From Gemmatimonadota bacterium (lineage in GTDB: Bacteria > Latescibacterota > UBA2968), in NCBI GenBank assembly GCA_009838845.1, contig VXRD01000155.1, positions 1 through 64,000 on the forward strand: 64,000 nt of DNA. The letters are read 5' to 3'. This document shows positions 1 through 64,000 of the stretch, in pieces. The notes below the pieces were generated by a model. That model was not told the origin of the DNA. It searched no databases and worked only from the letters and a program-made list of their open reading frames with translations. The stretch's first letter is position 1; every line of letters begins with the position of its first letter. The position numbers and the translations under genes are program-made.

Positions 1-239
1 ATCTGTACTTGATATACGATAATAATAATAACACTGTGGATTCTGTGGAAAATGCGTCAATAAAAGGAAAACTCGCTTAAAAATAGTGGGTTAAGAATGT
101 TCCTGCCAATATGACATTGTGAATTTCTATGTGCAGAACATGTGGAAATCTGTGTGGTTTTCCACAATTTGGAATGTGGATTTCTTTTTCACACAAAAAA
201 TCCACAATCTATCCAGATTCTTTTCCACACCCAAAATCT

Positions 240-259
240 TGTGCACAGCACTGTGCACA
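240..259. repeat. Perfect 9-bp dyad TGTGCACAG-CA-CTGTGCACA
   Basis: Two 9-bp arms in perfect inverted orientation are separated by two bases, within the cluster of DnaA-like boxes. Each arm contains the palindrome TGTGCACA, 12 bp apart. It could be an operator or a structural part of the origin; no regulator can be named from sequence. Confidence 0.6.
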
Positions 260-323
260 GAAAGCGTTTCTCTTTAAAAATCAATAACTTTTTATTTTTA
301 TCATTAAGAGATTGCAAATTGAG

Positions 324-332
324 TTATCCACA
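324..332 (+). promoter_or_regulatory. Exact consensus DnaA box
   Basis: The bases read TTATCCACA, identical to the high-affinity DnaA box of E. coli, and sit beside a T/A-rich stretch. Seven weaker boxes lie upstream in both orientations. Confidence 0.7.
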
Positions 333-468
333 TCGGGCAAATCTATTGTTGATAGGCATCATACAGGTAAGAGGATTTTCTCTTTTTCGTTGAGGATATG
401 TTTATATTGTTCCGTGTCGTCAGGTGTAAGCTATCTCACCATGCATACATAAATAGGAGACGGTTGAG

Positions 469-1086
469 GTGCTGACTTATGATTCTCAAAAAGCGATGCG
501 CGCATTGTGCAAAAATGATCGCACACTCGGTCAATTAATCAAGCAGGCAGGACCAATAACCCTTGATTTGCCAAAACGATTAAACCCTTTTGATGCGCTT
601 TTGCGGTCGATTATCTATCAACAACTCTCAGGAAAAGCGGCTGCCGCCATTCACAAACGGGTGCGCGTCCTGTTTTCTGGGGGAAATATCAACCCAAATC
701 AAGTACTTGCGATGGATGACCAGGTGCTTCGCAATGCGGGAATGTCCCGGGCAAAAGTGGTCGCGGTAAATGATCTGGCGCAAAAAACCATAGATGGCCT
801 GATTCCCCCGGGTTCACGCCTTCGGGAAATGTCGGATGCCGATATTGTAGAAAATCTCACACAAGTGCGCGGCATTGGAGAGTGGACTGTTCAAATGTTT
901 CTGATGTTCCAACTCGGCAGGCCCGATGTGCTCCCGACAAAAGATTTGGGGGTGCGCAAGGGATTTATGCTCACTTATGGATTGGACGAGTTGCCAGCAG
1001 AAAAAGATATGATGGTCTATTGTGAGCGGTGGCGACCTTATCGCTCGGTGGGAAGCTGGTACATGTGGCGGGCACTTGAATTGTGA
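469..1086 (+). CDS. AlkA-type DNA-3-methyladenine glycosylase (HhH-GPD family)
   Basis: This 205-residue protein belongs to the helix-hairpin-helix base-excision glycosylases that remove alkylated bases such as 3-methyladenine. The hairpin motif is seen at residues 131-142 (TQVRGIGEWTVQ). The catalytic aspartate is most likely Asp159 in LPTKDLGVRKG, matching the AlkA pattern. The N-terminal SIIYQQLSGKAA segment is also typical. It is shorter than E. coli AlkA because it lacks that protein's N-terminal domain, as many bacterial members do. The start is GTG at 469, with AGGAGA at 455-460 at good spacing. A sulfatase follows on the same strand after 31 bases; no functional link is evident. The exact substrate range cannot be read from the sequence. 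Confidence 0.9.
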   Translation: MLTYDSQKAMRALCKNDRTLGQLIKQAGPITLDLPKRLNPFDALLRSIIYQQLSGKAAAAIHKRVRVLFSGGNINPNQVLAMDDQVLRNAGMSRAKVVAVNDLAQKTIDGLIPPGSRLREMSDADIVENLTQVRGIGEWTVQMFLMFQLGRPDVLPTKDLGVRKGFMLTYGLDELPAEKDMMVYCERWRPYRSVGSWYMWRALEL

Positions 1087-1117
1087 GGCTAACTTTCATG
1101 TATAAACGGAGCGGATT

Positions 1118-2476
1118 ATGCCAAACCTGATCGTTTTATTGAGTGACCAGTTGCGCCGACAGGCTCTTGGAATTCACGGTGACCCGGATGCACGCACACC
1201 GCACCTGGACGCCTTTGCACAACAGGGTGTTCGATTTGACAATGCGTGTTCCACGTATCCGATCTGTGTGCCTTTTCGATTTACACTTATGACCGGCGAA
1301 TATGCCCATGTCCGCAAAATACCGGGTATTGAATACGCAATGTCCACGGAAGAGCGCACGCTGGCAGATGAGTTTAATGAGGCGGGGTATGAAACCATTT
1401 ATGTGGGCAAATGGCATCTCGATGGCGGGCACGGGCGGTTGGGATCTGCTGTGCAGGTCAACCGCACGCGGATACCGCGTTCTCGGCAGGGTCGCTGGCA
1501 AAAGTGGTACGGGTTTGAGCTGCGCAATGATCCCTTTGATACCTGTTATTTTGAGGACGACGATCCCACGCCGAAAAAAATTGAAGAGTATCAGACCGAT
1601 GGCTTGTTTCAAATTGGTATGGATTATATAAAAGACCGCGTGGATGACCGTCCCTTCTGCATGGTCATTTCTGTGGAACCACCTCACGATCCTTTTGTGG
1701 CTCCCGAAGATGTGCAATCCGCATGGGAAGCGAGAGATATTGTATTACCCGAAAACTTTGATGTGGCGGATCCCACACAGCGCGAAGCGTTTATTCTCAG
1801 TCGCAAGCGCTACAATGCTATGGTTGAGAATCTGGATGCCAATGTCGGAAAGATGATGGTTTTTCTCAAGGCGGAAGGATTATTGGATGATACAGTCGTG
1901 GTCTTTTTATCTGACCACGGCGAATTGGCGGGCGCACACGGCCTGCGCGCCAAGCAATGGCCCTATGAAGAGTCTGTGGGGATTCCACTCATGGTGTGGG
2001 ATTCCCGTGTGAGAGAACGCGCGGGAACGGTGATCAATGACCCGACATGCACCGAGGATTTGTTTCCAACACTGCTTGGATTGGTGGGGTTAACCCCAAA
2101 AAATGAGGTGCCGGGGACGAACTTGACACCGCTCATTCACGGGGATGTAGATGCGCTTGATCGCGAGGGTGTTTTGCTCGAATTTGTTGCGGAATTGCGG
2201 GAACGACCACCATTTTTTGATGAAGTTTGGCGGGGATTTCGGACCCGGGATTACAAATATACCGTGAAGGGCAACAATATGGGCGGCAGACCCTGGCAAT
2301 TTTTTGATCTGAAAAACGATCCCGGGGAAATGAATAATCTGGTAGATGACCCCAATTACCGCGACCTGGTTGTCCACCATCATCGCTTGTTGTGCGAGCG
2401 CATGATTGAGACAGAGGATCACTTTGTCCTGCTTCCGGCGTTTGACAGTGAGGGTGTAAACGTCTGGGAAGAGTAA
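1118..2476 (+). CDS. Sulfatase (formylglycine type)
   Basis: This 452-residue alkaline-phosphatase-fold sulfatase hydrolyses sulfate esters. Cys50 lies in CVPFRFTLMTG, the C-x-P-x-R motif whose cysteine is oxidised to formylglycine. Asp10 in LLSDQ and the SDHGE motif at 265-269 are probable calcium ligands. GKWH (97-100) and PPHDPF (188-193) are further conserved blocks. No signal peptide precedes the first beta strand, so the enzyme is predicted cytoplasmic. The ATG at 1118 has CGGAGCGG just upstream. It converges on the sialidase-like gene with only two bases between the stop codons. It is the only sulfatase here on the + strand, so it is transcribed apart from the other five. Its substrate is unknown. 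Confidence 0.93.
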   Translation: MPNLIVLLSDQLRRQALGIHGDPDARTPHLDAFAQQGVRFDNACSTYPICVPFRFTLMTGEYAHVRKIPGIEYAMSTEERTLADEFNEAGYETIYVGKWHLDGGHGRLGSAVQVNRTRIPRSRQGRWQKWYGFELRNDPFDTCYFEDDDPTPKKIEEYQTDGLFQIGMDYIKDRVDDRPFCMVISVEPPHDPFVAPEDVQSAWEARDIVLPENFDVADPTQREAFILSRKRYNAMVENLDANVGKMMVFLKAEGLLDDTVVVFLSDHGELAGAHGLRAKQWPYEESVGIPLMVWDSRVRERAGTVINDPTCTEDLFPTLLGLVGLTPKNEVPGTNLTPLIHGDVDALDREGVLLEFVAELRERPPFFDEVWRGFRTRDYKYTVKGNNMGGRPWQFFDLKNDPGEMNNLVDDPNYRDLVVHHHRLLCERMIETEDHFVLLPAFDSEGVNVWEE

Positions 2477-2478
2477 GT

Positions 2479-3567
2479 TCAGGGTTTCCAGATGGTCGCG
2501 CCGATATAGCGTTCGCCTTCGGGCGTATCATTGTAATAATAGGCTGTTACGAGTACGCCATCGGGTCTCAGAACAGTGCGCGGATACCCGATATCCGCAT
2601 TGCCGCCATCTTCGCGCAGTACAATTTCCTCGCTCCAATTGGTTCCGGTCGTATCACTGATCCTCGCGCGAATACCATAAGGTGTTGCGCGATAACCGTA
2701 AGTTAGAACGACCCGTCCATCCTTCAGATGCGTCAACGTCGGCGGGTTCCCCCCCTGGCCAGAAGCCGGTACAGGCTGGCCGACATGTGTCCAGGTCAGC
2801 CCATCATCTTCGGATAAATACGTATCGATCCAGTGTTTAGACGCTGTAAATTCTCCGCGTTCCGTGCAGCGCACGGCGACAAGAATATGCCCATTACGGA
2901 GACGCAAACTTGCGGGCATGATCTGAAAACCCGCAGGCTCTTCACTCAGCCACGATAGAAATCCAAATTTGCGCCCGCCATCATAAGACCGCGCAGCAAA
3001 TACGCGGCCTTCCAGCCCATTGCGCTTATTCGCCGTTAGAAATAGCGTACACCGATCCGCGCTATCTATCAGATAATCCGTTCGCGCAGCGATCCCGGTT
3101 TGCCCCCACATTGGGAGCCAGAAAGGCCCGTTCCACGACTGACATCGGTCCTGTGAATAGTACCAGAAGGAACAGACCCCTGGACCCAGGCCCGTCCTGG
3201 CACACATCAATGCGAAGTCGGGATGCGAAAAATCCACATTGCCCGGACAATCCGTCGGCCCGTGTTCTCCGTCCAGAACTTCGCCTACGCGCAATCCTTC
3301 ATTCATGTGTTCATCGGCTGACAATCCGCGATTTCCCGGGGTTTTGCACGGCATGGGTGTCACGTTCCAGGTTTCGCCGCCATCCACACTTCGCGCTTGC
3401 ATGTTTACAAATGGACTGTCTTTGTCTCGCGCGTGAAAACCGCCCTGGGGATCTGTATATCCCAGCGTAAATCCCAGTGCGATCTCGTCACCCCACGACC
3501 ACACCCCGTAATTTGCAGGCCAACCCGCAAAACGCCCCGTTTCCCGGTACACGGTTACGTGTTTCAT
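2479..3567 (-). CDS. Sialidase-fold (BNR/Asp-box) protein
   Basis: The 362-residue protein is a predicted six-bladed beta-propeller of the sialidase/BNR superfamily. Asp-box motifs (S-x-D-x-G-x-x-W) are seen at residues 60-67 (SVDGGETW), 138-145 (SQDRCQSW, degenerate) and 252-259 (SEDDGLTW), with a partial one near 194-201. No signal peptide is visible. The start overlaps the stop of the Gfo/Idh/MocA gene by four bases (ATGA), so the two are translationally coupled. It is the last gene of the minus-strand series. Many environmental members of this family are annotated as exo-alpha-sialidases without proof, so sialic acid should not be assumed; a glycoside hydrolase or lyase acting on a desulfated glycan is equally possible. 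Confidence 0.8.
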   Translation of the reverse strand: MKHVTVYRETGRFAGWPANYGVWSWGDEIALGFTLGYTDPQGGFHARDKDSPFVNMQARSVDGGETWNVTPMPCKTPGNRGLSADEHMNEGLRVGEVLDGEHGPTDCPGNVDFSHPDFALMCARTGLGPGVCSFWYYSQDRCQSWNGPFWLPMWGQTGIAARTDYLIDSADRCTLFLTANKRNGLEGRVFAARSYDGGRKFGFLSWLSEEPAGFQIMPASLRLRNGHILVAVRCTERGEFTASKHWIDTYLSEDDGLTWTHVGQPVPASGQGGNPPTLTHLKDGRVVLTYGYRATPYGIRARISDTTGTNWSEEIVLREDGGNADIGYPRTVLRPDGVLVTAYYYNDTPEGERYIGATIWKP

Positions 3568-4571
3568 AATTTAACCGTACCATCTTCCAGCATGCTCAAC
3601 AGTGCCGAATCATCCACGTTTAGAGGTAATTCAACTCTGCCTCGACGACGACTCGATTCATAAGTTGCAAAAATCAATTCTGTTGCTTGCAGTGCTTTGC
3701 GCCCCGAAAGTTCGGGTTCGCGTCCATTTTTCACGGCATCGACGAGGTCCAGCACAGCAACGGTTGTCGCATCGCGCTGACTCACCATGCCGCTGAGATC
3801 CACATCCACCTCCTGGGTGCCCGATACAACGCGGAGTGGGCGAGCATCGCGGCCCCCAATTTCAATGAACCCTTCGCTCCCGACCAACCGATTCGCAACG
3901 CCCTGCATCCTGGTTACACCTGTTACCAACAACCCCTCGCGGCCATTTTGATACCGAATCCACGAAATTCCGCTGCCTTCCACGGGGGTCCCAAACACCT
4001 CGCGCCCACCTTCTGCGTCGATTTGCCCGATTACCCACTCGGCGGGTTCATCGTCATTGTAAAAGAAGAACATATCGAACCAGTGCGTGCCCCAGTCGAA
4101 CATGTTCGGGCAATTGCCCTCAAAACGCCGCACTTCGCCAATGGCACCAGATTTTGCAATCTCCTTTGCCTTTATAAATTGCCCGGCAAACCGCCTCTGA
4201 TGACAAAATGTGATGACCACGTCGTTATCCACGCAGGCCTGATATAACGATTTTGCTTCTCCCCAGGTCGGTGCCATGGGCTTTTCTGCGTGAATCGCCT
4301 GAATCCCACTGCCCGCCGCATCTACAATCATGTCGTGATGCAATCCGGTCCAGGTACACACGCTGACAAAGTCCAGGTCTTCCTTTTCCAGCATGTCGCG
4401 GTAGTCTTCGTAGCCGTTTTCAACACCAAATTCCGCCATGTACGCCGAACGCGGTGCCTCAAACGGATCGGCACACGCTATGATCGCTACGTCGTCTGAT
4501 GCGGTCCACCCGCGTGCATGCGCTTTTCCACGACCCCCACAACCGATAACACCAGCTTTAAAATTTGCCAT
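3564..4571 (-). CDS. Gfo/Idh/MocA family oxidoreductase
   Basis: This is a 335-residue NAD(P)-dependent sugar or cyclitol oxidoreductase. The N-terminal Rossmann motif is GVIGCGGRG (residues 7-15) and the family's EKPMA motif lies at 96-100. I placed the start at 4571 because AGAGGAG lies directly upstream. An in-frame ATG 30 bases earlier would overlap the preceding gene and has no ribosome binding site. The gene lies 17 bases after the 2-hydroxyacid dehydrogenase and is coupled to the sialidase-fold gene. Members of this family often oxidise or epimerise monosaccharides released by hydrolases, which fits a role after desulfation. The substrate is unknown. Confidence 0.9.
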   Translation of the reverse strand: MANFKAGVIGCGGRGKAHARGWTASDDVAIIACADPFEAPRSAYMAEFGVENGYEDYRDMLEKEDLDFVSVCTWTGLHHDMIVDAAGSGIQAIHAEKPMAPTWGEAKSLYQACVDNDVVITFCHQRRFAGQFIKAKEIAKSGAIGEVRRFEGNCPNMFDWGTHWFDMFFFYNDDEPAEWVIGQIDAEGGREVFGTPVEGSGISWIRYQNGREGLLVTGVTRMQGVANRLVGSEGFIEIGGRDARPLRVVSGTQEVDVDLSGMVSQRDATTVAVLDLVDAVKNGREPELSGRKALQATELIFATYESSRRRGRVELPLNVDDSALLSMLEDGTVKL

Positions 4572-4588
4572 TTTCTTTTCTCCTCTAT

Positions 4589-5560
4589 TTATGTTTTCCA
4601 AATCGATGTCGCATCCACGACATAGCCCCTCTGGTTATCCACCACGTTTAACAGGGGTTCTCCCGCGCAGAATCGACGCACATTTTCCACAATTAATGCC
4701 TTTCTGCGCTTGTCTATTTCGGGCGAAGCACCTGCCACATGTGGCGTCAAAATTACATTTTCCATGGACCACAGGGCGTGATCTTGCGGCAGCGGTTCCT
4801 CTTCATATACATCGAGACCCGCACCGCCGATCTGCCCGGATTGCAATGCGCTGGTCAGTGCATGCAATTGGACCACTTTGCCGCGGCCGATATTGATTAG
4901 TATTCCCGTATTTTTCATCGCACGAAACATATCCGCATCGAATAACCCTTCGGTCTGTGCTGTATGCGGTACGCAAATTACCACAAAATCGGACTCCGCG
5001 ACCATATCCGAAAGTTCATCTGGGGCATAAATACGCGCGATAAAATCGGGTTTTCCCTTTGGGGCTGGATCCATTCCCACCACGCGCATGCCAAATACCG
5101 GGCCTCGTTCGGCAACAGCCAGACCAATGCCTCCCAAACCGACGACGCCCAATGTCGTTCCCGCAAGGTGGATGACCGGCACGCCTTTTTCCCATTTGCT
5201 CTGGGACTGATTGCGAATATAGTGATGCAATCCGCGCGCAAATGCCATGACCATTGAAAATACATGATCGGCGATTACATCGCTGTATATCCCACGGATA
5301 TTCGTCACTGTCAAATCGCTTTTTCGCAGTTCTGGAAAGTAATAGCCATCCAGCCCGGCACTCGTCGCCTGTACCCACCGCAGTTTTTTAGCTGCTTTCA
5401 AAATCTGCGGCGTCATTCCTCCAAAATACGCATCTGCATCACCAATTTCCGACAGGATGTCTTCTTCGGACTTCACCACGACTGTTTCCACACCCAGGTC
5501 GTGGATCTGCTGCATGTATTCATCTTCCAACGCCCGCTGCAATACCATTTTTATCGCCAT
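4589..5560 (-). CDS. D-2-hydroxyacid dehydrogenase (NAD-binding)
   Basis: The 323-residue protein matches the D-isomer-specific 2-hydroxyacid dehydrogenases, which interconvert 2-oxo and 2-hydroxy acids. The nucleotide-binding motif GLGGIG is at residues 131-136. The catalytic triad is Arg216 (NIGRGK), Glu245 (YEEEPLP) and His264 (TPHVAGASP). The ATG at 5560 is preceded by GGAGG. It is separated from the upstream sulfatase by 106 bases that contain an octamer repeat, so a promoter or processing site may lie there. In context it probably reduces or oxidises a sugar-acid intermediate; glyoxylate/hydroxypyruvate reductase activity is one alternative. Confidence 0.9.
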   Translation of the reverse strand: MAIKMVLQRALEDEYMQQIHDLGVETVVVKSEEDILSEIGDADAYFGGMTPQILKAAKKLRWVQATSAGLDGYYFPELRKSDLTVTNIRGIYSDVIADHVFSMVMAFARGLHHYIRNQSQSKWEKGVPVIHLAGTTLGVVGLGGIGLAVAERGPVFGMRVVGMDPAPKGKPDFIARIYAPDELSDMVAESDFVVICVPHTAQTEGLFDADMFRAMKNTGILINIGRGKVVQLHALTSALQSGQIGGAGLDVYEEEPLPQDHALWSMENVILTPHVAGASPEIDKRRKALIVENVRRFCAGEPLLNVVDNQRGYVVDATSIWKT

Positions 5561-5574
5561 TTTACAACCTCCAA

Positions 5575-5610
5575 GCGAATCAACGAATAGACGAATAGAC
5601 GAATCCCGCC
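5575..5610. repeat. CGAATAGA octamer repeat, copy 1
   Basis: Tandem near-copies of the octamer CGAATAGA (variant CGAATCAA) run through this gap between two minus-strand genes and end in GAATCCCGCC. The same array and ending recur at 17113-17148, and the octamers recur at 53561-53602. Confidence 0.8.
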
Positions 5611-5666
5611 CAGCAACCCCACGGACGGGCGAGAGGCACTATCTCTACATTGTTCTCTGCACTGTT

Positions 5667-6938
5667 TTAAGACTGCCAGGGGATACTGCCGTTTTGCTGC
5701 ATTTCCGTCTGCAACAACTCACCCATTTCCCGAAATGCGCCTGTTTTTGCCTGATCCGATGTTTCTTGAGGGTCATTGCCCAGATCATAGAGTTCCAGTG
5801 GTTCAAAAGGACTGTTGTGCAACAATTTGATGTTGCCGCGTCGAACAGCGTGCTGGTTTAGTCCGAGGAATGAGGGACCCCCGTCTTTTCGCACCCAGTA
5901 CATCACGCGATCAGAAAAATTCTGCGTTTCTCCTCTCAGCGTTGGCAAAATAGACAGTCCTTCGATTTCATGGTTGACCGATACACCTGCTATTTCGCAG
6001 GCTGTGGGGAATAGGTCCATCAGCATGGCAACGTTATCACATACCTGGCCTTTCTCAATTCCATCTGCCCACATTGCACAGGTGGGTACCCGAATGCCGC
6101 CTTCATACATCTGTCCCTTTCCGCCTTTTAAATCACCGTTGGTTGCGCCCACATTTAGCTGTCCGCCATTGTCCGATGTGTAAATCACGAGAGTATTGGA
6201 GAGTTGTCCGGTTTGCTCAAGCGCGTCCAGGACCCGACCAATGCCCGCATCCATGTGCTCGACCAGTGCGATGTATTTCACCCGTTCGGGCGAGGCATCA
6301 GGCTCGCGCTGGCGCACCCGGTCGATCCAATCTTCTGGCGGTTGAATGGGCGTGTGTGGCGCATTATAAGCCAGATAGAGGAAGAACGGTTGTGACGAAT
6401 GCGCGTGTCCGTGAATTACCTCGGTCGCCCATTCTGTAAATAGATCCGTTGCGTGTCCCCGCGGGTCAATCACCTCGAGGTCTTTCTGCATGTAATTCTG
6501 GTCGTGTCGCAAATGCGTGTAATAATCGTCCATCATGTCGCCCAGAAAACCGTGGAAATGATCAAATCCACGCTTGCACGGATGGTTCTCTGGCTCGAGG
6601 CCCAGGTGCCATTTTCCAATAATGGATGTGTGATAGTCTTTTTGTTTGAGCATTGATGGCAGTGTTATGGCATCGCGACTGAAATATCCCCAATTACTCT
6701 CGGGGTAAGTGCGAATCACGCCCGGCACGCCAACTCGATCCGGATATCGCCCGGTCATCAGTGCTGCGCGACTGGGGGAACATACGGATGAATTTGCGTA
6801 GAACTGCGTCAGGCGAATGCCGTTTTCAGCAATGCGGTCGATATTTGGCGTTTGAATATGCGGTCCTTGATGTGCCGAGATATCGCCGTAACCGTGATCA
6901 TCGCCCAGGATTATCAGGATATTTGGCAAATGCGCCAT
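5667..6938 (-). CDS. Sulfatase (formylglycine type)
   Basis: This 423-residue sulfatase carries the modification motif CSPSRAALMTG with Cys53, and an N-terminal metal site NILIILGDDHG (Asp13 and Asp14). GKWHLG and TSDNGG are also present and conserved in the family. Nothing resembling a signal peptide precedes the first strand, so cytoplasmic action is predicted. The closest look is to the arylsulfatase A / N-acetylgalactosamine-6-sulfatase group (IQPPEDW, SDNGGQ), but the substrate cannot be assigned. It follows the small 96-residue gene by 21 bases in the minus-strand operon. It needs a formylglycine-generating enzyme, which is not in the window. Confidence 0.93.
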   Translation of the reverse strand: MAHLPNILIILGDDHGYGDISAHQGPHIQTPNIDRIAENGIRLTQFYANSSVCSPSRAALMTGRYPDRVGVPGVIRTYPESNWGYFSRDAITLPSMLKQKDYHTSIIGKWHLGLEPENHPCKRGFDHFHGFLGDMMDDYYTHLRHDQNYMQKDLEVIDPRGHATDLFTEWATEVIHGHAHSSQPFFLYLAYNAPHTPIQPPEDWIDRVRQREPDASPERVKYIALVEHMDAGIGRVLDALEQTGQLSNTLVIYTSDNGGQLNVGATNGDLKGGKGQMYEGGIRVPTCAMWADGIEKGQVCDNVAMLMDLFPTACEIAGVSVNHEIEGLSILPTLRGETQNFSDRVMYWVRKDGGPSFLGLNQHAVRRGNIKLLHNSPFEPLELYDLGNDPQETSDQAKTGAFREMGELLQTEMQQNGSIPWQS

Positions 6939-6959
6939 GTATCATCTCCTTTAATAAAA

Positions 6960-7250
6960 TTACATGTGTCGCAGCATTCGCCGCACGAGTTCGCGTTTTT
7001 CTGCGGGGTCTTTTGCCCAGCAGATTTCCTCAAATTGATCTTCAAATGTTCCGGGATTTTCGATTGTTCGATCCCGACTCAATTTTTGCAACTGCTCAAT
7101 TTCACGAGGATCGAGTCTGTGGGACATGCGGTTTAGTGCAAATTTGAATCGTTTCGGATTCCGCAAAAAATAAGTGCCCAGATCCCGGAGCATGTCGCCG
7201 TATTTCAAGCTTTGCTCCGCAACAGTTTCCGCGAGTTTATCATTTTGCAT
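6960..7250 (-). CDS. Small hypothetical protein between two sulfatase genes
   Basis: I do not recognise this 96-residue protein. It is charged, predicted mostly helical, and contains TYFLRNPKRFKFALNRM followed by DPREIEQLQKLSRDR. It has no signal peptide, membrane segment or cysteine pair. I chose the ATG at 7250 because AAGGAG lies seven bases upstream; an in-frame ATG 39 bases earlier overlaps the preceding sulfatase and lacks such a site. The gene sits 16 bases after one sulfatase and 21 bases before another, so it is co-transcribed with both. A role tied to the sulfatases is only inferred from position. Confidence 0.7.
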   Translation of the reverse strand: MQNDKLAETVAEQSLKYGDMLRDLGTYFLRNPKRFKFALNRMSHRLDPREIEQLQKLSRDRTIENPGTFEDQFEEICWAKDPAEKRELVRRMLRHM

Positions 7251-7266
7251 GGCCGAACTCCTTTTA

Positions 7267-8679
7267 TTATTCATTCGCGCGTTTTCCAATTGTATCCGCG
7301 AGGTGGTCCATCAGATCGTCGAGTGCCTGCCGCGATGCGCGATCGCGAAATGCTTTGAGCGCCGGATCGTTTGTTTCCACCATCCATTCTTCGAGCGCGT
7401 TTCTCAGAGCCTGAATTTCATCGGCGTAGTTAGGGTCGTCAATCAGGTTGTTCAGTGCATTGGGGTCGTTCTCAAAATCGTAAAATTCTTCGAGTACGCG
7501 ATAGCTGAACAAATGGTTTCGCGCAGCCAATTCCGGGTCGTTGGCTTCTGCTTCTTTCATCGCCTGCCAGGACCGACCATTCTGGGATTCATTTCGAAAT
7601 TCCCGTTCGCCATCGGACCAGGGGTTGAAGATATAGCCGAATCGCGTGTTTTGCACACATCGCATCGGGTAATTGCGCCACCCCGAGGTCTGGTGAAATT
7701 GCGTGAACACACGCTCGCAGCCATCCTGTTTTTCACCCCGTAATACCGGCAAACGCGATTTGCCATTGACGCCGTCCGGGATATCTACACCAATCGCATC
7801 CAGTACTGTGGGCAAATAATCTACCCCGGAAATAAAATGCTCGGTATCCACGCGCCCGGCTTGAATGACCGCGGGCCACCGCGCCAAAAAGGGTGTGCGC
7901 GTGCTGTTTAGATAACAATTTGTTTTTGCAAAGGGAAATGCCATGCCATTATCGGATAAAAACATCACGAGGGTGTTCTCCGCCACGCCCGCTTCGTCCA
8001 GCACGTCGAGCAATCGGCCCACAGTGTCATCACAGCGGCGAACAGAGTTGTAATACTCGGCAATTTCCAGACGCACTTCTGGGATATCGGGTAAAAATTC
8101 GGGAATGACCACTTCTTCTGGGTCAAATGTGCGCGAGGGTGGCACCGCTGGTGGATCGAGTTCGCTGTACCATTCGGGCTTGTCATTACCGTAGAACGGA
8201 CGGTGCGGATCGTGGGAATTTGCCATGAGGAAAAATGGGTGGTCGCCATCTACGGCAGATTGAACAAAGTTTTTGGTATGTTGATAATACGCATCGGGAT
8301 TTCGCCCCTGCCCCAAATCGATCTGATCATACGCCATGTCCCATTGAAATGCCGCGTATGGTGTCGAGTGTGTCACTTTGCCCAAAATGCCCACGTCATA
8401 GCCTTCACCGCGCAAGATGTCGGGTAGAATGGGTACTTCTTCGTGTCGCAAATGGTAGAAGCCCTCGCCGCCGCTGAGATGCGGATATCGCCCGGTCATC
8501 AATGCCGAGCGGCTCGGTTGGCATACTGCTATCGTCACATGTCCGTGGTTAAACCGCAGTCCTCCCGCGGCCAATCGGTCAATATTTGGGGTCGTCCCCG
8601 CTGTTGGGCAACCAAATGCCCCCACAGCATCCCAGTTCATGTCATCTGCTGTTATCAGCATGAAATTTGGTCTGTTCAT
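7267..8679 (-). CDS. Sulfatase (formylglycine type)
   Basis: The 470-residue protein starts MNRPNFMLITADDMN, with metal-binding Asp12-Asp13 and no signal peptide. The modification motif is CQPSRSALMTG with Cys53. NSHDPHRPF and FLSDNGM are further family blocks. The start at 8679 is supported by AAAGGAG; an in-frame start 84 bases upstream would run through the stop of the cupin gene and adds an unrelated tail. The CQPSR form and NSHDPHRPF segment resemble the heparan N-sulfatase / iduronate-2-sulfatase side of the family, but this is not decisive for substrate. Confidence 0.93.
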   Translation of the reverse strand: MNRPNFMLITADDMNWDAVGAFGCPTAGTTPNIDRLAAGGLRFNHGHVTIAVCQPSRSALMTGRYPHLSGGEGFYHLRHEEVPILPDILRGEGYDVGILGKVTHSTPYAAFQWDMAYDQIDLGQGRNPDAYYQHTKNFVQSAVDGDHPFFLMANSHDPHRPFYGNDKPEWYSELDPPAVPPSRTFDPEEVVIPEFLPDIPEVRLEIAEYYNSVRRCDDTVGRLLDVLDEAGVAENTLVMFLSDNGMAFPFAKTNCYLNSTRTPFLARWPAVIQAGRVDTEHFISGVDYLPTVLDAIGVDIPDGVNGKSRLPVLRGEKQDGCERVFTQFHQTSGWRNYPMRCVQNTRFGYIFNPWSDGEREFRNESQNGRSWQAMKEAEANDPELAARNHLFSYRVLEEFYDFENDPNALNNLIDDPNYADEIQALRNALEEWMVETNDPALKAFRDRASRQALDDLMDHLADTIGKRANE

Positions 8680-8693
8680 ATTGCTCCTTTCCT

Positions 8694-9167
8694 CTACTCT
8701 TCCCCATCGTAATATTCCACCTCGGTCAGGCGGCCCAATTTGCCCGGTGGGCGGATCGCCCATTTATCTGAGTCCGGATAATAGACCGGGTCACTCACGG
8801 GGTTATCGGCAATGACATAATAAATCAAATCCTCTGTCTCACTTGTGTTGCGAATCTGATGCGCGGTGCCGGGCGGCTGAACGAATGCGTCGCCTGCTCC
8901 CACCTCAAATGTATGATCATTACGGCGCACGGTGCCCTGGCCGTGGAGCACGATATAAAATTCCCACTGGACCTGGTGCGCGTGGCACGGAAAATTTGTC
9001 TTTTCCGGCGGCAATCGCACCCATTCGACTTCAAATGGTTGTCCTTTGGTCTCCAATGCTCCGGAAATATCCTTTCTATGCAAACCGTATTTGCCCGTGC
9101 GCGATAGGCGCGATGTTTCCTCTATTTCCGATTCGTTGATTTTTTCTATCACTGTGATCTTCCTCAA
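8694..9167 (-). CDS. Cupin-domain protein
   Basis: This is a 157-residue single-domain cupin. Motif 1 holds His62, His64 and Glu69 in CHAHQVQWEFYIVLHG, and motif 2 holds His103 in PPGTAHQIRN; together they form the usual metal site. The family covers sugar isomerases, dioxygenases and sugar-binding proteins, and the product cannot be narrowed further. It follows the SDR gene by nine bases and precedes a sulfatase by 14 bases, so it belongs to the same operon. A role in handling a sugar or uronic acid intermediate is plausible from context only. Confidence 0.85.
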   Translation of the reverse strand: MRKITVIEKINESEIEETSRLSRTGKYGLHRKDISGALETKGQPFEVEWVRLPPEKTNFPCHAHQVQWEFYIVLHGQGTVRRNDHTFEVGAGDAFVQPPGTAHQIRNTSETEDLIYYVIADNPVSDPVYYPDSDKWAIRPPGKLGRLTEVEYYDGEE

Positions 9168-9176
9168 AATAGTTGT

Positions 9177-9956
9177 TCACTGGGCGTTCCATCCGCCATC
9201 TACATATAGCGATGCTCCCGTCATAAAGCTGGATGCATCGCTCGCCAAAAACAACGCTGCGCCGCGAATTTCGTGCAACTCTGCCCAGCGATTTAATGCC
9301 GTCAATTCCAATAACGATTTTACCTTCTCGGGCGTCTTTAGAAGCGGTACATTGATCTCGGTCAAAAAGGGTCCGGGACACAGGGCATTGCACCGCACAT
9401 TGGACTCGGCCCACTCCAGAGCCATCGTTTTTGTCATGCCGATTAATCCCGCTTTTGACGAACAATAGGCCGAGCGCTCTCTTAACCCGACGCCGCTTAA
9501 TGCCGACGCGATGTTCACCACTGAACCCGATCCCTGGGGCTTCATAACCCGGGCAGCCGCACGGCAACACAACCATACGCCAGTTAGATTGATGTCGATT
9601 ACTTGCTTAAACTCGTCGAGGGGAAACTCCTCTACGGGATGCCGAATATTAATCCCCGCGCTGTTGATCAACACGTCCAGCTTGCCGTATTTCTCGATGA
9701 CGGTATCAAATACCCGATCCACGTCTTTTTCACGGGTTACATCTCCAGCGAGACCGAGACTCTCTTGCCGTGTTTCTTCTGCGATCTCTGCGGCCACGCG
9801 GTCACAATCTGCCTGCGTCCGCGAGCAAATGACGGTTTTTGCACCGGCCTGCGCCAATCCCATCGCCATTGATGCGCCCAATCCTTTGGATCCCCCGGTG
9901 ATTAACGCGACCTTTCCATCCAATCGAAATAAATCCATTACATATATTTCTGACAT
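9177..9956 (-). CDS. Short-chain dehydrogenase/reductase
   Basis: The 259-residue protein is a classical SDR. TGGSKGLG at residues 20-27 binds the cofactor, NSAG is at 98-101, and the catalytic Ser-Tyr-Lys set is Ser141, Tyr154 and Lys158 (YCSSK). I prefer the ATG at 9956 because GGAG lies five bases upstream; an in-frame ATG at 9974 directly abuts the stop of the preceding gene. The sequence resembles gluconate 5-dehydrogenase-like SDRs, and its pairing with a zinc alcohol dehydrogenase suggests oxidation of a sugar or sugar acid. The exact substrate is unknown. Confidence 0.92.
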   Translation of the reverse strand: MSEIYVMDLFRLDGKVALITGGSKGLGASMAMGLAQAGAKTVICSRTQADCDRVAAEIAEETRQESLGLAGDVTREKDVDRVFDTVIEKYGKLDVLINSAGINIRHPVEEFPLDEFKQVIDINLTGVWLCCRAAARVMKPQGSGSVVNIASALSGVGLRERSAYCSSKAGLIGMTKTMALEWAESNVRCNALCPGPFLTEINVPLLKTPEKVKSLLELTALNRWAELHEIRGAALFLASDASSFMTGASLYVDGGWNAQ

Positions 9957-9974
9957 GTTTTCTCCAGTGGTCAT

Positions 9975-11057
9975 CTATGGTCTCAATGTAACCTTTACGG
10001 ACTGAGTTCCATCTGCGACGAGGTCCATACCCTTGTGAAAATCCTCAAGTGGCAATTGATGGGTTACGATCTGGTCCATTGGGAGGCGTCCCTGTTCCAG
10101 CATTCGAATGGCAATGGGATAACAATGCGGACTCAGATGGGCGCCGTGAATATTGAGTTCTTTTGTATCGCCAATAATCGTCCAATCCGTTGTCACGGGT
10201 TCGCGCATTACGCTGAATTCGACAAATGTGCCGAGTTTGCAAATCATGAGCAGTCCCTGTTCCACTGCCGAGGGATGCCCGGTCGCCTCGATGTACACAT
10301 CGCAACCATAACCTTCTGTCAATTTATGGACTTCGTCAACCACATCCACCGAATTTGGATTCAGCCCCAGATCCGCCCCACACGCTCTGGCTATTTCCAG
10401 CCGTTTATCACTTAGGTCTAAGGCAATTAGCAATGCGGGATTCTTCATTCGCGCGGCAGCGACCATACCCAGGCCCAGCGGTCCCGCGCCAGCAATGACG
10501 ACTGTGTGGTTTAACTGGATATTGCCGCGTTCGACCGCGTGAATCGCACAGGCGAGGGGTTCTACATACGCCGCATGCGCGGCGGGTATGGATTTTGGCA
10601 CGCGATAATTCAGGGCTTTAGCAGGCAACCTGCAATATTCGGCCATTGCGCCAAAGGTCGCCTGGCGAAAGCCGTAAATATCGTGTACCATGCACATCCA
10701 GTATTGCCCGCGCAAGCAATAACGACACGCGCCGCACGGCACGATTTGCTCCGATACGGCGAGGTCGCCAATCGCCAACCCGTATTTGTCACCCGCACCG
10801 TCGCCGAGTGCAACGACCTCTCCCACAAATTCGTGCCCGGGAATAATTGGTGCCTGGCAATAGCCCTCGCGGTGGGAATCGCCCCAGAACATGGGTGCTC
10901 CCAGATAGCACTTTAAATCGCTTGCACATATACCGACCGATTGCACGCGAAGTAGAACCTCTCCCGCCTCTATCTGGGGTACTACGTATTCTTCCAGGCG
11001 ATAATCTTCGGGCGCGCGGCACATGACTACGGGCATTGTTTTTGGCAGATCACCCAT
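9975..11057 (-). CDS. Zinc-dependent medium-chain alcohol dehydrogenase
   Basis: This 360-residue protein is a zinc-dependent medium-chain dehydrogenase of the sorbitol/threonine dehydrogenase type. Cys44 and the His75-Glu76 pair are catalytic zinc ligands. Cys108, Cys111, Cys114 and Cys122 form the structural zinc lobe. GAGPLGLG is the nucleotide-binding motif. The start at 11057 has AAAGGA upstream; an in-frame start at 11099 lacks one and would run through the divergent homoserine dehydrogenase promoter. It is the first gene of the minus-strand series that ends at 2479, so that operon's promoter should lie in the 100 bases before it. Confidence 0.92.
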   Translation of the reverse strand: MGDLPKTMPVVMCRAPEDYRLEEYVVPQIEAGEVLLRVQSVGICASDLKCYLGAPMFWGDSHREGYCQAPIIPGHEFVGEVVALGDGAGDKYGLAIGDLAVSEQIVPCGACRYCLRGQYWMCMVHDIYGFRQATFGAMAEYCRLPAKALNYRVPKSIPAAHAAYVEPLACAIHAVERGNIQLNHTVVIAGAGPLGLGMVAAARMKNPALLIALDLSDKRLEIARACGADLGLNPNSVDVVDEVHKLTEGYGCDVYIEATGHPSAVEQGLLMICKLGTFVEFSVMREPVTTDWTIIGDTKELNIHGAHLSPHCYPIAIRMLEQGRLPMDQIVTHQLPLEDFHKGMDLVADGTQSVKVTLRP

Positions 11058-11071
11058 ATCAAATCCTTTTC

Positions 11072-11100
11072 TTGACAAGAGAAAGTCCTTAGGATACACT
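11072..11100 (+). promoter_or_regulatory. Putative sigma70-type promoter of hom
   Basis: TTGACA at 11072-11077 is followed after 17 bases by TACACT at 11095-11100, a four-of-six match to TATAAT. It would give a leader of roughly 55-60 bases before the homoserine dehydrogenase start. Confidence 0.5.
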
Positions 11101-11163
11101 TTAGCAGTTTGATAGTATAAAGAAAAACGAAAATATTTTCATCTTTAACCTTATGAGGTAAAA

Positions 11164-12459
11164 GTGGCAATTGGTATTGGCTTGATTGGCATGGGTGTTG
11201 TGGGCGGCGGTGTGGCCCGCATCCTTCGAGATCGGGAACGCGAATTCAAAGACGTTCGGGGTCTCGATCTCGATATTCGCAAGGTTGCTGTGCGCGATTT
11301 GTCCAAATCTCGCGCAATTGATTTGATTCCCGATTGTTTTACGACCAATCCTATGGATGTGGTCTCGGATCCGACAATTCAGATTGTGGTCGAGGTGATG
11401 GGCGGTGTTGATGCGGCTTATGATCTCGTTCTCGCGGCGCTTCAAAATGGGAAAGATGTTGTTACGGCGAACAAAGCTCTTCTTGCCGAACGCGGCGACA
11501 GCCTGTTTGAGGCTGCGGTAAAAAATAATGCAGGACTTGGCTTTGAAGCCAGTGTATGTGGTGGTATTCCCATTATCCAGACACTCAGCCAGGGTCTGGT
11601 GGCGAATAATATTCAATCGCTTTACGGCATCCTCAACGGCACGACGAACTACATCCTCACCCGTATGACAGAAGCCGGAGAGGATTTTGGTCCCATGCTC
11701 AAAGAAGCACAGGACAAAGGGTTTGCTGAAGCCGATCCCACCATGGATATCGACGGCACGGATGCAGCTCAAAAGCTCGCGCTTCTCTGTCGCCTCGCCT
11801 TCCGCCAGCGCGTCTCGTCTGGCGATATTCTCAAAGAGGGCATCTCTCACATTACCGCATTGGATATCGATTTTGCCCGCGAACTCGGTTATACCATCAA
11901 ATTGCTCGGCATAGCCCGCGTGGTGGGAAATCGCATTGAGGTGCGCGTGCATCCCGCCTTTGTGCCTCACGATGCACTCCTGGCCGATATTCGCAATGAA
12001 TTTAACGCTGTGGAAATTGTCGGCAGTGCGGTTGACGCCCAGGTCTTTTACGGCAAAGGCGCCGGTGAATTGCCCACAGCCAGCGCGGTGGTCGCCGATC
12101 TGGTCGCCATTGCCGAACGGCGCAAAGCCGGTCTTGGTCCCGCGGGAGCACCACTTGCTCCGCTACCCGAGGCGGACCTCGTTCCCACCGGCGATATTCA
12201 GACTGGCAGCTATTGTCGGCTTACCGTTTACGACAAACCCGGGGTTCTGGCACAGGTTGCAGCGCTCTTTGCCGGTGAAGATATCAGCATAGAAACGGTC
12301 ATCCAGCACGGGCGCTCGGAAACAGAAGGTGGCACGGTTCCCCTGATCATGATCACGCACGATGCTCCCGAATCCGCGATGCAACGCGCCATCGTGCGCA
12401 TCGGGAATTTGTCCGCTGTGACAGAAAAACCGCAGATTATTCGGATTTTGCATCCGTGA
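11164..12459 (+). CDS. hom: Homoserine dehydrogenase
   Basis: The 431-residue enzyme reduces aspartate semialdehyde to homoserine, the branch point to threonine and methionine. The N-terminal NAD(P) motif is GLIGMGVVGGG, the family segment NGTTNYIL lies near residue 160, and the catalytic region contains EADPTMDIDGTDAAQK. A C-terminal ACT domain (from about residue 350, starting YCRLTVYDKPGVLAQ) suggests feedback by an amino acid, normally threonine. The start is GTG at 11164, with GAGG a few bases upstream. No other threonine or methionine gene is adjacent. It converges with gyrA across a shared hairpin. Confidence 0.96.
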   Translation: MAIGIGLIGMGVVGGGVARILRDREREFKDVRGLDLDIRKVAVRDLSKSRAIDLIPDCFTTNPMDVVSDPTIQIVVEVMGGVDAAYDLVLAALQNGKDVVTANKALLAERGDSLFEAAVKNNAGLGFEASVCGGIPIIQTLSQGLVANNIQSLYGILNGTTNYILTRMTEAGEDFGPMLKEAQDKGFAEADPTMDIDGTDAAQKLALLCRLAFRQRVSSGDILKEGISHITALDIDFARELGYTIKLLGIARVVGNRIEVRVHPAFVPHDALLADIRNEFNAVEIVGSAVDAQVFYGKGAGELPTASAVVADLVAIAERRKAGLGPAGAPLAPLPEADLVPTGDIQTGSYCRLTVYDKPGVLAQVAALFAGEDISIETVIQHGRSETEGGTVPLIMITHDAPESAMQRAIVRIGNLSAVTEKPQIIRILHP

Positions 12460-12473
12460 GGGGATGTGAAAAC

Positions 12474-12505
12474 AAAAAAGCGGCAGAGAATTTTCTCTGC
12501 CGCTT
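12474..12505 (-). terminator. Intrinsic terminator between hom and gyrA
   Basis: AAGCGGCAGAGAA at 12478-12490 pairs with TTCTCTGCCGCTT at 12493-12505. On the minus strand the stem is followed by a run of T (the A run at 12474-12479), so it should end the gyr transcript; the + side lacks a T run. Confidence 0.75.
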
Positions 12506-12526
12506 CGGATCAAAAGATTGTGTTGT

Positions 12527-15145
12527 TCACTTCCATCCTGTTCGCTTTTGTACCTCGCGCCATAATGCCTTCATCGTTCCGTTTTCCTCAGCCGTGTTCT
12601 CATCTCCAGTTTCACTTACTTCTTCAGATGTTGCATCCATCGCGGTTTCGCCTTCTTCTTCCTCGTCTTGATTGATCACCTGTGCCACATCAATTACCTG
12701 ATCGCCGTCATCCGGATTGATCAATCGGACGCCTTGTGCATTGCGCCCAATCACGCTCACGTCCGCTACTTTCTGTCGGATCAAGATGCCGTTCTGCGTC
12801 ACAATCACCATATCGTCGCGGCTGTCTTCCATCACGCCCATCATTGATACCACAGGACCATTGCGATCTGTGGTCTTGATGTTGATCACGCCTTTTACAC
12901 CCCGATTTGTCAGGCGATAATCCGAAACCGGTGTGCGCTTGCCATATCCATTGGCACATACCGTCAATAAATGAGACTGCTCTAACTCTTCAGGTCTAAC
13001 GACGACCATGCCTACCACGACATCATCGCCTTGCAAGGACACGCCGCGCACACCCTGTGAGTTGCGCCCCATAGCCCGCACTTTGTTTTCGTCAAAGTAC
13101 ACAGCTTGTCCGTTCTTTGTGGCAATGATAACCTGGTCGTCACCCCCTGTAACCGCGGCTTTGATTAGCTGATCGTCTTCCCGGACATTCATTGCAATAA
13201 TGCCACCCTTGCGCGGGCGACTATAAGCCGATAGCGCGGTCTTTTTTGTTAGCCCCTTTCGGGTTATAGACAGCAGATAGCGATCTTCATCAAATTCGCG
13301 CACTGGCACGACTTCGGCGACCTTATGCCCAAAGGGGATATCCACGACATTGACAATGGGCCGACCGCGCGCTTGACGCGTACCCCGCGGAATTTCATGC
13401 ACTTTTAGCCACACACAGTGCCCGCGGTCTGTCAATACGAGGATATAACTGTGCGTGGAAGCCACGAACAAGCTTTCTACAAAATCTTCATCTTTTGTTC
13501 GCATACCCGTGATTCCGCGTCCGCCCCGGTTTTGTGCGCGATAGGTGGATACTGGAATGCGTTTGATGTATCCATTGTGAGAAATTGTAATGACCATATC
13601 CTCTTCGTGGATCAAATCTTCAATACTGAACTCAGAGGCCGCGAACACGATTTCTGACCGCCGATCGTCGCCGTATTTTTCGCGCATCACACCCAATTCG
13701 TCTTTGACTATTTGCATGCGCGATTCTCGGTTGTCCAGAATAGAGCGCAATCGTTCAATCTCCTGCACCAGGTCGGAGTATTCGTCTTCTATCTTTTGTT
13801 GCTCCATGTTGGTCAATCGCTGCAATGTCATGGACAGAATGGCCTGTACCTGGCGTTCAGACAATTGGTGTTGTTCTTCGGTCGATTGGAGTTGTCCTCT
13901 AGACAATTTGAGTTGTGTCAACGCACGCCGCGCTTCGTTGGTATCTTTTGACCCGCGGATAATGCGGATTACTTCGTCGATGTTGTCCTGGGCGAGTATT
14001 AATCCTTCCAGGATATGTGCGCGGTCTTCAGCGACTCGCAGTTCGTATTCTGTGCGTCGCTTTACGACATCGTGGCGGTGGTCGATATAGCACTGTAACA
14101 TGTGTTTCAAGGTCACTTGTTGCGGCCGGCCGTTGACCAGCGCAACCATATTGGCCGCAAATGTCGATTCCAATTGGGTATTTTTGTAGAGTTGGTTCAA
14201 GATCACGTCCCCGACCACATCGCGTTTGAGTTCCACCACGATGCGCAGTCCATCGCGGTCGGATTCATCCTGAATATTTGAAATCCCTTCAATGCGTTTT
14301 TCGCGCACCAGATCCGCCATTTTTTCCAATAGCGTTGTCTTGTTCACCATATAGGGGATTTCTGTGATGATAATGGTTTCTCGACCAGTTTTGTCTTCTT
14401 CTATATCGGCTTTTGCCCGGATCCGCAGATGTCCGCGTCCCGTCTGATAGGCGTCTAAAACGCCACCTATACCATAAATGATGCCACCGGTTGGAAAGTC
14501 GGGTGCTTTGATATATTCCATCAATTCAGCGATATTCAATTCGGGATTATCGATCAATGCGACAAGGCCATCGGCGACCTCCTGCAAATTGTGCGGTGGG
14601 ATTGCCGTCGCCATTGTCGTGGCAATTCCCACAGCACCGTTGCAAACCATGTTTGGAAACGCAGAAGGCAATACTTTGGGTTCTTCCAGGCGCTCGTCGT
14701 AGTTGGGGCGATAATCAACGGTCTCTTTCTCGAGATCGTTCAACATTTCTTGCCCCGGTCCGGCCATACGCGCTTCTGTGTAGCGCATTGCAGCGGGTGG
14801 ATACCCGTCGATGGAGCCAAAATTACCCTGTCCATCTACAAGTGGATAACGCAATTTAAAATCCTGCGCCAGATGCACCAGCGTTGGATAGACAATGTCT
14901 TCACCGTGCGGATGATAATTGCCCGAGGCATGACCGGCAATATGAGCGCATTTTCGATGCTGTCGGTTTGCGCCCAGGCCGAGGTCATTCATCGCCACCA
15001 AAATGCGTCTTTGCGATGGCTTCATCCCATCGCGCACATCCGGCAATGCGCGATTGACCAGTGTGCTCATCGAATAATCGAGCATGGACTTCTTCAACTC
15101 ATCGCCAATTTCAACAGGGATCACCCGCGATCGTTCTATCATCAT
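12527..15145 (-). CDS. gyrA: DNA gyrase subunit A
   Basis: The 872-residue protein is the breakage-reunion subunit of gyrase. The catalytic tyrosine is Tyr122 in AAMRYTEAR, at the same number as in E. coli. The C-terminal part carries the GyrA box QNRGGRG that separates gyrase from topoisomerase IV, and the tail is acidic. The quinolone-determining stretch reads YHPHGEDIVYPT, giving Glu82, Asp83 and Pro87 where E. coli has Asp, Ser and Asp. It lies 18 bases after gyrB and ends at a strong terminator, so gyrB-gyrA are co-transcribed, probably with the dnaN-recF-dciA genes upstream. Confidence 0.98.
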   Translation of the reverse strand: MMIERSRVIPVEIGDELKKSMLDYSMSTLVNRALPDVRDGMKPSQRRILVAMNDLGLGANRQHRKCAHIAGHASGNYHPHGEDIVYPTLVHLAQDFKLRYPLVDGQGNFGSIDGYPPAAMRYTEARMAGPGQEMLNDLEKETVDYRPNYDERLEEPKVLPSAFPNMVCNGAVGIATTMATAIPPHNLQEVADGLVALIDNPELNIAELMEYIKAPDFPTGGIIYGIGGVLDAYQTGRGHLRIRAKADIEEDKTGRETIIITEIPYMVNKTTLLEKMADLVREKRIEGISNIQDESDRDGLRIVVELKRDVVGDVILNQLYKNTQLESTFAANMVALVNGRPQQVTLKHMLQCYIDHRHDVVKRRTEYELRVAEDRAHILEGLILAQDNIDEVIRIIRGSKDTNEARRALTQLKLSRGQLQSTEEQHQLSERQVQAILSMTLQRLTNMEQQKIEDEYSDLVQEIERLRSILDNRESRMQIVKDELGVMREKYGDDRRSEIVFAASEFSIEDLIHEEDMVITISHNGYIKRIPVSTYRAQNRGGRGITGMRTKDEDFVESLFVASTHSYILVLTDRGHCVWLKVHEIPRGTRQARGRPIVNVVDIPFGHKVAEVVPVREFDEDRYLLSITRKGLTKKTALSAYSRPRKGGIIAMNVREDDQLIKAAVTGGDDQVIIATKNGQAVYFDENKVRAMGRNSQGVRGVSLQGDDVVVGMVVVRPEELEQSHLLTVCANGYGKRTPVSDYRLTNRGVKGVINIKTTDRNGPVVSMMGVMEDSRDDMVIVTQNGILIRQKVADVSVIGRNAQGVRLINPDDGDQVIDVAQVINQDEEEEGETAMDATSEEVSETGDENTAEENGTMKALWREVQKRTGWK

Positions 15146-15163
15146 TGTCTCATCGTCTCCTTT

Positions 15164-17148
<1,985 letters not shown>

Positions 17149-17241
17149 CCGCCACCCAACTGCTATCGTTGATGAACTGGCCTGGGAACTGGCGCAGTTG
17201 TACATCACTCGTTGTGTACCATGAATTTTTGGGACATTTAC

Positions 17242-17595
17242 CTATTGTAACCGAATTTTTTTTACCACATCACCGCCAACTTCGCGGTTCAAATTTTGAC
17301 GTATTGTCTCGCATTGAAAGGTCAACCAATGCCGCCATGTGGGATTTTGTACTGAGACAGATAACTGCCCCCATCGAAAGCTGTTAACTTGCGTTACAGC
17401 CGCAATATCTTCACCCACAATTTCTTCCCACAATGACAACACGCGCTGTTCTCTCAATTTTTCCGCAAGTCCCAGGCTATCTACCACCTGGCGAATGGCA
17501 TCACCTGCGGAAACCGGGTCAGATGTTGGACCACTCCGATACCTGTAAACACCGCTCTTGCGTCTGTCTGTCTCGGCATCCATAGTATTGTTCAC
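17242..17595 (-). CDS. dciA: DciA-like protein (DUF721)
   Basis: This 117-residue protein matches the DUF721/DciA family, whose members help load the replicative helicase in bacteria that lack DnaC. The core LREQRVLSLWEEIVGEDIA followed by a short beta region with LSVSVQNPTWRHWL is typical. The start is GTG at 17595, overlapping the recF stop by four bases, so the two are translationally coupled; an ATG lies 12 bases downstream. A recF-DUF721-gyrB order is a common bacterial arrangement, which supports the call. Confidence 0.85.
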   Translation of the reverse strand: MNNTMDAETDRRKSGVYRYRSGPTSDPVSAGDAIRQVVDSLGLAEKLREQRVLSLWEEIVGEDIAAVTQVNSFRWGQLSVSVQNPTWRHWLTFQCETIRQNLNREVGGDVVKKIRLQ

Positions 17596-18677
17596 AATTT
17601 CAACAGCCGAAATTCGTGTTTTTCAAAATCCAGATCTGGATCTCGAGCTGAGGTTACGACCACTTGCCCAAAATCGGGAATCAGGTTCAATACGGCGTTT
17701 GCCCGTTTGGGATCGAGTTCTGAAAACACATCGTCCATCAGCAAGACAGGGCGCCACCCGGTCTGTTGCTCTAAAAATGTGGCTTCGGCCAGTTTCCAGG
17801 AGAGCAGAACGGTTTTCAGTTGGCCCTGGGACGCGAATTGATGTACAGCTTTGTCGTCAAGTGTAAAAATCAGATTGTCGCGGTGTGGTCCCGTAAGTGT
17901 ATATCGCAGTTCGACTTCCTGTGGCAACCGAGTCGTCAGCGCTTCGAAGAGTATTTCCCTACCCTGATCGCGCGTTTCCAGGGATATGGGACTGCGGTAA
18001 TTCGCTTTCATTTTTTCTGCTGTGGGCGCGATGGTCCGATAGTATTCAGATAGAAGATGTTGTATATCATTCAGCGCTTCGAGACGGCGAGATATTATGC
18101 GAGCACCTAAATTGGATAATTGCTCATTCCACGGTTCAACTTGTTCGGGATGTGATAAAAGTGCTGAACGGCGGTCTTTTAACAACCGATTGCGCTGTGC
18201 CAACACGCGCTGATACCCTTCCAAATCAGACAAATAGGACGCGCTTGATTGCGAAACGAGAATATCTAAAATGCGGCGGCGCTGAGCCGGTTCGCGCAAT
18301 ACGAGATCTACATCTTCGGGAGAAAATAAAACAGCGTTGAATGCGCCAATGAGGTCCGAAAGGCGGGGAAGAGAGGTCTCTGCAACAGAGGCTTGTTTTT
18401 TGCCAACAAGGGGATCGTAGGCAATGCGAATGGGGAAGGAACGATCTTCGCGCTCAATCTGGGCTTCGATCACAAAATAGTTAGCACCCCACCTGAGCAC
18501 ATCCCGATCTCTGGCACCACGACCCGATTTGGCCAGTGCCAAAAAATACAACGCTTCTAAAACATTTGATTTGCCGCGGGCATTATCTGCCCAAATTGCC
18601 GTTTTTGCCTGATCAAATGTAAATTCAGCATGCTCAAAGTTTCGAAAATTGGTGAGTTTAAGTGAGGAGACATACAT
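17592..18677 (-). CDS. recF: DNA replication and repair protein RecF
   Basis: The 361-residue ABC-type ATPase acts in gap repair and fork restart. The Walker A segment is ADNARGKS at residues 30-37, where the first glycine of the usual G-x-N-x-x-G-K-[ST] is replaced by alanine. The signature region LTGPHRDN and the Walker B segment VLLMDDVFSELD are intact. The start shares one base with the dnaN stop, so dnaN, recF and dciA form a tightly coupled set. The alanine change is probably tolerated, since the lysine and serine are kept. Confidence 0.95.
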   Translation of the reverse strand: MYVSSLKLTNFRNFEHAEFTFDQAKTAIWADNARGKSNVLEALYFLALAKSGRGARDRDVLRWGANYFVIEAQIEREDRSFPIRIAYDPLVGKKQASVAETSLPRLSDLIGAFNAVLFSPEDVDLVLREPAQRRRILDILVSQSSASYLSDLEGYQRVLAQRNRLLKDRRSALLSHPEQVEPWNEQLSNLGARIISRRLEALNDIQHLLSEYYRTIAPTAEKMKANYRSPISLETRDQGREILFEALTTRLPQEVELRYTLTGPHRDNLIFTLDDKAVHQFASQGQLKTVLLSWKLAEATFLEQQTGWRPVLLMDDVFSELDPKRANAVLNLIPDFGQVVVTSARDPDLDFEKHEFRLLKL

Positions 18678-19852
18678 CAGTCATTGAGTCGCAAGGGCAT
18701 AAGGAGACATAGATAGTCTTCGCCTTCGAGTTGTTCACCAGGCCTGATGATTCCCGCGGCAACAGCACTGTCGAGTTCAAAGAGGATTTCGTCACAGTTA
18801 ATGCGCCGGAGCACGTCTTGTAGATAGCCGGAATTATATCCAATAGTCATTTCATCTTCATCGTATTCAACGCCCACAGATTCGCGTGCTTCGCCTCCTA
18901 TTTCCTGGCTGGTCGCTGATAATGCGAGTTCATCCTTTTTGAGTTCGAGCCGCAATTGATGGGTCTGAGCACTTGCCAGAATGGAGACGCGCCGCACCGC
19001 AGGCAGCAATTGGCTGTTCGAAACGCGAAGGCGCTTACCGTTGTTTTGGGGAATCACCTGTTCGTAATCGACATAGGGACCTTCAATTAGTCGAGAGAAG
19101 ATCTGGATGGCGTCTTCGTCGCCCAATGAAAAAAGTACATGGCTTTGCCCGAGTTGTACTTTTTGAAGATCTGATCCTCCCCCCATGAGTTTAACCACCT
19201 GATTCAAAGCATGAGGGGGAACAATGGCCTCTCTGTTGTTATCGGGTAACCCATCCTGAATCCGCGAATATTTGACCAGACGGTGACCATCTGTTGCCAC
19301 CATGGTCATGCGTCCATTGCCAACCTGCCAGAGCACCCCTGTGAGTACCGGGCGGGTTTCATCGCGAGACACGGCAAAGATCGTCTTAGAAATCATTTCG
19401 CTGAGGACATTGCTATCAGCCGAAGAATCCTGAGCATCCTCATCTTCATCGGATAAAAACGCGATCTCGGGACCATCGATCTCCGTAGGCAAGTCGGGAA
19501 AATCGTCAGATGGCACCGACATCAAGGCATAAGTTCCTTCGGCACCACTTTGACGCTGGAGCGTTACACGACCTTCTTCGGCAGTGAGGGATAGGGATTC
19601 TTCGGGCAACTCGCGCACAATTTCTGAGAATTTGCGCGCTGGCACCGTTGTTGCCCCGGCGTCTTCGATGGTGGCCGAAAGTTTGCATGTTATTGATATA
19701 TCGAGATCTGTGGCGCTCAAACACACATCACTACCATTGTTTGCATCAATCAGGATGTTGGACAATACAGGCAATGCGGTTTTAGAGGGCACGATATCGA
19801 TCACAGCCTGGATACCTTTGAGGAGTTCCTCTTTTTCTATTGATACTTTCAT
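18677..19852 (-). CDS. dnaN: DNA polymerase III beta subunit (sliding clamp)
   Basis: The 391-residue clamp encircles DNA and tethers the polymerase. It starts MKVSIEKEELLKGIQAV, the usual first helix of the family, and contains LPVLSNILI and ETRPVLTGV. I placed the start at 19852, with GGGAGAG about ten bases upstream; an in-frame start 102 bases earlier adds an unrelated tail. It is longer than the E. coli clamp, partly because of an acidic stretch at about residues 134-147 (SDEDEDAQDSSADS) between the first two domains. dnaA is not next to it, unlike in many bacteria; addA lies upstream instead. Confidence 0.96.
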   Translation of the reverse strand: MKVSIEKEELLKGIQAVIDIVPSKTALPVLSNILIDANNGSDVCLSATDLDISITCKLSATIEDAGATTVPARKFSEIVRELPEESLSLTAEEGRVTLQRQSGAEGTYALMSVPSDDFPDLPTEIDGPEIAFLSDEDEDAQDSSADSNVLSEMISKTIFAVSRDETRPVLTGVLWQVGNGRMTMVATDGHRLVKYSRIQDGLPDNNREAIVPPHALNQVVKLMGGGSDLQKVQLGQSHVLFSLGDEDAIQIFSRLIEGPYVDYEQVIPQNNGKRLRVSNSQLLPAVRRVSILASAQTHQLRLELKKDELALSATSQEIGGEARESVGVEYDEDEMTIGYNSGYLQDVLRRINCDEILFELDSAVAAGIIRPGEQLEGEDYLCLLMPLRLND

Positions 19853-19962
19853 GAATACGTCTCTCCCAAGCGCGTGAAGCCCTTTGTAAATGATTTTTTG
19901 AGGTGTTGTATAGCGCGTTTTTTTGAGGTCAAAAATGATTGATTTTTTGTTCAATTACAGAC

Positions 19963-19996
19963 ATTATAATTTACTGAATTTTAACGATTTTGTCAA
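19963..19996 (-). promoter_or_regulatory. Possible dnaN promoter elements
   Basis: On the minus strand TTGACA (19991-19996) and TATAAT (19963-19968) are both perfect matches, but the spacer is 22 bases, longer than the usual 16-18. They may belong to overlapping promoters; the 200-base gap is otherwise AT-rich and empty. Confidence 0.35.
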
Positions 19997-20058
19997 CCTT
20001 GCTTTTTGTCCGAAAACCCTCTGTGTCCCAAAGAGTTGTCAGGAAAAAAAAGAACAAC

Positions 20059-23000
20059 TTAAATGGTTAAAAATTCACGTCTTGCCGTCAGCCACAAGCC
20101 CTTTGCAAAAATCGTTTCGCCGGTGAATTTCGCCCAGTGTCTGGCATAGGTGTTCACCTGGTCGGCTGTTTGTTCACACAGTGCCTGTACATCGTCATCG
20201 GTTTTGACCGTATTGGTTTTGTAATCGACAATTTTCCATCCTCCGGGCAGGCGATAGACCAGGTCGATGACGCCGCGGATAATTTCGCTGGTGTTGTTCT
20301 CCGCTTGCGATACCGCGAAGGGGACTTCGGTATATACGGTTTCTGAAGCCTGTATTTCCGCCCATATCTCCGAGTTGCGAAAGTGCTGCAATGCGTCCAA
20401 TGCGTGTGGTAGAAACCCGGCGTCTGCACCTGCATTATTCAGCAGATGCGCGACATAAGGTGTGGGATCAGCGGGCAATCGCATGTTGATGGCGTCGTCG
20501 AATATCCGGTGGATTACGGTGCCATACGCAGCGCCTTTGCCTGCTGCTGATCGCCCTTCGTCCGTATATGTGACGTCCGCCCGGTCATCTGTTACCTGCG
20601 CGACTTTAAACGATTCTTTTTTCACAGTTTGCCAGAATTGGTCTCTTTGTTTTCGTTCCATTTCTACAGACAGTGTTTTGGTTGATGGGGTTTCTGGGGT
20701 GGGTTGCGGTGAATGGTCGCCGTGCGCCAGTTCGGACACGTTTTTTAGATGGGGATAGAGCGGCGACCACGGTCCATGGTCGGGTTTTTCCTCGTAGGTG
20801 GATACTACGAGCAAGTTTTCTGCGCGCGTTGCTGCTACGTAGAGCAATCGCAGTTCTTCGCCTTGCAAAAATCGCGTTTCTTCAGCTTGGGCATCTTCCC
20901 AACCCGCAGGCTCGGCGACAACCTCGCGTTGATACGGTCCGCGGGGTTTTGTAATGGGCAATGCCAAAAAGGGTTCGTCGCTGGTACGGGATACGTGAAA
21001 TTCGGGACCATAGCGCGTGTAACTCGTGTCATAGGGGTCGGCGAGGAAGACGATTTTGCCCTGTAATCCCTTGGCCTGATGCAGGTTCATCAATCGCACG
21101 ACGTTTTCCTGTGCGGAGGGGATGGTCATTTGTTCAATTTTGTAGTCTCTGTCGTCAATGAGGGCGCGCAGTTCGGTCACCACCTGCCCCCAATGCATTC
21201 CCTGTGCGCTCCATTCGCGGATGAGAGATAATATGCGGATGAGATTGCCAGCGTGTGTTTCTCCCATGGGCAGGGTGCGCACAAAAGGCAGGAGGCCGAG
21301 TCTTTCTACACAGCGCGCTATGGCAGTATCTGGCGATAGGGAGTATAACCATTCCAACGCTTTTTTGAGATGGTCATAAGCCTGCTCGAATGTTCGGCGC
21401 AATTCTCGATCCATTCCTTTGGGTAAATCGCGTGTCCAGTTGAAATCACCACCTGCTTTTTTGAATGCATAGAGGGCATCATCTCCCAGGCCGACGAGAT
21501 CCCCCCGCAAATAGGCGAGTAGTGGTAGCGGATTGTCGGGCATATAAACGGTTTCCAAAAAATCTGTGAGCGTATGCAATACGTCTGCTTCACCCAGGCG
21601 ATTGCCTCCCGTGATTTCAAAGGGAATGCTGCGTTCCTCCAGTGCCTGGGCGTAATGGGACAAATAGCCAGAGGTGCGCGTTAAGATGAGAAAGTCGCCC
21701 GGCGATGCGTTGGCGGCTTCTCCATTAATTTCCGTTTTGCCTTCTATGGCTGTTGCGATGAAGTTTGCAATCCGCGCGGCGTCTTCCTCTGCGATCTGGC
21801 TTCGGCTGTTGCGATAGACTTTGTCGATTGAAATTCGGCGGACTGCATCTGTTTCATCATCGGATCTGTATTTGAATAGCGGAGCAAATTCGGCTTGATA
21901 GGGTTTTTCATGCGCGGTGAACAGGGGTTCAAATGCCGCGTTGATCCAATCGCAGAGGCGACCCAGTGAGCGAAAGTTCGTGTTCAGGTTGACGATATCG
22001 CCATTGGTATTGTCAATGCGGTTGCGGACGAGGTCGAAGGTTTCGACATCCGCGCGGCGAAAGCGATAGATCGATTGTTTGCCGTCGCCTACTAAAAATA
22101 AGCTGCCCGGGCGGGGTGTAAGTTTGCGCCAATCGGTTTCTTGCAGGTTTTCGCCGGTTAAATACAGCAATATTTCGGCCTGGATGGGATCGGTATCCTG
22201 AAATTCATCTACGAATAGGCAGTGATAGCGATCCTGAAAGTGGCGGCGCACTTCGGGGTGGTCGCGCAGTAATCGCGCGGCGAGTTCGAGGAGGTCTTGA
22301 AATGTAAGGCGTCCGGTTTCGCGGCGGGTTTTGGCGTATTCTGCAACTGCGTCATCGACAAAGGGGGCAGCGAACCGGTAGATGTATTGCCGCCATCTGG
22401 TGAGGGTGGGGTCGAGTATTTCGGTTTGAAGTTCGGGTAATAAGGTGTCTCGCAAGTGTTTTGCAAAATCCTGGTTGGGCGCCCAGCTTTTGAGGGTGAC
22501 ACCGAGGTTTCCGGAAAGTATGTGCAAGAGGGCGATGCGATCCGCGTCGGACTGAATCCCCCGGTTCGACAGGAATAATCGCGCGCGCATCAAAGCCGTC
22601 TGGCAGGCATCGCGTCTGCCGGGGAGTGGATCGGGGATAAAGGCTCCTGTGTGTTGCAGAAAGGCTTCAAGTTGTGAAACTGCGGTCGATAAATCGGGTT
22701 TTTGTACTGGTTCGCTTACGAGCGGTACATCGCTGAACTGGTAGCGTCTTTGAAAAAATCCATACAGGTCTTCCGGGCGCAGACCCAGTTCTTCAAATTT
22801 GACGAGTTGCGGGTCTTCGGATAGAAAACTCTGCTGGACAAATTGATCCCACGCTTCGCGGCGCATGACGGCTTCTTCGCGTTCTTCGACTTCTGAAAAG
22901 TCGGGTGGCAGGCTCGCTTCAACGGGTCGTTCTCGCAATAACTGGCCGCAGAATGAGTGTATGGTGCCAATAAAGCATTGATCTACTTTTTCGAGTGCGT

Positions 23001-23268
23001 TTTGAATGCGGTCCAGGTCCTCACCGTCTGCGTTTTTAGCACGCGATTTTAATTCACTGAAAAATCGCCCGCGCATTTCACCTGCTGCTTTGCGCGTGAA
23101 GGTGATGGCGGATAGTTGATCTACGGCTACGACACCTGTTTGCACCGCGTTCACCATCCGCTGCACCAGCGCATAGGTTTTTCCCGCACCAGCTCCTGCG
23201 AGTACCATCATATTGCGATCCAGTGCTTCGGCTATTTTATCGCGTGCTTGTTGATCTCGAAGGTTCAT
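20059..23268 (-). CDS. addA: AddA-type helicase-nuclease
   Basis: This 1069-residue UvrD-like protein is the helicase-nuclease subunit of an AddAB-type complex that processes double-strand ends for recombination. Walker A is AGAGAGKT at residues 24-31. The Walker B segment is VDEFQDTDPIQAE, followed by VGDGKQSIYRFRRAD. The C-terminal PD-(D/E)XK nuclease is seen at about residues 994-1014 (GVIDLVYRLPGG and IVDYKTN). The ATG overlaps the addB stop by four bases, so the subunits are coupled. It lies directly upstream of the dnaN-recF genes. RecB is the alternative, but the AddB-like partner favours AddA. Confidence 0.92.
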   Translation of the reverse strand: MNLRDQQARDKIAEALDRNMMVLAGAGAGKTYALVQRMVNAVQTGVVAVDQLSAITFTRKAAGEMRGRFFSELKSRAKNADGEDLDRIQNALEKVDQCFIGTIHSFCGQLLRERPVEASLPPDFSEVEEREEAVMRREAWDQFVQQSFLSEDPQLVKFEELGLRPEDLYGFFQRRYQFSDVPLVSEPVQKPDLSTAVSQLEAFLQHTGAFIPDPLPGRRDACQTALMRARLFLSNRGIQSDADRIALLHILSGNLGVTLKSWAPNQDFAKHLRDTLLPELQTEILDPTLTRWRQYIYRFAAPFVDDAVAEYAKTRRETGRLTFQDLLELAARLLRDHPEVRRHFQDRYHCLFVDEFQDTDPIQAEILLYLTGENLQETDWRKLTPRPGSLFLVGDGKQSIYRFRRADVETFDLVRNRIDNTNGDIVNLNTNFRSLGRLCDWINAAFEPLFTAHEKPYQAEFAPLFKYRSDDETDAVRRISIDKVYRNSRSQIAEEDAARIANFIATAIEGKTEINGEAANASPGDFLILTRTSGYLSHYAQALEERSIPFEITGGNRLGEADVLHTLTDFLETVYMPDNPLPLLAYLRGDLVGLGDDALYAFKKAGGDFNWTRDLPKGMDRELRRTFEQAYDHLKKALEWLYSLSPDTAIARCVERLGLLPFVRTLPMGETHAGNLIRILSLIREWSAQGMHWGQVVTELRALIDDRDYKIEQMTIPSAQENVVRLMNLHQAKGLQGKIVFLADPYDTSYTRYGPEFHVSRTSDEPFLALPITKPRGPYQREVVAEPAGWEDAQAEETRFLQGEELRLLYVAATRAENLLVVSTYEEKPDHGPWSPLYPHLKNVSELAHGDHSPQPTPETPSTKTLSVEMERKQRDQFWQTVKKESFKVAQVTDDRADVTYTDEGRSAAGKGAAYGTVIHRIFDDAINMRLPADPTPYVAHLLNNAGADAGFLPHALDALQHFRNSEIWAEIQASETVYTEVPFAVSQAENNTSEIIRGVIDLVYRLPGGWKIVDYKTNTVKTDDDVQALCEQTADQVNTYARHWAKFTGETIFAKGLWLTARREFLTI

Positions 23269-26243
23269 ATTCCCATCCAGCGATTGAGGCTGTCCAGCAA
23301 GAGTGCGAAGTCGGGATCGTCGTCCATTGTTTCACGCGCGTCGGCGAGGGCGTTGGCGTCCAGGCGTTCTTTGCTGCAGACGCGGTTGTAGATGCAGTAG
23401 TCGCATTCCTGGGATTTTTGTATGTGAAAAAAGCCACCGTTCTCTACCAGTTCGAGCAAGGGGCGCAACACATTGGCGAGTGTTTCGGGTGCTGGCGGCG
23501 TTTCTGAAAGCCTGCGGCCGTGTTCTCTGTCACCGGGAAAGACGTAACCGGATAATTGTACGCGGCCAGGTTCGCGTTGTTGTCTCAAGATCGAATTCAG
23601 GGCATAGGCGTACAGTGCCCATTGCAAATGCGTGCCGCGTTTGAGCAGGTCCCGTTCGTCGTATTGTGCCATGGATCCGGTTTTGTAATCCCAAATTACA
23701 AAGTTGTCGTCCACGCGATCTACGCGGTCAATACGCCCGCGGATGCGAATCGCGACATCTTCTGCGAGTTCGAGTGTCACAGGGGGTTCGCAATTCAGCC
23801 CGCCCGATTCGCCAAATCCGAAGGTCACTTCAAATGCGAGGGGATCGGCGTCTTTTTGATCGGACTCGACGGATAGAAATACCTGCGCGGCTTGCAATAG
23901 ACGTTTGACGTCGGCGCGATACGCCGCTTCGTGTTCAACGGGATGGGTTTCTTTTTTGGCTTCTATTTCTCGTTCTAAGATTTCACGAATAAGCGTTCCG
24001 TGTCGTTCGCGGTCGGGGCGTTCTCCTCGCGCTTTCAGGGTTTGCATGAATTTGTGAAATAAGCTGTGTAATAACGCGCCATAAGACAGGGGATCGAGCC
24101 ATCGCGTGGGGTCGGTTTCGGTTTTTTCTATGGGTTGTATTTCGAGTACGTAGTTCAAAAAATACCGGTACGGACATCGGGCGAGCATTTCCAGTTTTGA
24201 GGGTGAAAAGATGCGGTGCTGTGCGGTAATCGCCAGTTCGGGTGTGGGCTTGCCGAGCCATCCATCATAGGTCGTCAATCCGTCCCATTCGCGATTGCGG
24301 CGCGCCTTTTGTCCTGCGACCAGATGGGGAAAGGTCTGATGCACAACGGATTCGTAGTCGGCTGAGGCGTGGTGCGCTATCAGTGCCTCTGCGTCGTCCA
24401 GCGCCTGTGTAGATGTTTGGGGCAAAGTGGGTGCAACAGGTATAGGGTTGATGTTCATCTGTTCGGCGGCTTGCTGAAAGAGGGCGGCGGGATAGCGTTC
24501 CCGGCTGTCGGATAGGCTTCGATGGCAGGACAATAATGTCACTTTATAAGATGCCATGCCCAATACGCGGATGAGATGCCACACTTGCTCGGCGGGTCGC
24601 GTGCGGCGCAGTTCCAGTTCACCGGATACGCCCGAGCGCTCGCCATCTAATAGTATTGGGTCTTCTGTTGCGCCACCGGGGAAGGTGGCTTCGTCCAAGC
24701 CTGTGATGTAAATATGTGCGCGATTGGTGTATCCCGCGCGCGAAAGCGGGGCTATTGACAGATGTCCGGATTTGGCTGCTTCGGCTTTAAAAGAGAGGTT
24801 GGCGATCAATTCAGATAGACGGTTTGCCAGTCGGCGTACAGGTGCTTTGCGGCGCACGGATTGGGCCATGTGGTGCAGGCGATCCCGGATCGCGGTGAGG
24901 ACCTCATCTTCGGCGTTTGCAAAGTGCGCGAGAAATTGCAAGCCAGCATTGACCAGCGCACCGAGCGATACACGGGGTCCGCTGGGGATGAGATCGAATA
25001 AGCGTTTGAGTTCTTCTTCAACGGCTTCGATTTCCTCAAGGGTTAATCCGCGATGGTCGGTTTCCGAGTTTTCACTGTCTCTATGGCGCAGGTCGGCTTT
25101 TATCTGGTTCAGGGCAGTAAAATAACGCCGAGGACCTTCGCCTTCGCCAATATGCGCGTGTTGGAGGACGGTTGCAATTACAGGTGCGCCTTCGGTGGCG
25201 ATCAGGCCCGCGCGGCACATCATTACGAGTTCGTCAGAGGGGTATCCCACGCCTACCCACCGGTAAAAGTTCACCAGTGCGCGACCGGTTCGGGTTGTCG
25301 AAACAGGTATGCCTTCGGCAAATGTGGCGGGCAGCCCATATCGCTGAACCGCATCGCACAACAGGCTCACATAGGGCATTTCTGAGGTGTATGCGATTTC
25401 GACGGCATCCAGGGGTATGGTTCCCGATCTTATGTCGCGCAATACGGTGCTGATTTCTGTTTCGGTGCCCAGGGTTTCGCACAGTTGGATTTGAGATTTG
25501 TCTCTGGGGTTTAATCTCGATTTAGATATGTTTCCGCCTACTCCGATTTTGCCTGTGTTGGCGGGATAGGGTGCTTTGGGAAAGCGTTTTGCCGCACTGT
25601 GTGGCGGAGGCGATACACCCATATTATTTCGCCCGATGCGGCAGATATAACCCTTTGCTTTTTCACTGAGATAGTCGAATGCCAGTTTGGGTAATGGGGT
25701 TTCGTCCAGGATGGCATAGTGTGTATTTTGTGGGGGTGATTTTAGATGTTTTAATGCATGTCGATACAATACGGCGTTGTCGTAGAGATTATCTCTTTCA
25801 AATGTCGCGCAATACGTCTGGTAAAGTCGCTGCAATACCTGATGCCGCGTGCCTTTCTCAGAAAGCGAGTCCGTTTCCAGTTCCAAACCCGCTGCACGCA
25901 GAACGCGCAATGTGCGCAGGAAAGGTCGCGCGAGCGCAGTGGCCTGTTGTGCGAAGTAATCATCATTGACTTCGCGCACGGCCCGGGGGATCATTTCGTC
26001 CAGATAGAATAAGTCCGCGTCTTGCGCCATGCGCGAATACCCTTCCGCGATGAGATGGGCACCCGCATCTTTTTCCGCGAGGCTGCGCGGGGTTTCGATT
26101 TGTAAGTTTAGCCACGAATATCCCGTTTCCGCAAGTGCGAGTGTCAGGTCGTGCCCTATGGTCATGGTGGGGACGATCAGGACTTTTGCGTCGATTGGAT
26201 GCGCGTCACAAAATGCTTTCAGTTGTGTGAGGTGGTATTGCAT
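23265..26243 (-). CDS. addB: AddB-type nuclease subunit
   Basis: The 992-residue protein has the C-terminal PD-(D/E)XK nuclease fold, with RGRIDRVDRV and VIWDYKTGS at about residues 835-860. Four cysteines fit the iron-sulfur staple of AddB nucleases: one at about residue 687 (LARCPYRYF) and three at about 944-953 (CDYCIYNRVC). The N-terminus begins with a degenerate helicase fold and shows no Walker A motif, so it is probably not an active ATPase itself. addA overlaps its end by four bases. The pair likely substitutes for RecBCD. Confidence 0.88.
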   Translation of the reverse strand: MQYHLTQLKAFCDAHPIDAKVLIVPTMTIGHDLTLALAETGYSWLNLQIETPRSLAEKDAGAHLIAEGYSRMAQDADLFYLDEMIPRAVREVNDDYFAQQATALARPFLRTLRVLRAAGLELETDSLSEKGTRHQVLQRLYQTYCATFERDNLYDNAVLYRHALKHLKSPPQNTHYAILDETPLPKLAFDYLSEKAKGYICRIGRNNMGVSPPPHSAAKRFPKAPYPANTGKIGVGGNISKSRLNPRDKSQIQLCETLGTETEISTVLRDIRSGTIPLDAVEIAYTSEMPYVSLLCDAVQRYGLPATFAEGIPVSTTRTGRALVNFYRWVGVGYPSDELVMMCRAGLIATEGAPVIATVLQHAHIGEGEGPRRYFTALNQIKADLRHRDSENSETDHRGLTLEEIEAVEEELKRLFDLIPSGPRVSLGALVNAGLQFLAHFANAEDEVLTAIRDRLHHMAQSVRRKAPVRRLANRLSELIANLSFKAEAAKSGHLSIAPLSRAGYTNRAHIYITGLDEATFPGGATEDPILLDGERSGVSGELELRRTRPAEQVWHLIRVLGMASYKVTLLSCHRSLSDSRERYPAALFQQAAEQMNINPIPVAPTLPQTSTQALDDAEALIAHHASADYESVVHQTFPHLVAGQKARRNREWDGLTTYDGWLGKPTPELAITAQHRIFSPSKLEMLARCPYRYFLNYVLEIQPIEKTETDPTRWLDPLSYGALLHSLFHKFMQTLKARGERPDRERHGTLIREILEREIEAKKETHPVEHEAAYRADVKRLLQAAQVFLSVESDQKDADPLAFEVTFGFGESGGLNCEPPVTLELAEDVAIRIRGRIDRVDRVDDNFVIWDYKTGSMAQYDERDLLKRGTHLQWALYAYALNSILRQQREPGRVQLSGYVFPGDREHGRRLSETPPAPETLANVLRPLLELVENGGFFHIQKSQECDYCIYNRVCSKERLDANALADARETMDDDPDFALLLDSLNRWMGI

Positions 26244-26284
26244 GGAATTATTCCTGATAAATTTGCAATAATTTACGATCGGGC

Positions 26285-26310
26285 GGGCACAGGGGCGCCG
26301 CCCCTACCTA
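26285..26310. repeat. GGGGCG palindromic element, copy 1
   Basis: Directly downstream of the permease stop, the minus strand reads GTAGGGGCGGCGCCCCTGTG, a short GC-rich palindrome. A similar sequence follows the permease stop at 57848. It may act as a terminator or be a dispersed element. Confidence 0.55.
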
Positions 26311-28776
26311 CTCATATCGCAATGTCTCAGTGGGATTTGTTCGGGCGGCTTTCCACGCCTGTGTGCTTACGGTTAATAGCGCGATTCCCAATGTCAAGAG
26401 GCTTCCGAGGACGAATGGGGTCGCGCCGAGTTCAATCCGATAGGCAAAATGCTGCAACCATCGATCCATTGCCAGATAAATAATCGGATAGGCGATCAGG
26501 TTTGCGATTCCGACGAGTATGACAAATTCTCTGCACAGGAGTATAACGAGATTCCAGACGGATGCGCCCATTGTTTTGCGTATGCCTATTTCTTTTGTGC
26601 GCTGTTCTGCGGTGAAGGCTGCCAGACCCAGCAGTCCCAGACACGCTACGAAGATCGCGATGACAAATGCCGCGCTGAATATTTGTCCCGTGCGCTGGTC
26701 GTCCCGATACCAGCGTTCCAATTGGTCGGACGCAAAGGCGATTTCGGGCGAGCGGGTGGGCAGAAATTCCGTCCAGGTGCGTTGTAGAAATGCCATTGTT
26801 TCTGAGAGTTCTTGCGGTCGAACCCGCATGGAGAGGTGACTGAGGCGATACCACGCGGCTGTGATGACCAGTGGTTCGATGGTTTCGTAGAGGGGCCGAT
26901 AGTGAAAGTCTTTGACTACGCCGATTACATGTCCTTTTCGAACGTGTGAGTTCAGTGTTTTTCCTATGGGGTCTGTCCAGCCAAATACTTTTGCTGCTGT
27001 TTCGTTTATGACGAATAATTCGCCGGGTTTGCCGCGTCTTTCCCACGCGCGTTCCGCGTACGTGCGGTCGTAATTTCGCCCGGATAGCAGGGGTATGTCG
27101 TAGCAGTCTATAAATGCCTCGTCTGCGCCAAATACCCGCACTTCAACGCCCCGGTCTGGATCGCCTTCTGGGAAGAACCACTCGCGGTTGGGCCAGCTGT
27201 TTCCCGGCAGATCCGATGTTGCCGATACGGTTGTGATATTCAGGTGTTGTGAGAATGCGTCTTTTATCTGAAGGTACCGCTTTTGCAACTGTCCGCCAGT
27301 GCTCTGATATCGGTCTTGCCGGAAGATTGAGGCGACGACGACTTCTTCTTTGTTAAATCCCAGGTCTTTTTCCTGGATCAATCGCATTTGATCGGCTACA
27401 ATGATGGTTCCTATGATCAATATAATCGATATTGCAAATTGCAATACGACGAGTCCTTTTCGCACATGAGCCTGGGCTGATCCGGCTTTGATTGCCCCGC
27501 CTTTCAATACGGTCGCGGGTTCGAATGCGGAGAGGTAGAGTGCGGGATAGCTTCCGGATAATAGCCCGACGAACAGGGTGATTCCCAGGATCCAGAGGGT
27601 TAATCCGCTGTTCAGGGTGAGGTTTTCTTGCACAAATGCGCTGAACGGGGGCAGTGCGAGATATACCAATCCGAGGGCTATACAGGCGGATAGGGCGGAT
27701 AAGAGGAGAGATTCGCCAAGGAATTGCTTTATGAGATGCGGGCGATACGCGCCCACGACTTTTCGGAGTCCCACTTCTTTTGCGCGGCTGACAGACCGGG
27801 CTGTGGAGAGGTTCATGAAGTTGATACAGGCTATTGTGAGGATGAAGAATCCCACGAGTCCCAGCAGATAGATTTGCTGTATGTCTTTGTAGGGTCTTCC
27901 CGCGTCGCCCGTAAATCCGGGCATATCGATTTTGGAATACAGGTGCATGCGCGAGACGGGATGGAGATAATAGCGCACGGTTTCGCTTTCGTCTTCTGCG
28001 ATTTCCGCATAGCGTTCGACGAGTTCCGGCAATTTCCGAGCGATGTCTTCGGGGTTGGCTCCGGGTTTCAGGCGCAGGTACGTATTTGCCGGGCGCGAGT
28101 ACGCTGGCGGCAACCAGTGATCCCACGATCTGCGCTGGCGAACGCCCTGTGGCATGGTGGCGGTGATGAAGTCATACTGGAACCGCGAGTTGTGGGGTGC
28201 TTGTCGTATTAAGCCCGTGATTTGATATGTGCCGCCAAATAGGTTGTGATCTACTGTGATTGTTTTGCCGATTGGATTGATGGTTCCGAAAAATTTCCGG
28301 GCGATGGATTCTGTTATAACTACTGAAAATGGGTCCTGTAATACAGTTTGGGGATCGCCTGTCAGGATTTCGATGCCGAAGAATGCGAATACGTTGGGGT
28401 CGCTTAGCCAGAACATCTGTTGAAACGATTTTTCCCCGGCGTTTATCCAGCGGAGGCCAGCCCAAAAGCGCGTGGCGTCTTCCACGTCTGGAAATTCTTC
28501 GGGCAACACAGTTGCCAGTGGTCCCTGCTGGCCCGTGTTCCACGCTATCCGCCCGTTTGCATGGCGGGTTTGTTTCATGACGCGATAGGTGCGCGCTACT
28601 TCTGGGCGAAACCGGTCGTAGCTCAGTTCATAGGAGATGTAGATCGCGAGCAATACCGCACACGCCATTCCGAGTGCCAGTCCCGATAAGTTGATCAATG
28701 AGTAGCCCGGATGTCTCAGGAGGTTGCGGATGGCGATGGTGAGGTAGTTTTTTGCGAGGTAGAGGGTTTGTTTCAT
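26308..28776 (-). CDS. FtsX/MacB-type ABC transporter permease, solitary
   Basis: This 822-residue protein is a two-module permease. An N-terminal membrane helix (YSLINLSGLALGMACAVLL) is followed by a large extracytoplasmic domain, a group of central helices beginning with IYLLGLVGFFILTIACINF, a second large domain and three C-terminal helices. The family block EVGLRKVVGAY and the repeated EIGIRKTMGAS mark the cytoplasmic loops. The C-terminus ends TNPTETLRYE, as in the permeases at 53-64 kb. I chose the ATG at 28776, where MKQTLYLAKN matches its paralogs; no clear ribosome site is seen. No ATPase gene is adjacent, so it must share one made elsewhere. MacB-like permeases move substrates from the periplasm rather than across the inner membrane. 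Confidence 0.88.
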   Translation of the reverse strand: MKQTLYLAKNYLTIAIRNLLRHPGYSLINLSGLALGMACAVLLAIYISYELSYDRFRPEVARTYRVMKQTRHANGRIAWNTGQQGPLATVLPEEFPDVEDATRFWAGLRWINAGEKSFQQMFWLSDPNVFAFFGIEILTGDPQTVLQDPFSVVITESIARKFFGTINPIGKTITVDHNLFGGTYQITGLIRQAPHNSRFQYDFITATMPQGVRQRRSWDHWLPPAYSRPANTYLRLKPGANPEDIARKLPELVERYAEIAEDESETVRYYLHPVSRMHLYSKIDMPGFTGDAGRPYKDIQQIYLLGLVGFFILTIACINFMNLSTARSVSRAKEVGLRKVVGAYRPHLIKQFLGESLLLSALSACIALGLVYLALPPFSAFVQENLTLNSGLTLWILGITLFVGLLSGSYPALYLSAFEPATVLKGGAIKAGSAQAHVRKGLVVLQFAISIILIIGTIIVADQMRLIQEKDLGFNKEEVVVASIFRQDRYQSTGGQLQKRYLQIKDAFSQHLNITTVSATSDLPGNSWPNREWFFPEGDPDRGVEVRVFGADEAFIDCYDIPLLSGRNYDRTYAERAWERRGKPGELFVINETAAKVFGWTDPIGKTLNSHVRKGHVIGVVKDFHYRPLYETIEPLVITAAWYRLSHLSMRVRPQELSETMAFLQRTWTEFLPTRSPEIAFASDQLERWYRDDQRTGQIFSAAFVIAIFVACLGLLGLAAFTAEQRTKEIGIRKTMGASVWNLVILLCREFVILVGIANLIAYPIIYLAMDRWLQHFAYRIELGATPFVLGSLLTLGIALLTVSTQAWKAARTNPTETLRYE

Positions 28777-28810
28777 GGGATATAGGTATAAAGGGAGAAG
28801 AGAGGATCCC

Positions 28811-28842
28811 GTCATCGCGGCATGCAGTTGAGCCGCGATCCA
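28811..28842. repeat. REP-like hairpin, copy 1
   Basis: ATCGCGGC and GCCGCGAT form an 8-bp stem around ATGCAGTTGA. An inverted copy with the same stem lies at 32543-32573, and a single arm lies near 32630. Confidence 0.65.
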
Positions 28843-28940
28843 GAATGTTTTGAACTGTCATCCAAAAACCAACGCCGCTCGCCGCGCGAATTAATTATAC
28901 GATACCTCTCCTGATAACAGAATTAAAATCCGTGAACACA

Positions 28941-29612
28941 TCATATTGTATTCATACGAATAACTTTACGACGACGCACTTCGACCTTTGTGATATTTTT
29001 TAACGTCCATTCTTCTGGCTCACCCCCTCGTTGGCTATACCGTGCATAAAAATGTATAATATCCCCTTCAGTAATATACTCAGCCCATTTTCCTTTACTC
29101 ACAGATGTATAAGTAAGTGTAATAGATTCTCCAAATGTGCCATAATGAAATAGTACTCGTGTATCTGACACTTCTCCGCACTTATCACAAATTAAAAACA
29201 CATCGGATAAACGTACCATTTCCAATTCTTCCGGTCCCTTAAACCAATAATTCGGTTCTTTGTAAATTTTTTCAACTGTGGCACAAAAGCGTTTTCTGGG
29301 CATCTTGTTTGTCCTCGCAACAGGATAAAATGATAATACAGAAAAATTTTCGCTGTGCTGTACCAATTCTAAATTTTTTCTGTGTATCCCTGTATGTTCG
29401 GACAAAATATCCAATGCTTCTTTTTCACCCCAACAACCCTCTATATCTACCAGCCATCTCTCAGGCAACAATCCGTCAATCACAGGATAAAAACCAAGTT
29501 TTTCTGGTTCTTTTTCCACATGTCCCAAATACTTACCCGTCGTATTATCCCTTAATCCGTACAAGCCAGATTCAAAATTTGAATTAGCAAAAGAAAGTGT
29601 TTTTTTGCTCAT
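28941..29612 (-). CDS. AT-rich orphan hypothetical protein
   Basis: I do not recognise this 223-residue protein. It contains one CxxC pair in LICDKCGEVSD, near the middle of the C-terminal half, and no signal peptide or membrane helix. The start at 29612 follows AGGG; an in-frame start at 29642 is possible. The gene is clearly more AT-rich than its neighbours: the line 29161-29220 has 22 G or C in 60 bases. It stands alone between a permease and a beta-propeller gene, with a REP-like hairpin 100 bases away. The base composition suggests recent transfer. It may be phage- or plasmid-derived, but no mobility gene is seen. Confidence 0.6.
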   Translation of the reverse strand: MSKKTLSFANSNFESGLYGLRDNTTGKYLGHVEKEPEKLGFYPVIDGLLPERWLVDIEGCWGEKEALDILSEHTGIHRKNLELVQHSENFSVLSFYPVARTNKMPRKRFCATVEKIYKEPNYWFKGPEELEMVRLSDVFLICDKCGEVSDTRVLFHYGTFGESITLTYTSVSKGKWAEYITEGDIIHFYARYSQRGGEPEEWTLKNITKVEVRRRKVIRMNTI

Positions 29613-29776
29613 GTGAGACCCTAAATGTGTAGCAAACATCAAATCCTATCTACTTTCCACACCTTCCATCTTACCCTGACACACCGGACGGTTTGTCTTT
29701 TTAATCTTAGTTAGACTGTTATATTCTTTCAAGGCATTTTTTTGTGGAACGGCATAAGGACGAGGGGAGCAGTCCA

Positions 29777-31093
29777 ATGGAATATGGTAGCCCTATTTTA
29801 TACAAGCGCGTGGAGATTCCACCCGAGTTCTGTGTTACGGCAGAGGAGGGTACCTATGGCGGGGATATCCGGATGGGCGATCTCGAGGGAAATGGTCGGG
29901 CGGATTTTCTGGTGTACCGATCGGTTGACGATGCGCATGATGGCGGGGGCATGAAGCCGTGTTTTCTCGGTGCTTTTACCGCGGATGGCGAGGTTCTGTG
30001 GCGGGTGGGAGAGGGCGGCGTCCAGCCCAGCCGGCCCGGTCCTGTCGCTATTTGCAATATCGATGGCGATGGTAGGGATGAGGTTATTTGCTTTTTTCTG
30101 GATCCTTCGGTTGAGGCGGATCCCGATTCGATGGCAAATGTCGTCATTCAGATTCGGGACGGGGCGACTGGGGATCTCGTGAAACAAGATAGTCCCGCTG
30201 AGTTGCGGTCGTGTCTAGGACGGGGAGCGAATTGGGTGCATCAGCGCATTATGATTGCCAATTTCCGCGGAACCGATACGCCTCGAGACTTTGTGATTAA
30301 GCTTGGTAGCAGGGTTATTGCTTTTGATGAGGAACTTCAGGTTCTCTGGACCTATGAATCCAGGTGGACCGAGTACAGCCGATGTCCCGCGTACATTCCC
30401 TCGGTTGGAGATATTGACGGCGATGGCAGGGATGAGGTCAATGGCGGGTATTTTTTATTAGATCACGATGGGACGGTTCTCTGGGAAGAGCAACTTGGAT
30501 GGAATATGGATTCGGTATCTATCACAGAGTGGGATAATGGGCAGGTGCGCGCCATTTGCTCTGGTTTTGGGCATGTGATGGATGGTCGCGGAAATGTGGT
30601 TTTGCGGCTCGGTGAGGAGAAGGTTCCCCACGGTCAGGAGGTGAGGGTGGCGCGATTTAGAGCGCGCGATCCGTCTCCCCAGATGGTGATTCGATATCAG
30701 GGACACAATACGGATGTTATGGTCATTGATACGAAGGGGATCTGTCTCAACGATTTCCGCCTCAATCCTTCGCCCAATAATACGGGTATGGAAGTTGTGT
30801 ACTGGAATGGGTCAGATGCGCCTGCACTTCTGTACAATGGCGGGATGCTGTGGCTGCCTCTTGAGGGGACCTCTATCCCACTGCCGGGTCTTCCGGACCC
30901 CAGACCCGTTGGACGCATGGCCTGGTATCACTGTATTCCAGCAGATGTGTGCGGAGACGAACGGGAAGAGGTGGTTCTGTATAATCCGTGGGAGACCGCG
31001 GTCTATATTTATACCCCGTATCCCCTGGATGAGAGTCTGTATCGGGGATACCGGTCCTCTGCGAGACAATACAATGTCAGATTGATGGATTAA
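29777..31093 (+). CDS. FG-GAP/VCBS-type beta-propeller protein, possibly lyase-like
   Basis: The 438-residue protein is built of repeats with calcium-binding D-x-D-G-D-G-x-D-E loops: NIDGDGRDEV near residue 95 and DIDGDGRDEV near residue 215, with degenerate ones at GDLEGNGRADF and CGDEREEVV. Such repeats form beta-propellers in integrin-like proteins and in family PL11 rhamnogalacturonan lyases. The C-terminal SSARQYNVRLMD resembles the end of propeller domains in that lyase group. No signal peptide is visible, which is unusual for a lyase. The start at 29777 has GAGGGGAG seven bases upstream. A catalytic role is not proven. Confidence 0.65.
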   Translation: MEYGSPILYKRVEIPPEFCVTAEEGTYGGDIRMGDLEGNGRADFLVYRSVDDAHDGGGMKPCFLGAFTADGEVLWRVGEGGVQPSRPGPVAICNIDGDGRDEVICFFLDPSVEADPDSMANVVIQIRDGATGDLVKQDSPAELRSCLGRGANWVHQRIMIANFRGTDTPRDFVIKLGSRVIAFDEELQVLWTYESRWTEYSRCPAYIPSVGDIDGDGRDEVNGGYFLLDHDGTVLWEEQLGWNMDSVSITEWDNGQVRAICSGFGHVMDGRGNVVLRLGEEKVPHGQEVRVARFRARDPSPQMVIRYQGHNTDVMVIDTKGICLNDFRLNPSPNNTGMEVVYWNGSDAPALLYNGGMLWLPLEGTSIPLPGLPDPRPVGRMAWYHCIPADVCGDEREEVVLYNPWETAVYIYTPYPLDESLYRGYRSSARQYNVRLMD

Positions 31094-31138
31094 GGGCGGC
31101 GCTCAGCGAGAAAACTATCTGGTTAATATTGTCATTTA

Positions 31139-31158
31139 AAGTTATATTTTAAGTCAGC
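31139..31158. repeat. 20-bp direct repeat, left copy
   Basis: AAGTTATATTTTAAGTCAGC recurs exactly at 32902-32921 in the same orientation. The two copies bracket the DUF433, hypothetical and AbrB-like genes. Confidence 0.85.
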
Positions 31159-31191
31159 AGAGCACTACCCTTTGTGTAAGAAAGGACAGCT

Positions 31192-31539
31192 ATGGCTACT
31201 CTAACAGATCGTATCACGGTCAATCCCAATCAGTGCGGGGGACGACCCTGTATTCGAGGTATGCGGATTCGCGTCACGGATGTGCTGGATTTGCTCGCTC
31301 ACGACTTGACGTATGAACAAATCCTATCAGAGCATCCAGACCTTGAATCTGAGGACATCCGCGCTTGTCTGAGATTTGCCAGTGATCGGCTTAACCATCC
31401 GGTTCTCAAAGATGAGCAGGCCTGGACAGAACGTTTTGAGGCTACAACGGATGAGCAGTGGGATCGTTTGGCTGAATCAGCGCGAAAGGAAATTGCTGCG
31501 GGTGATACGGACTATGACCAGTTACTCAAGCGTCTGTAA
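31192..31539 (+). CDS. DUF433 domain protein (antitoxin-like)
   Basis: This 115-residue protein carries the DUF433 signature CGGRPCIRGMRIRV near residues 15-28, a winged-helix-like DNA-binding fold often found as the antitoxin of a PIN-like toxin. The C-terminal part from about residue 72 is a charged helical extension. AAAGGA lies five bases before the ATG. The expected toxin gene (DUF5615 type) does not follow; the next gene encodes an unrelated 121-residue protein behind a terminator. It may act as an orphan regulator, or the partner has been lost. Confidence 0.8.
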   Translation: MATLTDRITVNPNQCGGRPCIRGMRIRVTDVLDLLAHDLTYEQILSEHPDLESEDIRACLRFASDRLNHPVLKDEQAWTERFEATTDEQWDRLAESARKEIAAGDTDYDQLLKRL

Positions 31540-31578
31540 TTGAAGTGTCGCGAAAGATGTATTGAACCTTATTTTTTT

Positions 31579-31614
31579 AGCCCAACGGACTCTGTCAAAC
31601 CGTTGGGCTTTTTC
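31579..31614 (+). terminator. Intrinsic terminator after the DUF433 gene
   Basis: AGCCCAACGG (31579-31588) pairs with CCGTTGGGCT (31600-31609) around an 11-base loop and is followed by five T. It separates the DUF433 gene from the next gene. Confidence 0.85.
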
Positions 31615-31637
31615 TATCTTCAGGAGGAGATGGCAAC

Positions 31638-32003
31638 ATGAGTAATTTGAGTTTACTGACCGGCGTTTACGCAGATGTCGAAGCGTATGCCGTGCTGATA
31701 GATAGGGTAATTGAACGGCTGGGACGAGGAGAGATCGGTTCGCCCGATCCAGATCAGAAGAAGCTCGGACAACTTCTCGTTGATGCCAGTGATCAGGGCC
31801 TCGAATCACAATCTCTTGAGGCTCTGACTCTGGACAACTTGATACGGTCAAACACCGGTGAGCCTTTGCCAGGTCTGAAGAGGCTTGGCGAGTGCCTGCT
31901 CAGTGGCAAAGTTGATATCAGCTATCATAAACAGTTAGAGACGCTTGCCCAAAGACTGGAACAGGAACGGGTGGGGATAGCTCGTCAACTATGGGGGCGT
32001 TAA
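31638..32003 (+). CDS. Hypothetical 121-residue helical protein
   Basis: I do not recognise this protein. It is predicted all-helical, acidic overall, with no cysteine cluster, signal peptide or membrane helix. AGGAGGAG lies upstream of the ATG, an excellent ribosome binding site. A terminator lies between it and the DUF433 gene, so it may have its own promoter or depend on readthrough. It converges with the AbrB-like gene. Its place inside the direct-repeat-bounded cassette suggests an accessory role. Confidence 0.65.
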   Translation: MSNLSLLTGVYADVEAYAVLIDRVIERLGRGEIGSPDPDQKKLGQLLVDASDQGLESQSLEALTLDNLIRSNTGEPLPGLKRLGECLLSGKVDISYHKQLETLAQRLEQERVGIARQLWGR

Positions 32004-32024
32004 TAGCCACGGTCAAATGATTTC

Positions 32025-32447
32025 TTAGGCACGCTGTTTATGAAGGTGGGCAAGGAGACCCTCTGCCGTTTCAAATTCACTGGAAGACCGGCCCTCTCGC
32101 TCGTCTCGCTCAGCTTCCCGCTCGCCTTTTTGCCATGACTCCAGCCACCAGTACTTCTGCTCTGGATCAATGAGACCTGCTTTTGTAGCCACGTTGACCT
32201 CTGCCTCGGTTAATCCTTTGGAATTAAGCATGTCCTCGTTGATGGTCTTGATCTTGTCTTTTGCCCGCGCGAGAATCCGCCGTTCTTTTTTTGAAAGCTC
32301 TGGGGGACTCATCTGCTGCGGTATGAGGACGACTTTTCCATTCTCTTCAATTACCTCAATCATATCACCCACTTTGAGGCCGAGTTTCTCAAACACCGGC
32401 TTGGGAATAGTGATCCGGTGGCTGGAGGTAATTTTCGAATGTGGCAT
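32025..32447 (-). CDS. AbrB/SpoVT/MazE-type DNA-binding protein
   Basis: This 140-residue protein begins with a swapped-hairpin AbrB domain: SKITSSHRITIPKPVFEKLGLKVGD up to about residue 45 is the typical fold of transition-state regulators and antitoxins. The remainder is a charged helical tail. The start at 32447 has AGGAG seven bases upstream; an in-frame ATG 21 bases earlier lacks one. No PIN or MazF-like toxin is next to it. It may autoregulate, or control a gene elsewhere. Confidence 0.82.
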   Translation of the reverse strand: MPHSKITSSHRITIPKPVFEKLGLKVGDMIEVIEENGKVVLIPQQMSPPELSKKERRILARAKDKIKTINEDMLNSKGLTEAEVNVATKAGLIDPEQKYWWLESWQKGEREAERDEREGRSSSEFETAEGLLAHLHKQRA

Positions 32448-32542
32448 TTCTCGTCTCCTATTTGTCATTGCAAGTACTGAACATAGAATAAAATTAAAAA
32501 GCCCTGAAAAAAAGTCAATGACTTGCTGATAAGCAAAACCAC

Positions 32543-32573
32543 TGGATCGCGGCTAAAACCCTGCCGCGATGAC
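32543..32573. repeat. REP-like hairpin, copy 2 (inverted relative to copy 1)
   Basis: ATCGCGGC and GCCGCGAT form a stem around TAAAACCCT. The outer bases GGATCG and GATGAC match the reverse complement of the element at 28811-28842. Confidence 0.65.
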
Positions 32574-32697
32574 GGCTTTAGTAATGGGTCGGAAAAAGAA
32601 ATTCCTTCCTACCTGATGGCTCAATATCTTGCCGCGATGATGAGGGCTGATGGGTCAGGTCATGCCAGTGATGCAAGTTATTTATTGCACTGCTGGT

Positions 32698-32731
32698 AAG
32701 TATTTGTCAACGATTTTGTTGACAAATACTT
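32698..32731. repeat. 14-bp hairpin with GTCAAC/GTTGAC core, copy A
   Basis: AAGTATTTGTCAAC (32698-32711) and GTTGACAAATACTT (32718-32731) form a perfect stem with a six-base loop. A related hairpin lies at 32927-32958. Two base pairs differ between the copies but remain paired in both. Confidence 0.85.
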
Positions 32732-32745
32732 GCTGAAAAACAATA

Positions 32746-32800
32746 GGGAAGCAATAACATCATAATAAACAACTCTTTGCTTGCAGTTCAATGAGTTGTT
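32746..32800 (-). pseudogene. Remnant of the 3' end of a TPP-enzyme gene
   Basis: On the minus strand the bases encode ELQAKSCLL followed by a stop, next to LIE upstream. The intact acetolactate-synthase-like gene ends ELQAKTCLL. The remnant and its hairpin repeat the layout at 32927-33025, so a block of about 100 bp has been duplicated. The rest of the gene is absent. Confidence 0.7.
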
Positions 32801-32901
32801 CTTGAGGCTCATTCAACAAGCCTATTGCACCTTCGCCTATGGCAAGGGGCAGGGGGAAGAGTCAACAGCGAGTTTTTTTTGATGTCTTGCACATAAATTT
32901 G

Positions 32902-32921
32902 AAGTTATATTTTAAGTCAGC
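32902..32921. repeat. 20-bp direct repeat, right copy
   Basis: Exact copy of the sequence at 31139-31158; the distance between copies is about 1.76 kb. Confidence 0.85.
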
Positions 32922-32926
32922 TAATA

Positions 32927-32958
32927 AATATTAGTCAACAGATTTGTTGACTAATATT
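32927..32958. repeat. 13-bp hairpin with GTCAAC/GTTGAC core, copy B
   Basis: AATATTAGTCAAC (32927-32939) and GTTGACTAATATT (32946-32958) pair perfectly around AGATTT. It lies 30 bases downstream of the TPP-enzyme stop and could end its transcript, though no T run follows the stem. Confidence 0.85.
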
Positions 32959-32987
32959 GTTAAAAAAATGATCAAGGAGCAATAAAG

Positions 32988-34643
32988 TTATAATAAACAG
33001 GTCTTTGCTTGTAGTTCATCAACGAGAACTTTCTGGTTTTCAGAGTAATCCACGGGCACTTCGACGAGGTGTACGCCGCCTTTGGTATAACATTTTTCCA
33101 GCAGGGGTACTGTCATTTCTGTGGATTTCACGCGGTGTCCATGCGCGCCGTAGCTGTTGGCGTACATGACAAAATCCGGGTTGTCGAATTCCAGTCCAAA
33201 ATCGGGAAGCCCCATCCCGTATTGTTTCCAGCGGATCATGCCGTAGGCATTGTCTCTTAAGATCAGTACGACGAGATTGAGGTTGAGTCTTACGGCTGTT
33301 TCCAATTCCTGGCTGTTCATCATAAAACCACCGTCGCCGCAAATCGCCATGACCCGCCGGTTGGGATAAAACCGCGCGGCTTCCATTGCCGAGGGCAGGC
33401 CCGCGCCCATGGTGGCAAGGGCGTTGTCCAGCAATACGGTGTTGGGTTGCGTGGTCGGGTAGTTGCGCGCAAACCAGATTTTGTACACGCCGTTATCCAG
33501 GGCAATGATGCCGTCTTCGGGCAGGACTTTGCGGACGTCCCAGACGAGGCGCTGGGGTTTTACCGGGAAGCTGTTGTCGTTTTCTCCCAGACGAATGTGT
33601 TCCTGAATCTGGCCGCGGATGCGCATGTAATAGTCGAAGTCGTGCGAGGCTGTTTTGCCGGTTTTGTCGGCGAGGCGTTGGATCGTGTTTGCAATGTCGC
33701 CGACGACTTCCAGTTGTGGAAAATAGACATTATCTACCACGGCGGATTGGAAGTTGATGTGGATGACCCGGGTTGCGCCTTCGTCGTGTGACATGAAAAA
33801 TGGCGGTTTTTCCACGACATCGTGTCCGACGTTTATGATCAGATCGGCGCGTTCAATGGCGCAGTGGAGATAGTCGCCATCGGATAGTGCTGCGGTGCCC
33901 AGAAATAGAGGATGGAGACCGCCAACGACGCCTTTGCCCAGCTGGGTATTGAAAAAGGGTATGCCGGTTTTGTCGAGGAAGTGCGCCACGGATTCCCAGA
34001 TGCGCTTGCGGTTGGTGCCTGCGCCCAGGAGGAGTAAGGGCCGCGTAGCTTCTTTGATCATTTTGACCGCGTCGTCAATGGCGCGTTCATTGGCGTCGCC
34101 GCGTCTGCATGTGCTGATGTTAAAAACCGGCGTGGTGTGTTCGTCAACGGGTTCTTCGGCGACATCTTCCGGCAATTCCAGGTGTACGGCGCCGGGGCGC
34201 TCTTCTTGTGCGAGGCGGAATGCCTCCCGCACCATGGAGGGAATCATATCTACGTTGACGATTTGTCGGGTGTATTTTGTGAGGGGTTCCATCATGCTTA
34301 CAACGTCGATGATCTGAAATTGGCCCTGTTTGCTCTTTTTGATGGGTTTTTGGCCCGTGATCATGAGCAGGGGCATGCCGCCCAGTTGGGCATAGGCCGC
34401 GCCCGTCACAAAATTGGTCGCGCCGGGACCGAGTGTGGCAAGGCAGACGCCGGCTTTGCCCGTGAGCCGTCCATAGGTCGCAGCCATAAACGCAGCACCC
34501 TGTTCGTGGCGGGTCAGGATGAGTTTGATGCTCGATTTGCGAAGGGCTTCCAGAAAGGCGAGGTTTTCTTCTCCCGGCACGCCGTAGATATATTCCACGC
34601 CTTCATTTTCCAGTGCTTTGACAAATAGGTCCGAAGCGTTCAT
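32988..34643 (-). CDS. Acetolactate synthase-like TPP enzyme
   Basis: The 551-residue protein has the three-domain layout of thiamine-diphosphate enzymes. The N-terminal glutamate region reads EGVEYIYGVPGEENL and RHEQGAAFMA. The cofactor motif GDGGFMMNSQELETA lies at about residues 433-447 and ends in NAYGMIRWKQ. It resembles acetolactate synthase of the catabolic (AlsS-like) kind, converting pyruvate to acetolactate; no small regulatory subunit gene is adjacent. It is the last gene of a minus-strand operon with a sulfatase, a hydrolase and a GH117 enzyme, starting 14 bases after the sulfatase. A related TPP enzyme could use another 2-oxo acid. Confidence 0.85.
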   Translation of the reverse strand: MNASDLFVKALENEGVEYIYGVPGEENLAFLEALRKSSIKLILTRHEQGAAFMAATYGRLTGKAGVCLATLGPGATNFVTGAAYAQLGGMPLLMITGQKPIKKSKQGQFQIIDVVSMMEPLTKYTRQIVNVDMIPSMVREAFRLAQEERPGAVHLELPEDVAEEPVDEHTTPVFNISTCRRGDANERAIDDAVKMIKEATRPLLLLGAGTNRKRIWESVAHFLDKTGIPFFNTQLGKGVVGGLHPLFLGTAALSDGDYLHCAIERADLIINVGHDVVEKPPFFMSHDEGATRVIHINFQSAVVDNVYFPQLEVVGDIANTIQRLADKTGKTASHDFDYYMRIRGQIQEHIRLGENDNSFPVKPQRLVWDVRKVLPEDGIIALDNGVYKIWFARNYPTTQPNTVLLDNALATMGAGLPSAMEAARFYPNRRVMAICGDGGFMMNSQELETAVRLNLNLVVLILRDNAYGMIRWKQYGMGLPDFGLEFDNPDFVMYANSYGAHGHRVKSTEMTVPLLEKCYTKGGVHLVEVPVDYSENQKVLVDELQAKTCLL

Positions 34644-34657
34644 CGCTTCCTCCGGGT

Positions 34658-36061
34658 TTATGCGGGGACACTACGTCCCCTCGTTTTGTACTGGTTGAGC
34701 AGGTCGGTCAATCGGGATACGATTTCGGGGTGTTGCGCGTAGAGGTTTTCGCGTTCTCGGTAGCCGGTTTCCATGTCGTAGAGTTGGCCGGGGGTATCAT
34801 CCGGAGGGTCGTCGGGATAATCATTGCCGCCGGAGCTTTGGTGGAGGAGCAATTTCCATTTGCCCTGGCGGATGGCAAATTCGCCTTTGGAAGAGTGATG
34901 CACGGTGGCTTCGCGGATGGATGTCGCGTTCTGGCTCGTGAGGACGGGTAGGATGCTGCAACTGTCTTCGCCGGCATTTTCGGGAAGGGTATGGCCGATA
35001 ATGTCAGCGGCTGTTGCGATGAGGTCTGTGAGACATACGATTTCGTCGCTGAAGGATCCAGCCGCGACTTTTTCGGGCCAGCGGGCGATAAAGGGTATGC
35101 GATGCCCGCCTTCCCAGTTGTCGCGTTTGCAGCCGCGGAAGTGATAGGCACTGTAGTGGTTGTATTCTTGTTTTCGCGTGTGCATAAAGCGTTCGGGACC
35201 GTTGTCGCTGGTGACGATAAAGAGGGTGTTGTCGGTGGCGCCGATTTTTTCAACAGCGTCCATGATTTGCCCCACTGCCCAGTCGCATTCGACGACGAAG
35301 TCGCCGTATTTGCCGGCCTGGCTTTTGCCTGTGAATGCTTTGTTTGGCGCGATGGGCGTGTGGGGACCGGTTACGGGATAGTAGAGGAAAAAGGGCTGTT
35401 TGCCCGCTGCGGTTTCTTCGATGAAGGAGACCGCTTTTTTTGTGAGGTCTGGGATGACGTGTTCGGGTTTGAGGCCCGGCGCAGCGTGTCCTTCGCGTCC
35501 AAAGAGGCCCCTATGAGCACGGGCTGTTGGCTCGCAGATTGTGCGGTTGTTTTCGAGATAGACATAAGGCGGCATGTCCAGGGATGCGGAGATGCCGTAA
35601 AAGTAGTCGAATCCGAGGTCGCACGGTCCGCCGGTAAATGGTTGGGTGAAGTCTATGGCTTCGCCGCGGTTCCATCCCAGTCTGTAATTTTCGAGGTGTT
35701 GGACGCCTTTTTTGCGCGTCCAGTTTAATCCCACATGCCATTTGCCGATGCAAGCGGTGTGATATCCGTGTTGTTTGAGCAGGGACGCGACGGTCAGGCG
35801 TTCGGGTTCGATGAGGGGTTCTGAGTATCCGTTGAGGACGCCATTTTGCAGTCGGGTGCGCCAGCAATAGCGTCCGGTTAAGACGCCATAGCGCGAGGGG
35901 GAGCACACAGCGGAGCACGAGTGGACATCGGTGAAGCACATGCCTTCAGCGGACAGGCGGTCGATATTGGGGGTTTGGATTTTGGATTCGGGATTGAGGT
36001 AGCTGATGTCCCCATAACCGAGGTCGTCGAAGAAGATATAGACGATGTTGGGATTGGACAT
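34658..36061 (-). CDS. Sulfatase (formylglycine type)
   Basis: The 467-residue sulfatase begins MSNPNIVYIFFDDLG, giving metal-binding Asp12-Asp13 at once, so no signal peptide is present. The modification motif is CSPSRYGVLTG with Cys53. TSDNGPERF and GKWHVGLNW follow the family plan. The start at 36061 has GGAG six bases upstream; the ATG 12 bases earlier lacks a ribosome site. It resembles the arylsulfatase A side of the family and is closely similar in layout to the sulfatase at 40390. Its operon neighbours (GH117, esterase-like hydrolase) suggest a sulfated galactan-like substrate. Confidence 0.93.
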   Translation of the reverse strand: MSNPNIVYIFFDDLGYGDISYLNPESKIQTPNIDRLSAEGMCFTDVHSCSAVCSPSRYGVLTGRYCWRTRLQNGVLNGYSEPLIEPERLTVASLLKQHGYHTACIGKWHVGLNWTRKKGVQHLENYRLGWNRGEAIDFTQPFTGGPCDLGFDYFYGISASLDMPPYVYLENNRTICEPTARAHRGLFGREGHAAPGLKPEHVIPDLTKKAVSFIEETAAGKQPFFLYYPVTGPHTPIAPNKAFTGKSQAGKYGDFVVECDWAVGQIMDAVEKIGATDNTLFIVTSDNGPERFMHTRKQEYNHYSAYHFRGCKRDNWEGGHRIPFIARWPEKVAAGSFSDEIVCLTDLIATAADIIGHTLPENAGEDSCSILPVLTSQNATSIREATVHHSSKGEFAIRQGKWKLLLHQSSGGNDYPDDPPDDTPGQLYDMETGYRERENLYAQHPEIVSRLTDLLNQYKTRGRSVPA

Positions 36062-36088
36062 TGGGGTCTCCAATTGGTTGTATAAGGT

Positions 36089-37165
36089 TCATTTGGCGGG
36101 CGCGATGAAGATTTTGTCGCCCTCCTTACACCCAAGTGTCTTTGAGGCGTTTTCGTAGTTGCGAGCAATCCTCAAGCGGCCTTCCGCTGTCAAGAATGCA
36201 ACCCATTCTCCGCGCGGTACGTCTCCATAAGTGGTGGCAAGCAACACTGTGAACGTCTGCTCCCCATAGCTGACCTGAAAACGAGTTTTGGGAGAGATGC
36301 CAAGTTGCTGCAGGTCGCCCTCGATAAATTCGGTGTTGATGTTGCCGTAGGTCGAGGAGATGCTCTCTATCTTTGTGTAAGCCCCTCCTTCCACAAATTC
36401 CGCAGACGACACATGATTCGGAGCGATGGTCGCATCTTTGTCTCGTTCAATCGCACCGGTGTCCAGATAGGCGTCGAGCGCGCGCAATGCGGTTTCCCGT
36501 TCGATCTCTCTGAGGTTGACGTGTCCGTCGCGTGCCACAGACCAGAATACTGGCACATTCGGTGCCTTTGCCGCTTTCTGGATATACGCCTGGGGTCCCT
36601 CCGCTTCACTCTGATTACTGACGAAGAGCAACGGGAGACGTGGGGTATAACGCCATTCGTGGGGGTGCTCTGTATCTCGCACTTGCAGTGCCGCCCCCAA
36701 CGCGAGCAAGCCGTCATAACCTTCGGGAGCGGTCTCGGCGATCAGTGTCACGATCGCACCGCCCATTGAGCTACCCTGTACAATTACACGTTCAGGCGCG
36801 CCATAGGTTTGGGCAATGTGCTGGCGTAGCAGTTCGATGTCCGCTACCGCATCGACGACGATCGCTCCGTTGCGGCGGTAGCTGGTAGATGCGATCATCC
36901 AGCCATCGGCAAGCAGATGCTGGTACGTGGGTGAGTCTGTGCGAAAATCGGCGCTCAGGGGCGCATTTTCGGGGCGATAGCCGTGCGCCAGCAGCAGGAG
37001 TTTTCCGTTCCATGACTCCGGTATGGCGATGACGAATTTTGATTGCTGGAGTTGACCTGCTTCGGTGCGAAATTTAACTGCCTCTGCGGCTGGGGCGAGC
37101 AGTCCGCCGATGAGCAGGAAATAGCATATCCCTTGTACGAGTGTTGAACGGTAGATCGTTTTCAT
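36089..37165 (-). CDS. Secreted alpha/beta-hydrolase fused to a SAM-hydrolase-like C-terminal barrel
   Basis: This 358-residue protein has a signal peptide (about residues 1-29, hydrophobic core ICYFLLIGGLLAPAA, cleavage near AEA). An alpha/beta-hydrolase domain follows, with the nucleophile elbow GSSMGGA near residue 132 and LLLLAHGYRP as the oxyanion region. The last 100 residues do not belong to that fold. ATTYGDVPRGEWVAF, GRLRIARNYENASKTLG and EGDKIFI match the C-terminal beta-barrel of the SAM hydroxide adenosyltransferase family (DUF62), including the STYGNINTEF segment. The catalytic N-terminal domain of that family is absent. The gene is 27 bases ahead of a sulfatase. Esterase, deacetylase or peptidase activity are all possible. 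Confidence 0.78.
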   Translation of the reverse strand: MKTIYRSTLVQGICYFLLIGGLLAPAAEAVKFRTEAGQLQQSKFVIAIPESWNGKLLLLAHGYRPENAPLSADFRTDSPTYQHLLADGWMIASTSYRRNGAIVVDAVADIELLRQHIAQTYGAPERVIVQGSSMGGAIVTLIAETAPEGYDGLLALGAALQVRDTEHPHEWRYTPRLPLLFVSNQSEAEGPQAYIQKAAKAPNVPVFWSVARDGHVNLREIERETALRALDAYLDTGAIERDKDATIAPNHVSSAEFVEGGAYTKIESISSTYGNINTEFIEGDLQQLGISPKTRFQVSYGEQTFTVLLATTYGDVPRGEWVAFLTAEGRLRIARNYENASKTLGCKEGDKIFIAPAK

Positions 37166-37245
37166 GATGGCTCCTTTGGATTGTTTTGCCGGACAGTTTG
37201 TGGTGTCTATGCCCAGCCCCAGCAGTTCATACGTCCAGAGGTCTG

Positions 37246-38445
37246 TTATGTTCCGATGGTGTTTTGGTCGGTGTGATTCTGTTCTTTGAGGATTTGTTTT
37301 TGGAGGTATTCGGGCAGTTTGAGGACGCGCTGGAAGTAGGTGGGTTCGTCAAAGCGCAGGTTGTTGTTTTTGAAGAGGGGACGGTCTGTGTCGCGGCTGA
37401 GGTCGCAGTCGAATCGGGCGAGGACGGATTCGCTCATGCTGCCCCCGCCGTCCGGGTTGATATGGCACAGTCCCCAGGTGATGCCGCGTCCATCGCCGTT
37501 GTCGGCAAATGCGTCGGGTACAAAGGGTCCGGGGGCGACAGGGGGCACCTGGAGCAGGGATTTCATTTCGAAATGGAGGCCGTCAGGCGCGTATTGTACG
37601 GTGTTTTTTTCGGGTCCGTCCAGGCTGACGATTGCGGCGATACCCTCTTTGTAGGGCCAGAGGCAGGTTTCGTGGCCGGAGTTGAGGACGGGGTTTAGCG
37701 GTGATTTTTGGTATGGTCCTTCCGGATGGTCGGCAATGGCAACGCCCTGAGCGCGGATGATGTTTGCGCCGCCGCGTTTTTGTCCGGGCGAGCCTTTGTA
37801 ATACATATGGATTTTGCCTTTGTAGATGAGGGGGAAGGGGTCGTGTATGCAGTTGCAGTCCCAGTCGTCGGGGCCGCCGGGTTCCACGATGGGTCTGCCC
37901 ATTCGCGTCCAGGGTCCATGGGGAGAGTCGGCGATGGCGATGGTGACGGGGCACGAGTCGCCGCCCTGAATGACTTCGCTGTATGCCTGGTGGTAGAGGT
38001 AGTATTTGTTTTTCCAGACGAGGATGTCGGGTGTGCAGTTTGAGCGCCAGCCAAATTCGCCTTTTGAGGGGCGCGTGGCGGCTGGTCCCTGTTCTTCCCA
38101 GTGAAAGCCGTCTTCGCTGGTGGCATACCAGATGTCTGCGAGGTCCCAATCGACAGAGGGGATTTCGTCGGTGGCGTTTTCGTGTCCGACGGGGGGACCT
38201 TTTGTGCGCCGGCATGTGTACCAGACGTAATAGGTGCCGTCGATGCGGAGTACTTTGGATGGATCGCGGCGAGAGACGTTGGGTTCTCGTGAGAATCCCG
38301 CGAGGGGGGAGTATTTGAAGTTGCTGAAAAATTCATTGCCGCGGTCTTCATGGGGGTTCCATATATCGTACATGCGTTCCATTGAGGCACTGAGTTCGCG
38401 GTCTGGTTTTTCAAGTGGTAGTTTAGCGGGGAAGGGCGTTTGCAT
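37246..38445 (-). CDS. Glycoside hydrolase family 117-like protein
   Basis: The 399-residue protein is a five-bladed beta-propeller matching GH117, whose characterised members remove 3,6-anhydro-L-galactose from the non-reducing end of agar oligosaccharides. I recognise SREPNVSRRDPSKV with Asp61 as the probable base, SNCTPDILVW with Asp140, HDPFPLIYKG with Asp202, and NSGHETCLW with His258 as the probable unusual histidine acid. DWDLADIWYATSEDGFHW is also typical. No signal peptide is visible, so it would act on imported oligosaccharides. It is the first gene of the operon that includes a hydrolase, a sulfatase and the TPP enzyme. Family members with other galactosidase specificities exist, so agar is not certain. 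Confidence 0.88.
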   Translation of the reverse strand: MQTPFPAKLPLEKPDRELSASMERMYDIWNPHEDRGNEFFSNFKYSPLAGFSREPNVSRRDPSKVLRIDGTYYVWYTCRRTKGPPVGHENATDEIPSVDWDLADIWYATSEDGFHWEEQGPAATRPSKGEFGWRSNCTPDILVWKNKYYLYHQAYSEVIQGGDSCPVTIAIADSPHGPWTRMGRPIVEPGGPDDWDCNCIHDPFPLIYKGKIHMYYKGSPGQKRGGANIIRAQGVAIADHPEGPYQKSPLNPVLNSGHETCLWPYKEGIAAIVSLDGPEKNTVQYAPDGLHFEMKSLLQVPPVAPGPFVPDAFADNGDGRGITWGLCHINPDGGGSMSESVLARFDCDLSRDTDRPLFKNNNLRFDEPTYFQRVLKLPEYLQKQILKEQNHTDQNTIGT

Positions 38446-38503
38446 GGGGGGTCCTTGGTGAAGAGGTGTTTGGTCGGGGCGACGCAGGTGTTGATCAGGC
38501 CAG

Positions 38504-39106
38504 TTATTTGATTTTTGCCTTCAAGGTATCGACGAGTCGTTTCGCATGGGGCGATGCCGCAACCACTTTGTCGGGGTCAATCTGCGCGAGGATATCGAAC
38601 GAATGTTGCCCCTTTTCATATTCTCCTTTTGAAACACCCGAACGCGTCGCGTTTTTTAGGCCGTTCAATACATCGTCTTTTGGAATTTTCTCAATATCCT
38701 GACGGGCGGGAAGCGCGTTTTGTTTAAAGCCGTTTCCGTAGTAAGTAGCAAGAGTGTCCCTATCGGCAAGGAACCACGCCTCCATGCACTGCACCATCAG
38801 ATGTACCTGGTCGTCCGTGGTGCCCGAGGGTTGGTCCCAATTATCGGGCTTCTTCAGGTGTTGCCAGGGGCCTGTTATCACTGGTCCTTCGCTGTCAACC
38901 AATAGCACGATGAAGTCATATCTCCCAGGCCTGCGGACTGCCGCACGAAAATCATCGAAGGCTTCCCGCCGACTGCCACTTGCGACTACGCTCGGCATTC
39001 GGCCTTCCATGCCAGCCTTTTGAAAAAAATTGCTGAAACTCCGACGACACTTTGTCCTCAGTGCCTTTGTTTCCCCGCCACCTTCGACAAAAACCTTGAT
39101 TCTCAC
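38504..39106 (-). CDS. DUF4276 protein with TOPRIM-like motifs
   Basis: The 200-residue protein matches DUF4276. TOPRIM-like features are Glu8 in VFVEGGGETKAL and the Asp71-x-Glu73 pair in VLLVDSEGP, which would bind metal in a nuclease. The start is GTG at 39106, overlapping the ATPase stop by four bases (GTGA), so the two are translationally coupled. ATPase plus TOPRIM pairs act in phage defence in several systems (Gabija and OLD with both domains in one protein, PARIS as two proteins), in which the TOPRIM part is the effector. The function of this one is inferred from that analogy. Confidence 0.8.
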   Translation of the reverse strand: MRIKVFVEGGGETKALRTKCRRSFSNFFQKAGMEGRMPSVVASGSRREAFDDFRAAVRRPGRYDFIVLLVDSEGPVITGPWQHLKKPDNWDQPSGTTDDQVHLMVQCMEAWFLADRDTLATYYGNGFKQNALPARQDIEKIPKDDVLNGLKNATRSGVSKGEYEKGQHSFDILAQIDPDKVVAASPHAKRLVDTLKAKIK

Positions 39107-40275
39107 CAGCGGTTCCCTCCCAGGTCACCTCTGGTCCACAAGTCCCCCAAGCTATAACGCTTCAACCACTCGGTAAGGTCGGCCTTGTCAAGTCGGTGCA
39201 TTTCCGTCTGGCTGTCGTGCTTTTCGCAGACTACGACGCTCTCCGGCGTATCGGTCAAGGTGTCCACAAGCATGTCGGAGTGGGTTGTGACGATAAGCTG
39301 GCACCTTTGCGATGCCTCTCGCAACAGATCGCCGAGGACTGGCAGAACGTCGGGATGCAAGCCCAGTTCCGGCTCTTCAATACACACCAGTGGTGGGGGA
39401 TTCGGGTGGCAAAGGATAGATAGCAGGCACAGAAAGCGTAGCGTACCATCGGATAATCGCGTTGCTGGAACCATGATATTTTTTTCCTGGACGAAGACCT
39501 GAACCGTTCCGCCTTCAATACTGATGTCCAGATCAATCACGCCTTCGTAGAGTTGGCGCATGGTTTCCAGTATGCGATCTTTGACTTTTGGCTCCCGCTT
39601 CAACCGATTCAGCACCAGTCCCAGGTTTCTTCCATCTTCGAGCAAAAAGTCGTTGGGCAGATCTGCTGGTTGTGGCTGACGCGGTGGCGTGTGGCGACCA
39701 AAGGAACTCTCGCGATAGAGTCGCATGCGGTCAAATGTCTCGCCAAGCCATGTCAACTCCGGATATTGGTCCGGGTCCTTCCGCTGTGCAAGAATGGATT
39801 GCTGCAGATTGATCTGTTCCAGGACTAATGGATGGCGCGTTTCATCACTCTTGTACGACTCACCACTGTAATTCAGAAGGGCGTTACCGCCCATTAACTC
39901 GTAATAGATATAGGGCTTTGGTTCAGAGCTGTATGCCTCTTCTATCAGTTCTTCTATCAACTCGAATAGCTGGCCCCTCTCTGCAATCCCGAGGGAATAT
40001 CGTAGCGGTTTCTTCGGGTTATCCAGAATCACTTCGATATGGGCCGACGATGCTCTGGGGTCACCTCGCCAAAGCCAGTCGCGGATGCCTCCACCTTCTC
40101 GAATTGGGATCGTGAGATCTCTGGGCGTGGCTTTTAGCAGGCCAATCGCCTCGATAAGATTGGATTTTCCGGAGCCGTTGGGGCCGATAAGAACATTCAG
40201 GGGACGAAGTTCCAGTGCTTCGGTATCAGGCCCGAAGGAGAGCAGATTTTTCAGTTGGATGCGCTCTATAAACAT
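39103..40275 (-). CDS. RecF/SMC-like AAA ATPase of an ATPase-TOPRIM pair
   Basis: This 390-residue ATPase has Walker A GPNGSGKS at residues 31-38, an LSDGTLRFL signature, Walker B LVCIEEPELGLHPD and the switch histidine in VTTHSDML. The lack of long coiled coils sets it apart from SMC and Rad50 proteins and fits the AAA_21 group seen in defence modules. AAGGA lies seven bases before the ATG, and a promoter-like sequence is just upstream. The module interrupts a series of sulfatase and glycosidase genes, which suggests an independent insertion. A sensor role for the ATPase is inferred from related systems. Confidence 0.85.
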   Translation of the reverse strand: MFIERIQLKNLLSFGPDTEALELRPLNVLIGPNGSGKSNLIEAIGLLKATPRDLTIPIREGGGIRDWLWRGDPRASSAHIEVILDNPKKPLRYSLGIAERGQLFELIEELIEEAYSSEPKPYIYYELMGGNALLNYSGESYKSDETRHPLVLEQINLQQSILAQRKDPDQYPELTWLGETFDRMRLYRESSFGRHTPPRQPQPADLPNDFLLEDGRNLGLVLNRLKREPKVKDRILETMRQLYEGVIDLDISIEGGTVQVFVQEKNIMVPATRLSDGTLRFLCLLSILCHPNPPPLVCIEEPELGLHPDVLPVLGDLLREASQRCQLIVTTHSDMLVDTLTDTPESVVVCEKHDSQTEMHRLDKADLTEWLKRYSLGDLWTRGDLGGNRW

Positions 40276-40321
40276 GTTTCGTCCTTGTTCATCAGCTTGC
40301 TTTCGGGTTCTTGCATGCGAA

Positions 40322-40349
40322 TTAATAACACGCGATGCTCAGGTGTCAA
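40322..40349 (-). promoter_or_regulatory. Putative promoter of the ATPase-TOPRIM module
   Basis: On the minus strand TTGACA (40344-40349) and TATTAA (40322-40327) are 16 bases apart, 47 bases before the ATPase ATG. The module thus seems to be transcribed apart from the sulfatase operon upstream. Confidence 0.5.
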
Positions 40350-40389
40350 GAGAATACAGCGAACGGCTGATCGCTTTTTAATGCCCATC

Positions 40390-41928
40390 TCACGACCTCT
40401 GATGATAAATATCCAGTAGTTTTTCGGAGAGCGATTCGACGAGGTGGCGGTGTTGTTCTGATGCGATGAGGTTCTGGCGCTCGTCTTCTGTGGGGTTGTC
40501 TTTTAAGTTGAAGAGGGCGTGGTGTTTTAATTCGTCTTCTGTAATGAGTTCTTGTCCGACGATCAATTTCCAATCGCCATCTCGCAGCGAGAGCATGGGC
40601 CCCATGATGTAGTCGTCGTGGAGGACGAGGGGGTGGGGTTCAAATTCATCATCCTGTAGGCCGGTGAGAAAGGGCGCGATGCTGGTGCTGTCTTCGGCGA
40701 ATCCCGCGCGTGAGGATGCTTCGATGCCGACGAGGTCTGCGATGGACAATATGAGGTCGTTGAGTCCATACGTGATGTGGCTGGTGCGCCCGGGGGTCGC
40801 GTCGTTGCCGTCGCCGATGTTGCCCTGTTTCCAGAAGGCGATTGTGGGCACGCGATGGCCGCCTTCGTGGATGTGGGCTTTGCGACCGCGGTAGTAGCCG
40901 CTGGATTCTTTGCCCGCGTTTTCCGCGCCGTTGTCGCTGGAGAAGATAAAGAGGGTGTTGTCGATGAGTTTGTGGCCCGGGTTGCGCGGGTCGTCGTGGG
41001 TTTCGAGATAGTTGAGCAATTGACCGACTGCGACGTCGTTTTCGTATATGAAGTCGAGGCGTTCGGGCGTGTTGTGCTCGCAGCCGCCGACCTGGTCGCG
41101 CTGTTTGCCCCATTCGGTGCTTTCCCAGCCATTGGGGTCGTTGGTGGTTGCGTGTGGGCGCGAGAGTTCGCGTTTGCCGTTTTTGAAGTGCGCCTGTCCC
41201 GTGATGGGTACGCCGTTGAGTGCGTCGCACGGTGTGTGGGGTGTGTGATTGGAATTGGCGGCGTAGTAGAGGAAGAAGGGTTGTTGTTTTGTGTCTTCTT
41301 CTGCGAGATGGGTGTCGAGAAAGCCAACGGCGTGCTGGAAGTTCATGGACCCGGTTTTGTACAGGTCGTAACCCGAGATGTCGTGAGGGTTTTTGCCGGT
41401 TGCGCCGATGCAGCGGCGGTTTTCGATCCAGCCCGCATTGGCAGAGGTTCCATGGCTTCGGTTGGTGATGAAGTGGTAGTCAAAGCCGTGTTCTTCGGGG
41501 CAGTCGGTCAAGGGTTGGCGCACGTCTGCGTCGTCCCATCCCTCGGCGGGTGAGCCGTCGGATTTTGTGTAGGTCAGGCCCACGTGCCATTTGCCCGAGA
41601 TGCCCGTGCGATATCCGGCTTCTTTGAGGATGGTGGCGAGTGTGGGCCGTTCTTTTTCGATGAGCGGCGGATAGTGGGGACCAAAGGCGACTTTGTGTTT
41701 GAGTTGCGTGCGCCAGCAATAGCGTCCGGTGAGGAGGGCGTAGCGCGTGGGAGTGCATACGGTTGATGGGGTATGTGCATCGGTAAAGCGCACGCCCAGG
41801 CGCGCGAGGCGTTCCAGGCTGGGGGTGTGAAGTTGTTCGTCGTCGCGGTTGCCGGTCCAGTCCTGATACGCGCTGGTGTCGCCCGTGCCCATGTCATCGA
41901 CGAGGAAGATGATGATGTTGGGTTGCAT
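40390..41928 (-). CDS. Sulfatase (formylglycine type)
   Basis: This 512-residue sulfatase begins MQPNIIIFLVDDMG with the metal-binding aspartates at residues 11-12 and no signal peptide. The modification motif is CTPTRYALLTG with Cys58. FSSDNGAENAGKESSG and GKWHVGLTY are conserved blocks. The start at 41928 has AAGGAG five bases upstream; an in-frame start 108 bases earlier adds a tail that overlaps the GH2 gene. It ends the minus-strand series that begins at 45572 and starts eight bases after the GH2 gene, so it is co-transcribed with it. Confidence 0.93.
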   Translation of the reverse strand: MQPNIIIFLVDDMGTGDTSAYQDWTGNRDDEQLHTPSLERLARLGVRFTDAHTPSTVCTPTRYALLTGRYCWRTQLKHKVAFGPHYPPLIEKERPTLATILKEAGYRTGISGKWHVGLTYTKSDGSPAEGWDDADVRQPLTDCPEEHGFDYHFITNRSHGTSANAGWIENRRCIGATGKNPHDISGYDLYKTGSMNFQHAVGFLDTHLAEEDTKQQPFFLYYAANSNHTPHTPCDALNGVPITGQAHFKNGKRELSRPHATTNDPNGWESTEWGKQRDQVGGCEHNTPERLDFIYENDVAVGQLLNYLETHDDPRNPGHKLIDNTLFIFSSDNGAENAGKESSGYYRGRKAHIHEGGHRVPTIAFWKQGNIGDGNDATPGRTSHITYGLNDLILSIADLVGIEASSRAGFAEDSTSIAPFLTGLQDDEFEPHPLVLHDDYIMGPMLSLRDGDWKLIVGQELITEDELKHHALFNLKDNPTEDERQNLIASEQHRHLVESLSEKLLDIYHQRS

Positions 41929-41936
41929 GTGTCTCC

Positions 41937-44159
41937 TTATTTCATGTCGAGGAGTTGAACGCTCAGATAAGAGGGTCTTTGAGAGGGTAAGAGGATGGCG
42001 CAGATTGTGTTTTCGCCGGGGATCAGGAGGTCGCATTCGTCGGGATGGAGCAGGGCGCAGGTTTCCGAGACGGGTGCGGAGTGCTGCCTGACGCGGAGGC
42101 TGCGGATGAGTTGGCCGTTGATGAAGATCTGGCAGTCGGCTGATGAAACGACGTAGAATAGGGGTTTATCGGGGCGTTGATTCAGGTCAATGGCGGTGCG
42201 GAGATAGATGGGAGCGTCTTCTGTTGTGCCATAAGGGCCTTTTCCCGCGTTCCAGGATGAATCGTCGAAGTGGGTTTGACACCAGTCGCCGCCGCAGTTT
42301 GGCAGGTTGGCGCGGGGCGAGGTGTGGATGGCGGGGAGAGGGGATACGTCGCCCGTGCTGTATCGCCATTCGGTGTGGGGACCGATGGTGGTTTCAAATT
42401 GCGGGGAATCCCAGAGTGTGGCGTGGATTTTGCCGAGTTCATCGGGGTCGATTTTGGAGATTTTGCGGTCGTAGGTGAGCCAGCCGTTGAGTTCGTGTTC
42501 GACGTCGGTGATCTGGGTATAGACGATGCCGTTGAGGGGGGTGAGGCCGACCATTGCGCGGAGGTTTTCGACCCAGAAGCGATAGTCGTCTTCCATTGCC
42601 TGTGGTGTTGGATATGTAGGGCGGGTGATGTCGTTGATGTGGTCGATATGTTCGGATGGCTCTTCGTGGTCGTACCAGGTGTGACCCGGGATGCAGAGGT
42701 TGAATCCGCCCGCTTCGCCCAGGAGGACGATGCGGTCATTGGCGCTTTGTTGCCGCGCCGTGGCGGGGTAGAAGGTGTAGTCGTGTATGTCGCAGATGTC
42801 ACCCGTGCCCATGTCGGCCCAGCCGCTGGCGCTGGTGACGAGGCGAGAGGGGTCGCGTTGTGCGACGTGGTCAGTGAGGCGTTCGGTGTCGTGCTGCCCC
42901 CAGCCTTCGTTGAAGATGATCCACTGGACAACACTGGGGTGGTTGTGCAGCCAGTCCATGATGTTGTCAAATTCGGTCTGCCATTGTTGTGCGGCTTCGG
43001 GGGTGACGCTTTGTCCAAATTTGGGCATGCAGACCATGTCTTGCCAGACCAATAGGCCGAGCCGGTCGCAGTGATAGTACCAGCGGTCGGGATGGGTTTT
43101 GACGTGTACGCGCACCATGTTGCAGGCGATTTGTTTGAGGTACTGGAGGTCGAAGAGGATGGCTTCGTCAGATGGCGGGGTGAGGATGCCGTCGGGCCAA
43201 TAGCCCTGGTCCAGGGGTCCGAGTTGAAAGATGGGTTTGTCGTTGAGGAGGAAGCGTTTGATGCCGTTTTCGTCTTCGCCGATGGCTATTTTTCGCATGC
43301 CAAAGTAGCTGTCGATTGTGTCGATGGTTTCGCCGTTGTGTTGTACTTTGACTTTGAGGTCGTAGAGGAAGGGATGGTCTGGATGCCAGGGTTTTGGATT
43401 TGGGATGCTGAGGGAGATGGTGCGGTCGGCCCGTCCGGTTGCTTCGGAGACTTGCTGGTTGCCGTCATAGGCGATTGTTTGAATTTGGCAGCCATTCAAG
43501 TTTTCGCCTGAGACAGTAATATCTATCTTTGCAGCGTCTATATCGGGTGTGAGGCGAAGGGTGCGGATGGATTGCTCTGGTAAGGCTTCGAGCCAGACGG
43601 TTTGCCAGATGCCGCCGGTGGGTTGATACCGAAATCCCTGGCGGTTTTCCGGCATGATTTGTTTGCCAAGGGCCTGGGCCTGTTGCTCGGTGGCGTCCCA
43701 GCAGGAGACGATGAGTTCGTTCGCGCCGTCTGTTAAATGGTCGGTGATGTCAAAGGTGAAGGGGTCGTACCCGCCGTGGTGTTGTCCCGCTTTTTCGCCG
43801 TTGATATAGGCACTGGTTTCCCAGTCGGATGCCTGAAAATGGAGGAGTACGCGTTTGTCCGCCCATGCGTCGGGAACAGTAATATTCCGACGATACCAGA
43901 GTCGCTGGTTCGGGCGGAGGATTTCCATGATGCCCGAGAGGGGGGCGTCTATGGCAAAGGGTACGAGGATTTGACCCTGATAGGTATCAGGGGCACTGGT
44001 GTTGCCGATGGGTTCGAGAGCGTAGTCCCACAAGCCGTTGAGGTTTTGCCAGTGCTGGCGCACCATTTGAGGGCGCGGGTGTTCTGGCAGGGCGTTATCG
44101 GGGGAGACGTTTTCCGCAAAAGGCGTTGAGATGTGTTTGGTCACGGGGTTCCAGGCCAT
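41937..44159 (-). CDS. Glycoside hydrolase family 2 protein
   Basis: The 740-residue enzyme has the GH2 layout: an N-terminal jelly-roll sugar-binding domain (LNGLWDYALEP, DWETSAYINGEKAG), an immunoglobulin-like domain, and a TIM barrel. The acid/base glutamate lies near residue 415 in IIFNEGWGQ, and the probable nucleophile near 483 in VLLGEAGG. A further beta-sandwich domain follows the barrel. GH2 covers beta-galactosidases, beta-glucuronidases and beta-mannosidases; the exact activity cannot be read here. No signal peptide is seen. It starts three bases after the PhyH-HEAT gene stop, in one operon with a sulfatase. Confidence 0.9.
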   Translation of the reverse strand: MAWNPVTKHISTPFAENVSPDNALPEHPRPQMVRQHWQNLNGLWDYALEPIGNTSAPDTYQGQILVPFAIDAPLSGIMEILRPNQRLWYRRNITVPDAWADKRVLLHFQASDWETSAYINGEKAGQHHGGYDPFTFDITDHLTDGANELIVSCWDATEQQAQALGKQIMPENRQGFRYQPTGGIWQTVWLEALPEQSIRTLRLTPDIDAAKIDITVSGENLNGCQIQTIAYDGNQQVSEATGRADRTISLSIPNPKPWHPDHPFLYDLKVKVQHNGETIDTIDSYFGMRKIAIGEDENGIKRFLLNDKPIFQLGPLDQGYWPDGILTPPSDEAILFDLQYLKQIACNMVRVHVKTHPDRWYYHCDRLGLLVWQDMVCMPKFGQSVTPEAAQQWQTEFDNIMDWLHNHPSVVQWIIFNEGWGQHDTERLTDHVAQRDPSRLVTSASGWADMGTGDICDIHDYTFYPATARQQSANDRIVLLGEAGGFNLCIPGHTWYDHEEPSEHIDHINDITRPTYPTPQAMEDDYRFWVENLRAMVGLTPLNGIVYTQITDVEHELNGWLTYDRKISKIDPDELGKIHATLWDSPQFETTIGPHTEWRYSTGDVSPLPAIHTSPRANLPNCGGDWCQTHFDDSSWNAGKGPYGTTEDAPIYLRTAIDLNQRPDKPLFYVVSSADCQIFINGQLIRSLRVRQHSAPVSETCALLHPDECDLLIPGENTICAILLPSQRPSYLSVQLLDMK

Positions 44160-44162
44160 CTC

Positions 44163-45572
44163 TCAAGCTACCTTTTTGGGTCTTCTTTGTGTTTGACCTC
44201 TGGGTTCGCTGTCCCAGCGCAGTGCCTGGAGGCGATGCATGGCGGCTCTGAGTGCTTCGGGCGTGCCGATGCGATAGAGGCCGTGTACCGCAAATCCGCG
44301 AACGTAGTGGTTGCCATCGCGCATGGCGTCTGCCAATTCGGGAATGGCTTCTTCGGCATGGATGCCCAATCGCGCGAGGGAGAGGGCGGCATTGCGTCGC
44401 ACAAAGTCGCTTTCATCCGTAGATAGGATGTCGGCGAGCGGGCGCACGGCTTCCGTGCTGTTCTGACTGGTGGTGCCCAGGGATTCCGCGGCGTGTGCGC
44501 GTGTGTCTTCGTCGGTGTCCTGCAATAAGGCGATGAGGTCGGGCGTGGCTGAGTTTGCTCGCAAGCCCAGGTCGCCGAGTACATCGACTGCGCGCATGCG
44601 GATTTTTGGGTCCGGATTTTTGGTGAGTTCGATCAGTGCGGGTACGGCAACTTCGCCGACGTTTGTGAATCCGTATCCGGCGTTTCGAGGTGGGGCTTCA
44701 TCTTCCGTATCTTTGAGTGCGTCGATCATGGCGGGGATCGCTTTTTCGCCCTGTAATCCGAGGGTGTAGGACGCATTGAGGGCGGCGGCTTCGTCGGGGT
44801 TGGCGAGTTGCTCGCTCAGGGTTTGGATTGATGTCCCATTGCTCGCGTGTTCGGGTGCTTTGCCCAGGTGCCAGTCCCACATGGCCTGCCATGTCGGTTC
44901 TTGTGGGTCATCGGATGCGATCCATGTTTCGTCTCTGTGATCCCATGTGGGTTCGGTAGGCTCGGTCATGCGCGTGAATAGGAATTTGACCATGTGGCGC
45001 GTGATCTCTGTGTAGTTGGCTTCTTTTTTGTGCAGGATGTCGTAGTGAATGAGTGCGACGGTTCCAGCCGGTCCGGATGTGAAGAGGTGTTCTCCTTCCT
45101 GGTCGCGGGCGGTGATGTATTGCGATCTGGGGGTTACGCTGGTCGGTCCCATTTCGCGGGGTGTGTCCTGGGGGTAATACATCGCCATCATCCAGCGGCA
45201 GTGGTGGTGCCGGCGGTTTTGGTCGGCGCAGAACCGGCTGTTGTGCAAGCTGTCTTTGTGCATGGTGCGCGCATCGCTACCCGGGCGGCTTTCGTGAACG
45301 TGGCGGTGCAGGTGCAGATAATAATCGGGTCCGAGGATGCTGGAAAATGCGCCGTGTACAATGGGGTGATCCCATACGTCTTGCAGTTCTGGTACGGCGG
45401 GGAGGAGGTTGTTACCGGGATTTCTGCCGCTGTTTTTTTCAAAGGATTCATCGATGCGTTTATAGACTTTTTCGTGGAATCCCTCCGGGAAGTCGGGATG
45501 GAGGAGCAAATATCCGTCGCGGATGAATTGCTGCATTTGCTCGTCGGTCAATAAGACGGGTTTGTCTGCCAT
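44163..45572 (-). CDS. Phytanoyl-CoA dioxygenase-like protein fused to HEAT repeats
   Basis: This 469-residue protein joins an Fe(II)/2-oxoglutarate oxygenase of the PhyH type to a HEAT-repeat array. The N-terminal half has the H-x-D iron motif at His105 and Asp107 (MHKDSLHNS) and a distal histidine at His176 or His181. From about residue 265 there are several helical repeats of 30-40 residues, such as GEVAVPALIELTKNPDPKIR and TPDLIALLQDTDEDTRAHAA, each with the alternating pattern of HEAT/PBS-lyase-like repeats. Such repeats usually bind protein partners. It begins a minus-strand operon with GH2 and sulfatase. The substrate is unknown. Confidence 0.85.
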   Translation of the reverse strand: MADKPVLLTDEQMQQFIRDGYLLLHPDFPEGFHEKVYKRIDESFEKNSGRNPGNNLLPAVPELQDVWDHPIVHGAFSSILGPDYYLHLHRHVHESRPGSDARTMHKDSLHNSRFCADQNRRHHHCRWMMAMYYPQDTPREMGPTSVTPRSQYITARDQEGEHLFTSGPAGTVALIHYDILHKKEANYTEITRHMVKFLFTRMTEPTEPTWDHRDETWIASDDPQEPTWQAMWDWHLGKAPEHASNGTSIQTLSEQLANPDEAAALNASYTLGLQGEKAIPAMIDALKDTEDEAPPRNAGYGFTNVGEVAVPALIELTKNPDPKIRMRAVDVLGDLGLRANSATPDLIALLQDTDEDTRAHAAESLGTTSQNSTEAVRPLADILSTDESDFVRRNAALSLARLGIHAEEAIPELADAMRDGNHYVRGFAVHGLYRIGTPEALRAAMHRLQALRWDSEPRGQTQRRPKKVA

Positions 45573-45665
45573 GACAGTTTCCTTTCTGGTGTTATGGATG
45601 GTTGAATATATAAATATTTCATAATACCTCTATTTAATCAAGGACATTTTGTTTCTGAGCACATG

Positions 45666-46448
45666 CTACAATTGTAACGCGATACTGCCCCGATTTTTCT
45701 CGTTGAGTCTGTCCATGTAATCCCTGCGCTCAAAGAACTGGCTGGTGTCGTAGAGAAAGGCGTATTTGCCGTTCCGAGCACAGCCGGTTTCGAGGGCGAC
45801 GCGGTTGATTTCGGCGATGTTGGGATAGGAGGGCCAGAGTATGCCTTCTTCGCAGTAGGAGGTGTCGATGAAGTAGCGTTTGTAAATGCCGCCGCCGGGT
45901 TTGGGTCGGCGGGCGTGTTGCAGGGCGGAGTGGACGATGATGATGGATCCGGGGGCCAAATTGTCGATGGTGCGCGAGCCGGGCAGGTCTTCGAATTGAA
46001 ATTGGCGATAGGCGTCGTTGGCCATGACTTTTTTGTGGGTGCCGGGCATGACGAGGAGGTCGCCCACTTCGCCGTTCAGGCCGTCCATGTACATGAATAC
46101 GTGTACCATCAGGTGCGAGCGATTTGTCTGGGGGAGTTGTGCATAATCTTGATGCCACGCTACCCCGCGTTCTCCGGGCAGTTGCCATCGGGCGTGGATG
46201 TGGTGATGGACGAATTTTTTGCCATTCATCAGATCGGCCACGCGATCGACAACACCGGGTTCAGATGTGAGGAGGCCGAGTTCTGGATACGCCATGAGCA
46301 TGGGGCGTTCACCTTTTTCGCGGTCGATCATGAGTTGATCGACATCGGCTTTGATTCGTTCGTTGAGGTCGTGGTCGAAGAGGCCTTCGAATACGAGGTA
46401 TCCCTCTTCGTCGAATTGGGCGATGTCATCGGGTGTGAGATGGTTCAT
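45666..46448 (-). CDS. Phytanoyl-CoA dioxygenase (PhyH) family protein
   Basis: The 260-residue protein is a stand-alone Fe(II)/2-oxoglutarate oxygenase of the PhyH family. His99 and Asp101 (WHQDYAQ) form the H-x-D motif and His173 or His178 is the distal ligand (IVHSALQHARRP). The start at 46448 overlaps the sulfatase stop (ATGA) with AAGGAGG upstream; the same frame stays open a further 459 bases upstream, but that part is antisense-like noise within the sulfatase. It is the last gene of the flavoprotein-oxidoreductase-sulfatase set. The family hydroxylates diverse small molecules; the substrate is unknown. Confidence 0.9.
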   Translation of the reverse strand: MNHLTPDDIAQFDEEGYLVFEGLFDHDLNERIKADVDQLMIDREKGERPMLMAYPELGLLTSEPGVVDRVADLMNGKKFVHHHIHARWQLPGERGVAWHQDYAQLPQTNRSHLMVHVFMYMDGLNGEVGDLLVMPGTHKKVMANDAYRQFQFEDLPGSRTIDNLAPGSIIIVHSALQHARRPKPGGGIYKRYFIDTSYCEEGILWPSYPNIAEINRVALETGCARNGKYAFLYDTSQFFERRDYMDRLNEKNRGSIALQL

Positions 46449-47935
46449 GGGTCCTCCTTCAAATAGATGTACGCCAGATGCATATCGGGGTTGCCGTGGG
46501 CAAAGTTGCCGTCGCAGGCTCTGAGGAGTTGGCGTGCGAGTTGATCGACTTTGTCGGGATATTCGACGGCGAGGTCGTTTTCTTCCCGGTAGTCGTCCAG
46601 GATGTTGTAGAGTTGAAAGCCGTTGGTTTTGTTGATGTGGCGCAATTTCCAGCCATCGGCTGTGGTGAGGGCGGGACCCAGGCGCGATGAAAAGACGACG
46701 GGTGCATGGGGGCGTTGCTCTTTGCCCAAAAGGGTGGGTAAGAAGGATTCGCCGTCTTTTCCGCCGGGTGTTTCCTGCCCTATGAGATCGGATAGCGTGG
46801 GCATAAAATCGTAATTGGCGATCATGTGATCGGTTGTGCCGGGGGAGATGTGACCGGGCCAGCGCGCGATGTAGGGCAGGCGAGTGCCGCCTTCCCAACT
46901 CGTCCATTTGAGACCGGCCATGCCGTCGTTGCCGTTGAAGATGTCGCCGCTTTGTTCGGTTGTGTGCCGGGTGGTGATGTCGTCATAGCGGATGCCGTCG
47001 AGGTTTTGTCTTTTGACGGTGCGGCCTTGTTGTGCGGCGTAGATTTCGTGGCCGTTGTCAGAGCTGAAGAAGACGATGGTGTTGTCGGCAATGCCGAGCG
47101 CGTCGAGTTCGTCGAGGATGATGCCAACGGTGTCGTCGAGGCGAAGAATCATGGATGCGTATTCTTTTTCAAAGCCGGTGAGTTCTGGCGCGTCTTTTAC
47201 GCCCGGGTGAATTTCGGGAACGGAGATGGGGCCGTGGGGCAGTTGTGAGGGATGGAAGAGGAAGAAGGGTTGGTGGCGATGTTTGCGGAGGAAATCGACG
47301 ATTTTGTCGTTGAAGAGGTCCTGGGAGTAGGTGACTTTCCCGGTCATGTCGTGGCGGATGGCCGCGTTTTCCGGGGATTCTGAACCGGGGTGGTTGCCGC
47401 AGTCGGGATGGGTGTTGCCGGGTATTTCGACGATGTCGCCATTTTCAAAGAGGAATGGCGGGTAGAAGCCGTGGCAGAGTTGATGGTCGTAGTAGCCGTA
47501 GTGGTAATCCCATCCATGCCGATGAATGCGTTCTGGCGTTGTGGCAAAGCCCCATTCGAGTTTGCCAATTTGTCCCGTGACATAGCCTGCGCGTTGTGCG
47601 ATTTGTGCGAGGAAGACTTCGTCGGGGCGTTCTTGAAGGCCGGTGTTGTTGATGAGTTCGGCGATGTGTTCAAAGGTCATCGCGCCTTCGGCCATGGGGC
47701 GGTAGAGACCGCCTCTGGTGAAGGTCCATCGGCCCGCGTGTGCGTCGTGATAGCCGGTCATGAGGCTGGCGCGCGCCGGGGCGCAAAAGATGCAGCCATA
47801 GGCGCGGGTGAATTGCAAGCCTTCGCGGGCGAGGCGGTCAATATTGGGGGTTTGAAAGTGTTTTTGGCCGTAGCAGGAGAGCATGCCGCGGCCGAGGTCG
47901 TCGCCGTAGATGTAGATGATGTTGGGGTTGGACAT
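46445..47935 (-). CDS. Sulfatase (formylglycine type)
   Basis: This 496-residue sulfatase starts MSNPNIIYIYGDDLG, with metal-binding Asp12-Asp13 and no signal peptide. The modification motif is CAPARASLMTG with Cys51. FFSSDNGHE and GKLEWGF are conserved, the latter with the family's GKWH position changed to GKLE. The substitution at that block, whose lysine and histidine usually line the active site, suggests altered catalysis. AAAGGAA lies upstream of the ATG. It follows the Gfo/Idh/MocA gene by 11 bases and is coupled to the PhyH gene. Confidence 0.92.
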   Translation of the reverse strand: MSNPNIIYIYGDDLGRGMLSCYGQKHFQTPNIDRLAREGLQFTRAYGCIFCAPARASLMTGYHDAHAGRWTFTRGGLYRPMAEGAMTFEHIAELINNTGLQERPDEVFLAQIAQRAGYVTGQIGKLEWGFATTPERIHRHGWDYHYGYYDHQLCHGFYPPFLFENGDIVEIPGNTHPDCGNHPGSESPENAAIRHDMTGKVTYSQDLFNDKIVDFLRKHRHQPFFLFHPSQLPHGPISVPEIHPGVKDAPELTGFEKEYASMILRLDDTVGIILDELDALGIADNTIVFFSSDNGHEIYAAQQGRTVKRQNLDGIRYDDITTRHTTEQSGDIFNGNDGMAGLKWTSWEGGTRLPYIARWPGHISPGTTDHMIANYDFMPTLSDLIGQETPGGKDGESFLPTLLGKEQRPHAPVVFSSRLGPALTTADGWKLRHINKTNGFQLYNILDDYREENDLAVEYPDKVDQLARQLLRACDGNFAHGNPDMHLAYIYLKEDP

Positions 47936-47946
47936 GGAAATTCCTT

Positions 47947-49002
47947 TTATAGCTCGGTGACATCGATAGCCTTGCGCTGTGCTGTCGCCTGGTGCGCGGC
48001 ATGGATGATCGAGAGGTTGTGGCGGGCGTGTTCGGCGGTGATTGGGGGTGAGTTGCCTTCTGCGAGTGCTTTTAAGGTGGCGGCAAAATAGTTGGCGTGT
48101 CCAGCGCGGGATAGGGCGTCGGTGCTGAGGCCGTGGTCGAGGTCAACGGGTTGCCATCTGCGGTCGGCTTTGTCGAGGTAGCGGAGTTCGCGCCCGCGCC
48201 CGACAATGCGGATGGCATGTGTGCGGGTATAGACTTCGCATATACTCTGGTCACCGCCGGGCATGCCCCAGGATGTCGAGACGGTGGAGATTGCGCCGTT
48301 TTCGTGTTCAAAGAGGAGGAAGGCGACGTCATCGACGTCGAAGTCGAAGAATTTGGTCTGTACGCGGGCTTCGACGTAGCGTACGGGTGAGCCGATCATG
48401 GTTTCGACGAGGTAAATTTCGTGGTACGCAGTGTCGCCGATACAGCCGCCGCCGGCTGCTTTTGATGCGCGCCAGACGTTGTTGGGGTCGGCCTGGTCTT
48501 CTGTTTTGCCAGCGAGGGAGAGGGCGCGGCCCGTTTGGGGTATGCCCGTGTTTTCTCGGCGCAATAGTCTGAGTGCTTCTGCGGTGCCGGGTGTGTAGAG
48601 GAAGTTGTGTACGATGGCGTAGGGGACATTGTGTTTTTTTACGGCGTCGAGGAGTTGGTCGGCTTCTTCGAGGGATGTTGCCATGGGTTTTTCCGAGATG
48701 ATGGCGACGCCCGCTTGCGCGGCTTCGATGACGTGTTCGGCGTGCAGGTGATGGGGGGTGGCGATGATGACGGCGTCGAGTTCGGCGCGGTCGAGCATGT
48801 GGCGATGGTCTTCGTAGCGTTGTTCTGATATGATGTCTGCTGCTGTGCCAACGCGATTTCTGTTTTCGGGGATGGGATCGGCTATTGCCGAGATATTTAC
48901 GAGGTCGGGTATATCGAGCAGGCCCTGGAGATGGGATTTTTGGACGATGCCGCCGCAGCCGATCAGGCCCAGGCGGATGGGGTGGTTTTGTTCACGGGGC
49001 AT
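47947..49002 (-). CDS. Gfo/Idh/MocA family oxidoreductase
   Basis: The 351-residue protein has the Rossmann motif RLGLIGCGGIV at the N-terminus and the EKPMA block about 90 residues further on, next to IIATPHHLHAEHVIEAA. It is distinct from the paralog at 3564. I placed the start at 49002, because AAGGA lies nine bases upstream; an ATG nine bases earlier sits too close to that site. The start overlaps the end of the flavoprotein gene by 11 bases. It probably oxidises a sugar derivative released by the adjacent sulfatase. Confidence 0.9.
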   Translation of the reverse strand: MPREQNHPIRLGLIGCGGIVQKSHLQGLLDIPDLVNISAIADPIPENRNRVGTAADIISEQRYEDHRHMLDRAELDAVIIATPHHLHAEHVIEAAQAGVAIISEKPMATSLEEADQLLDAVKKHNVPYAIVHNFLYTPGTAEALRLLRRENTGIPQTGRALSLAGKTEDQADPNNVWRASKAAGGGCIGDTAYHEIYLVETMIGSPVRYVEARVQTKFFDFDVDDVAFLLFEHENGAISTVSTSWGMPGGDQSICEVYTRTHAIRIVGRGRELRYLDKADRRWQPVDLDHGLSTDALSRAGHANYFAATLKALAEGNSPPITAEHARHNLSIIHAAHQATAQRKAIDVTEL

Positions 49003-50080
49003 TGCGACCATTCCTTTCTGCGATTTTTTGCGCGATGTATTCCGCGTCGCGTCCCACGCCGCGCAGGAGATGCGATCCGACGGTGTGTTGAAATTTCAAG
49101 CCGACGAAGAACAGGCCGGGGATGCAGACGCCGCGTGTGTGTATGGGTCCGTTTTTGTCAAATGCGGATTCGGGATGATGCACGCGGATGAATTTGTGGT
49201 CGGATCTAAAGCCGGTACACCATAAGACGGTCAGGTCTTTTAGGCTGACAATTTTGCCGTTGGCACAGACGATTCCGCGATGGTCAGCATCTATTACGCG
49301 ACCGACTCGTTGTACGCCATAGTGTTTTGAAAGCCAGCGCGGCGATGGCGCCATGGCGGGGTCGCCGCCCTGCCATTGGTGCATAATACGCCGTCCGATC
49401 AGCGTTTGTCGCTGGATTTCAAATATTGGGAGCATGCGCGAGAATACGCCGATGGGGACTCCCAGTATAGACCATGGGACGACGCCGTTGCCGCTGAGTG
49501 CAAATGAGAGGTTTTCAAATTGATCCGATTGTGCGAGGTCCAGGCAGATTTGAACACCACTGCTGCCGCTGCCGACGATGAGGACGTTTGCCGTTGTGAT
49601 CTGGTCGGGGTTTCGATAGGCCGATGAGTGTAGCTGGGGGGTTGTTTGTGGCAGTTTTTTGGCGGCGTCTGGGACAAAGGGTTGGGCCGCATGCCCGGTG
49701 CAGATGGCGACGTTGGTCGTTTGATAGGTTTTGGTGTCTGTATGGACGTTCCAGATGTTTTCTCCTTCGGCGACTTGCGTGACGGTGACGCCTTCTTTTA
49801 ATGGGGGATTGACCATCTGGCGATACGCGCAGAAATAGTCGAGTGCTTCTTCGCGCGTGGCGGTGTCGTACCAGGCTTTGTGCGGTGCGAACGGTTTTTG
49901 CATGCCGGGCAAGGTGTTCATCCAGTTGGCTGTGTTTAACCGAAAGCTGTCCCAGCAGTTGTGCCACGCAGAGAACGCCTGGTCACGCTCCAATACGAGG
50001 TGCTCGACCCCGCGTTGTTGCAAGAAATAACTCAGTGTAATGCCGGCTTGTCCACCGCCGATAATGATGGTGTTTATCAT
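48992..50080 (-). CDS. FAD/NAD(P)-dependent flavoprotein monooxygenase-like protein
   Basis: This 362-residue protein carries an FAD-binding Rossmann motif IIGGGQAGIT at residues 7-16 and a second nucleotide site VLIVGSGSSGVQ near residue 157, the layout of flavin-containing monooxygenases and of the CzcO-like group. It lacks the full Baeyer-Villiger fingerprint. AAGGG lies a few bases before the ATG. It heads a minus-strand operon with a Gfo/Idh/MocA oxidoreductase, a sulfatase and a PhyH enzyme, which suggests oxidation of an organic ligand rather than a redox housekeeping role. Confidence 0.85.
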   Translation of the reverse strand: MINTIIIGGGQAGITLSYFLQQRGVEHLVLERDQAFSAWHNCWDSFRLNTANWMNTLPGMQKPFAPHKAWYDTATREEALDYFCAYRQMVNPPLKEGVTVTQVAEGENIWNVHTDTKTYQTTNVAICTGHAAQPFVPDAAKKLPQTTPQLHSSAYRNPDQITTANVLIVGSGSSGVQICLDLAQSDQFENLSFALSGNGVVPWSILGVPIGVFSRMLPIFEIQRQTLIGRRIMHQWQGGDPAMAPSPRWLSKHYGVQRVGRVIDADHRGIVCANGKIVSLKDLTVLWCTGFRSDHKFIRVHHPESAFDKNGPIHTRGVCIPGLFFVGLKFQHTVGSHLLRGVGRDAEYIAQKIAERNGRNAP

Positions 50081-50230
50081 ACACGCTATCCCTTAGATTA
50101 CAAATTTATGCTTCAAAATAGCGCGTTGACAGAGGTTTTGCAAGCCAGTTCAAATTTGGTCTGACGATGGGGGATTTTGGTTGTATATTGGCGGGGTGCG
50201 TTTTAATTATTCGATTGAAAGGATGAGATT

Positions 50231-51790
50231 ATGTTGATGACTGGTGGTCAGGCTGTGGTTGAGACATTGGATGCCTGGGGGGTGGATGTGGTGTTTGGTA
50301 TTCCGGGAGTTCACACGCTCGCGCTTTACGATGCGCTTTACGAGCATCCGCGCATTCGGCATGTGACGACGCGGCACGAGCAAGGGGCGGGTTTTATGGC
50401 CGATGGGTATGCGCGGGCTTCTGGGCGCGTGGGTGTGGCGTTGACGACGACGGGTCCGGCGGCGGTGAATGCGTTGACGCCAATTGGGGAAGCGCACGCG
50501 GAGTCGTCGCCCGTGTTGCTGATATGCAGTGGTCCTACGGATGAAACAAATGGCACAGATGCGGGTGTCTTACATGATATGCGGGACCAGTTTGGGACGT
50601 TGTTTTCGGTGACGGGGCGCGGGCAGCGCGTGTCGTGTGTAGAGGAGATACCAGATGCGCTATCAGAGGGTTTTGAGGCGATGAAGTACGGGCGTCCCCG
50701 GCCCTTTATTTTTGAAGTTCCGCTGGATGTTTTTAAGGAAGAAGCAGAGGTAAAGATTGACGAGCCAGCGCACCGCCCGCCCCATAAGCCTGAGGAGGCT
50801 GCGCTCGATGCAGCGGCGGAGATGATTCAGTCTGCGCGCAAGCCGGTGTTGATCGCGGGTGGGGGGACGCAAGATGCGAGCGATGATGTGATTAAGTTAG
50901 CGGAAAAACTCGGCTTGCCGGTGGCTGTTACCGCCAATGGGCAGGGGGCTGTTCCGGCGGATCACCCTTTGTTGGTGCGCGGTGAGGCGATGAACAAGTG
51001 TTTGAACGAGGCGGATGTGGTGATTGCTGTGGGTACGCGTCTTGGCTTTCGATTTGAGCAGATGTGGAAGGGGACACCGGAGAAGCTCATTCATCTGGAT
51101 ATTGATCCGGAGGTGATCGGGCGGTCGTTTGAGCCAGATGTTGCGCTGATTGGCGATGCGGGCGAGGGGTTGAGGGGATTGTACGCGCGTCTGGATGGGG
51201 TGAAGTCCGCGTGGGATGTCGGTGATTCTGTGCCGCAGGCGTCCGGTCAGTGGGAGGAGAAACCTTTTCCCGAATTGTTGGGGGTTTTGCGGGATGTTCT
51301 GGATCGGGATGCGGTGGTTGTGAACGATATGACGATGATTAGCTATCAGGCACGTCGCCATTTTCCGGTTTATCAGCCGCGCACGTTTTTGTCGCCTACG
51401 GTTTATGGAACGCTGGGGTTTTCCATGCCAGCGGCTGTAGGTGCCAAGGTCGCGTGTCCAGATAAGCAGGTGGTGTCGCTGTGCGGCGATGGCGGGTTTA
51501 TGTACACGGCGACAGAGCTTTCGACCGCGGTTCAGCAGGGGGTGTCATTGCCGGTTGTTTTGTGCAATGATAATACTTATGACGCGATTAAACGGGCGCA
51601 AGATCGGGAATGTGATGGGCGGAATATTGCCGTGGAGTTGGCGAATCCCGATTTTGTGATGTTTGCACAGAGTTTTGGTGTGCAGAGCGTTCGCGTGACT
51701 GATGGACAGGGGTTTGGTGAGGCGCTCGAAGAGGCATTGCAAGCCAAGGGACCGACGCTGATTGAGGTTTTTTTGCCGGAGTATTCTTGA
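50231..51790 (+). CDS. TPP-dependent enzyme, acetolactate synthase / 2-oxoacid decarboxylase family
   Basis: The 519-residue protein has the N-terminal TPP half GIPGVHTLALYDAL with RHEQGAGFMADGYARASG, a middle domain, and the cofactor motif CGDGGFMYTATELSTA at about residue 417. It resembles the group that includes 5-guanidino-2-oxopentanoate decarboxylase more than biosynthetic acetolactate synthase, because of the GIPGVHT start. AAAGGATG lies before the ATG. It is divergent from the flavoprotein operon, with about 150 bases between. It differs from the paralog at 32988. The substrate is unknown. Confidence 0.85.
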   Translation: MLMTGGQAVVETLDAWGVDVVFGIPGVHTLALYDALYEHPRIRHVTTRHEQGAGFMADGYARASGRVGVALTTTGPAAVNALTPIGEAHAESSPVLLICSGPTDETNGTDAGVLHDMRDQFGTLFSVTGRGQRVSCVEEIPDALSEGFEAMKYGRPRPFIFEVPLDVFKEEAEVKIDEPAHRPPHKPEEAALDAAAEMIQSARKPVLIAGGGTQDASDDVIKLAEKLGLPVAVTANGQGAVPADHPLLVRGEAMNKCLNEADVVIAVGTRLGFRFEQMWKGTPEKLIHLDIDPEVIGRSFEPDVALIGDAGEGLRGLYARLDGVKSAWDVGDSVPQASGQWEEKPFPELLGVLRDVLDRDAVVVNDMTMISYQARRHFPVYQPRTFLSPTVYGTLGFSMPAAVGAKVACPDKQVVSLCGDGGFMYTATELSTAVQQGVSLPVVLCNDNTYDAIKRAQDRECDGRNIAVELANPDFVMFAQSFGVQSVRVTDGQGFGEALEEALQAKGPTLIEVFLPEYS

Positions 51791-51839
51791 GAAGTGCATC
51801 CTTATGAGTGGTAGATAAAGACAGACGCGGGAGAATATT

Positions 51840-53558
51840 ATGGCAGCAAAGCGAAAAAAGAGGCGGCACCGAGGGGCTGCTGGCAAGGCGAATGCGGATT
51901 TGACGGCGCATATTCGGTCGTTGGGGTTGACGAGTGTGGGGCAATACCAGGCGTGGTGTCGCGATCATGGATTTAATGGGGCGCTGAATAAGAGCTGGCA
52001 GGAGCGACGGCAGGAGCGCAAGGTTGCAGACCGGGCAATTGATGAGGAGTTGGCCGAGCAGGAATTTGTGCGCCATATCAGTGCGTTGGGGTTAAAGACG
52101 GTTGCGGATTATACCGCGTGGTGTACCGCGCACGGGTTGAGTACGGGGACGCATAAGAGTGTTGCTCAACGCAAGAAAGAGAGCGATTTGGCCGAGCGCA
52201 TAGAGAGCGATGCGGTTTTGGCGAGGATGAAAAATCACACGCGGCGGCCACAAGAGACGATTCAGGCGATTTATGAGGGCAAGCTGTCGGAGGCGGAGTT
52301 AAATCGCCCGCATTTGCAAAAGATCCAGCGGGCTTTTGATGGGCTGGGGAGAGACCGCAAGGGGCGGCGCGCGCTGTTGCAGTTGTTGCTTCACGTGGAA
52401 AAACGAGGCGATTTTTTTGACGTCAAGCCCGCGATTGTGCGCCTGGGACCTTCTGATGGCAATACATTTATCGAGGGTTTGGGCGCGCTGGCGCGCTGGC
52501 ACAAGCGGTGGTTGCGCGATCCAGGGGAGTGGCGGCCAGACTCGCACAATGGGCGCAAGCAGTTTGGTTCACTGGCGCGCCATTTGCTCGCGAAGTACGA
52601 TGTGCCCGCGTTTATGGATATTGCGTGGTTTCTCGGCGAGGACGACGAGGCGCGGCAGCAGCAGGGCTGGTTTGTGCATGTGGGGACAGGCGGGAATATC
52701 CGCAAGGCAGATGTTCCGCTGACGCTGACGAAGAAGATGGCGCATTTGTTTTTGGAGTCGCCGCACGATTACACGATTTACGAGGCGTTTCGGCGCGGTC
52801 AAATTCTGGGGCTTGGCGGGGAAGAGCCGCTGGTGCGCGCGGTGAATAGTACGCGGTTGGGATCGTCTTTTGAGTGCGAAGATTTCTGGCATAAGGTGGT
52901 GCATTTTTTTGTGAATAATCCAATGCTCGATCCCGATGAGGTGGGACCGATTGTGGATTATATTCACAATCAGAAATACGTGTCTCGAGAAGAGACGGTT
53001 GGTGGCGAGGTTGTGCAGTTGCCGCCCGAGCAGCCGAATTTTTCGATTAAGGGGCGCAGTATGGTCAAGTTACTTCGGCAGGTCGAGATGTGGCACCGGC
53101 AGTTGGCGCGGCAGAATCGCTTGCCCGCAAAGGTGTGGGCGCCTTCGGGTCTCAATGAGCTGGATTGGACGGCGACGGATAATTATGGGAATGAAAAGGA
53201 GCGGTGGACGATTACGGAGTTGCTGTCGGTCAAAGAGTTGTCCCTCGAGGGACGCAAGATGCATCACTGCGTGGGGTCTTATGCGAATAATTGCAAAACC
53301 GGGAGATCGTCGATCTGGACAATGCAGGTTACGACGCCAGAGGATGAGACACTTCGGGTGATGACGATTGCGGTGCAAAATGGCAGCCGAAGCATTACGC
53401 AGGCGCGCGGGAAGTGCAATGCGCGACCCAATGGCAGGACGCCCAGTGGCAAGCGTCGGGATTTTAGCAAGGAGTATGAACGCCATTTGCGGAAGTCGCG
53501 CCATGTGTTGTATTTGTGGCGAGAGCAAGAGGGGTTGTCTATGTCGCGTGGGGTGTGA
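51840..53558 (+). CDS. PcfJ-like protein with N-terminal repeats
   Basis: This 572-residue protein contains a PcfJ-like domain: the signature LSLEGRKMHHCVGSYANNC is near residues 465-485, followed by a beta-rich tail. PcfJ was first named on the conjugative plasmid pCF10; its function is unknown. The N-terminus has two copies of a unit of about 40 residues, at 21-60 (HIRSLGLTSVGQYQAWC) and 76-112 (HISALGLKTVADYTAWC), each ending in a basic stretch with NKS or HKS, which suggests nucleic-acid or protein binding. GGGAGA lies upstream of the ATG. No conjugation gene is in the window. Confidence 0.78.
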   Translation: MAAKRKKRRHRGAAGKANADLTAHIRSLGLTSVGQYQAWCRDHGFNGALNKSWQERRQERKVADRAIDEELAEQEFVRHISALGLKTVADYTAWCTAHGLSTGTHKSVAQRKKESDLAERIESDAVLARMKNHTRRPQETIQAIYEGKLSEAELNRPHLQKIQRAFDGLGRDRKGRRALLQLLLHVEKRGDFFDVKPAIVRLGPSDGNTFIEGLGALARWHKRWLRDPGEWRPDSHNGRKQFGSLARHLLAKYDVPAFMDIAWFLGEDDEARQQQGWFVHVGTGGNIRKADVPLTLTKKMAHLFLESPHDYTIYEAFRRGQILGLGGEEPLVRAVNSTRLGSSFECEDFWHKVVHFFVNNPMLDPDEVGPIVDYIHNQKYVSREETVGGEVVQLPPEQPNFSIKGRSMVKLLRQVEMWHRQLARQNRLPAKVWAPSGLNELDWTATDNYGNEKERWTITELLSVKELSLEGRKMHHCVGSYANNCKTGRSSIWTMQVTTPEDETLRVMTIAVQNGSRSITQARGKCNARPNGRTPSGKRRDFSKEYERHLRKSRHVLYLWREQEGLSMSRGV

Positions 53559-53560
53559 GG

Positions 53561-53602
53561 GAATGGACGAATAGACGAATAGACGAATCAGCGAATCAGC
53601 GG
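53561..53602. repeat. CGAATAGA octamer repeat, copy 3
   Basis: CGAATAGA and CGAATCAG octamers run in tandem between the PcfJ-like gene and the convergent permease gene. It lacks the CCCGCC ending of the copies at 5575 and 17113. Confidence 0.8.
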
Positions 53603-53634
53603 ATCATAGCAGTTCATAGGCGCACAGGTGTCGG

Positions 53635-56037
53635 CTATTCATACCGCAACGCTGTGGCTGGATCGGTCAGGGCTGCGCGAATCGCCTGTGTGCTCACGGT
53701 CATGATCGCGATTGCCATTGTTAGCAATCCGCTCGATACAAAGACCAGCGCGCCCAGATCTATGCGATACGCAAATCCCGCCAACCATTCATTCATGACC
53801 CAATAGGCCAGTGGAAATGCGATTATATTGGCGAGCAGGACCAGGATTACAACTTCCCGCGAGAGCAAACGTATGATATTGGGGACGGATGCGCCGAGGG
53901 TCTTGCGAATGCCAATTTCTTTGGTGCGCTGCTCGGCTGTAAATGCCGCGAGGCCAAACAGTCCCAGACACGCTATTATAATCGCCAGCCCGGCAAATAA
54001 AGTTATAAGTGTTCCTATCCGTTGTTCAGCCAGATAAAAATTCGCTAAGTTTTCGTCTAAAAAACGGTAATAAAACGGCTTTTCGGGAATATATTTCCGC
54101 CACATTTCTCCGATATATTTAAGCGTTTCATCAATATTCTCACCGCGAATTTTTAGTGTTAGTACGTTGAATTTGGGTTGCCACATCGCAATCGCCACGG
54201 GGCGGATGATTTCGTGTAGCGACCGGTTGTGAAAATCTTTTACCACGCCGATTACAACGCCTTTCTCCCGGTTTGATGCAGCCCATCCAAACGCCTTTCC
54301 AAGCGGCTCGGTCCACCCCAATCGCTTCACGGCAGTTTCGTTCAGGATAAATGCCTGAGATGTGTCGGTTGTCACTGATAGTGAAAAATTGCGACCCGCT
54401 ACGAGTTCCAGATCATAGGTGTCTAAAAAGGCTTCATCCACGCCCAGGACGCGCATCCGCCAGTCTTCCCCTCCCCTGCCTTCGGGAAATACCCTGTCCA
54501 GTTGTCCCCCATATCCCATTGAAGAATGCGATGCCGATGCTTTCAAGATGTTTGGGTGCTTCAGATATTCATTTTTGATATTCAAATAATCGTCTGTCAA
54601 GCGTCGATCTGTAGAAAATAGCCAGGTCATGACCATGAGATCTTTGTCAAATCCCAGATTTTTGTTCTGTACATAATTCAACTGTTGATATACGGTGTAT
54701 GTGCCCGCGATTAAAAATGTCGAGATCGCAAATTGAAATACCACGAGGATCTGTCGCAGTCGGCCGCTTCTGGTACTCGAGACAAGCGTGCCTTTCAGTA
54801 CTGTTACGGGCCGAAAACTGGATAGAAATAGCGCGGGATATCCTCCGGAGAGCAGGCTTACCAGTACGGTTAAAACAAATAGCCCGGCAATCGCATACCA
54901 CAGGGTCTGTCCTTCGAGTGCTATTGTTTTTCTGGCAAAGTTGTTCAGGAGGGGGAGAGAAAATTTCACAATAATTAGCGACAATAGCCCGGCCAACAGT
55001 GCGGTCAAAAATGTCTCTCCCAGGAACTGTCGGATCAATTGGGCGCGGTAGGCTCCCACTACTTTTCGCAACCCGACTTCGCGTGCCCGTCGCGCAGAGC
55101 GCGCTGTTGACAGGTTCATAAAGTTGATGCACGCAATCAGTAAAATGAACAGTCCGATGATTGCAAACAGGTACACATACGTGATGTCGCTATGAGATGA
55201 GATGCCATAATCCACTTTGGAATACAGATAGATTCGCTCTAAGGGTTGCAAAAAATAGGTGCTCTTTTTGACGATCTCATCGCCCATATATCGCGCCATG
55301 AATTCAGGCAATTTTGCTTCGAGTGCTTTAACATCTGCGCCTTCTCGCAATAAGATGTAATTGTGTGCCGGTCGCCAGGTTGAATCCACCGCCCAGTTTT
55401 CAAATACGTTCCGCGTCCAACGGGTATTTACCGTTGCACATACAATGTCAAATTGCATGGTTGATTGTCGAGGCACGTTTTTCAGTACCCCGGTAATCGT
55501 ATATACCCCACCCATATACCGGTCATCAACGGTAAGCACTTTTCCTATTGGGTCGTCATCCCCAAAAAATCGCCGCGCGGTTGCTTCTGTCACCAGGATG
55601 GAAAGCGGTTCTTTGAGTACTGTCGCGCGATCTCCCTTCACCAGTTCAAAATCGAAGACTTCCAAAAAATCGGGGTCCGTCAAACAGAATCGCTGATCAA
55701 ATTTGCGGTCTTTATAAGTGGTCCAGATATAATTCCACGACAGATATCGCACGACTGTTTCGATCTCTGAATAATCTTTTTTTAGTGCGGGTCCCGCTGC
55801 GCCCGATGTGCCAAAACCCATGTCACGGGCGCCGTCATCGTTGCGCATCTCGCGGATCAATTTGTAGATCCGGTCACTTTTTGTGTGAAATCGATCTACG
55901 CGAAATTCATCGTGAATAAATAATCCGATGAGGACACAACAGGCCACGCCCACCGATAATCCCAGTACATTGATCAGCGAGTATCCCTTGTGGCGCATCA
56001 AATTTCGCAGGGCGATTTTCAGATAGTTTTGGAACAT
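53635..56037 (-). CDS. FtsX/MacB-type ABC transporter permease
   Basis: The 800-residue permease has an N-terminal membrane helix after MFQNYLKIALRNLMRHKG, a large extracytoplasmic domain, central helices (FAIIGLFILLIACINFMNLS) with EVGLRKVVGAY, a second extracytoplasmic domain, and C-terminal helices around EIGIRKTLGAS. It ends TDPATALRYE. The adjacent upstream genes are a frameshifted piece of an ABC ATPase gene, an HD-domain gene and an intact ATPase, so it was probably once the direct partner of that ATPase. Its substrate is unknown; related MacB/LolE-like permeases move peptides, lipids or lipoproteins. Confidence 0.9.
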   Translation of the reverse strand: MFQNYLKIALRNLMRHKGYSLINVLGLSVGVACCVLIGLFIHDEFRVDRFHTKSDRIYKLIREMRNDDGARDMGFGTSGAAGPALKKDYSEIETVVRYLSWNYIWTTYKDRKFDQRFCLTDPDFLEVFDFELVKGDRATVLKEPLSILVTEATARRFFGDDDPIGKVLTVDDRYMGGVYTITGVLKNVPRQSTMQFDIVCATVNTRWTRNVFENWAVDSTWRPAHNYILLREGADVKALEAKLPEFMARYMGDEIVKKSTYFLQPLERIYLYSKVDYGISSHSDITYVYLFAIIGLFILLIACINFMNLSTARSARRAREVGLRKVVGAYRAQLIRQFLGETFLTALLAGLLSLIIVKFSLPLLNNFARKTIALEGQTLWYAIAGLFVLTVLVSLLSGGYPALFLSSFRPVTVLKGTLVSSTRSGRLRQILVVFQFAISTFLIAGTYTVYQQLNYVQNKNLGFDKDLMVMTWLFSTDRRLTDDYLNIKNEYLKHPNILKASASHSSMGYGGQLDRVFPEGRGGEDWRMRVLGVDEAFLDTYDLELVAGRNFSLSVTTDTSQAFILNETAVKRLGWTEPLGKAFGWAASNREKGVVIGVVKDFHNRSLHEIIRPVAIAMWQPKFNVLTLKIRGENIDETLKYIGEMWRKYIPEKPFYYRFLDENLANFYLAEQRIGTLITLFAGLAIIIACLGLFGLAAFTAEQRTKEIGIRKTLGASVPNIIRLLSREVVILVLLANIIAFPLAYWVMNEWLAGFAYRIDLGALVFVSSGLLTMAIAIMTVSTQAIRAALTDPATALRYE

Positions 56038-56054
56038 GTTTTTTTACAAAATGG

Positions 56055-56139
56055 GATTATAGCTGTTCATCCCGGTCTAACCATCCGTCCGATAGATGTA
56101 CGATGCGATCTCCGTAAGCGGCGTTTTCTCTGACATTGG
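56055..56139 (-). pseudogene. Frameshifted duplicate of the 3' end of the ABC ATPase gene
   Basis: The minus strand encodes [20 protein letters not shown] ending in QL and a stop, the same as the end of the ATPase at 56802. It matches 56800-56892 over about 85 bases, with scattered changes and one fewer T at the run TTTTCT, which shifts the frame upstream. The HD-domain gene lies between the two copies. Confidence 0.85.
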
Positions 56140-56151
56140 TCGGGCAACCAG

Positions 56152-56748
56152 TTACTTCAGACAATGCGCCACTGCGTCCCTGTACGTTTCGAGCTCTGGG
56201 GTTTTCAGGTTCTTCACCTTGGCCAGATCATCCCATTTCCTGAGGTGCACGGCATTCTGATAGTAAGGATTGCTTTCGAACTCGGTCCTTTCCCGATCTG
56301 ACATGAGGCCTCCTTGCAGTTGGAAACTATGCTTAGAGGCTTCGGAAAGGGTGTTGTAGTAGGTCGAATCCGTGGTGCAGATGTATCGCTTGGCCGGAAC
56401 GTGAAGTTTCACCGGTTCGGTCACCGCCTCGATAAAAAAGGGCGCTATGTACGCGGCGCCCACTTCTTCGTGGAGAAAGTCCTGGGTATGGAAATCTGCG
56501 TTTTCTGCGTGTTCGTCCATCAGAAAATGGCCGATATCGTGCAATAGTGCGGCAGTTATCTGAATCGCGTCTCCATTGGCGAGCTGGGCCAGATTGGCGC
56601 ACTGGAGCGCGTGTTCGAGTTGCGTTACGACTTCGTCGTAGTGGGACTGGCCCCTCGCTTCCATGTAGGTGAACAGGGCATTTATTTTTTTTTCGGGACT
56701 GCCTTCGGCCAATTCGTTCGCGAGTGTTGGATCGACGTGTTCCTTCAT
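56152..56748 (-). CDS. HD-domain oxygenase-like protein (PhnZ-like)
   Basis: This 198-residue HD-domain protein matches the phosphonate-degradation HD oxygenase group that includes PhnZ, a diiron enzyme that cleaves the C-P bond of a hydroxylated aminophosphonate. Candidate iron ligands are His46 (QLEHALQ), His70-Asp71 (LLHDIGH), His93, His116 (LHVPAK) and Asp173 (KWDDLAK); the spacing agrees with PhnZ as I recall it. SKHSFQLQGGLMS and FESNPYYQNAVHLRKWDD are family blocks. No PhnY-type hydroxylase is adjacent. The gene is set in an ABC transporter array between two copies of an ATPase gene end. A phosphohydrolase or unknown role is the alternative. Confidence 0.8.
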   Translation of the reverse strand: MKEHVDPTLANELAEGSPEKKINALFTYMEARGQSHYDEVVTQLEHALQCANLAQLANGDAIQITAALLHDIGHFLMDEHAENADFHTQDFLHEEVGAAYIAPFFIEAVTEPVKLHVPAKRYICTTDSTYYNTLSEASKHSFQLQGGLMSDRERTEFESNPYYQNAVHLRKWDDLAKVKNLKTPELETYRDAVAHCLK

Positions 56749-56801
56749 TTTGGCACCATCTTTCTCTAAAAATGTTCGGGTGATAAATTTAATTGGAGGG
56801 A

Positions 56802-57476
56802 TTACAACTGCTCATCCCGGTCCAACCATCCGTCCGATAGGTGTACGATGCGGTCTCCGTAAGCGGCGTTTTTCTCTGAGTGCGTGCATTGGACAATGGT
56901 TACGCCTTCGGCATTCAGGTGTTTGAACAGGGTCATGATCCGCTCGCCTTCTGCCGAGTTTAAGTTGCCGGTTGGTTCGTCTGCCAGGATCAGTTTTGGC
57001 TGTGTGATCAATGCCCGGGCTATGCCTACCAGTTGTTGTTGTCCGCCGGATAACTGGTTGGGGAATAGTCGCTTTTTTGCCACGATGTTGAAGCGGTCCA
57101 GCATTTCGGCGATGCGGCCTTTGCGTTCAGCGCCTTTTACTTTTTGATACAGGAGGGGGGTTTCCAGGTTTTCGCCGACGGTTAGTTCGTCGATTAGATG
57201 GTAGCTTTGAAATACAAATCCGATGTGGTCGCGATGTAGCTCGGTCAATGCGCGTTCGTCCAGTTTGTGAACTGCGCGGTTGTAAAAATGGTACTCTCCA
57301 TTCGAGGCGGTGTCCAGCATGCCCAGGATGTGCAATAGGGTTGATTTGCCAGCGCCAGAGGGTCCCATGATGGATACAAATTCACCTTCGCGGATTTGCA
57401 GGTCAATGCGCCGCAGTACGAATGTTTTTACGATGCCGTTTTCGTAGTATTTTTCGATGTTTTTTAGTTCGATCAT
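56802..57476 (-). CDS. ABC transporter ATP-binding protein (LolD/MacB type)
   Basis: The 224-residue ATPase has Walker [10 protein letters not shown] at residues 38-46, the signature LSGGQQQ, and the Walker B segment [13 protein letters not shown]. It resembles the LolD/MacB group that drives periplasm-facing permeases. The ATP-binding features are intact. The partner permease is probably the one at 53635, now separated by the HD-domain gene and a copy of this gene's end. The final 85 bases are duplicated at 56055-56139. Confidence 0.93.
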
Positions 57477-57541
57477 GTCTGTCTCCTTATTAGCTATCAG
57501 CGGTTAGCTGTCAGTCCCCAGCCCTTCACACTTCACACTTC

Positions 57542-57799
57542 CTATGCGCGGCGTTCGAACAGGATAGATACCTCGTGTTCGGATGGTTCGCCAATTTCTA
57601 CGAGCGACCATTCCTGGTCGTAGTTTTCCACAATCCGTTTCAAACTCGTTACTCTCTGTTCATGGGGTTCGGCGTGTTCCTCCCAGGCGAATAGTTCCAT
57701 GCGGTAATCGTATTTTCTGCTTTTGCCGTTTACCACTACGGTTACTTCCACGGTGTCTTCGGCGTCCAGAGGTGGCAATTTGATCGAGATTTTGGGCAT
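57542..57799 (-). CDS. Small hypothetical protein in the ABC array
   Basis: I do not recognise this 85-residue protein. It has an alternating beta-rich start (MPKISIKLPPLDAEDTVEVTVVV) and a charged remainder, with no signal peptide or membrane helix. The start at 57799 has GGAGA six bases upstream; an in-frame start 18 bases earlier lacks one. It lies between a permease and an ATPase gene on the minus strand and could be a cytoplasmic subunit or a regulator of the array. The function is unknown. Confidence 0.65.
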   Translation of the reverse strand: MPKISIKLPPLDAEDTVEVTVVVNGKSRKYDYRMELFAWEEHAEPHEQRVTSLKRIVENYDQEWSLVEIGEPSEHEVSILFERRA

Positions 57800-57826
57800 G
57801 GTGATTCTCCGGAACAACGGTCAGGG

Positions 57827-57857
57827 GGTGACCACAGGGGGTCGCCCCTACTCATAC
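57827..57857. repeat. GGGGCG palindromic element, copy 2
   Basis: Directly at and after the permease stop the minus strand reads GAGTAGGGGCGACCCCCTGT, close to the element at 26285-26310. Both copies sit behind a permease gene. Confidence 0.55.
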
Positions 57858-60265
57858 CGCAGGGCGTCAACGGGATTGGAACGCGCAGCGCGGATGGCTT
57901 GAAGGCTTATGGTACACAGGGCGATGACAACGGCTAATAGGCTACACAGAATATAGATTTTTATGCCGGGTTCAATGCGATACGCAAAGCCGTTGAGCCA
58001 CTGTCCCATTGCCCAGTAGGCTATGGGCCAGGCGATGAGATTGGCAATGGTGAGGAGGAGTACAAATTCTCGTGACAACAGTGCAATAATCTCACTTACC
58101 GATGCGCCCAATACTTTGCGGATGCCTATTTCTTTGGTGCGCTGAGAAACAGATAGGGATGCGAGGCCGAATAAACCCAGACACGCGATTAAGATTCCAA
58201 ATCCCGATGCGTACCAGACGATTTGGAGCCAGCGCTGTTCTCTGCGGTATTGCTGGTTGACCTGTTGGTCCAGGAATGTAAATGCAAATGGGCGCGCGGG
58301 TTCTATTTTTTTCCAGGTTTCTCGCAGCAATTCAATACTGCCGTTTATGTCTTCTGGACGAATACGCACGAGAATGACGCTCGGGCCACCATCTGGCGAT
58401 GTGTGAAATACGATTGGGTCGATTTCGTTGTGAAGCGATTCGAAGTGAAAATTTTTCACCACGCCAACCACCTGGTGCGGCTCTGTTCTGTTCAGGACGG
58501 GAAAGGGTTGTCCAATGGGGTTATCCCATCCAAAAATATTTGCGAGTGTTTCATTGACAATTACGGCGCGGTTGGGGTCGCTGGGAAATTCTGGGGAAAA
58601 GTTTCGCCCCATTTTCAGATCGATGCCCAGTGTTTTCAGATAGGCTTCGTCAATCCACATGGACCAGATCCTGAGCAAGGTGCCATCGGGCAAGAGGTGG
58701 CCTCTCAGTTTTGTGCTGTTGATGAATGAATAGCCACCACCGGCAATATTTACGATGTGGTCGTGGTCGCGCAAGACTTCGCGCAAGCGCTGGAGGTTTT
58801 CGCGCGTGGCGTTGCGCAAGACGACGGTCTGCTCGCTGGTATATCCCAAATTTTTTGTTTGCAAATAATCCAGTTGTTGCGCCATGATTCCCGTGCAGAT
58901 CATCAATACGATTGACAAGGCATATTGCACGATGACGAGGGTGCTTGTGAAGGGTTTGCGCCGTTTTGTCCGCGTGTTGCCCTTGAATACCGATATGGGT
59001 TGTAATTTTGACAATATTAGTGCTGGATAACTGCCTGCGGCGAGTCCGACAAATACGAGTACACCTGTGAGCGCGACGATCAATTCCCAACCGGGGATGA
59101 GTGTCACTTCTCCGGCAATCATGGCGTTGAATACGGGTAAAAACAATCTGGCAAGTACCAGTCCCAGGATCAGGGCGAGCAAGCTCATGAACAGGGTTTC
59201 ACCCCAGAATTGTTGCATGACGTTGCCGCGATGTGCGCCCAATACTTTGCGCATGCCCACTTCCAGTGACCGCCGCGCCGAGTATCCGAGGGACAGGGTT
59301 GTGAAATTGATGCACGCGATCAACAGCACTGCTATGCCAATGGCTGATAGGACATAGGCGAACATGGGGCTGATGGTTTGTTCGTATCCTCCGGTTACTT
59401 CGTTTTGAAAATGAATTTTTACGAGTGGTTGTAATTGGAATTGAAATGCATCGGCGCGATCTTGAATGCGCCCCCATCTGATCCAGTTACTTCGCTGTCT
59501 GGTCAGTCGCTCGGTGGTAAATGTGGCGAGTTTTTCGTTTAATGCGGTCGCCTGATTCGCGTCGTGGATTTGAACATAAGTCGATACGCGCGCGCCCGAC
59601 GCATTCGACATTTGAAAATGCCATTTGTTATCTCGATACGCACTCTCAAAGGGGATGAGTATGTCATTTCCACGCATGCTCGAGGTCAGTGGCAATGCTT
59701 TCATAATGCCTGTGACGACATACTCCCGGGGGTCCCGAATGCCCTTGATACGCAGCGACTGGCCGATCACACGGGCGTAATTTTCTGTTTCATCAAAGTA
59801 TTTTTTCGCCACGCGCTCGCTGATGACCACGCTGTGCATGTCGTCAAGTGCGGTATTTGCATCTCCGGCTAATAGCGGATAGGTGAATATCTGCAAATAC
59901 GCGGGATCTATTAGTGCAATGCGTTCCCCAAATAGCTTATTCCCACGCTCGATAATCACATTTGAATTGGCAAATCGCGTTGTGTGAGCGATTTCTGGGA
60001 ATGTTTCTTTCAAGGCGGCTGCGAGTTCTGTCGGCTGTTTTACCGTTCGTGCGATTTCGCCTTCTTTCGTGATTTCCCGCGCCAATACCCGAAAGATCAC
60101 ATCTCTGTTTTTGTGAAATCGATCAAAAGACCATTGCTGATGTACTGCGGAAAAAATGAGCACACAGCACGCCATCCCTATCGCGAGTCCCAGGATGTTG
60201 ATTGATGCGTACAATTTGTTCCGCATCAAATTTCGCAGGGCGATTTTGAGATAGTTTGTAAGCAT
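57848..60265 (-). CDS. FtsX/MacB-type ABC transporter permease
   Basis: The 805-residue permease starts MLTNYLKIALRNLMRNK with a first membrane helix (INILGLAIGMACCVLIF), and shows the central group with YSARRSLEVGMRKVLGAHRG and the C-terminal group with EIGIRKVLGAS. It ends RSNPVDALRYE. It starts 12 bases after the ATPase at 60278, and a membrane fusion protein gene lies upstream, so ATPase, fusion protein and permease form a MacAB-like set. Whether it exports a drug, peptide or lipid cannot be read. Confidence 0.92.
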   Translation of the reverse strand: MLTNYLKIALRNLMRNKLYASINILGLAIGMACCVLIFSAVHQQWSFDRFHKNRDVIFRVLAREITKEGEIARTVKQPTELAAALKETFPEIAHTTRFANSNVIIERGNKLFGERIALIDPAYLQIFTYPLLAGDANTALDDMHSVVISERVAKKYFDETENYARVIGQSLRIKGIRDPREYVVTGIMKALPLTSSMRGNDILIPFESAYRDNKWHFQMSNASGARVSTYVQIHDANQATALNEKLATFTTERLTRQRSNWIRWGRIQDRADAFQFQLQPLVKIHFQNEVTGGYEQTISPMFAYVLSAIGIAVLLIACINFTTLSLGYSARRSLEVGMRKVLGAHRGNVMQQFWGETLFMSLLALILGLVLARLFLPVFNAMIAGEVTLIPGWELIVALTGVLVFVGLAAGSYPALILSKLQPISVFKGNTRTKRRKPFTSTLVIVQYALSIVLMICTGIMAQQLDYLQTKNLGYTSEQTVVLRNATRENLQRLREVLRDHDHIVNIAGGGYSFINSTKLRGHLLPDGTLLRIWSMWIDEAYLKTLGIDLKMGRNFSPEFPSDPNRAVIVNETLANIFGWDNPIGQPFPVLNRTEPHQVVGVVKNFHFESLHNEIDPIVFHTSPDGGPSVILVRIRPEDINGSIELLRETWKKIEPARPFAFTFLDQQVNQQYRREQRWLQIVWYASGFGILIACLGLFGLASLSVSQRTKEIGIRKVLGASVSEIIALLSREFVLLLTIANLIAWPIAYWAMGQWLNGFAYRIEPGIKIYILCSLLAVVIALCTISLQAIRAARSNPVDALRYE

Positions 60266-60277
60266 GCGGTTTTTCCG

Positions 60278-60955
60278 CTATTCCCTGATGTTCTCTGTGA
60301 CGACATGGCCGTCGAATAAGTGGATGATGCGATTCGCGTAGCCCGCGTCGTGCGAGTTGTGCGTCACCATCACGATTGTGGTGCCGTTTTTGTTCAGTTC
60401 GGTCAACAGATCCATGACTTCGTTGCCGTTTGCCGAGTCCAGATTACCCGTTGGCTCGTCTGCGAGGATGATGTTGGGGTTTGCTATGACGGCTCTGGCC
60501 ACGGCTACGCGCTGCTGCTGACCGCCGGACAATTGTTGCGGGAAATGCTTTTCGCGGTGTTTGATGCCCATGTATTCGAGGGATTCATCCAGGCGCTGTT
60601 TGCGCTCGCTGGCTGGTAAGCCCAGGTATAGCAGGGGCAGTTCCACGTTTTCGGCTACGGTCAGTTCGTCAATGAGGTTGAAACTTTGGAATACAAAGCC
60701 GATGTTTGACTTGCGGGTGTTGGCTCTTTGCCGCTCGGTGTGTTTGGATACTTCTTCTTCGTTCAGAAAGTATTCTCCGTCGCTGGGGTTGTCCAGCAGA
60801 CCGAGTACGTTCAAGAGTGTGGATTTGCCGCATCCCGATGGTCCCATTACGGCGACAAATTCGCCTTCGTCAATGTCTATGTTGACATTGTTCAGGGCGG
60901 TTGTTTCCACTTCTTCAGTGGTATAGACTTTCTGGAGGTTGACGGTTTTGATCAC
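60278..60955 (-). CDS. ABC transporter ATP-binding protein (MacB/LolD type)
   Basis: This 225-residue ATPase has Walker A GPSGCGKST at residues 38-46, signature LSGGQQQRVAVARAV, Walker [14 protein letters not shown] and a switch histidine in VMVTHNSHDAGYANRI. It is the ATPase partner of the permease at 57848. It follows the membrane fusion protein gene by 30 bases in the same operon. It is a different protein from the ATPase at 56802. Confidence 0.94.
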   Translation of the reverse strand: MIKTVNLQKVYTTEEVETTALNNVNIDIDEGEFVAVMGPSGCGKSTLLNVLGLLDNPSDGEYFLNEEEVSKHTERQRANTRKSNIGFVFQSFNLIDELTVAENVELPLLYLGLPASERKQRLDESLEYMGIKHREKHFPQQLSGGQQQRVAVARAVIANPNIILADEPTGNLDSANGNEVMDLLTELNKNGTTIVMVTHNSHDAGYANRIIHLFDGHVVTENIRE

Positions 60956-60985
60956 TTTACTGCTCCTTTCGTGAGAGCGATTAGC

Positions 60986-62344
60986 TTACCGCTTTAACAC
61001 CAACTTATCGATTTCTTCGTAATTGTCATATGACGATGTGACCACGCGCTCGCCGGGGGAGAGGCCGGCGAGGACTTCGAAGTATTCGGGGCTTTGGCGG
61101 CCTATGCGCACTTCGCGGCGTATGGCTTCGTCGCCTTCGACGACAAATACCCAGTTGCCGCCTGTTGTTTGATAAAATCCACCGCGCGGAAGCAAGAGGG
61201 CTTCTTCGGGTGCGTCGAGTTCCAATCGTATCTGTTCTGTTTGACCGCGCCGAATGCTTTGAGGTGTCGCATCCACAAAATCCATATCGACTTCAAATTG
61301 TCCTTCTAAGACTTCGGGAAAGACCCGACGGATTGTGAGTTCATAAGCTTCATCGTCGATTTCAATGGTGCCTTTGAGTCCTTTTGTGATTCTCGTAATG
61401 TAAAATTCATCGATGCCCACCCGCATTTTATAGGCGTCGAGTACATCGACCTGACCAATGCGCCTTCCCCTGTTCATCAACTGGCCGATTTCTGCATTTA
61501 ATTGGGATAATTGCCCGGCAATTGGCGCGCGCACAGTCAGGTTTTCCAATGGACGGCGCACATGCTCCAATTGCCGTTGCAAACTCCTGGCGCTCGTGTC
61601 CAGTGCAGCGAGTTGGTTGATGCGGTACAGCGAGTCCTGGCGTACTGTTTCCAATGCAAATGACCTGCGTTTTTGATCGTTTTGATATCGATCCCGCGCA
61701 CTTTCAAACAGGTCTTGGGAAGTCAATCCGCGTTCGAACAAAACTTTCTGTTTTTCGTGTTGGCGTTCTGTCTCCCGCAAGTTCAATTCAACGCGCATCA
61801 GTTCCTGGCGGTTGCGAATAGCCCGATTTTCCAGGTTCAACCGGGTGTTTTCCATGTTGTTGATTTGTTCAAATAAACGGGCTTCCTGGGTTAAAATATT
61901 TTGTTCCAGGGTGGGGTTTGACAATTTCAAAATGGGCATGCCTTTTTCGACCATTGTTCCTTCTTCGAGGAAGATTTCCTCTATTTGTCCGCCTTCCAGT
62001 GCGTCGATATAATATGTCTGAATTGGCAATACGGTGCCGCGCTGGACGGTAAATTCCTGAAAGGGACCGCGCGTGACTTCTGAGATGGTAATTCGATCGA
62101 CCTGTACATTGAGTCTGGCGCTGTGGTCGCCAAAGACAGCCATGTAGATCACGGCACACACAAATACCGCGATCCCGCCGATGCTGGCGATGCGCTTTGG
62201 TGTCCATACTTTTTTTTCGACTCTGCGGTCCATGCCGTCTTGGCCCGTGGCTTCCGGTGACGGTTGGGACGATGAAGAACCACTGCCTACAAAGCTGGGT
62301 ACGGCTTTCTTTTTTTGCGGATCATCTCGTTCGGGTGTTGACAC
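60986..62344 (-). CDS. Membrane fusion (periplasmic adaptor) protein
   Basis: The 452-residue protein has one membrane anchor at residues 51-72 (RIASIGGIAVFVCAVIYMAV) after a serine- and proline-rich cytoplasmic start. It then has the lipoyl-like and barrel domains of HlyD/MacA adaptors, with a long coiled coil between about residues 150 and 270. It would link the inner-membrane permease to an outer-membrane channel, so the cell has two membranes. It lies 30 bases before the ATPase gene. A promoter-like sequence is seen upstream. The channel gene is not in the window. Confidence 0.92.
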   Translation of the reverse strand: MSTPERDDPQKKKAVPSFVGSGSSSSQPSPEATGQDGMDRRVEKKVWTPKRIASIGGIAVFVCAVIYMAVFGDHSARLNVQVDRITISEVTRGPFQEFTVQRGTVLPIQTYYIDALEGGQIEEIFLEEGTMVEKGMPILKLSNPTLEQNILTQEARLFEQINNMENTRLNLENRAIRNRQELMRVELNLRETERQHEKQKVLFERGLTSQDLFESARDRYQNDQKRRSFALETVRQDSLYRINQLAALDTSARSLQRQLEHVRRPLENLTVRAPIAGQLSQLNAEIGQLMNRGRRIGQVDVLDAYKMRVGIDEFYITRITKGLKGTIEIDDEAYELTIRRVFPEVLEGQFEVDMDFVDATPQSIRRGQTEQIRLELDAPEEALLLPRGGFYQTTGGNWVFVVEGDEAIRREVRIGRQSPEYFEVLAGLSPGERVVTSSYDNYEEIDKLVLKR

Positions 62345-62388
62345 GTTTGTACCCTCTATCCAGAGTTTGGTGTGAATGCTGAATGGGA

Positions 62389-62417
62389 AAAATAGTCATA
62401 CTTTGAACAATATTCAA
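62389..62417 (-). promoter_or_regulatory. Possible promoter of the membrane fusion protein operon
   Basis: On the minus strand TTGAAT (62412-62417) and TATTTT (62389-62394) are 17 bases apart, each a four-of-six match. The -35 region overlaps a TTGAA/TTCAA dyad that could bind a regulator. Confidence 0.35.
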
Positions 62418-62446
62418 CTTTGTTTTGCGTCAATGGGACTCTTATT

Positions 62447-64000
62447 TTACTCCGTCCGCAAGGCATCCACTGGATTTGTCCGTGCGGCTTTGAGGGCTTG
62501 ATAGATCATGGTTGCAATTGCGAGCAAGAGCGCGAGAGCACCGCCTATGAGAAAATACACGGGATGTAGATTGATGCGATAGGCGAAGTCCTGCAACCAT
62601 CTGCCTGCAAACAGATAGGCTATGGGACTGGCGATCACACAGGCGATTATTACGAGTTTGACAAATTCTTTGGATAACAAACCAAAAATACTGAATACCG
62701 ATGCGCCCAGGACTTTCCGTATGCCGATTTCTTTTGTTTTTTGTTCTGCGCGAAACGATATAAGGCCCAATAGTCCCAGGCAGGCTACGAAGACTGTCAG
62801 TCCGGAAAACACGGTTAGGGCATTCCCCGTGCGGATTTCATTTTGATAACGCACATGTGTCAGGTCATCATTCAAAAACCAGAAAGAGAATGGGATTTGC
62901 GGTAAAAATTCATGCCATGTTTTTTCTATAAAAGCGAGTGTTTCCGGTATGTTCTGTGTGCCCAATTTGAGATAGAGAAATTTGGCGCCTCCCGTAAAAA
63001 CCCTGAATACAACGGGCCGGATGGTATTGTGCAATGTCTGAACGTGAAAATCTTTTACCACGCCTATCACATATCCCTCTGACTCTTTTTTTTCTTTGAA
63101 ACGCCTGCCAATAGGATCGTCCCATCCCAGATGTCTTACGGCTGTTTCATTTAAGATAAATGGCCGACCTTTTTCCTGATATGCTTGCAGTTTTTTGTTG
63201 TATTCTTGCCACTCTTCAAGAGTTATTATTTTGCCTGGCGGCCTTGGTGGTTCTGGTGCCAGACGGCCTGCCACGAGTTCGATGTTGAAGAAGTCCAGAA
63301 AATCGCGGTCAATATCAAACAGGCCCATCTGCCAATCGGCGTCACTGCCTTCAGCCTGAAACGTATCTGTCGCATGAGATCCCCCTTGTGGGAAACGGGT
63401 GGCTGTTGCTTTTAAAATATTTGGGTGTGCCGTGAACACCTCTTTTACCGTGGGAATGCGCCATCTCAGATCGTCTCGATTCCCGTGATGTATTTGCCGA
63501 GAATAGATGAAAATCGGTATGCCAACCACGAGTTCTTTGTCAAATCCGAGGTCTTTATTTCGGATATACGCGAGTTGCTCTTGTACGACAACAGTTCCTG
63601 TGATGAAAGCTATTGAAATTGCAAATTGAAAGATCACGAGTGCTTTTCGCAGTCCAACGTGTTTCGATCCGGGTATCCAATCTCCTTTTATTACCTGTGT
63701 GGGCAAAAATGATGAGAGTACAAATGCGGGATAACTTCCCGCGAGTACACCAACGCCCAGTCCAAATCCGATCAATCCGATCAGCCACCACAGATTTTCA
63801 GTGCTGTACAATGTCAGATCCCGCTGGATAAAGCTGTTAAACCACGGCAGGACCAGTTCAAATAGCGCGACAGCCACCACCATTGCAGCCAGTGACACGA
63901 GCACAGATTCGCCCAAAAATTGTCCGATCAATTGCTGGCGAGATGCGCCTACCACCTTTCGCAATCCCACCTCTCGCGCTCTGGTGGATGAACGCGCTGT
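62447..64000 (-). CDS. FtsX/MacB-type ABC transporter permease (5' end outside window)
   Basis: Only the C-terminal part is present; the start lies beyond base 64000. The visible residues begin TARSSTRAREVGLRKVVGAS, the central cytoplasmic loop of the family, followed by membrane helices, a large extracytoplasmic domain, EIGIRKVLGAS and three C-terminal helices. It ends RTNPVDALRTE, as do its paralogs. It lies upstream of the membrane fusion protein with about 100 bases between, so it may be the end of a separate transcript. Confidence 0.88.
   Translation of the reverse strand, partial: TARSSTRAREVGLRKVVGASRQQLIGQFLGESVLVSLAAMVVAVALFELVLPWFNSFIQRDLTLYSTENLWWLIGLIGFGLGVGVLAGSYPAFVLSSFLPTQVIKGDWIPGSKHVGLRKALVIFQFAISIAFITGTVVVQEQLAYIRNKDLGFDKELVVGIPIFIYSRQIHHGNRDDLRWRIPTVKEVFTAHPNILKATATRFPQGGSHATDTFQAEGSDADWQMGLFDIDRDFLDFFNIELVAGRLAPEPPRPPGKIITLEEWQEYNKKLQAYQEKGRPFILNETAVRHLGWDDPIGRRFKEKKESEGYVIGVVKDFHVQTLHNTIRPVVFRVFTGGAKFLYLKLGTQNIPETLAFIEKTWHEFLPQIPFSFWFLNDDLTHVRYQNEIRTGNALTVFSGLTVFVACLGLLGLISFRAEQKTKEIGIRKVLGASVFSIFGLLSKEFVKLVIIACVIASPIAYLFAGRWLQDFAYRINLHPVYFLIGGALALLLAIATMIYQALKAARTNPVDALRTE

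Follow-up and report, generated by a model that had tools for sequence, protein, structure and literature searches.

A predicted secreted hydrolase fused to a SAM_HAT_C-type barrel, and a branch of this barrel that lacks the catalytic domain of its enzyme family

In a stretch of 64,000 nucleotides from a Gemmatimonadota bacterium (GTDB lineage Bacteria; Latescibacterota; UBA2968; GenBank assembly GCA_009838845.1, contig VXRD01000155.1, positions 1 to 64,000), which we refer to as the window, the gene at 36089–37165 encodes a 358 aa protein, P0001, that combines an alpha/beta-hydrolase domain with a barrel like that of the C-terminus of SAM hydroxide adenosyltransferases. We interpret P0001 as a serine hydrolase that is secreted and probably acts as an esterase, with an accessory barrel drawn from an exported branch of SAM_HAT_C domains and putatively serving as a binding module, and we assign this interpretation a probability of roughly 0.5. 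The initial annotation of the window had given the coordinates of the gene exactly and had left its strand, which is the minus strand, unstated. The features of the gene are as follows.

36089..37165, minus strand: whole gene, signal peptide plus alpha/beta hydrolase plus SAM_HAT_C-type barrel, 358 aa
37079..37165, minus strand: Sec-type signal peptide, residues 1–29, assigned by eye, MKTIYRSTLVQGICYFLLIGGLLAPAAEA
36431..37078, minus strand: alpha/beta-hydrolase domain, residues 30–245, above the cut-off of Pfam PF12146
36104..36382, minus strand: SAM_HAT_C-type barrel, residues 262–354 (PF20257, 1.8e-12; 2zbu, 2.2e-6)

The translation contains GSSMGG at residues 131–136, ATTYGDVPRGEWVAF at 310–324, and EGDKIFI at 348–354. 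By eye, its N-terminus is a hydrophobic stretch followed by a cleavage-like PAAEA site, and P0001 is probably secreted.

The SAM hydroxide adenosyltransferase or (R)-SAM hydrolase family, formerly DUF62, comprises PF01887 and PF20257 and includes the fluorinase FlA and the chlorinase SalL. When the whole of P0001 is searched against Pfam, residues 272–352 match the SAM_HAT_C model PF20257 (E value 2.4e-11, 44.2 bits against a cut-off of 25.5), and the last 103 residues searched separately match the same model with an E value of 1.8e-12 (47.8 bits against 25.5). Sequence searches of the PDB matched residues 258–354 to the SAM-hydrolase-like Thermotoga structure 2zbu (2.2e-6) and residues 252–356 to SalL (8e-4), and both matches are confined to the C-terminal parts of their chains. 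The resemblance of the barrel to this enzyme family, which had been noticed from the sequence at the outset, is thus borne out, as is the absence of the catalytic N-terminal domain: no SAM_HAT N-terminal model from Pfam matches P0001 at an E value of up to 1, and an alpha/beta hydrolase stands in its place. NCBIfam models for fluorinase, (R)-SAM hydrolase, and tannase B match the corresponding parts of P0001, all far under their cut-offs. The fold search that had been proposed as a check gave weak support. AlphaFold2 modeled the full protein from its single sequence, without an alignment, at a pLDDT of 36.8 and the barrel from an alignment of eight near-identical orthologs at a low-confidence pLDDT of 48.6. 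In a Foldseek search with this low-confidence barrel model the nine best PDB matches were all SAM-hydrolase or halogenase chains, but even the best of them was weak (E value 0.032, TM 0.39, rmsd 8 Å).

Barrels of this type also occur without any partner domain. Short frames that match SAM_HAT_C but contain no N-terminal domain occur in 11 genomes of the class; these orphan frames are 82–174 aa, apart from one (L097) that measures 264 aa from stop to stop. In the phylum of genome G175, 12 of 16 genomes have an orphan barrel (E value 5.7e-21 or better). We examined 22 orphan frames, two of which are cut by contig ends. A lipobox pattern is present in 16 of the 20 uncut frames; in L020 and L021 a cysteine that escaped the pattern follows the hydrophobic stretch, and L025 and L027 resemble ordinary secreted proteins. 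Among the four orphans scanned in Pfam, L020, L022, and L100 exceed the PF20257 cut-off and L097 falls below it (20 versus 25.5), and no other Pfam domain was found in any of the four at an E value of 0.01. A hand tally of the genomes searched gives 12 with the fusion, 23 with an orphan, and none with both. One genome, G023, has two orphan barrels (C106:22201, which is L097, and C111:49161), of which one is highly divergent. A full-length SAM hydrolase is likewise encoded in most of these genomes (at C33:1240–1494 in G000, the genome that holds the window). Because the barrel exists as a stand-alone, apparently exported lipoprotein, it seems to have gained an extracellular job of its own.

Three full-length SAM hydrolase frames, namely L091 (883–1776), L092 (578 aa), and L148 (304 aa), have signal-peptide-like N-termini; complete exported SAM hydrolases may therefore exist and are a possible source of the exported barrel. 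In a further phylum with 396 genomes, 55 matched the barrel, none more strongly than 2e-14 and all in frames of at least 268 residues; with matches this weak and frames this long, that phylum gives no indication of this branch, either as an orphan or as a fusion. Viral contigs yielded no relative of the barrel, the fusion, or full SAM hydrolases, and no relative was found in phages. Among plasmids, the fusion barrel as a query retrieved a single canonical SAM hydrolase of Nonomuraea and the orphan barrel retrieved nothing.

For phylogenetic analysis we collected 79 distinct barrels from 147 matching frames and, after dropping the truncated L028, constructed a maximum-likelihood tree of 78. In this unrooted tree, which is based on 104 columns and contains long branches, fusion and orphan barrels, including the lipoprotein orphan L097, are separated by a branch with 100/97 support from 46 barrels of canonical full-length SAM hydrolases. 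The fusion barrels form a group with support 97/86; the orphans except L097, 20 in number, form another with 98/97. A single origin of the fusion and orphan barrels is therefore likely on the basis of this topology.

We then compared residues in the 78-row alignment between 17 representatives of this branch (4 fusions and 13 orphans, leaving out seven near-identical fusions and eight near-identical orphans) and the 46 canonical barrels. Two positions are kept on both sides, Asn275 (17/17 versus 45/46 canonical) and Tyr313 (17/17 versus 46/46), whereas serine at position 327 is found in all 46 canonical barrels and in only 1 of the 17. Four residues are gained in the fusion and orphan barrels: Trp321 (16/17 versus 1/46), Asn277 (15/17 versus 0/46), Cys346 (14/17 versus 0/46), and Arg318 (13/17 versus 1/46). 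Column 271, the aspartate of the ID-x(x)-F-G-N motif, is Asp in 46/46 canonical barrels and in none of the four fusions, which have Ser or Lys; the motif is thus incomplete in the fusions, its Asn being kept. Loss of this Asp across the whole fusion and orphan branch was considered and ruled out, since 11 of the 13 orphans have Glu or Asp in this column (nine Glu, two Asp, one Gln, one Gly). By alignment, Asn275, Tyr313, Ala327, Arg335, and Tyr337 correspond to N215, F254, S269, R277, and A279 of FlA, and passages of two papers on these enzymes list N215, S269, R270, R277, and A279 among the residues of the SAM or halide site (PMC3999930, PMC9234330). With the N215 position kept and those of S269 and A279 changed, the adenine side of the pocket appears partly kept and partly rebuilt. 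Because the catalytic domain is missing and the serine of the SAM site is replaced, we infer that the barrel no longer serves SAM chemistry.

What the barrel does instead could be explained in more than one way. It might be purely an oligomerization module that clusters the esterase domains, and passages of PMC12120602 and PMC4859513 describe SAM hydrolases and fluorinases as trimers with the active site between protomers. We nevertheless regard it as distinctly less probable than a binding role: in the short lipoproteins the barrel is the only domain and there is nothing to cluster, the strong conservation extends beyond hydrophobic positions to Asn, Tyr, Trp, and Arg, and the interface site of the enzymes involves the N-terminal domain that P0001 does not have. 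A second alternative, that the barrel still binds an adenosine-like or other nucleoside ligand and functions outside the cell in nucleoside binding or sensing, draws on the retention of Asn275, whose FlA counterpart N215 is counted among the SAM-binding residues in the passages cited earlier (PMC3999930, PMC9234330), and on the Tyr at the F254 position in 17/17 representatives. This is rather improbable in our estimation, because the S269 serine survives in a single representative, the A279 position has become Tyr, Phe, Trp, or His in all four fusion representatives, the half of the pocket that the N-terminal domain contributes is missing, and conservation of the Asn may serve folding.

A search with P0001 against 100 relatives found the full-length fusion, free of stops, in 10 of the 11 genomes of the genus, one of which (G010) has two copies; in the remaining genus genome, G008, neither fusion nor orphan was found. 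Eight named loci carry the fusion at 93–95% identity, six titled Candidatus Latescibacterota or Latescibacteria and two titled Gemmatimonadota; the latter two come from one isolate, RHO2_bin_15. The two copies in this isolate (L004 and L005) are 95% identical to the copy in the window, and it seems likely that RHO2_bin_15 is a mixed or mistitled bin. Outside the phylum, a search of 386 genomes with a barrel profile identified a 351-residue open frame with the fusion in G329, and within the phylum of G175 a 382-residue fusion frame was identified in G398. Since the phylum of G329 is represented in the searched set by G329 and G192 and includes neither G175 nor G398, the fusion is present in three phyla. 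Both copies align with P0001 over its whole length (44% and 45% identical, respectively), keep Ser133, His215, HG-x-R, and T-S-Y-R-R-N-G, and have SAM_HAT_C called by Pfam; Hydrolase_4 is above its cut-off in G329 and below it in G398 (22.8 versus 27), and the barrel of the G329 copy (L088) is four residues shorter at its start.

Given its intactness in 10 of 11 genus genomes and its relatives of 44–45% identity in two other phyla, the fusion is no assembly accident. A chance fusion, decaying remnant, or assembly artifact might be suspected because G008 has no fusion and no orphan and because all eight named records are metagenome-assembled, but the architecture is identical in three phyla with no internal stop in any copy, and this explanation is very improbable. 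Selection on the barrel speaks against it as well: mean dN/dS (NG86, 36 pairs of nine orthologs) is 0.137 for barrel residues 262–354, below the 0.205 for hydrolase residues 30–245, with 0.344 for residues 1–29, so purifying selection acts more strongly on the barrel than on the hydrolase and the barrel is no decaying passenger.

The hydrolase domain matches Hydrolase_4 (PF12146; E value 1.6e-7, 31.4 bits against a cut-off of 27), in agreement with the earlier description of an esterase-like domain with a GSSMGG elbow. Ser133 lies in this elbow, His215 in RDGH, and an HGxR motif at residues 61–64, and S133, H215, H61, G62, R64, and E187 are invariant in a nine-row alignment. The usual position of the triad acid is occupied by Ser186 in P0001, by Ser also in G329, and by Asp in G398, and Glu187 is an uncertain candidate for this role. 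No characterized tannase or esterase family in Pfam or NCBIfam matches P0001 above its own cut-off: the tannase/feruloyl esterase model PF07519 reaches 12.7 bits against 29.8, and although the tannase-like DUF6351 model PF19878 reaches 23.9 bits against 22.4, only positions 192–300 of its 655 are covered. The hydrolase is probably an esterase from the neighborhood of the tannase/DUF6351-like proteins.

A profile of the hydrolase part matched 20 of 386 genomes at a threshold E value of 1e-6; 11 of these carry the fusion and nine carry other hydrolases, and none of the 20 is an orphan-carrying genome with a barrel-less hydrolase. Six of these nine genomes were read; G148, G121, G278, and G120 have hydrolase frames of 445–471 aa with signal-like starts, and G103 and G199 have shorter ones. 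Pfam places L161 and L163 of these distant relatives in Hydrolase_4 and L163 also in DUF6351. It is likewise very improbable that the C-terminal part belongs to the hydrolase fold itself, for although it is present in every close-subfamily hydrolase found (12/12 genomes), the barrel stands alone in 23 genomes and is absent from the stretches examined (L160–L169, in which the two longest frames are possibly cut) in the nine genomes with more distant hydrolases. The sequence evidence for each half, the full-length relatives in three phyla, and the stand-alone barrels together uphold the division of P0001 into two domains.

Two neighbors flank the gene in the window.

37246..38445, minus strand: GH43-type glycosidase, upstream neighbor, 80 bp away (PF04616, 4.2e-11)
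34658..36073, minus strand: sulfatase, downstream neighbor, 15 bp away (PF00884, 1.2e-51)

The GH43 gene adjoins the fusion in seven of the eight named loci (cut by a contig end in L004 and L005, and not adjacent in L001), and the sulfatase gene in six of the eight (not in L002 and L003). In the five genomes examined from among G175 and its relatives, the gene directly after the orphan encodes a different sulfatase, 24–26% identical to that of the window. Sulfatases are common in both genomes (139 matches in G000, of 5.75 Mb, and 30 in G175), and the sulfatase link is therefore only a hint; beyond sulfatases and weak, wide families, no neighbor common to fusion and orphan genes was found. The GH43 and sulfatase neighbors hint at a role in the breakdown of an acylated, sulfated glycan. 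The window also contains an AAA-type ATPase-like open reading frame (39103–40275, named by eye) with a 200 aa partner (38504–39106); the ATPase-like frame precedes the fusion in L001, L003, L006, and L007 and follows it in L002, as if mobile.

In the most likely course of events, a SAM_HAT_C branch lost its catalytic N-terminal domain and came to be exported, and it now exists as a small lipoprotein in some genomes and as part of a hydrolase of the P0001 type in others. Ser133 and His215 would carry out ester hydrolysis, and the substrate could plausibly be a sulfated glycan also attacked by the GH43 enzyme and the sulfatase, while the barrel would bind a small ligand or a partner outside the cell through a conserved face formed by Asn275, Asn277, Tyr313, and Arg318-Gly-Glu-Trp321. 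More speculatively, a single recruitment could have turned the barrel into an exported domain able to bind on its own, giving a new family of surface lipoproteins that read an extracellular small molecule, nucleoside-like or glycan-derived, through an adenine pocket that has been rebuilt. Fusion to the esterase in a few lineages would then have let this ligand target or regulate the enzyme, the two forms replacing each other in the genomes searched.

Our search of the literature, which covered few subscription journals, found no publication that describes this fusion or a SAM_HAT barrel in exported or orphan form, and domain databases may already show the architecture. Text matches to DUF62 in PMC10743442 actually concern DUF6273. 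In the passages retrieved, the SAM_HAT C-terminal domain is discussed solely as one of the two parts of a SAM enzyme. That a branch of it occurs in three phyla in exported proteins lacking the catalytic part, and under strong purifying selection, indicates that the barrel is a module with its own function. This function becomes testable on proteins of about 100 residues, and knowing it may also clarify the role of the domain in fluorinases and SAM hydrolases.

Among known systems, the barrel of P0001 is closest to the SAM hydroxide adenosyltransferases, to which it is homologous across the whole C-terminal barrel and with which it shares the Asn of FGN and the invariant Tyr. It differs from them in being, as predicted, exported, in lacking the catalytic N-terminal domain, whose triad in these enzymes is D68-R75-H127 according to a passage of PMC4859513, and in the replacement of the S269-equivalent serine. 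The Asp of ID-x-F-G-N is Ser or Lys in fusions and mostly Glu in orphans, and Trp, Asn, and Cys have been gained. The hydrolase shares HG, T-S-Y-like, G-x-S-x-G-G, and GH motifs with tannase-like DUF6351/Hydrolase_4 secreted hydrolases of about 450 aa, but these relatives carry a long segment between the nucleophile and the His that P0001 does not have, and P0001 has the barrel. Carbohydrate-binding modules on exported esterases, also small beta domains appended to an exported hydrolase, offer a like role by analogy only; there is no sequence link, and P0001 matches no such Pfam model at an E value of up to 1.
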